The notes beneath the pieces were generated by a model. It worked only from the letters and a program-made list of their open reading frames with translations, did no database searches and had not been told where the DNA came from. DNA of 36,745 nt, taken from NCBI GenBank assembly GCA_017420185.1, contig JAFOJM010000029.1:1-36745 (forward strand), in the 5' to 3' direction. Position numbers and translations under genes: made by a program. Below are positions 1-36,745 of this stretch, in pieces. Positions within the stretch are counted from its first letter, which is position 1; every line of letters begins with the position of its first letter. This stretch comes from Candidatus Saccharimonadota bacterium. GTDB lineage: Bacteria; Patescibacteriota; Saccharimonadia; Saccharimonadales; Saccharimonadaceae.

Positions 1-666
1 AGTCGGCTGCCCGATAGCCATGTTCCTTTCTAGATGCTCTAAGTTTTCTTTAACGTATGGCGTAGTAACCATATTACCATTTCGAATTTCGTTAATATGT
101 GATCTAAGTTCATTGCCATATACGATATAATAACCTTCTGGTGATTTTTGCGCTAAGTCTTGCTTTGCTCGCTGATTTTCCTTCAGTTTTTTGTCTAACA
201 TACGATTGGAATCATAATTATTTTTTGCCATATAGGCCACTTCGAGCTCGGACTCCCCATGGATTAATTTGTGATATTCTTTGCCACACGCAAGAAGTTC
301 TTGACGCATGAATTTTTGCATAGCAATTTCGGCTTGACTGGGTTCGGCGGCTTCTATATCTATGGAATCCTGAGAAACGAAAAGTTCATCCCCATCATAT
401 AAATCGCTTATGTTTACCGCTGTTTCAGATGAAGCCATTTTTGGCTGATTTTCTGAAAGGTTAGTTGCATGCTCTGCTGAGGTAGGAGCAGATGATGGTG
501 GTGCTGCGTCTCTTGGTTGAAAATTATAACCAAGTGAACTCCAAGCGGCCTTAGCGAGACGACTTGCTACATCCAGCTCATTTCTATCTAATACGCCTTC
601 CTCGGCCTGTTGAAAGATTATGTTCTTTTCCGCCTTGTGATTGTTTAAATTCTTTTCTGATTCCAT
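1..666 (-). CDS. Hypothetical protein, partial (C-terminus beyond window)
   Basis: Reading the minus strand from the ATG at 666-664, the frame stays open for 222 codons to the window edge, so the 3' end and stop are missing. The product begins MESEKNLNNHKAEKN. A Pro/Ala/Ser-rich linker near residues 53-80 is followed by a highly charged, probably helical part (about 110-220) rich in Glu, Lys and Gln. There is no signal peptide, membrane segment or motif that I recognise. A weak ribosome site (GAGGT, about 9 nt upstream) supports the start. The gene is divergent from topA across a 143-bp AT-rich gap. Function unknown; the reading frame itself is well supported by its length and composition. 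Confidence 0.7.
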   Translation of the reverse strand, partial: MESEKNLNNHKAEKNIIFQQAEEGVLDRNELDVASRLAKAAWSSLGYNFQPRDAAPPSSAPTSAEHATNLSENQPKMASSETAVNISDLYDGDELFVSQDSIDIEAAEPSQAEIAMQKFMRQELLACGKEYHKLIHGESELEVAYMAKNNYDSNRMLDKKLKENQRAKQDLAQKSPEGYYIVYGNELRSHINEIRNGNMVTTPYVKENLEHLERNMAIGQPT

Positions 667-794
667 ACGAATAATAACCTCATGCTTAATTTCTACTTTT
701 ATTGTAACATATTATTGCTTATAACAACACATAATCTTTTTCAATCCTGCCAACCAGCTGGTAGTTTTTACTACCTATACATACTTGAAGAGTG

Positions 795-803
795 TGATAT
801 CAT
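795..803 (+). promoter_or_regulatory. Extended -10 promoter of topA
   Basis: TG-A-TATCAT is an extended -10 hexamer. It ends exactly 7 nt before the topA ATG (810), so the predicted +1 is the A of the start codon (leaderless). There is no good -35 at 17 nt. Confidence 0.55.
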
Positions 804-809
804 TATATT

Positions 810-3191
810 ATGTCTAAAAACCTAGTGATAGTAGAGAGCCCGGCGAAAGCACACACTATTGAGAAATACCTCGGTAGTGATTTTAAGGTGCTAGCCAGCG
901 TGGGCCATATTCGTAAAGATACAAAAGTAGATAAAAGTACATTTGACGTAACCTATGAAATAGATCCTGGGCATAAGTCAATTATCTCGGAGCTAAAAAA
1001 AGAAGCTAAGACCGCTGAAAAAGTTTGGCTAGCAACCGATGAAGACCGCGAGGGAGAATCTATTTCGTGGCACTTATGCGAGGTGTTGAAATTGCCTAAA
1101 AACACCGCGCGGATTACTTTTCATGAAATTACCAAACCAGCGCTAGATGCGGCGATTCAAAACCCGCGCACGGTAGATATGGATATGGTGGCCAGCCAGC
1201 AGGCTAGGCAAACTCTAGATATGCTGGTAGGGTATGATTTATCCGATATTGTGCGGAAAAAGGTGCCAGGGGCGATATCAGCAGGGCGGGTGCAGAGCCC
1301 GGCACTGCGTCTCATAGTAGAGCGAGAAAAAAGCATCGAAAAATTTGACAGCAAGTACAGTTTCAAGATAACTGGGGACTTTGCGGCAAATGGAGCTAGT
1401 TTTGGCGCCACACTAGATGGCGAAGCTCCTTCAGATGAAAAAACAGCCACTGCCCTGCTAGAGTCACTTGCTAAAGATAGTTTTGCTGTAGCCGATGTAG
1501 AGGAGGCTGAGGGGAGCAAGGCTAATCCCACGCCTTTTACTACCGCAGCTTTGCAGATTGAGGCTAATTCTAAACTAGGGTTTAGCTCGCGGACTACGAT
1601 GAGTGCTGCGCAAGGACTGTATCAGGCTGGGTTGATCACCTACCATAGAACAGATTCATTGAACCTATCTAGCCAAGCAATAGGAGCGATATCCAAATAT
1701 ATAGAGGAAAACTTTGGCAAAAATTATCTTAAAGTGCGACATTTTAAAACCAAAGATGCTAGTGCGCAGGAAGCCCACGAGGCGATTCGTCCCACCAATG
1801 TGGCAAATCTGAACGCAGGTAAAAATGATTACGAGAAACGACTATATAAACTAATCTGGGCTAGGACAGTAGCCACCCAGATGATGAATGCTAAAGTTGC
1901 CAAGACTACCATAAAAATAGCCGCTAAAGCAAGCGCGTGGCAAGGTTCCGATGGAATAGAGGGGAAGGCGATGTTTGTAGCCAAGGGTGAGGTAGTGATA
2001 TTTGACGGATTTTTGAAAGTATATGGTAAAAGTAAAGACCTGGAGCTGCCGAAAGTGGCAAAAGGAGACAAGCTGGACTGCCATGAAATAGTAGCTAGAC
2101 AAGTGTTTGCTAAGCCGCCGGCCAGGTATACCGAAGGTTCTCTAGTGAAGAAGCTTGAGGAACTAGGGATAGGTAGGCCATCTACATATGCATCAATCAT
2201 GACTGCTATCCAGGCGCGTGGCTACGTGGTGAAGGGCGAGAGCGAGGGGGAAGAGCGCGAAGTAATAGAGTTAAGGGTGTGTCCAGATGCCAGCAAAAAT
2301 TCTAGCAGTGCAGTGGAGCGCACGATAGCCAAAGAGAAGTTTGGCGCTAATAAAGGTAAATTGGTACCCACACCTATTGGTGAACTGGTGTCTGGATTCC
2401 TGATAGACAATTTCAAAAACATAGTAGACTATAAATTTACAGCAAACATAGAAAAAGACCTAGATCTAGTGGCGGATGCCAAGCTAGAGCGGGTCAAAAT
2501 GCTAAAAGATTTTTATGGGCCGTTCCATGATACTGTACTAGTGGCAAATGGAGTAGAGAGATACAATAACGCTAGGCTGCTAGGCCATGACCCGGAGACA
2601 GGTAAGCCAATATACGCTAAGGTAGGAAAAAACGGTGGCTTTATACAATTGGGCGATAATGAAAAGGAGTCTGGTGAAAAACCTAGATTCGCGCCATTGC
2701 CAAAACGTAAGTCCGTCAAGACAGTAAACTTGGAACAAGCGCTCAAGCAATTGGCCTTGCCTACTCTGCCTAGGGTACTAGGAAATGCTCCTGACGGAAC
2801 AGAAATCATAGCAGCGAATGGGCCGTTTGGGCCATATCTTAAGGGCGGAAAATATAATATCCCAATGAAAGATTTGGATCCATATACTGTGAGCCTAGAA
2901 GAAGCATTGCCACTATATCAGGCTAAGGTTGATTCTATTATAGCCGACTGGGGAGAGATACTTATCATAAATGGTGCCTACGGGCCATATGTCAAGGGGC
3001 CGGGGCGACGCAATAATGCCAAGATCCCGAAAGAAACCGATCCAAAAACCATTACGCGCGAACAAGCAGAAGAAATGCTCGCAAACAAGCCGAAGGCTAC
3101 CCGCAGAGGAGCAAGGGGTGGAGCAAAAAAGAAGTCGGCAAAGAAGACTACCACCAAAAAGACTACAAAAAAGACATCGGTAAAGAAATAG
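810..3191 (+). CDS. topA: DNA topoisomerase I (type IA)
   Basis: TopA relaxes negative supercoils by a transient 5'-phosphotyrosine break. The 793-residue protein starts with a TOPRIM domain (about 1-115; VIVESPAKA at 7-15 and the metal-binding DEDREGE at 77-83). The type IA core follows, with catalytic Tyr278 in LITYHRTDS. The C-terminus has GxFGPYxK-type repeats (GPFGPYLK, GAYGPYVKG) of the topoisomerase C-terminal repeat family instead of Cys4 zinc fingers. It ends in a Lys/Arg/Thr-rich tail over roughly the last 30 residues that probably binds DNA. No ribosome site precedes the ATG, which fits a leaderless mRNA. The gene is convergent with obgE, separated by 28 nt containing only a weak 5-bp hairpin (3192-3208). 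Confidence 0.97.
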   Translation: MSKNLVIVESPAKAHTIEKYLGSDFKVLASVGHIRKDTKVDKSTFDVTYEIDPGHKSIISELKKEAKTAEKVWLATDEDREGESISWHLCEVLKLPKNTARITFHEITKPALDAAIQNPRTVDMDMVASQQARQTLDMLVGYDLSDIVRKKVPGAISAGRVQSPALRLIVEREKSIEKFDSKYSFKITGDFAANGASFGATLDGEAPSDEKTATALLESLAKDSFAVADVEEAEGSKANPTPFTTAALQIEANSKLGFSSRTTMSAAQGLYQAGLITYHRTDSLNLSSQAIGAISKYIEENFGKNYLKVRHFKTKDASAQEAHEAIRPTNVANLNAGKNDYEKRLYKLIWARTVATQMMNAKVAKTTIKIAAKASAWQGSDGIEGKAMFVAKGEVVIFDGFLKVYGKSKDLELPKVAKGDKLDCHEIVARQVFAKPPARYTEGSLVKKLEELGIGRPSTYASIMTAIQARGYVVKGESEGEEREVIELRVCPDASKNSSSAVERTIAKEKFGANKGKLVPTPIGELVSGFLIDNFKNIVDYKFTANIEKDLDLVADAKLERVKMLKDFYGPFHDTVLVANGVERYNNARLLGHDPETGKPIYAKVGKNGGFIQLGDNEKESGEKPRFAPLPKRKSVKTVNLEQALKQLALPTLPRVLGNAPDGTEIIAANGPFGPYLKGGKYNIPMKDLDPYTVSLEEALPLYQAKVDSIIADWGEILIINGAYGPYVKGPGRRNNAKIPKETDPKTITREQAEEMLANKPKATRRGARGGAKKKSAKKTTTKKTTKKTSVKK

Positions 3192-3219
3192 AGGTCAAGA
3201 CTGGACCTAAGACAGTAGA

Positions 3220-4518
<1,299 letters not shown>

Positions 4519-4553
4519 TCAGGGGAGATAAAACACCGTGCGTGGCGGGCTGA

Positions 4554-4582
4554 TTGACTTTTTATGTTAAGTATGATAGAAT
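4554..4582 (+). promoter_or_regulatory. Promoter of flotillin gene
   Basis: TTGACT (4554-4559), 17-nt spacer ending in TGA, then TAGAAT (4577-4582). This gives a leader of about 90 nt before the flotillin start. That leader contains no obvious ORF. Confidence 0.6.
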
Positions 4583-4681
4583 TGTAGGCTGTGGGCGTAC
4601 TTTAGCATTTTTGTGAGTTTTATGCGAAGCGCGATCTTTTCATCCGAACACACACAGATATATTATTGAAGGGAGATTCAA

Positions 4682-6262
4682 ATGTTTGAATTGCTTTTAC
4701 CTATCGTAATTGGAATAGCTGTTATTATAGCAGTGGTAATACTGTTCTTTTCAATGATAAGAACAGCTAATGGTAACGAAGCCCTTGTGGTTTCTGGTGT
4801 TGGTGCCACTGACAAAAATGGCAATCCAAAGATAAAGCGTGCTGGCGGCAGAGTCGTCGTTCCTTTCATCCAGAAGGCCAAGTATTTTGACCTCTGCGTT
4901 CGCACGGCAAAAGTGTCAGACGACATCACCAAGACTGTGACCGGTGTCCCTATCAAGATTGATTGGGCCATCGCGTATAATCCGGATACTTCTCCGGAAG
5001 GCCTACAAAAGGCGGTATGTAATTTTCTCGACAAGAGCGACGAGGAGTTAGAACGCGTTATGCGTGATGTATCCTCTGGCGGCGTACGTGCAGTTATTGC
5101 CAAGATGACTCCCGAGGAGGTCATGAACGGCAAAGATAAGCTTGACGACCAAGTCAAAGCATCTATTTCTAATCAGATGAGGGAACTTGGATTTAATATC
5201 ATTCTCTCTATACATGAAGTTGAAGATGCACCCGGTAGCACTTACTACAAGGATTTGGCCGCAAAAGACCGCGAAACCAAACGACGCGAAGCAGCCAATA
5301 TTACAGCCGAGAATGATCAACAGGTTCGCGAAACAAAGGCTGAGACGGACAGAGCGGCACAAGAGAAAGAATTGGCGACCCAGGTCATTATTGCTGAGAA
5401 ACAGCGCGATACTGATGTCAAAAAGGCTCAATTCAAAGCAGAAACTGCCCGCGAACAGGCAAAATCAGAAATGGCCGGCGAACTTGAACAGCAAGAAATC
5501 GAAAGACAGCTCGAGGAACGCAAGGGTGCCGTAGCGGTTACAAAAGCCGAGCAGCAGAACCTCGCAGCAATGAGAGAACAAGAAGTTGCAGTCACTAAGG
5601 CAGAAACCGAGAAACGTACTACAATCATCAACGCAGAAGCTGAGGCAGGCAGGAAGAAGACTGAAGCCGAAGGTGAAGCTGAAGCTGCTGCAACCCGCAA
5701 GACACGCGAAGCTCAAGCTGCTGCTACGGCGCGCAAAATTGAAGCCGAGGGCAACGCTGAAGCCACCATAACCGAAGCCAACGCCGACGCCGAAGCCATC
5801 AAGGTAAAGGGTGAAGCTGAAGCTACCGCCATCGCCGCCAAAGGTAAGGCTGAGGCTGAGACCATCGAGGCTAAAGGTAAGGCTGAGGCTGAAGCTGCAA
5901 GGGCCCTCTCTGATGCGCAGGCTGCGAACGACAAGGTTAACTTTGAGCTAAAGAAAATCGAGATCGAGCAAAACACCAGAGTCCAGATAGCTACGAGCGT
6001 AGCTACCGTAATGGCCGAAGTCGGAAAGAATGCCAAGTTCTATGATTTCGGTAGCGGAGCCAAAAGCGAAAGCGGTGGTGATCTTCTCACCAGTGTCATA
6101 GGACGACTTCCTAAGATATTCGCACAGGCAGACCTTACTGGACAGGCACTTAATGGCGAAAATGTAGACAAGACAATTAAACGTCTCGTCTCATCTATTG
6201 CAGAGCCCATCAAAGGACAAAACGTCACCCCATCGCCAGAAATAGATGGCACCGCGGAATAA
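4682..6262 (+). CDS. Flotillin-like SPFH-domain membrane protein
   Basis: Flotillins are membrane scaffold proteins that form oligomeric microdomains. The 526-residue protein has an N-terminal membrane segment (about 3-24), an SPFH/band-7 domain (about 28-170, including GNEALVVSG and RVVVPFIQKAKYFDL) and a long Ala/Glu/Lys-rich coiled coil (about 175-425) made of near repeats such as KGEAEATA and KGKAEAE. A hydrophobic C-terminal region (430-500) completes the typical flotillin order. A GGGAG ribosome site lies 5-9 nt before the ATG, unlike the leaderless neighbours. Codon use (many ATC, CTC, GTC, GAG) differs from the ATA/CTA-rich core genes, hinting at acquisition by transfer. Monocistronic, with its own promoter and terminator. 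Confidence 0.93.
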   Translation: MFELLLPIVIGIAVIIAVVILFFSMIRTANGNEALVVSGVGATDKNGNPKIKRAGGRVVVPFIQKAKYFDLCVRTAKVSDDITKTVTGVPIKIDWAIAYNPDTSPEGLQKAVCNFLDKSDEELERVMRDVSSGGVRAVIAKMTPEEVMNGKDKLDDQVKASISNQMRELGFNIILSIHEVEDAPGSTYYKDLAAKDRETKRREAANITAENDQQVRETKAETDRAAQEKELATQVIIAEKQRDTDVKKAQFKAETAREQAKSEMAGELEQQEIERQLEERKGAVAVTKAEQQNLAAMREQEVAVTKAETEKRTTIINAEAEAGRKKTEAEGEAEAAATRKTREAQAAATARKIEAEGNAEATITEANADAEAIKVKGEAEATAIAAKGKAEAETIEAKGKAEAEAARALSDAQAANDKVNFELKKIEIEQNTRVQIATSVATVMAEVGKNAKFYDFGSGAKSESGGDLLTSVIGRLPKIFAQADLTGQALNGENVDKTIKRLVSSIAEPIKGQNVTPSPEIDGTAE

Positions 6263-6289
6263 GTAAGCTCACAAGAAAACTCACACTAT

Positions 6290-6315
6290 GCCTCATCTTT
6301 GGATGGGGCATTTTT
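6290..6315 (+). terminator. Terminator of flotillin gene
   Basis: GCCTCATC / GATGGGGC stem with a TTTG loop, followed by ATTTTT. It sits 28 nt after the flotillin stop. Confidence 0.8.
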
Positions 6316-6327
6316 ATAAAAAAGTAC

Positions 6328-6356
6328 TTGACAACCATAAGCTTATGCTTTATCAT
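6328..6356 (+). promoter_or_regulatory. Strong sigma70-type promoter of a candidate small RNA
   Basis: TTGACA (6328-6333), an exact 17-nt spacer, then TATCAT (6351-6356). No convincing ORF starts downstream on this strand, so the transcript is probably non-coding. Confidence 0.65.
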
Positions 6357-6362
6357 TGAATT

Positions 6363-6511
6363 AAGCTGATACGCTTCACGGGGTTCCACTGAATGATTAG
6401 TGGAGTGTGGAGACTTACATTAAAAACAAAAACAGCGGATTAAAACAAACCAATGTGCCCCAGGGTGGGCGCGCATCAGCGCAGGGGAAGACGGCCGAAA
6501 GGTCGTCTTTT
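6363..6511 (+). ncRNA. Candidate structured small RNA, about 150 nt
   Basis: The region is bounded by a near-consensus promoter (+1 near 6363) and an intrinsic terminator (AGACGGCC GAAA GGTCGTCT, then TTTT, 6488-6511). Internal structure includes the hairpin TCCACT/AGTGGA (6385-6403), an A-rich single-stranded stretch (6419-6452), and CCCC...GGGG enclosing GCGC-ATCA-GCGC (about 6459-6487). A GTG-started frame of 70 codons overlaps it from 6407, but it lacks a ribosome site, runs through the terminator and has no protein character. I do not recognise the fold: it is not tmRNA, SRP RNA or RNase P by eye. It could be a trans-acting RNA, or a riboswitch-like leader whose gene has been lost. Confidence 0.5.
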
Positions 6512-6541
6512 GCACGGCAACTCACAAAGATTAATAGACAG

Positions 6542-6564
6542 AAAAAGCCGGCATTAATGCCGGC
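6542..6564 (-). terminator. Terminator of the small FISUMP-like gene
   Basis: Perfect 18-bp palindrome GCCGGCATTAATGCCGGC (6547-6564), followed on the minus strand by TTTTTC, just past the stop of the minus-strand gene. Confidence 0.8.
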
Positions 6565-6581
6565 TAATGATGAATTGGTTG

Positions 6582-7109
6582 CTAAAAACCGCGGGCGACT
6601 AGACGGACCGAGCCGATAGCAGTGTCTTTGCATCTGGCAACATACAGCCCCTCTTCGTAGTCGTTGAGAAAAATCATATATGCATCGGTGCTGTCGACGC
6701 TGATGCCAAGATAGTACCCAACATTATTGCTCCCTATTATGCAGTGGCAGCTGTTCGCGGGATCCGAATTGTACATGTCGTAATTATCGCCATTCGCGGG
6801 AGTCCCTTTAAGCTCAAGGCCAAGCGAGGCTATGAGATAGTGCGGATGACGGGCGCCGTCTTTTTCGCCAAACTCCCTTACTATGTCGATAAGTTCACAA
6901 CCGTTTGGGATGTCCCAGCCTTTCGGGAATTCGCCGGCCTCCCTCAAGAGAAGCAGCTCGCGCAGTGTAAAAAATTTTTTGCCTTTCTTGAAGGTGGTGC
7001 CGTCTGCGAGCGTGATGTCCTTGGCGATACAATAGTCTTCGCGGGCTATATAGAGACCACTACTGGTGGCGATAGCCTCGCTTAGTGAGTATGCGAATGA
7101 GTTTTTCAT
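6582..7109 (-). CDS. Small cytosolic protein with a divergent FISUMP-like domain
   Basis: The 175-residue product has no signal peptide or membrane segment. The second half follows the pattern of the Fibrobacter succinogenes major paralogous (FISUMP) domain: FPKGWDIPNGCELIDIV stands where PAGWRLPT... is usual, then NNVGYYLG and a C-terminal SVRLVARGF matching the usual GYSxRCV end. It resembles the product at 14908-15411 (shared xGWxxPxxxE, NVGYYxx and a similar N-terminal layout), so the two are probably paralogues. A GGAGG ribosome site lies 8 nt before the ATG. It has its own minus-strand promoter (7168-7195) and a perfect-palindrome terminator. The fold is likely C-type-lectin-like; ligand and role unknown. 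Confidence 0.7.
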   Translation of the reverse strand: MKNSFAYSLSEAIATSSGLYIAREDYCIAKDITLADGTTFKKGKKFFTLRELLLLREAGEFPKGWDIPNGCELIDIVREFGEKDGARHPHYLIASLGLELKGTPANGDNYDMYNSDPANSCHCIIGSNNVGYYLGISVDSTDAYMIFLNDYEEGLYVARCKDTAIGSVRLVARGF

Positions 7110-7167
7110 ACCAATTCCTCCTTAAGGTACAATTTTAAATATGAGATGTTTAAAATAACTTACTATG

Positions 7168-7195
7168 ATTATATTATAACTTTGCAAAAAGTAAA
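7168..7195 (-). promoter_or_regulatory. Promoter of the 6582-7109 gene
   Basis: On the minus strand: TTTACT (7195-7190), 16-nt spacer, TATAAT (7173-7168). The leader is about 50 nt. Confidence 0.5.
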
Positions 7196-7277
7196 TATCT
7201 CCACCCCAGCCCTGTTTGTGCAATTCTCGCGGGAACCGGTCATAGTTCTATTGAATACGTTTTAAGGAGCGTGTTAT

Positions 7278-7306
7278 TTGACAATATTTCTTTTAAATGA
7301 TATTAT
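7278..7306 (+). promoter_or_regulatory. Promoter of the DUF5680-like gene
   Basis: TTGACA (7278-7283), exact 17-nt spacer, TATTAT (7301-7306); leader of about 38 nt ending in an ACGGAGGTG ribosome site. Confidence 0.7.
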
Positions 7307-7350
7307 GATAGTATTGGTATTTCTCAATAAAAAAACGGAGGTGTAATCGT

Positions 7351-7911
7351 ATGAAAAATGCCAATTCGAACATTAATACTATCCACCAGGGAGTTTTCAT
7401 CCCAGTGGCACCGGAGCTCATCAGTGAATTCAAAAGTTTCGTCGTGATGGTGAATGAATATCCTTGCCTACTAAGGGACGATATTCGCTATCATCCGTCA
7501 AGGACAAGAGGTCAAGCAGAACATCGCAATATCACCATCTGTAACGGGCGCTGGAAGTTCTTCTGGACTCTCTCCCGTGAAAATCAGCCTTATACGGATA
7601 CTGCCGAATTTTATTATTGTGGCAGGAAAGTATGGGAGATGAAGAGGACAATCACTTTTCTCCCCTCCGACTCAAGGTTCCGCGAAGAAGGGATCATGGA
7701 CAAAGTTCAGTTTTGCATTCTCGGCGCAGCCAAGAATTACAATCAGGATATACCGTGGTGTGGCCCGCGCTATTACAACGACAGTACCTCCGGCCTGCAC
7801 TATGAGGCGAGATATCGCGAAGGCGATGATGATTTTTCTATCGAGGAGTCAATCAGCGATTACGAGAACAACGTAGTCTGGGCTGCGGTATGCAAAGGTG
7901 GATATACATAA
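7351..7911 (+). CDS. DUF5680-like protein
   Basis: 186 residues, soluble, with no signal. The C-terminal half (about 128-186) fits the DUF5680 pattern as I remember it: IPWCGPRYY, then a Tyr, GDDDF, an acidic IEES and a final Val-Trp...Cys-Lys-Gly-Gly. The middle has GRKVWEM, like the family's xFWxMNYxG stretch. DUF5680 proteins have no known biochemical function and are often small stand-alone or HTH-linked proteins. The ATG has an excellent ribosome site (CGGAGGTG, 8 nt upstream). It is a single-gene unit with a near-consensus promoter and strong terminator. Codon use is richer in GAC/ATC/TTC than in the core genes. Family assignment is moderate; the gene itself is solid. Confidence 0.6.
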   Translation: MKNANSNINTIHQGVFIPVAPELISEFKSFVVMVNEYPCLLRDDIRYHPSRTRGQAEHRNITICNGRWKFFWTLSRENQPYTDTAEFYYCGRKVWEMKRTITFLPSDSRFREEGIMDKVQFCILGAAKNYNQDIPWCGPRYYNDSTSGLHYEARYREGDDDFSIEESISDYENNVVWAAVCKGGYT

Positions 7912-7917
7912 AACTAT

Positions 7918-7948
7918 TGCCGCCGCTACTATAGTGGCGGCTTTTTTA
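7918..7948 (+). terminator. Terminator of the DUF5680-like gene
   Basis: GCCGCC(gctactatagt)GGCGGC stem followed by TTTTTT, 7 nt after the stop codon. Confidence 0.85.
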
Positions 7949-7980
7949 TCCTTTGTAGACTCATTGCACTGGTCATACAT

Positions 7981-8102
7981 AGCGTTGTTGCTATATGAAT
8001 CAACTAAACCTGGTCGCACCTCTATTCTTCGGACGCGCTCAGACTTATGGTCCTTAGAATAGAGGCTGTGACCAGTCTTCAGGCTAATTACGCACCAAGA
8101 CC
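7981..8102. mobile_element. MITE-like hairpin element, family A, copy 1
   Basis: About 122 bp with no coding capacity. The core stem is CTGGTCGCACCTCTATTCT (8011-8029) paired with AGAATAGAGGCTGTGACCAG (8056-8075). The right end (CGCACCAAGACC) reads as the reverse complement of a GGTCTTGGTGCG terminus. The left end (AGCGTTGTTGC) is diverged by a small insertion. Related copies are at 11727, 14679 and 17185. It ends 19 bp before the promoter of the 8222 gene. No clear target duplication remains. Confidence 0.65.
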
Positions 8103-8120
8103 GATTCACGTATATAAGTA

Positions 8121-8149
8121 TTGACTTTATGAACAATTTATGATATTAT
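8121..8149 (+). promoter_or_regulatory. Promoter of the 8222-8542 gene
   Basis: TTGACT (8121-8126), 17-nt spacer, TATTAT (8144-8149). The leader is about 65 nt. Confidence 0.65.
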
Positions 8150-8221
8150 ATAGATGTCAATCTAGTGTTGATTGGCTTGTACTTTTGTTGTGTTGTATCT
8201 TACTGCAGGAGGTGATATAGT

Positions 8222-8542
8222 ATGATTCTTGAAGAGTATACTGTTGACCAATGTACGGAGTCGGAGCGTATCAATGATTACGTGCGCGTGGATGAGCATG
8301 AAGGCGAAATTATTTATTACTTTCATCCGAAGCGCTATCAGGTGGATGATGCCGAGATGCGCGAGGTTATCAATGGTCTCATTTTCAATAATGAGTGCTC
8401 TGGTGCTGATTTGGCACGATTGGCGAGTGGTGAAATTCGAGTGTACTTTAATCCGATGATGCACTGCTGGCTGAGCCGTAAAACAGTTACTAAGAGAATT
8501 ATTTCGGCTATTAAACAGCCAAATCCGAACACAACTATCTAA
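8222..8542 (+). CDS. Hypothetical small acidic protein
   Basis: 106 residues with no signal peptide or membrane segment and no motif I recognise. It has an acidic N-terminal half (ILEEYTVDQCTESER...), a predicted beta-rich centre (EGEIIYYFHPKRYQ; EIRVYFNP) and a basic C-terminus (RKTVTKRIISAIK). An AGGAGGTGAT ribosome site 4 nt before the ATG and a good promoter/terminator pair make expression likely. Its position among single-gene units with the same promoter design suggests it belongs to the accessory island. Confidence 0.65.
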   Translation: MILEEYTVDQCTESERINDYVRVDEHEGEIIYYFHPKRYQVDDAEMREVINGLIFNNECSGADLARLASGEIRVYFNPMMHCWLSRKTVTKRIISAIKQPNPNTTI

Positions 8543-8543
8543 C

Positions 8544-8567
8544 AAATGGTCCCGCAAGGGGCCATTT
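8544..8567 (+). terminator. Terminator after the 8222 gene
   Basis: AAATGGTCCC GCAA GGGGCCATTT stem, followed by ACTTTTG. Confidence 0.75.
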
Positions 8568-8616
8568 ACTTTTGATTTTAGATTTGATATGATTATGCTT
8601 AGTAAAAGGAGACGCA

Positions 8617-9624
8617 ATGAACAATTTCAATAAACTTGGAGTGACAAGTGGAAATTCATGGAGTAGGGAAATTACACATAGGGCTAAAGAGTATTCTACG
8701 GAGGAGAAAGCTGAAATATTGTATAAAGCGATGTATAGAAATCAACCTTCTTTTGATGATTTTCGTGGACGGGATGGATATTCGGACAAAATGTTAAGGG
8801 CTGACGCAGGATACGTGAGAAAAAGAAAAGAAGAAATTGCAAAGAAAGATCAACAGACTAAAACTGAGTATGCAAGAAATGATCGGTGGTCTGCACAGGC
8901 TGAGCCGATACTGACATACATCATGAATACTGATCAATTTTTGCCTACACGTGAGTCTTTTGCGCATCTGGCACATGAATATGATGACTTGAGTAATGGT
9001 ACTGATATTGTTTTTTGCGTATCGAGTAAGAATGGAGGAAATATTACTTGTTCGGTGGATGTGGCTACCGATACTGATCAAAGGCGTATTATGGGAAAAT
9101 TTAGAGAGAGTGGAAGAATGCACAAGACTACTCCTCCTTGGGCGGCGAACGTGAGATATTGCTATCATGGTGATGAGCGTTGGGAAGAGTTAGAGGCACC
9201 GCACTTTATTTTGGGGTTGATGCCGTCGAGAATTGATGACGCGACTGATGCAGTGAATATAAAGGATGGTTTGATATCTGGGCGAGAGTCAGATTTGAAG
9301 ACTGATTTTAAACTTGCCTCTGAGATGCGTGAACAAATACTAATGCAATTGGCATTTCTTAGAGCAGAAGTAGGCGTAGACAATAAAAGTAGGATGGCTA
9401 AGTTGTCAGATTTGTTGAATGCTATCAATACTAAGTTAGGTAGAGTTTGTGGAGTGGAGGGAGAGACAAAAGAAGAATGGGCGAACGATTTTGAGAAAAA
9501 GTATAAAAAAACAAAAGAACAAATGAGGGAAGATCTAGTATATAGACATATAATAGATGAAGCAAAGAATCGGACTAATTTTGTGAGGGGTAAGAGAATC
9601 CGAAGAATAGACAATGCTGCGTAG
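8617..9624 (+). CDS. Hypothetical protein, 335 residues
   Basis: No signal or membrane segment. Visible layout: a charged N-terminal helical part (about 20-95, EEKAEILYKAMYRNQPSFDDF and KRKEEIAKKDQQTK), a central alpha/beta part (about 110-205, with TDIVFCVSSKNGGNITCSVDV and APHFILGLMP), and a C-terminal helical, basic region (about 225-335). I do not recognise the family. The TDIVF...SVDVATD stretch loosely recalls nuclease-fold strands, but I see no complete PD-(D/E)xK signature. An AAAGGAG ribosome site lies 5 nt before the ATG. The codons are unusually A/G-rich and the gene stands alone inside the accessory island. Confidence 0.6.
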   Translation: MNNFNKLGVTSGNSWSREITHRAKEYSTEEKAEILYKAMYRNQPSFDDFRGRDGYSDKMLRADAGYVRKRKEEIAKKDQQTKTEYARNDRWSAQAEPILTYIMNTDQFLPTRESFAHLAHEYDDLSNGTDIVFCVSSKNGGNITCSVDVATDTDQRRIMGKFRESGRMHKTTPPWAANVRYCYHGDERWEELEAPHFILGLMPSRIDDATDAVNIKDGLISGRESDLKTDFKLASEMREQILMQLAFLRAEVGVDNKSRMAKLSDLLNAINTKLGRVCGVEGETKEEWANDFEKKYKKTKEQMREDLVYRHIIDEAKNRTNFVRGKRIRRIDNAA

Positions 9625-9729
9625 GCCTGAGCCGCTTAGTGTGACCGCTATTTGCTTTATATCCACAGTTTAGAGGGCTACCTTTTATTGCAGTTTTTGT
9701 TGCGAAGATGTTGAGTTATTGTGTAGCTA
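9625..9729. other. Gene-free spacer
   Basis: First part of the 294-bp gap between the 8617 and 9919 genes. T-rich; I see no ORF, tRNA or clear terminator. The remainder is a promoter and structured leader, listed separately. Confidence 0.5.
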
Positions 9730-9758
9730 TTGACTTTTTGTCGTGTATATGCTATAAT
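9730..9758 (+). promoter_or_regulatory. Promoter of the alphaCTD-sigma4 fusion gene
   Basis: TTGACT (9730-9735), 17-nt spacer ending TATGC, TATAAT (9753-9758). It carries both a -35 and an extended -10. Confidence 0.75.
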
Positions 9759-9764
9759 TGTAAT

Positions 9765-9918
9765 ATGTAGATGTAAGTCTGCTGGCGCCCTTGTGGTGAG
9801 AATATTAAAAATTAAGGAAGGAAGGAAGAGTCTTGCTTTTGTTTCTCCTCAGAATGTCTGAGGTTTACATAGATTAGAATTATCAAAATTTTCGTGAATA
9901 TTATGGAGGATTTAAACT
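9765..9918 (+). promoter_or_regulatory. Long structured 5' leader of the alphaCTD-sigma4 fusion gene
   Basis: About 154 nt from the predicted +1 to the ATG. It contains a perfect hairpin CCTCAGA-ATG-TCTGAGG (9848-9864), a possible outer pairing ATGTAA (9770-9775) with TTACAT (9866-9871), and a purine-rich GGAAGGAAGGAAG stretch (about 9817-9829) well upstream of the true ribosome site (TGGAGG, 9905-9910). Most core genes here have little or no leader, so this one stands out as a candidate regulatory region. Confidence 0.45.
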
Positions 9919-10935
9919 ATGGCTAATAATTTTGAGAATATGGAGCATATTGCTGAGGAGGTAAATAATATGGTTAACGTAAGAAAAGCAAGCGAGCTTA
10001 AATCTTTGGATGAGCTGAATCTTTCTAAGAGAACATATAACAGCGTGAAAGACATCCAGCCGGAAAGATTAATATACTTAGTAAGACGCGGGAAGTGTGA
10101 GTATCATATCGATAGAATGTGGAGGGCTTCTTATGAAGAACTCGACAGAATTATTGAAGAGGCCGGATTCATCCGTCACGATTTCGATGCTAGAAGCTTT
10201 GGCCTCGGCGCTCTCTATCGAACCATTATTGAAGATCGTGATAACGGCCAAACATTGTGGCCATACGTTCGCATTTCGGACTTCGAATCCAATGAAGCAT
10301 ACGAAAGCTACAAAAACTTTTCCGAAGCCCAACTTAAAGCAGTGGATCAGCTGCTCGATGAGGTGCTTAATGAAAAAGAAAAGGATATTCTTCGGCTTCG
10401 TTTTGGCCTCGCTGATGGGAAGAGATGGAGCTTGACAGAAGTAGGAGCAAAGTATACTTGCATCCGTGAAAAAGTTATGGCTGTCGAAGCGAGAGCGATG
10501 TTTAAACTCAGATCCAGATCTAGGCTCAACAGGTTGAAGGCCATTGTGTTGTTTTCGTCCGAAGAGCAATGTCGTGACCAAATAACCTCTATGTGCCAGG
10601 AACTTACGAAGCTATATAAAGAGAGCCGTGAACTCAAAGAAAAAATCTTTGCTGTAAAAAAATATTCGCCGTTTTTTCCAGATGAGGAAAGGCCTGGTTT
10701 GACCGAACTGGATCAATCTCGACAGATTGAGGTCTTGAACCTTAGTGCGAGAACCTACAAAATTTTGAGATGTACTGGTATTGCGACCATTGATGATCTT
10801 AAAAGACTTCGTTCCGCCGACCCAGAGAATTGGCATTCGAAGATCCGAAGTATTGACCGCAGCGCCATTCGAGAATTAGCCGAAAAGACTAATAAATTTC
10901 TCGGGTGGGAGGAACCTCTTATTGATAAGTTTTGA
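9919..10935 (+). CDS. AlphaCTD - sigma region 4 - alphaCTD fusion regulator
   Basis: 338 residues built from RNA polymerase-like modules. Residues 29-84 resemble the alpha C-terminal domain (LDELNLSKRTYNSVKD...). Residues 143-200 resemble sigma70 region 4 (LNEKEKDILRLRFGL, then SLTEVGAKYTCIREKVMAVEARAMFKLR, the helix-turn-helix). Residues 218-247 are a predicted coiled coil. Residues 268-328 are a second alphaCTD-like domain (IEVLNLSARTYKILRCTGIATIDDL...). Sigma regions 2 and 3 are absent, so it cannot open promoters by itself; an anti-sigma-like, co-activator or UP-element-binding role is possible (inference). A TGGAGG ribosome site precedes the ATG. It has its own strong promoter, a long leader and a terminator. 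Confidence 0.75.
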   Translation: MANNFENMEHIAEEVNNMVNVRKASELKSLDELNLSKRTYNSVKDIQPERLIYLVRRGKCEYHIDRMWRASYEELDRIIEEAGFIRHDFDARSFGLGALYRTIIEDRDNGQTLWPYVRISDFESNEAYESYKNFSEAQLKAVDQLLDEVLNEKEKDILRLRFGLADGKRWSLTEVGAKYTCIREKVMAVEARAMFKLRSRSRLNRLKAIVLFSSEEQCRDQITSMCQELTKLYKESRELKEKIFAVKKYSPFFPDEERPGLTELDQSRQIEVLNLSARTYKILRCTGIATIDDLKRLRSADPENWHSKIRSIDRSAIRELAEKTNKFLGWEEPLIDKF

Positions 10936-10965
10936 ACCCTTTCTTAACGTTCTTTTAAAACAAAT

Positions 10966-10994
10966 TGTCCCCGGCAGCCAGTCGGGGCTTTTTG
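10966..10994 (+). terminator. Terminator of the alphaCTD-sigma4 gene
   Basis: GTCCCCG / CGGGGCT stem followed by TTTTTG. Confidence 0.8.
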
Positions 10995-11019
10995 TTGGAC
11001 CTAGGGGAGTATCGCCTAT

Positions 11020-11048
11020 TTGATGATCGGCAGTAAAAATGGTATAAT
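11020..11048 (+). promoter_or_regulatory. Promoter of trmD
   Basis: TTGATG (11020-11025), 17-nt spacer ending TGG, TATAAT (11043-11048). Predicted +1 is about 11055, the A of the second in-frame ATG. Confidence 0.7.
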
Positions 11049-11054
11049 ATGCAC

Positions 11055-11711
11055 ATGATCAAATTTACAATTATTACGCTGTTTCCAGAGGCGCTGGAGC
11101 CATACCTCAAGACTTCGATGATGTGGAAGGCGGCAGAAAAAGGCTTGGCAGAGTATAATTTTGTGAATTTGCGCGAATTTGGCCTAGGTCCGCATAGATC
11201 CGTGGATGATACGCCATATGGCGGTGGAGATGGAATGCTGCTAAGATGCGAGCCGGTGTTTGCCGCTATCGAATCCGTAAAAGATAAAGATCCTGCCGCA
11301 AAGGTAATTATCCCGACACCGGTAGGTGAAATTTGGAATCAAGAGATGGCTCGGAGTTTTGCCGGCAAGGCCGAAAATATGCACTACATTATCTTGTGCC
11401 CACACTACGAGGGGTACGACGAGCGGATTATGTCTATTGTGGATTATAAAATATCTTTAGGAAAATACGTACTGACAGGAGGGGAATTACCAGCACTGAT
11501 AATTATCGACTCGGTAGTACGCCTAATCCCAGGAGTGCTTGGTGGCGAAAAATCGGCCGAAATAGAGAGTTTTTCGGACGGAGATAACCTGGAGTACCCA
11601 CAGTACACCAAGCCGTATGATTTTCGCGGTATGACGGTGCCAGATATCTTGCTCTCTGGAAATCACGGCGAGATAGCCAAGTGGCGTGCCGAGCATAGCG
11701 GCAGAGTATAA
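11055..11711 (+). CDS. trmD: tRNA (guanine-N1-)-methyltransferase
   Basis: TrmD methylates G37 next to the anticodon using SAM. The protein has the SPOUT trefoil-knot core: the N-terminal IKFTIITLFPEAL, the PYGGGDGMLL loop, and the knot YVLTGGELPALIIIDSVVRLIPGVLG (about 135-160), followed by the C-terminal helical domain ending in the WRAEHS-type segment. An in-frame ATG at 11049 would give two extra residues, but the -10 box ends at 11048, so +1 falls on 11055. MIKFTIITLFPE also matches the usual TrmD start, so I prefer 11055 (leaderless, 218 residues). It stands alone here rather than with rpsP/rimM/rplS. Confidence 0.96.
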   Translation: MIKFTIITLFPEALEPYLKTSMMWKAAEKGLAEYNFVNLREFGLGPHRSVDDTPYGGGDGMLLRCEPVFAAIESVKDKDPAAKVIIPTPVGEIWNQEMARSFAGKAENMHYIILCPHYEGYDERIMSIVDYKISLGKYVLTGGELPALIIIDSVVRLIPGVLGGEKSAEIESFSDGDNLEYPQYTKPYDFRGMTVPDILLSGNHGEIAKWRAEHSGRV

Positions 11712-11726
11712 ATATCTGATAATAGA

Positions 11727-11882
11727 GGTGCCGTTGCATAAATCATACGATGCCTGGTCACACCTCTATTCTTGGCACATGCTCAAGGACCGTTACTTCG
11801 TGCGCATTAAGCGAGCGGCCGAGCCTATGGACCCAATAATAGAGGTTGCGACCAGCCTTCAGGTTAATTATGCACCAAGGCC
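11727..11882. mobile_element. MITE-like hairpin element, family A, copy 2
   Basis: About 156 bp, non-coding. Ends: GGTGCCGTTGCATAAATC on the left and TTATGCACCAAGGCC on the right (reverse complement GGCCTTGGTGCATAA), both close to IS5/IS903-type termini. Inner stem: CTGGTCACACCTCTATT with AATAGAGGTTGCGACCAG. The apical part contains GGACC...GGACCC and extra hairpin sequence. It directly abuts the target duplication of element B1. I see no convincing 9-bp duplication of its own (GATAATAGA left, TAGCAGATA right). Confidence 0.75.
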
Positions 11883-11891
11883 TAGCAGATA

Positions 11892-12043
11892 GGTATTGTT
11901 GCATAATTCACCGTATTTCGGAAGCTACGCTTTGGTGTAATCAGAGATTATACACCAAAGCTCCGCCCCTCCGGCGCCAAAACTCGCTAAAGCCAAGTTT
12001 TGGCTTAATGTTCCTCAATACTGATGATTTATGCAACAATGCC
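11892..12043. mobile_element. MITE, family B, copy 1, with 9-bp target duplication
   Basis: 152 bp, non-coding. Terminal inverted repeats are GGTATTGTTGCATAATTC (left) and, read inwards from the right end, GGCATTGTTGCATAAATC. The perfect direct repeat TAGCAGATA flanks it at 11883-11891 and 12044-12052. End sequence and 9-bp duplication fit the IS903 group of the IS5 family (known end close to GGCTTTGTTGAATAAATC, 9-bp duplication). Inside are two hairpins: CTTTGGTGTAA/TTATACACCAAAG and CCAAAACT/AAGTTTTGG. The joints CGGAAGCT, CTCCGCCCCTCCGG and TTAATGTTCCTC are conserved in the other B copies. It ends 17 bp before the recG -35. Confidence 0.88.
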
Positions 12044-12060
12044 TAGCAGATATGACAAGC

Positions 12061-12089
12061 TGGACAAATAAGCAAAAGTATGATATAAT
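12061..12089 (+). promoter_or_regulatory. Promoter of recG (leaderless)
   Basis: TGGACA (12061-12066), 17-nt spacer ending TGA, TATAAT (12084-12089). It ends exactly 7 nt before the recG ATG at 12096. Confidence 0.75.
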
Positions 12090-12095
12090 GGTATT

Positions 12096-14111
12096 ATGGA
12101 TTTATTCACTGGAGTGGAGGAACTAAAGGGCATCGGACCAAAGACAGCCGAAACTCTAAAAAAGGCCGGCATCCGTACGGTGCGGGATTTTTTCTATAAT
12201 TTGCCGCGAGATTACGAGAATTTTCAGGCAGCCGGATCTATTGCGGAAATGCGCCCAGGAAAAGTGGTGATAAGAGGCAAAATAGATAGTTTGTCTACTA
12301 GGCAAGCCAAGAAAAGGAGATTATCTATCACCGAAGGAGTAATTAGGGACAATACAGGGGCGGTGAAGGTGGTGTGGTTTAACCAAGGCTACAGAGTGCG
12401 GCAGTTTTCGCCAGGCAAAGAATACTATTTTACTGGTAATTTTGAACTCAAAAACGGCCGTTATAGCCTAATCTCGCCATCAGCGGCCGAGGTGGCCGAT
12501 GTTGACGTGTCCACGGGGCTAAGTCCTATCTACGTGGCTCACGGAGCGCTTAAATCGCATGATTTTAAACGATTGATGGCAAATGCGCGTAGTAAATTTT
12601 CTGAAATACCCGATTTGCTGCCCACAGTCAAGCCTGGCACCCGCAAAAACGCCTTGTTTTATGTGCATTTTCCAAATTCTTTAAAATCTGCCCAGGGAGG
12701 GCGAGATTATTTGGCCTATGAGGAACTGTTTGAACTGATACTAGCGGCTAAATTAAATCGCCAAGAAAACGAACGTTTGAAGGCCGAAAAAATTCCATTT
12801 GATGCCGCAAAGATCAAAGATTTTGTAGCGAAGCTACCATTCCAGCTAACAGGAGCGCAGAGGCTGGCAGCGTGGGAGATTTTTCAGGATATGGAGAAAG
12901 ATACGCCTATGAATAGGCTTTTGCAGGGTGACGTAGGGGCTGGCAAAACTATGGTAGCGGCGCTGGCGGCTTACGAGGCAATATGTGACGGACATCAAGT
13001 AGCATTACTGGCTCCCACTGCTATACTAGCCACTCAGCATTATGAGGGGCTATCTCAGCTTTTGGCTAAATTTGGAGCAAAAGTAGCGCTTCTCACCGGT
13101 GCCACCAAGAAAAAGCCAGAGCTAAAGCGGCAAATAGCAGCCGGAGAAGTGGATTTTGTGATAGGCACGCACGCTTTGCTTACCGATGACACGGAGTTCC
13201 GGCAGCTATCTCTAGTGATAATAGATGAGCAGCATAGATTTGGAGTGGAGCAGCGGCAAAAATTACTCTTGAAATCTCCGGCTGGACTGGCGCCACATCT
13301 ACTAGCTATGACAGCTACTCCCATACCACGCTCTTTGCAGCTTACCGTATTTGGTGACCTCGATGTGTCTATACTGAATGAGCTGCCAAAGGGTAGGCAG
13401 CCCATAGCTACTTCTATCATAGAAGAAATTAGCATACGAGAGCGACTTTACCCGCAAATACACAATACTTTAGCCGATGGTAGTCAAGTATACTGGATAT
13501 GCAAAGCCATAGACGACGACCCACACGCTGAGACCACCTCTGTAAAATCTCGCGCCGCCAAGCTGGCAAGGGATTTTCCTATGGCAAAGGTAGAATTCCT
13601 GCATGGACGCATGAAACCAGCCGAGAAAGACGCCATAATGGAGCGGTTCGCCAGGGGCGAGACGCAGATACTCGTGTCTACTACAGTGGTAGAGGTAGGC
13701 GTGGACGTACCAAACGCTACTCTTATGGCCATAGAGAACTCCGAGAGCTATGGCCTAGCACAGTTACACCAGCTGCGCGGTCGGGTAGGGCGCGGTAGCA
13801 AGGCATCGGCTTGCTATTTGATTACCTCTGGGGCTGCGCGACCATCACAGCGACTACGCGAGCTAGAAAAATCCAACGACGGCTTTCATTTGGCAGAGGT
13901 AGACTTAAGATTACGAGGACCAGGAGAGATATATGGGGCTTTGCAGCACGGAGCGCTAGATTTGAGAATTGCCACCCTCTCTGACACTAAGCTGATTCAT
14001 AGAGCGCAGGCAGACGTGGCGGTATTCTTGCAAAATCCTAAAAATATGGTAAAGTATAAAGAGTTAATGGATGGTATTTCTAAATATCAGCAGATTACTA
14101 CGCTAAATTAG
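12096..14111 (+). CDS. recG: ATP-dependent DNA helicase RecG
   Basis: RecG remodels stalled forks and branched DNA. The 671-residue protein has an N-terminal wedge/OB region (about 1-200, starting with a helix-hairpin-helix-like VEELKGIGPKTAETLKKAGI), then helicase motifs: Walker A GDVGAGKT (about 279-286), TAILATQH, the DEQH box (about 376-379) followed by RFGVEQR, TATPIPRSL, and C-terminal motifs STTVVEVGVDVPNA and HQLRGRVGRG. The C-terminal RecG-specific segment (EVDLRLRGPGEI) is present. Length is close to the usual 670-700. Transcription probably starts at the ATG. rsmD follows after 7 nt, so the two are co-transcribed. Confidence 0.97.
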   Translation: MDLFTGVEELKGIGPKTAETLKKAGIRTVRDFFYNLPRDYENFQAAGSIAEMRPGKVVIRGKIDSLSTRQAKKRRLSITEGVIRDNTGAVKVVWFNQGYRVRQFSPGKEYYFTGNFELKNGRYSLISPSAAEVADVDVSTGLSPIYVAHGALKSHDFKRLMANARSKFSEIPDLLPTVKPGTRKNALFYVHFPNSLKSAQGGRDYLAYEELFELILAAKLNRQENERLKAEKIPFDAAKIKDFVAKLPFQLTGAQRLAAWEIFQDMEKDTPMNRLLQGDVGAGKTMVAALAAYEAICDGHQVALLAPTAILATQHYEGLSQLLAKFGAKVALLTGATKKKPELKRQIAAGEVDFVIGTHALLTDDTEFRQLSLVIIDEQHRFGVEQRQKLLLKSPAGLAPHLLAMTATPIPRSLQLTVFGDLDVSILNELPKGRQPIATSIIEEISIRERLYPQIHNTLADGSQVYWICKAIDDDPHAETTSVKSRAAKLARDFPMAKVEFLHGRMKPAEKDAIMERFARGETQILVSTTVVEVGVDVPNATLMAIENSESYGLAQLHQLRGRVGRGSKASACYLITSGAARPSQRLRELEKSNDGFHLAEVDLRLRGPGEIYGALQHGALDLRIATLSDTKLIHRAQADVAVFLQNPKNMVKYKELMDGISKYQQITTLN

Positions 14112-14118
14112 GAACAAA

Positions 14119-14667
14119 ATGAACAATATCCGTATTACTTCAGGAATATATCGTGGCCGAAGCATTAAATCTCCAGCTTCGGCACTAACACACCCAATGG
14201 GCTCACGAGAAAAACTAGGATTATTTAATATGATAGCGGAGTATTTGCCTGGAGCTACCGTGCTAGACGCTTTTGCTGGCTCTGGCGCTCTAGGTATAGA
14301 GGCTTTGTCACGTGGCGCTCAAAGGGTGATTTTTGTAGAGAATGCTTCTGCTGCTATACACGCTATCACCGCAAACTGCAAGGCACTCGGAATAGCCCCT
14401 ACGCAGGCGGTACTGTACAGAGGTAAAGTAAGCACATTTTGCAATGAATTCGTACTGGAAGAGGGAGAGATTAGGGTAATATTGGCCGACCCGCCATATG
14501 ATGATTTCGACCTTGCGGAACTAAATAAGCTCCCCAAATGCCTGGCCAGCGGTGGGATATTGGTACTGTCGCACCCTGGCAGCGCTCCTCCACTCCCTGA
14601 GCTAGAGCTTCAGAAGACGCGCAAATATGCTGGAGCCACGATATCTATCTATTCCAAGCCAGAGTGA
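14119..14667 (+). CDS. rsmD: 16S rRNA (guanine966-N2)-methyltransferase
   Basis: RsmD methylates G966 of 16S rRNA in the small subunit. 182 residues: the start IRITSGIYRGRSIKSP and THPMGSREKLGLFNMI are characteristic of the family. The SAM-binding VLDAFAGSGALGIEALSRGA (residues about 49-68) and the catalytic DPPY (near 134) are intact. It lies 7 nt behind recG without its own promoter or a clear ribosome site. Family A element copy 3 begins 11 nt after its stop. No coaD partner follows, unlike in many other bacteria. Confidence 0.95.
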   Translation: MNNIRITSGIYRGRSIKSPASALTHPMGSREKLGLFNMIAEYLPGATVLDAFAGSGALGIEALSRGAQRVIFVENASAAIHAITANCKALGIAPTQAVLYRGKVSTFCNEFVLEEGEIRVILADPPYDDFDLAELNKLPKCLASGGILVLSHPGSAPPLPELELQKTRKYAGATISIYSKPE

Positions 14668-14678
14668 CAAAATCTTAA

Positions 14679-14751
14679 GGCGTTGTTGCATAAATCATAC
14701 GATACCTGGTCACACCTCTATTGGACACACTCTAGGACCGTTCGGCCGAGC
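14679..14751. mobile_element. MITE-like element, family A, copy 3 (truncated)
   Basis: The left end GGCGTTGTTGCATAAATC is intact and continues through CTGGTCACACCTCTATT and GGACCGTTCGGCCGAGC, as in copy 4. The homology then stops and the right half of the hairpin is missing. The break is immediately followed by the promoter of the 14908 gene. Confidence 0.7.
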
Positions 14752-14752
14752 T

Positions 14753-14781
14753 TTGCATTTTTTGACATAATATTGTATAAT
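14753..14781 (+). promoter_or_regulatory. Promoter of the second small FISUMP-like gene
   Basis: TTGCAT (14753-14758), 17-nt spacer, TATAAT (14776-14781). The roughly 120-nt leader begins with a stem of about 12 bp, CTATGTTTGGATA (14786-14798) with TATCTAAGCATAG, enclosing an A/T-rich loop. Confidence 0.5.
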
Positions 14782-14907
14782 TATCTATGTTTGGATAGTT
14801 TTTAAAGATATATCTAAGCATAGTACATTAAATAGAGTAGCAATAAATCATTAGCACAAAATTGGTGAACAAGACATACAACAATAAGAGAATGCGAGGT
14901 GATAATC

Positions 14908-15411
14908 TTGAAGAATGGCAATTTTCAAAAATACGGCGAAGACTGGGAAAGTAGAGGCGTAAAGCTGAGAGATCTTAACATCATCGTAGCCCCAGAACTA
15001 TTTGTAGCTCACAGAATATCATATTTACCTTCTGGGGCTGCAGTATTCAGGGGAACCGAATATTTTACTTGGAATATAGCTAGGGAACTAGTGTCGCATA
15101 GGTGCGTACCAAGTGGATGGAGGTTGCCTACCGCTGAGGAGGCATCTGTTATGTGTAGATTTCATGATGGCAAGCTGGCCTTCTGGCTAAATGGCTTTGT
15201 CTGTGCCGACAAGATGGGCTTATACTGCAGAAACCCTGAATCAGGCAAGACGCTAGTTACAAGCAAGGACAACGTAGGGTACTACTGGACAAACGATTTT
15301 AAAAATTTGTCTTATCCTTACGCCGCATTGTTGTCTGGAGTATCGACAGGTGGCTGCGTGTCGATATGTCCTAACTTTGGACTTTCTATGCTCCTAGTAA
15401 AAGATGTCTAA
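14908..15411 (+). CDS. Small cytosolic FISUMP-like protein, paralogue
   Basis: 168 residues from a TTG start. GAGGTGAT lies 6-7 nt before this TTG, and the resulting start MKNGNF resembles the MKNSF of the 6582 product. A GTG at 14899 is possible but would leave no ribosome site. Residues about 67-87 contain VPSGWRLPTAEEASVMC, the hallmark PxGWRLPT of the FISUMP domain. DNVGYYWTND follows near 122-131, where full-length proteins have GxYWSS. The usual C-terminal RCV is replaced by SMLLVKDV. No signal peptide, so probably cytosolic. Single gene with its own promoter, structured leader and terminator. Ligand unknown. Confidence 0.7.
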   Translation: MKNGNFQKYGEDWESRGVKLRDLNIIVAPELFVAHRISYLPSGAAVFRGTEYFTWNIARELVSHRCVPSGWRLPTAEEASVMCRFHDGKLAFWLNGFVCADKMGLYCRNPESGKTLVTSKDNVGYYWTNDFKNLSYPYAALLSGVSTGGCVSICPNFGLSMLLVKDV

Positions 15412-15423
15412 TACTCACTCTAT

Positions 15424-15451
15424 GGGTCAGATGGAAATGCTGGCCCTTTTT
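15424..15451 (+). terminator. Terminator of the 14908 gene
   Basis: GGGTCAG / CTGGCCC stem followed by TTTTTG. Confidence 0.8.
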
Positions 15452-15531
15452 GCTGTAATCTGATACGATTGAATTAGGTACTTTGCGGAGATGTGATCTG
15501 GGCATAGTAGAGATAAGTACGTAGGCGTATG

Positions 15532-15560
15532 TTGACATTTGCCGTAAAGTGTGGTATAAT
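15532..15560 (+). promoter_or_regulatory. Promoter of the MPNTG surface-protein gene
   Basis: TTGACA (15532-15537), 17-nt spacer ending TGG, TATAAT (15555-15560). Because the promoter lies inside the longest frame (from 15549), the real start must be downstream at 15582. Confidence 0.8.
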
Positions 15561-15581
15561 GGAAAGATAAGGAGTATTATT

Positions 15582-16079
15582 ATGTATAATCAAACAGAGG
15601 CGGACAAGAAAGAGCGTCGCAAAATAATAGCTGTTACTACAGTAATAGTAGTGATAATATTGATATTAATAGTGGCTATCATTGTAGTGGCAACTAAAAA
15701 ATCTTCCCGCTCCAACCAAAATAACGGGACAAACCAAGAGACTACCAACATCGCAGACGGCGGTAATTCTGGCAAGGAGAACACTAACGCAAACAATACA
15801 AACAACGGAGACACAGCCTCCAGTAACAATGGATCAAACAACAGTTCCAATAACAATGCCTCCAATGTAGGTACCTTGTCTACAGACAAGACATCCACAA
15901 ACGATTCTGCCAATGCTAGCCAAAACAATCAGGCAGCTACGCCGACTCAAAGCACTACTACGGCCACTAGCAACAATATGCCGAATACCGGCCCAGAAGA
16001 TTTTATACCTATAGCGCTGGTAGCCGGTGCTCTAGTGACTTATCTGTCTTCTTTGGCGCTAGCCAAAAGAGAAGCATAA
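15582..16079 (+). CDS. Sortase-substrate-like surface protein with Asn/Ser/Thr-rich stalk
   Basis: 165 residues from the ATG at 15582, which has an AAGGAG ribosome site and follows the promoter. Layout: a short charged N-terminus, a membrane segment (about 15-38) and a low-complexity Asn/Ser/Thr/Gly stalk (about 42-130). Then comes the motif MPNTGPED (about 131-138), a hydrophobic stretch (FIPIALVAGALVTYLSSLALA) and the basic end KREA. That C-terminus has the order of a cell-wall sorting signal (LPxTG-like, with Met first). The N-terminal segment lacks a clear cleavage site, so the protein may stay anchored at both ends. Probably exposed on the surface. No homologue recognised. Confidence 0.75.
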   Translation: MYNQTEADKKERRKIIAVTTVIVVIILILIVAIIVVATKKSSRSNQNNGTNQETTNIADGGNSGKENTNANNTNNGDTASSNNGSNNSSNNNASNVGTLSTDKTSTNDSANASQNNQAATPTQSTTTATSNNMPNTGPEDFIPIALVAGALVTYLSSLALAKREA

Positions 16080-16093
16080 GACTAAGTCTTCAC

Positions 16094-16122
16094 AAAAGCG
16101 AGGCGTAAAAGTCTCGCTTTTT
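16094..16122 (+). terminator. Terminator of the MPNTG protein gene
   Basis: AAAAGCGAG / CTCGCTTTTT stem-loop, 15 nt after the stop. Confidence 0.8.
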
Positions 16123-16149
16123 GGTGAAAGTGTGTTATAATAGGGGTAC

Positions 16150-16234
16150 GCCCGGATGGTGGAATTGGTAGACACGTATGCCTTAGGAGCATATGCCGAA
16201 AGGTGTGCAGGTTCAAATCCTGTTCCGGGCACCA
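16150..16234 (+). tRNA. tRNA-Leu (anticodon UAG)
   Basis: Acceptor GCCCGGA / TCCGGGC, discriminator A, encoded CCA (16232-16234). Anticodon stem-loop TATGC-CTTAGGA-GCATA gives anticodon TAG. A class II variable arm (ATGCCGAAAGGTGT) and T-loop GGTTCAAATCC are present. An extended -10, TG-T-TATAAT (16133-16141), ends 9 nt upstream. It decodes CTA, a codon very common in the core genes of this window. Confidence 0.96.
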
Positions 16235-16267
16235 TATTGTATATACACCTTGGAGTATATATTTTAT

Positions 16268-16306
16268 AAAGATGACCTCTGGTATTGCAGGGGTTATCTT
16301 TATTTT
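16268..16306 (+). terminator. Terminator after tRNA-Leu(UAG)
   Basis: AAAGATGACCTCTG / CAGGGGTTATCTTT stem with a 6-nt loop, followed by ATTTTAG. Confidence 0.75.
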
Positions 16307-16336
16307 AGAGGTATAAGAGTTTCAATGGCTTTTCCT

Positions 16337-16370
16337 AAAAAATGTCTCCGCAGAAAGAGTTGCGGAGACA
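16337..16370 (-). terminator. Terminator of the truncated FISUMP gene
   Basis: TGTCTCCGC / GCGGAGACA stem (16343-16370). On the minus strand it is followed by TTTTTTAGG, 25 nt past the stop of the FISUMP fragment. Confidence 0.8.
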
Positions 16371-16394
16371 CAGCCGAAAACAGATAACGGCGAA

Positions 16395-16991
16395 CTACTC
16401 AGCTACACAGCGAATAGAGTAGCCGTAGTGCCTGCTACTGCTGCGAGACAGGCCGACACCGCCGTAACCGAGTTCTAGGTCGTACGCGCCGCTGTTACCG
16501 TAGACCGTACTAGACACCGTACTAGACCAATAGCTACCGTCGCTACCGGTGTACTTCAGCGAACCACTGTAGACGAGGCCAGACCGAGCCAACCACAAAG
16601 GTGCTGTACGAATAGCGTTAAAACCACCTTCTAAATAATTAGCATAAGTACAAGTACCGCCACAATTTTGCAATTCCCCAGCAATATCGTAGCTATAAAT
16701 CATAGTGCCTAACTCATTACCCTCTAATGGGTCATCATTTGTTTGCCTACCAGTAGGCAGTCTCCATCCAGCAGGACAAATGGATGTAGCCATATCATCG
16801 TATTCAGTAGTTATGCTGGAGGTGTCATTATTTGCCACCGCAGCAGACCAGTTGTAGCAGTTACCAGCGTGATTCTTTGCACTACAATCTGGATGTTCGG
16901 CCTGACAGGCTTCTAGTGAAGTGTATTGTGTATCGTTACTCGTATCGCCAAAGCTATAGTAGTATACGTCGCCCGGATCTGCGGAGCACCG
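16395..16991 (-). pseudogene. Truncated FISUMP-domain gene (3' cassette without start)
   Basis: The minus-strand frame is open from an in-frame TGA at 16994-16992 down to the TAG at 16395. The product matches only the C-terminal part of the full-length surface protein at 21051-22502: DGSYWSS, GWRLPTG, SAVANNDTSS and the ending GYSIRCVAE align with its DYWSSAV, GWRLPTY, TAAVAMNSS and GYSLRCVAR. The signal peptide, Ser/Thr-rich N-terminal region and LADGNIWMTQNL segment are missing. There is no ATG with a ribosome site; a GTG at 16838 is internal to the homology. The homology stops precisely where the structured element C1 begins (about 16986). The terminator is intact. It may be a decayed gene or a silent donor cassette. 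Confidence 0.75.
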
Positions 16992-17110
16992 TCAGGGGTG
17001 CTAAGTTTTATCATTTTTCCGGAACGGATTCACGACAAAGCCCTTGCGGTGCCATTATTTTCGTGGATCATTCCTTAACAGGACGTTCCGTATAATGATA
17101 AAGCTTAGCA
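16986..17110 (-). repeat. Structured element, family C, copy 1
   Basis: Read on the minus strand: an outer stem TGCTAAGCTTTATCATT (from 17110) paired with AATGATAAAACTTAGCA, extended by CGGAACG/CGTTCCG. An inner stem GATCCACGA/TCGTGAATC follows, then an apical loop holding TGGCACCGCAAGGGC. The 3' mini-hairpin GCACC-CCTGAC-GGTGC (17001-16986) comes last. Layout, loop and 3' hairpin match copy C2 at 20671 while the stem bases differ. No strong promoter is visible upstream on the minus strand (a CATAAT box at 17121-17116 is only a weak candidate). Confidence 0.55.
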
Positions 17111-17184
17111 ATATTATTATGACACGCTTATATTAATTTTGCGCAATATTTTTTATGCTTTTTTCGGCTTTTCAGTAGCTACTT

Positions 17185-17314
17185 GGTGTTGTTTCATAAA
17201 TCATACGATGACTGGTCACACCTCTATTGGACACACTCTAGGACCGTTCGGCCAAGCCTATGGTCCCAATAATAGAGGTTGCGACCAGTCTCCAGGCTAT
17301 TTATGCAAAATGCC
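17185..17314. mobile_element. MITE-like hairpin element, family A, copy 4
   Basis: 130 bp. Left end GGTGTTGTTTCATAAATC, right end ATTTATGCAAAATGCC (reads inward as GGCATTTTGCATAAAT). Core stem ACTGGTCACACCTCTATTGG with CCAATAATAGAGG and TTGCGACCAGT; apical GGACCGTTCGGCC and TATGGTCC. No clear target duplication (TAGCTACTT left, ATATTTTAA right), so this is probably an old copy. Confidence 0.75.
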
Positions 17315-17354
17315 ATATTTTAATATGAAATTTTATATAAAATAATAAAATACG

Positions 17355-17363
17355 TGTTATAAT
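17355..17363 (+). promoter_or_regulatory. Extended -10 promoter of the FAD oxidase gene
   Basis: TG-T-TATAAT, ending 11 nt before the ATG at 17374. The predicted leader is only about 4 nt, with no ribosome site. Confidence 0.6.
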
Positions 17364-17373
17364 CGTAAACAGG

Positions 17374-18960
17374 ATGGGCAAGATTACCAAGTATTTGAAT
17401 CAGCTAATTGTAGGAAACGTTTTTGACACGCCAGATATTTTGGAGTGCTATGCCGTGGATAGGTCTGCGCTCAAAGTCAAGCCGAAGTTTGTAGCGTTTC
17501 CAGAGTCTACCGACGACATCAGTAAATTGATGCGGTTTTTTAATCAGATTGCCGCAAAGGATATACCAGTATCTGTGGCCGTGCGCGGAGCAGGGCTTGA
17601 TACAGGCGGAGCAGACCTCACGACTGGCTTAGTGATTTCTACCGAAAAGCTCAACCGCATGCTAGAAATAGACCCGCGCGAGAGATTAGTACGGGTACAG
17701 GCCGGGATGACTCTGCATGAGCTCAACACCGCGTTGTCTGTGTCTGGTTTGACTATCCCCATAAGCGGACACAAGCACGATACTATCGGTGGTCTGATTT
17801 CTAATGCCCCAGTAGATGCTAAAGCAGCTAAGTATGGTGGTATTATGAATTATGTCGAGCGGCTGGAAGTAGTACTAGCCAATGGTGAATGCTTGCAGAC
17901 TAGCCGTATGAAAAAATATTATGTTGCCAAAAAAGCTACGGAAAAGTCTCTAGAAGGCGATATCTATCGCAAGCTTGCTAGGCTACTCCACGATAAGGCT
18001 GAGATTATCGATGATATCGGCAAAGATATCCATAATCGTAGTGGGTATCCCAATATCGCAAGAATCCAATACAAAGACACTACCGACCTGGCGCCGATCT
18101 TCGCTGGTGCGCAAGGTACACTTGGCATTATCTCAGAGGTAATCCTGCATGCTGTGCCACTACGCAAGCGTCCGTTCCGAGTGGTAGCTACGTTCAAGGA
18201 ATTGGAACCGGCCATAGACTATGCTTATGCACTAAGAGCTTTACGCCCTAGCGAGATTAATCTGTATGATCTCAAAATAGTACAGGAAGCCCGCGAGTCT
18301 GGTAAAAATCTAGACGGAGTGATTCGCAAGCTAGAGAATGGGTTTGTGATATTTGCTAGCTTTGATGAGCGCGTAAACACTTGCGCCAAGAAGCTCGCTT
18401 TACTAAAGGAGCGTTTCCCACGTACTACTAAGTATATTATTGAGTCTCCAGACACTCAGTCTATGCTGAATGAGTTTGAAAACTCCCTGGCCGTGTATCT
18501 GAATGCTTCCAAGAATAGTGAACGTGTACCAGTACTGACAGACTTTTACTTGCCGGCACACAATCTAGACAGTTTCCTTAAAGATTTGAAGGTGCTAGAG
18601 CAAAAGTTAGATCTAGACTTGGCCTTGTATGGGTCTTATGCTACATCTACATACAGCCTGAGGCCTAAATTCCACCTAGACGACAAAGATTACGCAAAAA
18701 AGGTGGCAACGTTCCTACGTGCAGGTGCGTATGTGATAGATAGGCAAGACGGCAAGCTGGCCGGTGGCTCACCAGAAGGGCGGCTCAAAGCCGTGGTTAC
18801 TAACACTGAGATGCGTGAATCCGAAAAGGCTCTATATGAGAAGATAAAGGAAATCTTTGACCGCAACGGCGTACTGAATCCTGATATCAAGCTAGGGGCG
18901 AGCTCTAAATTTACCTTGACGCATTTTCGGACTACTAGTCTGCCGAAAATTATGGTATAA
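17374..18960 (+). CDS. FAD-binding oxidase (PCMH / GlcD-like)
   Basis: 528 residues. The N-terminal half is a PCMH-type FAD-binding domain: KPKFVAFPESTDDISKLMRF opens the fold, SVAVRGAGLDTGGADLTTGLVI is the flavin loop, then VRVQAGMTLHELN, the GHKHDTIGGLISNAP flavin-contact region and AQGTLGIISEVIL. The C-terminal half corresponds to the FAD-linked oxidase C-terminal cap and ends with the usual FDRNGVLNPDIKLG-type closing motif. Family members oxidise 2-hydroxy acids such as glycolate or lactate, but the substrate cannot be told from sequence. No Fe-S partner subunit is nearby. Transcribed from its own -10 as a nearly leaderless unit; the tig promoter overlaps its stop codon. Confidence 0.85.
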   Translation: MGKITKYLNQLIVGNVFDTPDILECYAVDRSALKVKPKFVAFPESTDDISKLMRFFNQIAAKDIPVSVAVRGAGLDTGGADLTTGLVISTEKLNRMLEIDPRERLVRVQAGMTLHELNTALSVSGLTIPISGHKHDTIGGLISNAPVDAKAAKYGGIMNYVERLEVVLANGECLQTSRMKKYYVAKKATEKSLEGDIYRKLARLLHDKAEIIDDIGKDIHNRSGYPNIARIQYKDTTDLAPIFAGAQGTLGIISEVILHAVPLRKRPFRVVATFKELEPAIDYAYALRALRPSEINLYDLKIVQEARESGKNLDGVIRKLENGFVIFASFDERVNTCAKKLALLKERFPRTTKYIIESPDTQSMLNEFENSLAVYLNASKNSERVPVLTDFYLPAHNLDSFLKDLKVLEQKLDLDLALYGSYATSTYSLRPKFHLDDKDYAKKVATFLRAGAYVIDRQDGKLAGGSPEGRLKAVVTNTEMRESEKALYEKIKEIFDRNGVLNPDIKLGASSKFTLTHFRTTSLPKIMV

Positions 18961-18961
18961 T
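18953..18961 (+). promoter_or_regulatory. Extended -10 promoter of tig
   Basis: TG-G-TATAAT overlaps the TAA stop of the upstream oxidase gene (18958-18960). The leader is about 16 nt with an AAGGAG ribosome site. Confidence 0.6.
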
Positions 18962-18983
18962 ATATTAAATTTAAGGAGTATTT

Positions 18984-20258
18984 ATGAAAACTGCAGTAAA
19001 AAAACTGTCTGATTCGCGCGTGGAGATCACCGTGACTTTGGACGCAGAAGACTTGAAGCCCATCAAGGATAAGGCGCTAGAAAAGCTTGCCAAGGAAATA
19101 CATGTGGAAGGGTTCCGCAAGGGTAAGGTACCGGTAGATGTGGCTAAGAAATTTATCCCAGAAAACGACCTAAACGCCGAGACCGTAGACGCGGCCGTAC
19201 GTGCCACCGTAGTGGAGGCTTTTGCTAAGCACGAGAAATCCCCGCTAGTACTGCCTAGCGTAAATGTTACCAAGTACGTACCAGATGAGATAGTAGAGTA
19301 TACTGCGACTGCAGATATCGTCCCAGAGATAAAGCTAGGTGACTACAAGAATCTTGGCGTCAAGCGCCCAGAGACCAAGGTGACTAAGAAGGATGTAGAC
19401 GGCGTGCTAGACGACCTAGCAATGAATTTTGCCGAGAAGAAAACAGTTAAGCGCGCTGCTGCCGAAGGTGACGAGGTAATTATAGATTTCGTGGGCAAGA
19501 AAGACGGCGAGGCTTTTAAGGGTGGCTCCGCTAAAGATTATAAGCTTACACTCGGGTCGCATACTTTTATCCCAGGATTCGAAGAGGGAATTGTCGGGCA
19601 CGAGCCGGGCGATAAGTTTAACCTAAAACTTACTTTTCCTGAAGATTATGGCGTAGCAGACTTGGCTGGCGCTAAGACTGTATTTGAAGTACTATTAAAA
19701 CAAGTGAATGAGGTAAAGAAAGCAAAGCTAGATGACGAGCTAGCAGCCAAGTGTGGGCTAAAGACCATAGACGAGCTAAAAGAAGATATTGAGAAGAATA
19801 TTTCCGCACGTAATGCTCATCAGCAAGAAGAAAAATTCAAAGACGACCTAGTGAATGCACTGGTCAAGAAATCCAAAATTCCAGCACCTGAGATACTAAT
19901 AGATGATCAGCTCAGGATGATTCGCGACGATATGACTCGCAATGCAGAGTCACGTGGGATGAGCTTTGAAGAGTTCTTGAAGAGCGCTGGCGAAACCACG
20001 GAAAGCTGGGAAAAGCAAGCTCGCAAGGTAGCCGAAGCGCGTGTGAAAGCGTCTCTAGTGCTCCAAGCTCTCGCCGTAGAGCAGAAAATCACCGTATCAG
20101 ACGATGTCGTAGCGGCCAAAATCGCCGAGTTGAAAGACGTATACAAGAAATCCCCAGAGGCTCTAAAAAATCTCAAAGATCCAAATGTCAAAATGGACAT
20201 CAAAAATCGTCTCACCATAGAGAAGACACTAGATTTCTTGGTAGATGCAAATAAATAA
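18984..20258 (+). CDS. tig: Trigger factor
   Basis: Ribosome-bound chaperone that meets nascent chains at the exit tunnel. The 424-residue protein has the ribosome-docking signature GFRKGKVP (residues 43-50) in the N-terminal domain. An FKBP-type PPIase domain spans about 155-240 (GDEVIIDFVGKKDGEAF and HTFIPGFEEGIVG), and the C-terminal helical chaperone arms fill about 245-424. Length and order are normal. An AAGGAG site 7 nt before the ATG and its own promoter (overlapping the previous stop) support separate expression. The usual clpP/clpX neighbours are absent. Confidence 0.96.
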   Translation: MKTAVKKLSDSRVEITVTLDAEDLKPIKDKALEKLAKEIHVEGFRKGKVPVDVAKKFIPENDLNAETVDAAVRATVVEAFAKHEKSPLVLPSVNVTKYVPDEIVEYTATADIVPEIKLGDYKNLGVKRPETKVTKKDVDGVLDDLAMNFAEKKTVKRAAAEGDEVIIDFVGKKDGEAFKGGSAKDYKLTLGSHTFIPGFEEGIVGHEPGDKFNLKLTFPEDYGVADLAGAKTVFEVLLKQVNEVKKAKLDDELAAKCGLKTIDELKEDIEKNISARNAHQQEEKFKDDLVNALVKKSKIPAPEILIDDQLRMIRDDMTRNAESRGMSFEEFLKSAGETTESWEKQARKVAEARVKASLVLQALAVEQKITVSDDVVAAKIAELKDVYKKSPEALKNLKDPNVKMDIKNRLTIEKTLDFLVDANK

Positions 20259-20272
20259 TCTGCTAGAAAAGC

Positions 20273-20297
20273 AAAATAGCCCTGCGGGGCTATTTTT
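20273..20297 (+). terminator. Terminator of tig
   Basis: AAAATAGCCC TGC GGGGCTATTTTT stem-loop, 15 nt after the stop. Confidence 0.85.
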
Positions 20298-20391
20298 ACA
20301 TTTAACCCTAAAGATTTTTATAAATTATGACGCCTCGCGGGTCCTGTCCGCACATATTTTTTGGCAGTAGTATTTGACTTAGGTATGCCAA

Positions 20392-20543
20392 GGCATTATT
20401 TCATAACTCACCATATTTCGGAAGCTACGTGATGTGATAATCGGAGATTATATCACATCACTCCACCCCTCCGGCGGCCAAACTCGCTAAAGCCAAGTTT
20501 GGCCTTAATGTTCCTCAATATTGGTGAATTATGCAATAATGCT
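20392..20543. mobile_element. MITE, family B, copy 2
   Basis: 152 bp, same length as B1. Ends GGCATTATTTCATAACTC (left) and TTATGCAATAATGCT (right). The first inner hairpin is GTGATGTGATAA/TTATATCACATCA and the second GGCCAAACT/AAGTTTGGCC. Both differ in sequence from B1 but keep the pairing. The joints CGGAAGCT, CTCCACCCCTCCGG and TTAATGTTCCTC match B1. No target duplication survives (GTATGCCAA / GCTTTACTA). Confidence 0.8.
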
Positions 20544-20609
20544 GCTTTACTATATATTTTAAAGATTAGGAGCTTTAGGGACTGCAGTTAACAATAGAGA
20601 AAAAGTTCT

Positions 20610-20634
20610 GTTGTAAAAAATACAACACTTTTTT
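20610..20634 (+). terminator. Small terminator-like hairpin
   Basis: GTTGTA-AAAAA-TACAAC stem followed by ACTTTTTT, just upstream of the C2 promoter. Which transcript it ends is unclear; none is visible upstream beyond tig. Confidence 0.5.
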
Positions 20635-20636
20635 AA

Positions 20637-20664
20637 TAGACAAAAATATTATGTGTGTTATAAT
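20637..20664 (+). promoter_or_regulatory. Promoter of structured RNA C2
   Basis: TAGACA (20637-20642), 16-nt spacer ending TGT, TATAAT (20659-20664). Predicted +1 is about 20671, the exact first base of the C2 outer stem. Confidence 0.65.
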
Positions 20665-20670
20665 GGTAGT

Positions 20671-20818
20671 GTAAAACACTATTATTTAAAAACATAGCAC
20701 ATTTTTATTTAAATGCTTCGTACTTAGTCTTAGGTGGCACCGTGAGGTTCTATTATGACTGTGTACGGAGCTATGTAGATGATAGTGTTTTGCACCCCTG
20801 ATGGTGCCATTTTTGTTT
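20671..20818 (+). ncRNA. Candidate structured RNA, family C, copy 2
   Basis: About 148 nt from its own promoter to a terminator-like end. Outer stem: AAAACACTAT (20673-20682) and ACATAGC (20692-20698) with GCTATGT (20770-20776) and ATAGTGTTTT (20782-20791). Inner stem: CTTCGTACTTAGTC (20716-20729) with GACTGTGTACGGAG (20757-20770). Apical loop: TAGGTGGCACCGTGAGG. 3' hairpin: GCACC-CCTGAT-GGTGC, then CATTTTTG. The 3' strand CCCCTGATGGTGCCAT (20795-20810) can also pair with ATGGCACCGTCAGGGG (20840-20855), giving a competing 16-bp stem. It could be a stand-alone RNA or an attenuator for the FISUMP gene at 21051. Confidence 0.55.
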
Positions 20819-20880
20819 ATTAGAACCTTCATGTCAAAGATGGCACCGTCAGGGGGAATAAAAGCAAATTAACAAGTAGT

Positions 20881-21021
20881 ATTACGTTATTTATTATTAT
20901 CCCGGAAGCTGCGTGATGTGATAAGTGAAATATTATCACATCACTCCGCCCCTCCGACGCACAAATCCGCCTAAAGGTGAATTTGTGCTTAATGTTCCTC
21001 GATAATAACGAATAACGTAAT
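20881..21021. repeat. Family B structured element, copy 3, with a different outer stem
   Basis: The B core (CGGAAGCT, CTCCGCCCCTCCG, TTAATGTTCCTC) is present. The termini are ATTACGTTATT (20881-20891) and AATAACGTAAT (21011-21021), unrelated in sequence to the other copies but still perfectly inverted. The outer stem continues through TTATTATC/GATAATAA. The second hairpin is rewritten too (GCACAAATCC with GAATTTGTGC). No IS-type ends, so this copy may be immobile or a functional derivative. Its right end lies 29 bp before the FISUMP gene start. Confidence 0.75.
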
Positions 21022-21050
21022 ATAACGAAAAATTTAATAAAGGAGTATAC

Positions 21051-22502
21051 ATGAAGATACGCGGTAAAGCTATCGCAATAAAAAATTTCACCCTAGGCAT
21101 AGCATCCACACTAAGCCTAGCCACTATTCTTGGTGTAGGAATATACAGTGCTACTAATATAGTAAATAATACTAATAATGCAAATGCACTATCCTATAGT
21201 ACCAATGAAGATATCTCCTTTACCTTTAAACCTACATTATCCATCAGTCTATCTACAGGTGCTCTTACTATAGACAATCTAGTACCAGGTACTACTAGTG
21301 GTAGTAATGCAGTCACAGTCACAGTATCATCCAATACTCCATATGGCTATGTATTATCAGCTGGAGTAGGTAGTACAGTATCTACAGACCCATACTACAA
21401 TACATCCGACTTAGTACATGATAACCCTACTACACAAGTACCTACAACCAATAAATTCAGCAGTATAGCTACTAGTGCAAGCCTACCAACTCTAGACACA
21501 GACAATACCTGGGGCTACAGCACTTCTACAGATGGCGGTACTAACTGGTCCACTTATTCAGGCTTATCGCATGCAGAAACAAAACCATTACTAGATATAT
21601 CCGACCCAGCACAGCCTAGTACTATAGACTTTAAGATAGCTGCTCGTTCAGCCTCCACCCAAGCCAGTGGTACTTACAACAATATCATCACCTTCTATGC
21701 AGTGGGGAAACCGAAGCCACCTGACTATATGCAAGAACCAGAAATCATCAAGACTAAACTAAAGAATGTTGGCGATGAGTTGCAAGCTATAGACCAACGT
21801 GATGGTAAAGAATACTGGGTTGCCAGACTCGCTGACGGCAACATCTGGATGACTCAAAACCTAGACTTAAGCATAGAAGCCGGCAGGACCTACACCAGTG
21901 CAGATACAGACCTAGCTAACTCTACTATTGGCACTACCTGGACACCTACTGTATCTACTACCACCACTTCTAGCTGGATTGGTTCTTATACTGCTCCACA
22001 ATCCTACGATCCAGGCAATCTTTACTGGAATGGTAATGTAACTACTCGTGATGGCACTCTTAGCGACAGAACCACAACAGATCCATCTGCTACGTCTGGT
22101 GGTACTCACTATCATGTAGGTAACTACTACAACTGGACTGCTGCAGTAGCTATGAATAGCTCTAGCGGTAAAAATAGTGGGGATATGGACCAATCCATCT
22201 GCCCAGCTGGCTGGAGACTACCTACCTATAGTGGTGATAAGTCTTACCTAAACCTAAAGGATGCCCAAGGCTTTACTTCTGGCATCGGCGGCAATATCCA
22301 AAACGCTCCTACCTATTTCGTATATGGTGGCCTCTGGTTTGGCGGCTCGCGCTACGTAGATAGCAGCGGGGACTACTGGTCTAGTGCAGTGTTCATTGCT
22401 ACCAGCGCGTACCTACTCCGCTTCAGTGCCTATGGCGAGCTGCACCCTCAGGATAACGGCTATAAGCAAAACGGCTACTCATTGCGGTGCGTAGCTAGGT
22501 AG
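21051..22502 (+). CDS. Secreted FISUMP-domain surface protein
   Basis: 483 residues. A signal segment (about 1-45, basic KIRGKAIAIKNF then a hydrophobic core, cleavage likely after NNANA) leads to a Ser/Thr-rich beta region (46-225; SLSTGALTIDNLVPG, VTVTVSSNTPYGYVL) common in CPR surface proteins. The FISUMP domain (about 250-483) follows, with YWVARLADGNIWMTQNLDL, HVGNYYNWTAAVA, SICPAGWRLPTY, DYWSSAV and the terminal GYSLRCVAR. FISUMP domains probably have a C-type-lectin-like fold used for binding. No C-terminal anchor is visible. AAAGGAG precedes the ATG. It lies downstream of RNA C2 and element B3, and no other promoter is obvious. A shorter homologue lies at 16395. Confidence 0.88.
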   Translation: MKIRGKAIAIKNFTLGIASTLSLATILGVGIYSATNIVNNTNNANALSYSTNEDISFTFKPTLSISLSTGALTIDNLVPGTTSGSNAVTVTVSSNTPYGYVLSAGVGSTVSTDPYYNTSDLVHDNPTTQVPTTNKFSSIATSASLPTLDTDNTWGYSTSTDGGTNWSTYSGLSHAETKPLLDISDPAQPSTIDFKIAARSASTQASGTYNNIITFYAVGKPKPPDYMQEPEIIKTKLKNVGDELQAIDQRDGKEYWVARLADGNIWMTQNLDLSIEAGRTYTSADTDLANSTIGTTWTPTVSTTTTSSWIGSYTAPQSYDPGNLYWNGNVTTRDGTLSDRTTTDPSATSGGTHYHVGNYYNWTAAVAMNSSSGKNSGDMDQSICPAGWRLPTYSGDKSYLNLKDAQGFTSGIGGNIQNAPTYFVYGGLWFGGSRYVDSSGDYWSSAVFIATSAYLLRFSAYGELHPQDNGYKQNGYSLRCVAR

Positions 22503-22575
22503 TAGTTTGGCTTTTTCTACTTCCAGCCTCTCCGAAATCCAATTGAGGCCATAGTACAGTGCGAAAGTAGTACTG

Positions 22576-22604
22576 TGGACTTTTGAGGATAAGTATGATA
22601 TAAT
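22576..22604 (+). promoter_or_regulatory. Promoter of rpsL-rpsG
   Basis: TGGACT (22576-22581), 17-nt spacer ending TGA, TATAAT (22599-22604). +1 is near 22611, giving a leader of about 155 nt. Confidence 0.7.
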
Positions 22605-22610
22605 GGTCTC

Positions 22611-22765
22611 AAGAGTTTCGGCTGGTTTGGGATTGCTGTAAACAAACCGGCAAGTAGTGACCACTAGATATGGTGTACTGTAGCTGTGAATTGGCCGTAC
22701 AGACGCTATATATAGCGTAGTGGGTGCTACCATATATAATATATTAATCTAAAAGGAAGAAAAGA
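22611..22765 (+). promoter_or_regulatory. Structured leader of the S12-S7 operon
   Basis: Contains GCTGGTTTG (22619-22627) pairing with CAAACCGGC (22644-22652), a likely GTACTGTA...GTACAG interaction, and CGCTATATATAGCG (22706-22719). By analogy with other ribosomal operons it could be an autoregulatory S7-type or S12-type binding site (inference). Confidence 0.4.
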
Positions 22766-23179
22766 ATGCCAACTATCAATCAGTTGATTCGTAAGCCCAG
22801 GAAAAAGGCTGCGAAAAAATCCAAATCTCCAGCACTTGGGTCTATAGTGAATACTCTAAAGACTAAGCGCTATGAGAAGGCTGCACCACTGAAGCGTGGT
22901 GTATGTATAAAAGTAACTACCAAGACACCAAAAAAGCCTAACTCAGCTATGCGTAAGGTAGCACGTGTGCGCCTAACCAATGGCCAAGAAGTCTGGGCTT
23001 ACATCGGTGGCGAGGGGCACAATCTGCAGGAGCACGCCGTAGTGCTAGTACGCGGTGGCCGTGTACCAGATCTACCTGGTGTACGTTATCATATAGTACG
23101 CGGTACACTAGATCTCCAGGGTGTACAAGGTCGCAAGCAAGGGCGCAGTAAATATGGCGCCAAAAAGGAGGGTAAGTAA
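22766..23179 (+). CDS. rpsL: Ribosomal protein S12
   Basis: uS12, the decoding-centre protein. 137 residues beginning [14 protein letters not shown]. The universal [23 protein letters not shown] (near residues 51-73, containing the Lys affected in streptomycin resistance) and [17 protein letters not shown] are intact. An AAGGAAG ribosome site precedes the ATG. The stop overlaps the rpsG start by one base (TAATG), so the two are translationally coupled. fusA and tuf do not follow, so the str operon is split in this genome. Confidence 0.98.
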
Positions 23180-23655
23180 TGCCACGTAAAACTACCAAAT
23201 CATTAGTGCGAAAAGTAAATCCTGATCGCAAATATCAGTCTATCCTAGTGCAAAGACTTATCAACAAGTCTATGCTAGACGGCAAAAAGCAGGTAGCCGA
23301 GCGCGCAGTATATAGCGCCATAGAAGGTGCTGCCAAGAAGCTAAAGTCTGAGAACCCAGTAGAGGTACTAGAGAAAGCTATCGCCAATGTATCGCCAGAT
23401 TTTGAAGTAAAATCTCGCCGTGTAGGTGGCGCTAACTACCAGATACCTTTCCCAATCCATGGGCACAGACAGCTGCATTTTGCCTTTTCGTGGTTAGTGC
23501 AGTCTGCAAGAGCCAGAAGTGGTATGCCATATGCGAAGCGCTTGGAAGCTGAAATAGTAGATGCCTACAACGAGACTGGCGCTGCCTTCAAGAAGAAGGA
23601 AGATTGCCATAGGATGGCAGAGGCAAACCGCGCCTTCGCACATTTTGCGCGCTAG
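23179..23655 (+). CDS. rpsG: Ribosomal protein S7
   Basis: uS7, which nucleates assembly of the 30S head. 158 residues: PRKTTKSLVRKVNPDRKYQS, then LINKSMLDGKKQVAERAVYSA and VSPDFEVKSRRVGGANYQIPFPI, with the C-terminal HRMAEANRAFAHFAR helix complete. It overlaps rpsL by one base. Several hairpins follow in place of fusA. Confidence 0.98.
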   Translation: MPRKTTKSLVRKVNPDRKYQSILVQRLINKSMLDGKKQVAERAVYSAIEGAAKKLKSENPVEVLEKAIANVSPDFEVKSRRVGGANYQIPFPIHGHRQLHFAFSWLVQSARARSGMPYAKRLEAEIVDAYNETGAAFKKKEDCHRMAEANRAFAHFAR

Positions 23656-23659
23656 CGCT

Positions 23660-23688
23660 TAAACTCTTTTCCGGAGGAAAAGAGTTTA
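23660..23688 (+). other. Strong hairpin directly after rpsG
   Basis: TAAACTCTTTTCC / GGAAAAGAGTTTA, a 13-bp perfect stem with a 3-nt loop and no T-run behind it. Starts 5 nt after the stop; possibly an mRNA-stabilising or processing structure. Confidence 0.7.
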
Positions 23689-23706
23689 GCAGAAAAGGCC
23701 AGTTAG

Positions 23707-23748
23707 AAAACTGAGTTGGAAGTCAATCCCAACTCAGTTTTGGTTTTT
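23707..23748 (+). terminator. Terminator of rpsL-rpsG
   Basis: AAAACTGAGTTGG / CCAACTCAGTTTT 13-bp stem with a 9-nt loop, followed by GGTTTTTAG. Confidence 0.8.
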
Positions 23749-23750
23749 AG

Positions 23751-23777
23751 CCTGACAATCCCGTTGGGATCGTCAGG
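23751..23777. other. Hairpin in the rpsG-gap spacer
   Basis: CCTGACAATCCC / GGGATCGTCAGG with a 3-nt loop and one internal mismatch. No T-run. Confidence 0.6.
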
Positions 23778-23837
23778 TAAGGTCGGCTACATTCTTTGCG
23801 AGGCATCCCTACTAAACAATTTTATCGGTGCTAGCGC

Positions 23838-23869
23838 TTGGACTGGAATTAACTTCCAGTCCAATTTTT
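23838..23869 (+). terminator. Second terminator in the rpsG-gap spacer
   Basis: TTGGACTGGAA / TTCCAGTCCAA perfect 11-bp stem followed by TTTTTA. It follows a second copy of GCTAGCGCTT (first at 23651-23660, second at 23830-23839). Confidence 0.8.
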
Positions 23870-23876
23870 AGTTTAC

Positions 23877-23992
23877 TGCATAGTTGCACAATTCACCGTA
23901 TTTCGGAAGCTTCGCCCCTCCGGCGGCCAAACTCGCTAAAGCCAAGTTTGGCCTTAATGTTCCTCAATACTGGCGAATTATGCAACAAAGCC
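23877..23992. mobile_element. MITE, family B, copy 4 (one hairpin deleted)
   Basis: 116 bp. The right end reads inward GGCTTTGTTGCATAATTC, the copy closest to the IS903 end. Left end TGCATAGTTGCACAATTC is diverged. The first inner hairpin is missing (CGGAAGC runs straight into TTCGCCCCTCCGG); the second, GGCCAAACT/AAGTTTGGCC, is kept. No clear target duplication. It lies about 30 bp before the gap -10. Confidence 0.8.
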
Positions 23993-24019
23993 ATGAATTT
24001 CGATTATTATTTAAAAGTA

Positions 24020-24028
24020 TGCTATAAT
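24020..24028 (+). promoter_or_regulatory. Extended -10 promoter of the gap operon
   Basis: TG-C-TATAAT; leader of about 19 nt with AGGAGG before the ATG. Confidence 0.65.
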
Positions 24029-24053
24029 TACCTTAAGAATAGTAGGAGGTAAA

Positions 24054-25058
24054 ATGGTAAAAGTAGCCATTAACGGATTCGGTAGGATTGGCCGAAATGC
24101 ATTAAAAATATTATTAGACAGGAGAGATGCACAAGTAGTAGCCATAAACGACATTACAGATGCCGCAACTTTGGCGCATCTGCTCAAGCATGATTCGTCG
24201 TACGGAACTTACGACAAGAAGGTCTCCGCAGGAGAGAATTCTATTATCATCAATACACGCGAGATACCTGTGTTTGCAGAAAAAGACCCAGCAAAGTTAC
24301 CGTGGGCTAAGCTCGGAGTAGACGTGGTGATAGAGTCCACTGGGCTATTTACTAAGCCGGAGGACGCCAAGGCGCATATCAAAGCCGGTGCGAAAAAAGT
24401 CGTAATCTCCGCCCCAGCCAAGGGTGAAGGCGCTAAGACGGTAGTGCTGGGCGTAAATGAAGAGGTGGTGGAGGCTAGTGACGAAATTATTTCTAATGCT
24501 TCTTGCACTACCAACTGCATCGCGCCGGTAATGAAGGTGCTAGAAGATACCTTTGGCATAGACAAGGCCATGATGACCACGGTACACTCCTATACTGGGT
24601 CACAGAGACTACTAGATGCACCGGCCAAAGATTTGCGCGAAGCCAGAAGTGCTGCCGAAAATATCGTACCTACTACTACTGGCGCGTCAAAAGCCGCCGC
24701 ACTAACTATACCGAGCTTGGCTGGCAAGTTTAACGGCCTATCTGTACGTGTACCTACGCCGGTGGTATCGCTGTCCGACATTACCGCCATACTCAAAACC
24801 GACACTACCAAAGAAGAGCTAGTAAAAGTATTTAAAAAGGCTGCGAAGGAGCCGTACTACGAAGGTATCATAGGTGTGACAGACGAGGAGCTAGTATCGT
24901 CTGACTTTATCGGTGACCCGCATTCGTGTGTGGTGGATTTGCCGCTGATAGACGTAGTGGGCGGCAATATGGTGAAAGTGGTAGCCTGGTACGATAATGA
25001 ATGGGGGTATTCTAATAGATTGGTAGAGCTAGCGGTGGACTTTGGGAAGGAGCGCTGA
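24054..25058 (+). CDS. gap: Glyceraldehyde-3-phosphate dehydrogenase
   Basis: Converts glyceraldehyde 3-phosphate to 1,3-bisphosphoglycerate with NAD(P). 334 residues: the Rossmann start INGFGRIGRNALK, the catalytic SNASCTTNCIAP (Cys near 151), the TTTGASKAAALTIP phosphate site and the closing WYDNEWGYSNRL are all present. First gene of a five-gene operon; its TGA overlaps the next ATG by one base. AGGAGG lies 6 nt before the ATG. Confidence 0.98.
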   Translation: MVKVAINGFGRIGRNALKILLDRRDAQVVAINDITDAATLAHLLKHDSSYGTYDKKVSAGENSIIINTREIPVFAEKDPAKLPWAKLGVDVVIESTGLFTKPEDAKAHIKAGAKKVVISAPAKGEGAKTVVLGVNEEVVEASDEIISNASCTTNCIAPVMKVLEDTFGIDKAMMTTVHSYTGSQRLLDAPAKDLREARSAAENIVPTTTGASKAAALTIPSLAGKFNGLSVRVPTPVVSLSDITAILKTDTTKEELVKVFKKAAKEPYYEGIIGVTDEELVSSDFIGDPHSCVVDLPLIDVVGGNMVKVVAWYDNEWGYSNRLVELAVDFGKER

Positions 25059-25504
25059 TGGAAATATTCGTAGGGGCAGACTATAAGGGATTTGAGAAAA
25101 AGCAAAAAATACTAGGGTTCCTAGCCAAAAAAGATTACAATGTGAATGATCTGGGCGCCTATGATTCTTCCGAAAATGATTACAACGACCCAGCCATAGC
25201 CGTGTCTAAAATGGTGCGCAAAAGTCGCGACGCGAGAGGTATACTGATATGTGATTCGGCCCACGGTATGACTATGCAGGCAAATAGATTTAAGGGTATA
25301 CGTGCGGCAAATTGTGACACGGTAGAGGCTACAAAGCTAGCACGCGAGCATGATGATGCAAATGTACTATGCTTGTCTGCGCATTTTTTGGAGCTGGACA
25401 AGATGCAAGAGATAATTACTACTTTTTTGGAGACGAAATTTGTAGACTTGGAGCGCCGAATTCGACGAGTAAATAGATTGGACGAAAGGGGAGATTATGA
25501 TTAG
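25058..25504 (+). CDS. rpiB: RpiB/LacAB-family sugar-phosphate isomerase
   Basis: 148 residues of the ribose-5-phosphate isomerase B fold: the start IFVGADYKGFEKK, the strand GILICDSAHGMTMQANRFKGIRAA with the conserved Cys, and REHDDANVLCLSA. Two sites differ from the usual family. The DH of the N-terminal GxDHxGxxLK is DY here, and the GTGxG after Cys is replaced by DSAHG. It may still interconvert ribose and ribulose 5-phosphates, or act on another pentose or hexose phosphate. Coupled by overlap to gap (1 nt) and to the rpe-like gene (8 nt), which supports a role in sugar-phosphate metabolism. Confidence 0.85.
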   Translation: MEIFVGADYKGFEKKQKILGFLAKKDYNVNDLGAYDSSENDYNDPAIAVSKMVRKSRDARGILICDSAHGMTMQANRFKGIRAANCDTVEATKLAREHDDANVLCLSAHFLELDKMQEIITTFLETKFVDLERRIRRVNRLDERGDYD

Positions 25505-26153
25505 AACGGTATCGATAGTGCCAGCAATACTATCTAATAACAAACAAGAGTATCGCGACCAAATAGAAAGAATTAATTCTTTTACTCGTAGAGTGCAGAT
25601 AGATGTAACCGACGGCGTATTCGCATCGAGCCCAACTCTAGACATCACTAGTGTTTGGTGGCCCAAAAACTGGCAGGCTGACTTGCACCTGATGGTAGAG
25701 CAGCCATCTGCTTATCTGGATACGGTGCTCAAGCTCAGCCCATCTCTATGCATACTACATGCCGAGGCCAACGAAAATCTCTTGCCGGTTTTTGACAAGC
25801 TAAAAGCCGCAGGGATTCGGACTGGGGTGGCGCTTTTGCCGTCTACATATCCAGGCAATGCCAAGGCCTATATAGATGTGGTAGACCATGTGCTGATATT
25901 TGCTGGCCAACTTGGAGTGCAAGGTGGCCAGGCGGATATGATGCAGACGGAAAAAATCCCATTGGTGCGCAATATGAAACCAGAGCTGGAGATTGGCTGG
26001 GATGGCGGAGCAAATATATCCAATATTCGGGCGCTAGCTCATGCCGATCTTGACGTGATTAACGTAGGCTCCGCTATAGCTATGTCACAAAACCCAGCGG
26101 CAACATTCCAGGAGCTAGTAGCCGAGATAGACAAAAACGGAGTGGCTTTGTAA
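25497..26153 (+). CDS. rpe: Ribulose-phosphate 3-epimerase-like protein
   Basis: 218 residues with the Rpe TIM-barrel pattern: SIVPAILSNNK, QIDVTDGVFASSPTL, ADLHLMVEQPSAYL, then IGWDGGANISNI and a VGSAIA end. Metal-site residues Asp36 and His64 are present, as is the Asp of WDGG. The usual first His (HxDVMDG) is Gln34, so metal binding may be altered. Rpe interconverts ribulose and xylulose 5-phosphates; a related epimerase activity is an alternative. The start has an AAAGGGGAG site; it overlaps rpiB by 8 nt and the next gene by one base. Confidence 0.82.
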   Translation: MIRTVSIVPAILSNNKQEYRDQIERINSFTRRVQIDVTDGVFASSPTLDITSVWWPKNWQADLHLMVEQPSAYLDTVLKLSPSLCILHAEANENLLPVFDKLKAAGIRTGVALLPSTYPGNAKAYIDVVDHVLIFAGQLGVQGGQADMMQTEKIPLVRNMKPELEIGWDGGANISNIRALAHADLDVINVGSAIAMSQNPAATFQELVAEIDKNGVAL

Positions 26154-27115
26154 TGGCAAGAATCGTGTCGCTAGGGTCGGCCCTGCAAGACATATACCTG
26201 ATAGATCATGACGATCTTAAGCCTACTGATATCGGTGACTCTGCGATATTTGGCAAGGTGCTGGTAGGGTCGAAAGTAGATATAGATAAAGTATCATATG
26301 AAATAGGCGGTGGCGGAGTGAATTCTGCTATTACTTTTGCAAGGCACGGGCATGAGGCGATATTTATAGGTAATATCGGCAAAGATTTGGCTGGGCTCGC
26401 CGTCACCAAGACACTAGATAAAGAAGGGGTGGACGCTAGCTATATCAATGTGCTAGAGAGAAAATCTACCGGCACATCTATAATACTACTAGATAGCAAT
26501 AGTGGTGAACGTACCATATTGACTTGTCGGGGAGCTAGCAATCAGTTTGGGAATTTCTCAGAGGAAGACTTGGAGATGATACATCCAGACTGGCTATATG
26601 TCACTACTCTAGGGGGCGATATGGACACTCTAGAGAGATTCCTGAGTAAGGCACGTGCTATCGGGGCAAAAGTAATGTTTAACCCCGGCGTAAAAGAGCT
26701 GGGAAATGTCACGGAGCTAATGCAGTTATTAAAATATGTAGACATCTTAAATGTCAACAAATCCGAGGCGGCAAAAATAGTGCCTGGCAATACGCTGACA
26801 GAGCTGCAATACAGACTGGGGAATTATGTCGACACTACGATTATTACCGACGGTGCTATGGGTGGAATCGCAGGGAATGGCGAGGAGGTGTATAGATTTG
26901 GTATATATGAAGACCGCAAGGTAAAAGATGCTACTGGTGCTGGCGATGCTTTTGGGTCGGGATTATTGGCGCATTTTGCGGATGGCAAATCTTTTCGTAG
27001 TTCACTAATATTTGCATCGGCGAATTCTACTGCAGTAGTATCAAAGCTGGGTGCCAATAGAGGCATTCTTACGGGCGAGGAAGCATTACACCCTATGCCA
27101 ATACAAAAAATATAA
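26153..27115 (+). CDS. PfkB-family carbohydrate kinase
   Basis: 320 residues of the ribokinase fold: the N-terminal GGGGVNSAITFARHGHE substrate signature, IGNIGKDLAG, and the C-terminal ATP/anion-hole signature DATGAGDAFGSG with the catalytic Asp. The sugar is not fixed by sequence; ribose, fructose 6-phosphate or adenosine are all possible. The context (isomerase, epimerase, gap) points to a pentose or hexose phosphate entry step. TAATG overlap with the upstream stop implies coupled translation. Confidence 0.88.
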   Translation: MARIVSLGSALQDIYLIDHDDLKPTDIGDSAIFGKVLVGSKVDIDKVSYEIGGGGVNSAITFARHGHEAIFIGNIGKDLAGLAVTKTLDKEGVDASYINVLERKSTGTSIILLDSNSGERTILTCRGASNQFGNFSEEDLEMIHPDWLYVTTLGGDMDTLERFLSKARAIGAKVMFNPGVKELGNVTELMQLLKYVDILNVNKSEAAKIVPGNTLTELQYRLGNYVDTTIITDGAMGGIAGNGEEVYRFGIYEDRKVKDATGAGDAFGSGLLAHFADGKSFRSSLIFASANSTAVVSKLGANRGILTGEEALHPMPIQKI

Positions 27116-27123
27116 GGAGGAAT

Positions 27124-27843
27124 ATGTTGAAAACCGAAGCAGAATTACTAAAAAAACTATCAATCGCCGACCTAGAGCGCGCAAATGCTTATGCGAAGGA
27201 TTTAGGGAGAGGACTCCAGACGGTGAGAACATTCCCGCAGGGAGTAACAATATTTGGCTCGGCGAGACTATCACAAAGTGATAAATATTGCAAAGAAGCC
27301 TTTGATCTTGGGCGTATGCTGGCAGAACACGGCCATACCGTGATAACTGGTGGCGGCCCCGGCATAATGGAGGCAGCCAACCACGGTGCGTATGAGATAG
27401 GCGGAAGGTCTATCGGCCTAAATATTACCCTCAAACACGAGCAGCACCCCAATCCATATCTCACTGATTGTATTACTTTTGAGTATTTTTTTGCACGCAA
27501 AGTATCTCTGGCTATGGCGGCTAAAGTATTTGTGTTTTTCCCGGGCGGGTTTGGCACTATGGATGAATTGTCTGAAATATTATGCCTGATGCAGGAATCC
27601 AAAATGCCCAAAATGCCAGTATTCTTGATAGGGAAAGATTACTGGAGGGGCTTTGATAAGATTATCGGCAAGATGCTGCTGATGAAATTGGTAAACGTGG
27701 GCGATGCTCAGATTTTTACTGTCACCAATAGGCTAAGCGACGTAGTAAAAGCAGCCGACAAAATCGGTCACCCCAAAATATCCGAGAATTTTTACGATGG
27801 ATTTCGCGAGGCGAGTGCTATCGAAAAAATGCTTGCCAAATAG
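27124..27843 (+). CDS. LOG-family nucleotide hydrolase-like protein
   Basis: 239 residues of the TIGR00730/LOG Rossmann family. Hallmarks: GGGPGIMEAANHGAYEIGG and PGGFGTMDE (the PGGxGTxxE active site). Members cleave ribose 5-phosphate from nucleoside monophosphates; plant and some bacterial enzymes release cytokinins. Here a nucleotide-salvage or ribose-phosphate supply role fits the operon better (inference). AAGGAGG precedes the ATG by 5 nt; the gap to the kinase gene is 8 nt. Last gene of the operon. Confidence 0.88.
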   Translation: MLKTEAELLKKLSIADLERANAYAKDLGRGLQTVRTFPQGVTIFGSARLSQSDKYCKEAFDLGRMLAEHGHTVITGGGPGIMEAANHGAYEIGGRSIGLNITLKHEQHPNPYLTDCITFEYFFARKVSLAMAAKVFVFFPGGFGTMDELSEILCLMQESKMPKMPVFLIGKDYWRGFDKIIGKMLLMKLVNVGDAQIFTVTNRLSDVVKAADKIGHPKISENFYDGFREASAIEKMLAK

Positions 27844-27846
27844 ACC

Positions 27847-27867
27847 GAGCCCTAAAATGGGCTCTTT
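27847..27867 (+). terminator. Terminator of the gap operon, overlapping the eno 3' end
   Basis: GAGCCC-TAAAAT-GGGCTC followed by TTTA, 3 nt after the LOG gene stop. The eno stop codon lies inside the hairpin. Confidence 0.7.
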
Positions 27868-29132
27868 AGGCCTAGCCTGGAATTGCTCTCGGCTATACGG
27901 ATGAGTTCGTTGTATTTGGCTATGCGTTCGCTGCGAGAAAGTGAACCGGTTTTGATTTGCCCGGTACCAAGCCCGACAGCAAGATGAGCGATAGATACAT
28001 CTTCGGTTTCACCGGAGCGATGCGACATTACGGTGCGATATCCTGATTTTTTGGCGAGGAGCACAGCGTCTATAGTCTCGCTAAGAGTACCGATTTGGTT
28101 GGGCTTGATAAGGATGGCATTGGCGGCGTGCTCGGTAATACCGCGCTCCAGCAGCTTGACGTTGGTGACAAACAGATCATCGCCCACCAGCTGCACGCGG
28201 CTGCCTAGACGCTCGGTCATAATGCGCCAGTTGGCCCAGTCGTTCTCAGCTAGGCCGTCCTCGATGGAGACTACCGGGTAATTGTCTATAATCCAAGTGT
28301 ACCAATTGATAAGGTCATCGGCAGATTTCCAGTCGCCATTGGTCTTGAGCACATAATGGTCTTTGTCGTAGAATTCACTAGCCGCAATATCCATAGCGAT
28401 AGCTATATCTTTGCCGAATCTATAGCTGGTTTTGTCTACGGCATACTTGATACACTCTAGTGGCTCGTTGTTGCCATCTCGCACCTTAGGAGCATAGCCA
28501 CCTTCATCGCCTACGGTGGTAGGGTAATTGCGTTCTTCCAGTACTTTTTTGAGCGCGTGAAAGACTTCTGCACCCATCTGTACAGCTTCGGCGATATTAC
28601 CAGCGCCTATCGGCATAATCATATATTCCTGAAAATCTGTCGCCCACGAGGCATGCTCGCCGCCGTTCATAACATTCATCATTGGCATAGGGATAGACAT
28701 GTCTTTTTCTGTGCCGGCCAGCTCTGCTATATACTGATAGAAAGGTATTTTACGGGCTTTGGCGTTGGCTTTGGCCGTAGCAAGAGATACTGCCAAAATA
28801 GCATTGGCGCCGAGATTGCTTTTGTTGTCGGTGCCGTCTATTTCTAGCATCATTTCGTCTACGGCGCGAAGGTCGGAGGTATTGCCAACTAAGACGTCTT
28901 TGATATTGGAATTAACATTCCAGACGGCTTTTAGTACACTCTTGCCGCCGTACCGGCTTTTATCACCATCCCGAAGCTCCAACGCCTCCAGCGTACCAGT
29001 GGACGCACCGGATGGCACGATGGCGCGACCAAAAGCTCCATTATCTAAAAATACTTCGGCTTCTACGGTAGGGTTACCTCTAGAATCCAATACTTGTCTA
29101 GCTCTAATATTGCTTATTGTGAATTTTTCCAT
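27852..29132 (-). CDS. eno: Enolase
   Basis: Interconverts 2-phosphoglycerate and phosphoenolpyruvate. 426 residues: ARQVLDSRGNPTVEAE at the N-terminus, MNVMNGGEHASWATDFQEYM, and metal ligands in AMDIAASEF, SIEDGLAENDW and LVGDDLFVTN. The catalytic Lys is in ILIKPNQIGTL and SHRSGETED is intact. The ATG lies exactly 7 nt after TATAAT, so the mRNA is probably leaderless. It is convergent with the gap operon, so two blocks of lower glycolysis meet here. Its 3' end overlaps a hairpin terminator. Confidence 0.98.
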   Translation of the reverse strand: MEKFTISNIRARQVLDSRGNPTVEAEVFLDNGAFGRAIVPSGASTGTLEALELRDGDKSRYGGKSVLKAVWNVNSNIKDVLVGNTSDLRAVDEMMLEIDGTDNKSNLGANAILAVSLATAKANAKARKIPFYQYIAELAGTEKDMSIPMPMMNVMNGGEHASWATDFQEYMIMPIGAGNIAEAVQMGAEVFHALKKVLEERNYPTTVGDEGGYAPKVRDGNNEPLECIKYAVDKTSYRFGKDIAIAMDIAASEFYDKDHYVLKTNGDWKSADDLINWYTWIIDNYPVVSIEDGLAENDWANWRIMTERLGSRVQLVGDDLFVTNVKLLERGITEHAANAILIKPNQIGTLSETIDAVLLAKKSGYRTVMSHRSGETEDVSIAHLAVGLGTGQIKTGSLSRSERIAKYNELIRIAESNSRLGLKSPF

Positions 29133-29138
29133 ATAATC

Positions 29139-29144
29139 ATTATA
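29139..29144 (-). promoter_or_regulatory. -10 box of eno (leaderless)
   Basis: TATAAT on the minus strand ends 7 nt before the eno ATG; no ribosome site can fit between. Confidence 0.7.
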
Positions 29145-29162
29145 ACGTATTTAGGCAAAATG

Positions 29163-29171
29163 TGATAAAAT
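29163..29171 (+). promoter_or_regulatory. Extended -10 promoter of the Cys-rich membrane protein gene
   Basis: TG-A-TAAAAT, back to back with the eno promoter (22 bp apart), so the two promoters may compete. Confidence 0.5.
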
Positions 29172-29199
29172 AAACTTAAGTAGAATATTAAGGAGTAAT

Positions 29200-30573
29200 A
29201 TGAAGCAACCATCTAGCACGGTGGCCCCTGTGGCGCCCATACAGAATACTAATTCCGTAGTAGTGGAGTCATTAGCGTCGGCCGACAGGCCAATGCAACA
29301 GGTGGCGCCAGCATCTAGCTCAGCAGAGTCGGGTAAAAAACACAAAACTGGGCTAATAATAGGGATAATTGTGGCTGCGCTAGTGGTAATTGGTGGCAGT
29401 ATTGCTGCTATTGTGATAGCTAAGAATCTTAGCAAAAAAGACCCATTGATAGCAGCGATGACTAAGATGGCAAGTGGGGACGCCCCTGAGAATATGCTTA
29501 TTAACGGTGATATAGATATCTCTATTAATGACAGATATGCAATCATTCCTGAGGTAAAAATTTCGCTACAATCTGCCATTCGGCCCAAATCTTTGATAAA
29601 CAGTACAAACGCCACCATCACAACGACCATCAAAAACTCAGGCGAGTATTCGTTTGACCTGGGCGAAACATACGGCGCCGGTGATGATATTTTCTTTAAG
29701 GTCGAAGGGCTGACCGACGCAATAGAAGAATCTGAAATACTCCACTTGCTCAATATAGATGAGAATTTACCAAAAGTAGAGGATTGTGGCGAGGAGGGCT
29801 GCCAGCCTGAGGGACTTAGTACAGCAGACTGTCCGGAAGGTGAGACCTGTGACCAGACCGAGTCGCTTACTGAAGACTCTGTAACTATAGCAGATAGCGA
29901 CCAGGCATCGTCAGACGAGGGCACTGCTATGATTATTTCTTCGGTGCTAGATGCGCTGGAGCTAATTGATGGGGAATGGGTGAGAGTACCTATCGATGCG
30001 TTTAGTGCCTTGCCAGAGGGGGTAATATCTACTGAAAATGCATCGTGCGCATCGATTTTGGTTAGAAATTTTAGCGCAAACAGCAATAACATCGCGGAGC
30101 TCTATAAGAACAGCCCCTTTCTGTCGTCCACGGATAAAGATATCCAAATTGCAAGCAAACAATACCCTGTACGCAAGCTAATCATTGACGCTGCAGCTTT
30201 TGCTGACTTTGTAAATTCCGCACAAAATACCACTATAGTGAAAGACATATATACATGCCTTGATATCGACGACGATGTTCAGCTGAGTGAAAAAGATGTA
30301 GCCGATATACTTGCTAAGCTACCTGACATATACATAGAAATAGACGATAATGACCGTCTCGCACGTATATATGTGGAGAATACCGTCCAGAGCGGATTTA
30401 AATGCGACTGTCCGGACGGCGCGATATGCGACTGCGTTCCGCCGGCGTCTATTGCTGTAAAATTGGATTTTACTTTTAGCTATCCATCTAGCCTGAGCAT
30501 ACCAGAGCCACTGGAGTATAGTGATTTTTCCGATATTATGCAGGATATTTCAACATCAGTAAATGAGGTGTAG
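29200..30573 (+). CDS. Membrane-anchored extracellular protein with Cys-rich acidic insert
   Basis: 457 residues. A Pro/Ser/Ala-rich probably cytosolic N-terminus (1-48), a single membrane helix (about 51-74, GLIIGIIVAALVVIGGSIAAIVIA), then an acidic exterior domain with alternating beta-like strands. An insert near 196-222 has four Cys (CGEEGCQPEG, CPEGETC), and a second cluster near 400-412 has CDCPDG and CDC. Further single Cys occur, so disulfides outside the membrane are likely. I recognise no family. Weak similarity in layout to CPR surface proteins or DUF-type lipocalin-like sensors is not enough for a call. AAGGAG precedes the ATG. Confidence 0.75.
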   Translation: MKQPSSTVAPVAPIQNTNSVVVESLASADRPMQQVAPASSSAESGKKHKTGLIIGIIVAALVVIGGSIAAIVIAKNLSKKDPLIAAMTKMASGDAPENMLINGDIDISINDRYAIIPEVKISLQSAIRPKSLINSTNATITTTIKNSGEYSFDLGETYGAGDDIFFKVEGLTDAIEESEILHLLNIDENLPKVEDCGEEGCQPEGLSTADCPEGETCDQTESLTEDSVTIADSDQASSDEGTAMIISSVLDALELIDGEWVRVPIDAFSALPEGVISTENASCASILVRNFSANSNNIAELYKNSPFLSSTDKDIQIASKQYPVRKLIIDAAAFADFVNSAQNTTIVKDIYTCLDIDDDVQLSEKDVADILAKLPDIYIEIDDNDRLARIYVENTVQSGFKCDCPDGAICDCVPPASIAVKLDFTFSYPSSLSIPEPLEYSDFSDIMQDISTSVNEV

Positions 30574-30596
30574 CTGTTGGTAACCAGGGGGAGTGA

Positions 30597-30625
30597 TTGA
30601 CATTTTGCCATAAGTATGATATAAT
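30597..30625 (+). promoter_or_regulatory. Promoter of uvrC-secG (leaderless)
   Basis: TTGACA (30597-30602), exact 17-nt spacer ending TGA, TATAAT (30620-30625). Consensus at both boxes; ends 7 nt before the uvrC ATG. Confidence 0.85.
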
Positions 30626-30631
30626 TAGAGG

Positions 30632-31888
30632 ATGAACACTATTCTAAAACAAAAACTAGCTAAACTCCCTGCCGCACCGGGGGTTTATTTTCATAAAAAC
30701 TCTGAGGGAGAGATAATATACGTAGGTAAAGCTGCCGTGCTCAAAAATCGTGTGCGACAATATTTTCAGAATTCAAAAAAAGACACCAAGACGGCAGCAC
30801 TAGTGGCAGAGATTGCTGACACCGACTGGATAGTAGTAGATACCGAGATGGATGCGCTTTTTCTAGAGGCGGAGATGGTAAAACGCTATATGCCCAAATG
30901 GAACATACTCCTACGCGATGACAAGGCGGTGAGCTATATTCGTATTAATATGAACGAGGAGGTGCCATATATATCTTTTACGCGTACGCCACTAGACGAT
31001 AAAGCCAAGTACATAGGGCCTTTTTATGGAAAGTCAGCGGTAGAGAAGGCTGTGCGGATGATGCGACGAATTTTTCCGTACTATACGCGACCATACAGTG
31101 GGCACAAGACTTTGGATACAGACCTAGGGCTAACTCCCGGGATAGAAATAGACAAAACTACTCCTCAGGAATACAAGCGAAACCTCAGAAAGCTGATTCG
31201 CTATCTTGAGGGGGATAGGAAGAAGCTCCTCAAAGACCTCGAAAAAACCATGCACGACGAGGCCGCCAAAGGAAATTATGAGCTGGCGGCAGAGGCAAGA
31301 GATCAGTTATTTGGCCTGAAGGAGCTTAAGCGTAAGATTGTTTTTTCGGATAAAGAGTTTTTGGATATATCTGGAGACAAAGCCCTGAAGCAGCTACAGA
31401 ATTTGCTAGACTTACCGAACCCACCAAGGCGAATAGAGGGGTACGACATATCACATCAATCCGGTGCAGACACAGTAGGTAGTATGGTAGTGTTTGTTAA
31501 TGGCGCGGCAGCAAGAGATAAATACCGCAAATTTAAGATACGAACCAGCACCAATGACGATCTCAAAAGCATGAAGGAGATAATAACTAGGAGACTCAAG
31601 CACAAGGAGTGGGATTATCCAGACCTGATAATTCTAGACGGTGGAGTTACACAAGTAAATGCAGTATTACCACTAGTGGAGCCATACGGTATACCGGTAA
31701 TAGGACGTGATAAATCTGGCGACCATTCTAAGTCTGCGGAGATTAAAATAGTAATACCAGGCAAAGACACGCTAGTATTACCTAGTAGCTCGCACATCGC
31801 AAGACTTATAGCGCGCGTAGACGAGGAATCGCACCGTTTTGCTATCACATATCATACTTTACTTAAAAGAAAGAGTATGCTAAAGTAG
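30632..31888 (+). CDS. uvrC: Excinuclease ABC subunit C, short form without C-terminal HhH
   Basis: UvrC makes both incisions in nucleotide excision repair. 418 residues: the GIY-YIG nuclease (GVY 17-19, IYVGKA 29-34, Arg40), a UVR/UvrB-binding helix pair near 205-235 (YELAAEARDQL), and the RNase H-like domain with Asp273 (GYDISHQSG), Asp336 (IILDGG) and His402 (ESHRFAITYH). The usual tandem helix-hairpin-helix (about 60-150 further residues) is missing: the protein ends just after KRKSMLK, where other UvrC proteins continue. Both nuclease sites look intact. Transcribed leaderless; secG follows after 17 nt. Confidence 0.94.
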   Translation: MNTILKQKLAKLPAAPGVYFHKNSEGEIIYVGKAAVLKNRVRQYFQNSKKDTKTAALVAEIADTDWIVVDTEMDALFLEAEMVKRYMPKWNILLRDDKAVSYIRINMNEEVPYISFTRTPLDDKAKYIGPFYGKSAVEKAVRMMRRIFPYYTRPYSGHKTLDTDLGLTPGIEIDKTTPQEYKRNLRKLIRYLEGDRKKLLKDLEKTMHDEAAKGNYELAAEARDQLFGLKELKRKIVFSDKEFLDISGDKALKQLQNLLDLPNPPRRIEGYDISHQSGADTVGSMVVFVNGAAARDKYRKFKIRTSTNDDLKSMKEIITRRLKHKEWDYPDLIILDGGVTQVNAVLPLVEPYGIPVIGRDKSGDHSKSAEIKIVIPGKDTLVLPSSSHIARLIARVDEESHRFAITYHTLLKRKSMLK

Positions 31889-31905
31889 ATATTAGGAGTT
31901 ATTAT

Positions 31906-32133
31906 ATGCAATTAGGAAGTTTTTTAGAAGTAGTTACTTTTGTATCGGCAGCGCTTACTATCTTGCTGATTCTTTTGCAGCAGCGTGGAGCGTCGCTAGG
32001 GGCTGGGTTTGGTAGTTCTGGTGAGCTATATACCACTCGCCGTGGACTGGAGAAATCTTTATTTGTAGCAACTATTGTGTTTGCAGTGATATTTGTATTA
32101 TCTATATTGGGGCTTTTGTTAATTCCGGCATAA
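31906..32133 (+). CDS. secG: Preprotein translocase subunit SecG
   Basis: 75 residues with two membrane helices (about 5-25 and 52-73) joined by a Gly/Arg loop. LLQQRGASLGAGFGSSGELYTTRRGLEKSL matches the SecG hallmark (xLQxxKGxGLGAxFGGS...FxxRRGxEKxL). It helps SecYE translocate proteins. AGGAG precedes the ATG. It sits between uvrC and a membrane-anchored binding protein, separated from the latter by one base. Confidence 0.94.
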   Translation: MQLGSFLEVVTFVSAALTILLILLQQRGASLGAGFGSSGELYTTRRGLEKSLFVATIVFAVIFVLSILGLLLIPA

Positions 32134-32134
32134 T

Positions 32135-33871
32135 ATGAGTGATTCTGTAAAAAAGCGTGGGCAAAAGTTCTTAAGGAAATTTTTTCGCGTTACCTCACAA
32201 GCGAGCGAAGACAGCAAAGAGCATATAAAAGAAAACTTAATCGGGCGGATTTCACATGTAGAGAATATCCGCTTGCTAGTGCTGGAATGGGGGCTGCTGG
32301 TGACGGCATTGATTTTACTGGCAATTACGCAGTCTGTGTGGTTTAGAGAGTCGTATGTAGAAGAGGTATTCGCCGGCGGGGGGAATTATACAGAAGCCAC
32401 AATTGGTGATGTTGCCTCTCTCAATCCACTATTTGCCACTACTAATAGCGAGCGGGTGCTGAGCAAACTGATGTTTGCTACTATTTCTGAAATAGACTAC
32501 TCTGGACATCCAGGTATGGGCCTAGCGGCGTCGATTCTTCCTAGCGAAGATGGCAGAGTCTGGACTATGAAGCTAAGAGATGGACTGAAATGGTCTGATG
32601 GGCGACCTATCACCAATGAAGATGTGATATTCACGCTAGAGTTAATCAAAAGCCCGGCAGTGAATTCCGTTTATGACTCTAGCCTGACGAATATTAAAAT
32701 CACCGAAGGCGACAATGGCGAGATAATATTCTCCTTGCCGTCTATTTATGCTGACTTTGTTTCGGCGCTGAATATACCGGTGGTGCCAAAACACGAGCTA
32801 GACGACAGTGACCCTAAGAATCTTATCGAAGACACTTTCTCTAATGCGCCTGTTACGTCTGGGGCGTTTAGCTTTAATGCCCTGCAGACCACAGCCACTA
32901 CCAATGAGAAAGTATATTACTTATCAGCCAATCCGCATTATTACAAGGGAAGACCGCTATTAAATAGTTTTGCGGTGCACACTTACGACAACAAAGAGGC
33001 CGTCATCAGCGCGCTAAATTCCGGGGCGGTGACAGCCACGGCGGAATTATCTGGTGCCGACAGCGACAAGATAGTGGCCGGGCAGTTCCAGCAGAAAGAC
33101 TCTAGCATCAGCTCGGGTGCATATGTTTTCTTTAATACCGCCAATCCGTCAGTCAAAAAAGCCGAGCTGCGTGCAGCTATTCGCCAGGGTATAGATATGG
33201 ATAAAATCCGCGCAGAGGTACCAAATGTTACCGCTCTAGACCATCCATTACTAGAATCCCAAATCGAGCTGAAGGATTACCCAGAAATACCAGAGAGAGA
33301 TGTAGCTGCAGCATCGGCAAAGATTGCTGAGTTTACTACGGACGGGCCTATCAATATAGAGGTAGCTACTATAAACACAGGATATTTACCAACGGTAGCT
33401 AATGCTCTTAAGGCCGAGCTAGAGCAACTAGGTCTGCAGGTGCATGTGTCTACTTATGAAGAAAATCAAGATTTCATTAACAACGTGGTAAGCAAGCGCG
33501 CATACGATATCTTAGTATACGAAATAGGGTTAGGGGCAGACCCGGATTTGTTACCGTATTATCACTCGTCGCAGGCTTCTGAGGCTGGGCTGAACTTGTC
33601 TAACTATCGTAATGCGCTCGTAGATGATTTGCTCTTGGGTGCACGCGATACGCTGGACGAAGAGTTGCGCGCCAGGAAATACGAGGCTTTCCTAGAATAC
33701 TGGGTAAATGATGTTCCCGCTATAGGGATATATCAGCCAAATCTTACTTACTTTTACAACCGCAATGTTCGCACCTATAGCAACAATGTACGCCTAGTAA
33801 CAGCACTAGACAGATTTACAGACGTCACCAACTGGGCAGCCGTAAAAGCCCTAAAAAATAAGACTCCGTAA
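32135..33871 (+). CDS. Membrane-anchored peptide-binding protein (SBP family 5)
   Basis: 578 residues. A basic cytosolic N-terminus (1-45), one membrane helix (about 46-68), then a family 5 solute-binding domain: TIGDVASLNPLFATTNSERV, MKLRDGLKWSDGRPITNEDVIFTLELI (the typical SBP_bac_5 signature) and the closing ...YEAFLEYWVNDVPAIGIYQPN. Family 5 proteins deliver oligopeptides or nickel to ABC importers. No lipobox is seen; the anchor is the helix itself. No permease or ATPase genes are beside it; they must be elsewhere or absent. The position next to secG is common in this lineage as far as I recall. A short peptide-scavenging role fits a host-dependent bacterium (inference). Confidence 0.9.
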   Translation: MSDSVKKRGQKFLRKFFRVTSQASEDSKEHIKENLIGRISHVENIRLLVLEWGLLVTALILLAITQSVWFRESYVEEVFAGGGNYTEATIGDVASLNPLFATTNSERVLSKLMFATISEIDYSGHPGMGLAASILPSEDGRVWTMKLRDGLKWSDGRPITNEDVIFTLELIKSPAVNSVYDSSLTNIKITEGDNGEIIFSLPSIYADFVSALNIPVVPKHELDDSDPKNLIEDTFSNAPVTSGAFSFNALQTTATTNEKVYYLSANPHYYKGRPLLNSFAVHTYDNKEAVISALNSGAVTATAELSGADSDKIVAGQFQQKDSSISSGAYVFFNTANPSVKKAELRAAIRQGIDMDKIRAEVPNVTALDHPLLESQIELKDYPEIPERDVAAASAKIAEFTTDGPINIEVATINTGYLPTVANALKAELEQLGLQVHVSTYEENQDFINNVVSKRAYDILVYEIGLGADPDLLPYYHSSQASEAGLNLSNYRNALVDDLLLGARDTLDEELRARKYEAFLEYWVNDVPAIGIYQPNLTYFYNRNVRTYSNNVRLVTALDRFTDVTNWAAVKALKNKTP

Positions 33872-33891
33872 TGTCTATAACGTCGATTCTA

Positions 33892-33914
33892 CAAAAATAA
33901 CCCCTGACAGGGCT
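33892..33914 (-). terminator. Terminator of tRNA-Leu(GAG)
   Basis: On the minus strand AGCCCTGTCAGGGGTT is followed by ATTTTTGT. A short 5-bp stem; it may also serve the plus-strand binding-protein gene weakly. Confidence 0.5.
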
Positions 33915-33926
33915 TCTTGATTTTGA

Positions 33927-34017
33927 TGGTGCGCCCGACTAGATTTGAACTAGCACAGCCGTAAATATGGCCACTACCACCTCAAGGTAGCGTGTCTACC
34001 AATTCCACCACGGGCGC
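33927..34017 (-). tRNA. tRNA-Leu (anticodon GAG)
   Basis: Minus strand: acceptor GCGCCCG / CGGGCGC, discriminator A, encoded CCA (33929-33927). Anticodon arm CTACC-TTGAGGT-GGTAG gives GAG. A long class II variable arm and T-loop GTTCAAATC are present. A minus-strand TG-A-TATAAT box (34026-34031) lies just upstream. Confidence 0.95.
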
Positions 34018-34080
34018 GTAATATTATTATATCATATATAATGGTTGTTTGATTGAATTTTATATTATTTAAAAATAGTA

Positions 34081-34089
34081 TGCTATAAT
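34081..34089 (+). promoter_or_regulatory. Extended -10 promoter of the surface-protein pair
   Basis: TG-C-TATAAT, with a roughly 15-nt leader carrying AAGGAGG before the ATG at 34111. No -35 match at 17 nt. Confidence 0.65.
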
Positions 34090-34110
34090 AAGAAAAACAT
34101 AAGGAGGTAA

Positions 34111-35145
34111 ATGAGTAAACAATTTTTACGGTTGGCTTATACATGTATAGCATTGGCGACATGCTGTGCTGGGATGCTTGATGTACCCAGTACATACGCT
34201 GAAGAAGCTACACCTAGCATACAAGGTGAGCAAAAGATAATTTTATATGGGTCTGACATCAGCATTAGCCCTATTAGCGAGATAGTACAGCTATCTTCTG
34301 AGACACCGTACGAGAGTACTTTTACGGTAACTAACGATGGCGATGATAGTGTGAATTTTGAGGTATTTGTGGCGCCATATTCTTATATACACTCAGAAGA
34401 AAATGATTCATATGTGCTTGGCTTTACCAACGAAAACACATACACGCAGATTACTCGTTGGACCAGGATAAAAGATGCGAATGGCAACTACGTCAAAAAT
34501 CCTCATTTTACTATAAATGGTCACGACAAAATGGACATTTCTTACCGTATCACGGCGCCAGAGAATATGCCAGCTGGGGGGCAATATGCGGTGATATTTG
34601 TACACAGTACGGCAGACCAGTGGACAGGCGAGGGAATTATGACAGAAACTAGCCCTGGACTTATAATATATGGTAGAACAGGCGGTGAGACTACTATTTC
34701 TGGCGAAATCTCCGACTTGAATCTTAGCCAAAACATAACAAAAGAGTCTGGAGATGGTAAGCAAACTACCTATGGACACATTAACGCGAGTGCAAAGATA
34801 AAAAATACTGGCAATATAGATTTTAACGCCACGGCTATACTCAAGGTGGAGAGCGTATTCGGTGGTGGATATTATCAAACTCCAGAAAATGAAGCTCGCA
34901 TATCGGTAATACCAGAGTCTGAAATAGTATTGTCGGACGAATGGGAAGATACGCCAATATTTGGACTATACAAAGCAACCTGGACAGTAACCGCGGCCGG
35001 TGAAACTCAGACGATAGACCAAATGATATTTATAAATCCAGTTCCTTTTATAATTATTAGCATAATCTTGTTGACAATTATTATTGTTTGGATTACAATT
35101 ATGCTTAGGAAGCGTAAGGAACGCCGCGCAAGATTGGCGGTGTAG
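34111..35145 (+). CDS. Secreted, C-terminally anchored protein with DUF916-like Ig-type domains
   Basis: 344 residues. Signal peptide about 1-30 (cleavage likely after TYA), an exterior part of two beta-sandwich-like halves (about 40-180 and 190-300), then a membrane helix (about 309-332, PFIIISIILLTIIIVWITIML) and a basic tail RKRKERRARLAV. STFTVTNDGDDSVNFEVFVAPYSY, MPAGGQYAVIFV and GRTGGETTISGEI resemble the WxL-interacting DUF916-type proteins of Gram-positives, which bind partner surface proteins. It precedes another surface protein by 39 nt, so the two may work as a pair. No WxL-domain protein is seen here. Confidence 0.7.
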   Translation: MSKQFLRLAYTCIALATCCAGMLDVPSTYAEEATPSIQGEQKIILYGSDISISPISEIVQLSSETPYESTFTVTNDGDDSVNFEVFVAPYSYIHSEENDSYVLGFTNENTYTQITRWTRIKDANGNYVKNPHFTINGHDKMDISYRITAPENMPAGGQYAVIFVHSTADQWTGEGIMTETSPGLIIYGRTGGETTISGEISDLNLSQNITKESGDGKQTTYGHINASAKIKNTGNIDFNATAILKVESVFGGGYYQTPENEARISVIPESEIVLSDEWEDTPIFGLYKATWTVTAAGETQTIDQMIFINPVPFIIISIILLTIIIVWITIMLRKRKERRARLAV

Positions 35146-35184
35146 GGTATTGCGAATCCTGGTAAATAAAAAGGTAGGAGTTAT

Positions 35185-36150
35185 ATGAAAAAAACAAAAA
35201 AAACAATATTAGGTATTATCGGATTAACGCTCGTGGTGGCGATGACGGTGCTGGCTGTGTTGTTGCCGGAGTCTGGAGCATCGGCTCTTGATACTAATCC
35301 AATTACCGACGAAGTAAAAGTTCGCGTAGTGGGGAGTGTCCCGATGATAAAATTAACCTACCCAGAAAACGACACAATATTTGTAGACCCTACGCAATAT
35401 TTCACTTTTGAGTATGAGAACGTCGAGACCACCACTACGGAGGTGCGTTATACCGACGCTAGCGGTACAGAGCATATATATACTATAGATACTGTAGATC
35501 CTGATTACGTTCCTGGTACCTCAGAGGCTTACCCGCTAGACTTACTAGGTACAGACTATGGCTATGGTGAGTACAAGGTAGTCACTAAAGGCATTGGGTT
35601 TGACGGGGTGACTGCAGAAGATACTGTAGCTTTCTCCTTCTACCCTGTCTATAGCACGCTAACAGATGGCGAAGGGGACGGGTCATATAACTTAAAATTA
35701 TACTATGATGAGGAGGCGGGAGATTTAGCAGCCATAGTAGTAAATGTATACGATGCTAATGGCAACTTAGTAGAGGCCTTATCCCCTGCAAAAGTGGTGC
35801 CACCAGCAGATGAGTTGAATTTGGCTTTTTCCGCAAACGAGCTACCATCTGGGGAATATACCATCGAGATAGTAGGGGTAGACTCTGAGGGTGAGGAACT
35901 AAGTGCCCCATATACTATCAAATTAACCTACAACGAGAAAAAGAGTGATGATGACGATGGCGGCGATGATAGTAGCGACACCAAAGAAGATACCCCGGTT
36001 GCACCTGGTACTGGTAGATTCTGGGGGACAGGCAATATCTCAGATTCTGACATATTAATAACCGCCTTGGCCGTGTTTGTAGCGGCTATTACTGTGGCGG
36101 TGGCATTGATTATTCGTACCAAGAAAGACAAGGCTACAGCGTCCAAGTAG
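35185..36150 (+). CDS. Surface protein with Ig-like repeats and PGTG sorting-like end
   Basis: 321 residues. Signal peptide about 1-34 (KKTKKTILGIIGLTLVVAM core, cleavage near ASA), beta-rich Ig-like regions (about 45-150 and 155-248), an Asp/Ser/Lys linker (about 250-270), then the PVAPGTGRFWGTG motif (about 271-283), a membrane helix (about 291-311) and the basic end RTKKDKATASK. PGTG followed by helix and Lys resembles a cell-wall sorting signal, although Leu-Pro is lacking; it may equally be a plain membrane anchor. TAGGAG precedes the ATG. Co-directional with the DUF916-like gene and closed by a strong terminator. Confidence 0.75.
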   Translation: MKKTKKTILGIIGLTLVVAMTVLAVLLPESGASALDTNPITDEVKVRVVGSVPMIKLTYPENDTIFVDPTQYFTFEYENVETTTTEVRYTDASGTEHIYTIDTVDPDYVPGTSEAYPLDLLGTDYGYGEYKVVTKGIGFDGVTAEDTVAFSFYPVYSTLTDGEGDGSYNLKLYYDEEAGDLAAIVVNVYDANGNLVEALSPAKVVPPADELNLAFSANELPSGEYTIEIVGVDSEGEELSAPYTIKLTYNEKKSDDDDGGDDSSDTKEDTPVAPGTGRFWGTGNISDSDILITALAVFVAAITVAVALIIRTKKDKATASK

Positions 36151-36168
36151 TTAAAAGAATTATCAGCT

Positions 36169-36198
36169 AAAAAAATTGGAGAGTGTCTCCAATTTTTT
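36169..36198. terminator. Bidirectional terminator between surface gene and rpmE
   Basis: AAAAATTGGAGA-GTG-TCTCCAATTTTTT: T-runs on both strands, lying between two convergent genes. Confidence 0.85.
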
Positions 36199-36235
36199 GT
36201 AAGTGGCATAGATAAGCTCAGTAGCGCTAGGCTAA

Positions 36236-36574
36236 CTAGGCCTTGTCTGCTACTTCTTTGGCTTTTTTCTCGGCTTCTTTGGCAGCTTTTTTGGCCTTGT
36301 TTTCCAAGGCGTCTTTCATAGTGGCAGCCTTGGCAGCACGAGCCTTAAAGCGATCCACGCGGCCTTCGGTATCGATAATCTTCTCTTCGCCGGTAAAGAA
36401 TGGGTGGGAAGCGGAAGATATCTGCACCTTGACTAGAGGATATTCTTTGCCATCTGTCCACTTGATGGTCTCTTCGCTTTTCGCTGTAGACTTAGTTAAG
36501 AACGAAAAGCCAGCGGCCTCGTCTGAAAAGACGACATCGCGATATTCTTTTGGATGTAATTCGTTTTTACTCAT
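36236..36574 (-). CDS. rpmE: Ribosomal protein L31 type B with long basic tail
   Basis: 112 residues. The first about 80 match bL31: [74 protein letters not shown]. No Cys zinc ligands, so the Zn-free (type B) form. The final about 30 residues form an Ala/Lys/Glu helix ([20 protein letters not shown]) longer than in most L31 proteins. TATAAT ends 12 nt before the ATG, leaving a leader of only about 5 nt and no ribosome site. Confidence 0.95.
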
Positions 36575-36585
36575 AATTAATGATA

Positions 36586-36591
36586 ATTATA
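36586..36591 (-). promoter_or_regulatory. -10 box of rpmE
   Basis: Minus strand TG-A-TATAAT; predicted +1 is about 36579, 5 nt before the ATG. Confidence 0.65.
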
Positions 36592-36635
36592 TCAGAGATG
36601 AGCAAAAAAGTAAAGGATAAGTATACACCTGGCTA

Positions 36636-36664
36636 TTGACTTTTATAAAAATAAGCGTTATTAT
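36636..36664 (+). promoter_or_regulatory. Promoter of the gene cut by the right edge
   Basis: TTGACT (36636-36641), 17-nt spacer, TATTAT (36659-36664). Same design as the accessory-island promoters at 7278 and 8121. Confidence 0.6.
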
Positions 36665-36708
36665 CGTAGTAGACAAGGTCAAAAAACAAACATTAAAAGG
36701 AGCAGATA

Positions 36709-36745
36709 TGTATAAAAATAAAAAAATAATGAGAATACAAAAGAG
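36709..36745 (+). CDS. Start of an unknown gene (partial)
   Basis: ATG at 36709 preceded by AAAAGGAG (5-nt spacing) and a good promoter. The first residues are MYKNKKIMRIQK, basic, as in the start of a signal peptide. Only 12 codons are in the window, so no function can be given. Confidence 0.5.

Follow-up and report, generated by a model that had tools for sequence, protein, structure and literature searches.

A free-standing alphaCTD-sigma4-alphaCTD fusion protein of Saccharimonadota as a candidate accessory transcription regulator

RNA polymerase reads the upstream half of a promoter through two modules, region 4 of the sigma factor (sigma4) and the C-terminal domain of the alpha subunit (alphaCTD). 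In the alphaCTD, residues R265, N268, C269, G296 and K298 have contact roles in DNA binding. In sigma70, bases of the -35 element are contacted by R584, E585 and R588, and promoters carrying a TGn extension can function without sigma region 4.2 (PMC2613000). Region 4 can also reside on a separate protein, as in the SigO/RsoA system of Bacillus subtilis, where SigO has region 4 without region 2 (PMC8103513). Appropriation of sigma by phage factors has been described (PMC6755090), and T4 AsiA binds sigma region 4 (PMC2613000).

Here we describe a protein that unites both promoter-reading modules of RNA polymerase in a free-standing form, in a host with a single sigma factor. Its gene lies in a stretch of 36,745 nucleotides (the window) from a Candidatus Saccharimonadota genome (assembly GCA_017420185.1, contig JAFOJM010000029.1, positions 1 to 36,745 of the forward strand). 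The protein is an alphaCTD-sigma4-helix-alphaCTD fusion without sigma regions 2 and 3, preceded by a strong promoter and a long leader (Table 1).

Table 1. Coordinates of the fusion gene, its upstream region and a recurring orphan gene pair (window numbering except for L124)
Feature	Position	Strand	Basis
Promoter TTGACT-17-TATAAT with TG (extended -10)	9730..9758	+	11/12 matches
Conserved 5' leader, 160 nt	9759..9918	+	similarity to G157, G175 and G078 leaders
Leader core motif GGTGAGAATATTAAAAATTAAGGAAGGA, consensus GGTGAGNACATTRAAAATTTAAGAAAGGA	9795..9822	+	alignments A4/A5; model R1
Leader hairpin CCTCAG-loop-CTGAGG	9847..9863	+	kept with paired changes in five leaders
Shine-Dalgarno GGAGG	9905..9909	+	sequence
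Protein gene, 338 aa, alphaCTD-sigma4-helix-alphaCTD	9919..10935	+	ORF call, Pfam, AlphaFold model
N-terminal alphaCTD-like domain, aa 24-85	9988..10173	+	hhalign, separate model, structure comparison
Family-specific NxxYE motif	10291..10308	+	Tyr128 36/36, Glu129 33/36 members
Sigma region 4, aa 136-211	10324..10551	+	Pfam, PDB, structure comparison
Long helix, aa 215-249	10561..10665	+	AlphaFold model
C-terminal alphaCTD, aa 266-328	10714..10902	+	Pfam above cut-off; hhalign 98.8% (family domain)
Terminator-like hairpin, then T-rich tail	10969..10987	+	
Orphan gene pair in L124	10699-11010 and 11065-12078		

Pfam places RNA_pol_A_CTD (34.6 bits, cut-off 23.8, best stretch 266-300) and Sigma70_r4 (32.2 bits, cut-off 24.1, residues 149-198) in the protein, and gives no match to sigma region 2 or 3 or to the alpha N-terminal dimerisation domain. 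In a PDB sequence search, residues 143-208 matched sigmaA region 4 structures with a best E of 2e-11. An AlphaFold2 model based on an alignment of 45 family members has a mean pLDDT of 87.4; in this model sigma4 fits 7kuf_B over 71 residues (Z 10.2, 1.2 A) and is followed by a single helix of 35 residues. The N-terminal domain was modelled separately because its sequence is too diverged for a strong match. The resulting model (pLDDT 76.7) retrieved RNA polymerase alpha CTDs as all of its top 31 chains, the best being 1z3e_B (Z 8.0, 2.4 A, 62 residues, 31% identity). By hhalign the host RpoA CTD matches the C-terminal alphaCTD of the family at 98.8%, and the N-terminal domain matches that same family domain at 93.8% and the RpoA CTD at 78%. 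A Z of about 8 would not suffice by itself; what convinces us that the N-terminal domain is alphaCTD-like is that fold, profile and family agree. The original prediction of a protein with two alphaCTD-like domains around a sigma4 and no sigma regions 2 and 3 is thus upheld by Pfam, hhalign, the AlphaFold model and structure comparison, with both folds recovered by profile and structure. The coiled coil that it placed in the protein is consistent with the long helix after sigma4.

Several known systems share some of these features. The protein shares the region 4 fold with primary sigma factors, and several family members share the -35 recognition helix, but regions 1.2, 2 and 3 are missing. 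With RNA polymerase alpha it has two alphaCTD folds in common, and in several members the canonical DNA-contact residues, but the alpha N-terminal domain is not attached; the window genome has its own complete rpoA elsewhere. The N-terminal copy differs from the RpoA CTD in a nearly invariant Arg56 and in the loss of most of the second helix-hairpin. We know of no alphaCTDs in SigO, which resembles the family protein in carrying region 4 on a separate protein. T4 AsiA and MotA are likewise small and exert their effect at sigma4 and the -35 region; AsiA, however, binds sigma4 whereas the family protein contains it, and no sequence relation between the two is apparent. The match to MzaA, the sigma of the MZA anti-phage system, scores 50.5 bits (curated cut-off 800) and covers the sigma4 part only, short of the full length. 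In the literature searched, whose coverage is incomplete, we found no described protein family with this fusion architecture.

About 65 related genes were collected. Of 174 genomes from the window's own genus, about 32 contain a clear match (E below about 1e-16). In wider samples the N-terminal domain turned up in 2 of 61 genera for the taxonomic family and 1 of 143 for the order. In the other lineages of the phylum that were sampled we saw only sigma4-alphaCTD proteins (L066, L067), which share the joining of these two domains but lack the N-terminal alphaCTD and the NxxYE segment. One of them (L067:1123-3387, minus strand), from another lineage of the phylum, is a complete sigma-70 factor with regions 1.2-4 plus C-terminal alphaCTD-like domains. 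A Peregrinibacteria protein (L001:5935-7029) carries a sigma region 4 at its N-terminal end, ahead of about 250 residues without assignment. Among 62 family members, 24 are alphaCTD-sigma4, 20 alphaCTD-sigma4-alphaCTD and 9 sigma4-alphaCTD, with other arrangements making up the remainder. The residues that mark the family lie outside known contacts: Tyr128 (36/36), Arg56 (35/36) and Glu129 (33/36). Divergence is fast, with a median end branch of 0.95 changes per column in the family tree, and genome G064 carries four divergent paralogues within one 8.9-kb contig (L121 298-7827). Close pairs give dN/dS values of 0.12-0.49, indicating purifying selection and thus a protein that is maintained.

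DNA-contact residues vary among members. Numbered against E. coli reference fragments, the sigma4 of the window protein keeps the equivalents of R584 and E585 but has Met and Ala at R588 and Q589. Its second alphaCTD keeps R265, but N268, G296 and K298 are replaced by Lys, Asp and Ser. Several other members, L031 among them (VTRERIRQIE), retain canonical -35 contacts, and L031-type members have all five alphaCTD contact residues R265, N268, C269, G296 and K298. Because these members keep contacts that the window protein has partly lost, the family ancestor was probably a canonical reader of -35 and UP DNA. Within the recognition helix, few positions now vary as much as those of the sigma4 contacts (3.7 bits of entropy at R584), a pattern equally compatible with lost binding and with re-targeting. 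Individual copies would since have been re-targeted or have lost canonical reading.

We propose, with a probability of roughly 0.5, that the window gene product is an accessory, probably self-regulating, promoter-binding transcription regulator. In effect it would be the front end of RNA polymerase, the part that reads promoters, made into a separate protein. The sigma4 helix-turn-helix and the alphaCTDs would sit next to each other on promoter-like DNA, in the arrangement known from -35/UP DNA, and might also touch the beta-flap or the host alphaCTD. Access of polymerase would thereby change at the gene's own promoter-leader and at a few accessory genes with the same leader. Because members have drifted in their DNA-contact residues, and the window protein far, copies probably differ in target or in strength. 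In support we count the domain evidence, the canonical contacts of L031, the dN/dS values and the bias of the leader to family genes. The promoter and leader are also 80% identical to those of a sister gene in genome G157 while the two proteins are 43% identical, with synonymous sites saturated. Finally, a single region-2 protein, a full sigma, was present in each of the eight genus genomes checked, which leaves room for another kind of regulator. Against the regulator count the variability of the sigma4 contact positions, the occurrence of the leader before unrelated genes, the absence of the second alphaCTD from 24 of 62 members and the lack of a conserved neighbourhood.

The strong -35 and long leader of the gene were noted in the original prediction as unlike the core genes, and the contrast holds across the family: near-consensus TTGACW-17-TGnTATAAT precedes 61% of family genes but only 5% of core-like genes that recur and 12.5% of orphans. 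The pattern TTGACW-N12-TRTGN-TATAAT occurs in all 170 genus genomes examined, at about 20 per genome (range 1-57), and its reversed control not once. Counts are alike whether the family is present or absent (means of 22.9 and 21.3, respectively; p=0.21, 170 genomes), so this appears to be a generic strong sigmaA promoter. It looks like the strongest promoter class of the genus, not a signal of the family protein, and a regulon defined by it was rejected for the same reason. The suggestion that the fusion could redirect polymerase at -35 promoters gains no support from these data, the promoter type being as common without the family and most canonical contacts being lost from the window protein; such redirection is possible for canonical members and weakest for the protein studied here. 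Some role as a regulator is still likely.

A different use of the same parts would be competition for polymerase, in which the sigma4 takes over the beta-flap from region 4 of sigmaA, or the alphaCTDs displace those of the host, so that -35-dependent promoters weaken and TGn promoters still fire. The sigma4 fold is intact, the strong promoters would yield enough protein, and most family promoters, that of the window gene included, contain TGnTATAAT. However, they also have a near-perfect -35, needless for a -35-independent promoter, and we consider competition unlikely.

The leader came as a surprise. Model R1 matches the window at 9775-9834 (E 5e-7). The common layout is a 5' hairpin and the motif, to which long forms add small hairpins. 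A few pairs change on both sides, which lends modest support to an RNA structure. The single window leader folds no more stably than its shuffles (z -0.45), and RNAalifold gave no pairs for core-motif alignment A5. No known RNA family in Rfam matches. A leader peptide was rejected, as neither start codon nor frame is conserved; so was an rrn-type boxA, most genomes having no match, hence the leader is not a general rRNA-leader element.

A sequence-only model, trained mostly on family leaders, was used to scan 170 genomes at E up to 1e-4. It returned 22 strong matches, 17 upstream of family genes and five upstream of unrelated accessory genes. Training bias touches the matches other than the six outside the training set, and three of these six precede previously unrecognised family members. 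The leader occurs twice in G130:C5, before a family gene and again before the 137-aa gene that comes next. Genes outside the family in G175 and G078 have leaders to which the window promoter and leader are 70-72% identical. Loci with the shared leader, before members of the family or before small accessory genes unrelated to it, comprise window 9759-9918 and L185, L186, L187, L204, L205 and L236-L240. The leader also precedes unrelated genes in some genomes without a detected family member, therefore it is not strictly dependent on the family protein.

Sharing of this kind could mean that the gene is cargo of a mobile promoter-leader cassette, partly decaying and without a dedicated role in gene regulation. 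The same leader indeed stands before unrelated genes even at one site: upstream of a secE-like gene, G157 has the leader and a family gene, and G078 the leader and a 145-aa gene. The contact residues lost from the window protein would suit such decay, but dN/dS below 0.5 and the strong bias of the leader to family genes do not, which makes mere cargo quite unlikely.

The genomic setting of the putative regulator is variable. Family members are single genes in variable gaps between core genes, for example obgE|trmD (the window and L030) and a ribosomal-protein cluster|prfB, the names outside the window coming from sequence reading. In the relative G007 obgE adjoins trmD with no gene between. 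The closest relative of the window protein, in L106, occupies a different site, before a secE-like gene. The window and L030 proteins share the obgE|trmD gap but are not sisters in the tree. No neighbour genes are conserved around family members. The upstream 335-aa gene (8617-9624) was considered as a fixed partner and rejected, being present in 10 of 170 genomes and not consistently with the family. Together with 8222-8542 (106 aa) it forms an orphan pair that recurs in G157 (L124, Table 1) at a different site, about 61% identical. Beside the island, 6582-7109 (minus strand) has a weak FISUMP-type domain match (E 0.0036), and similar-looking proteins recur nearby. An origin from phages or plasmids was rejected, as the collections give only sigma4 matches to sigma factors; two family proteins searched against viral contigs found no match.

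The protein might instead be a decoy, absorbing proteins, for example from phages, that attack sigma region 4 or the alphaCTD. It resembles the polymerase parts targeted by phage factors such as T4 AsiA, and rapid change, a patchy distribution, multiple copies in certain genomes and strong promoters would all suit this role. Yet no defence-gene neighbourhood was seen, and the sole notable PADLOC match is MzaA, via sigma4 alone; a decoy thus appears distinctly improbable. A split sigma half like SigO/RsoA, requiring a separate region-2 protein, is highly improbable despite the shared absence of region 2, as there is no conserved neighbour and the window genome (78% complete) yielded no SigO/RsoA-type partner, its one Sigma70_r2 protein being the full housekeeping sigma.

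The ways in which single-sigma bacteria alter gene expression are largely unknown. If the family protein does bind promoters or polymerase, it would alter transcription by a route other than those taken by alternative sigma factors, by anti-sigma factors or by ordinary repressors. Because the shared promoter-leader names concrete candidate targets, this idea is directly testable. A broader and tentative reading, to which we give much less weight, is that single-sigma bacteria possess free-standing alphaCTD-sigma4-alphaCTD front ends, diversified at the DNA-contact residues, that control a narrow group of accessory genes marked by one promoter-leader, their own included. If this is true, such a set of front ends would amount to reprogramming of RNA polymerase without alternative sigma factors.
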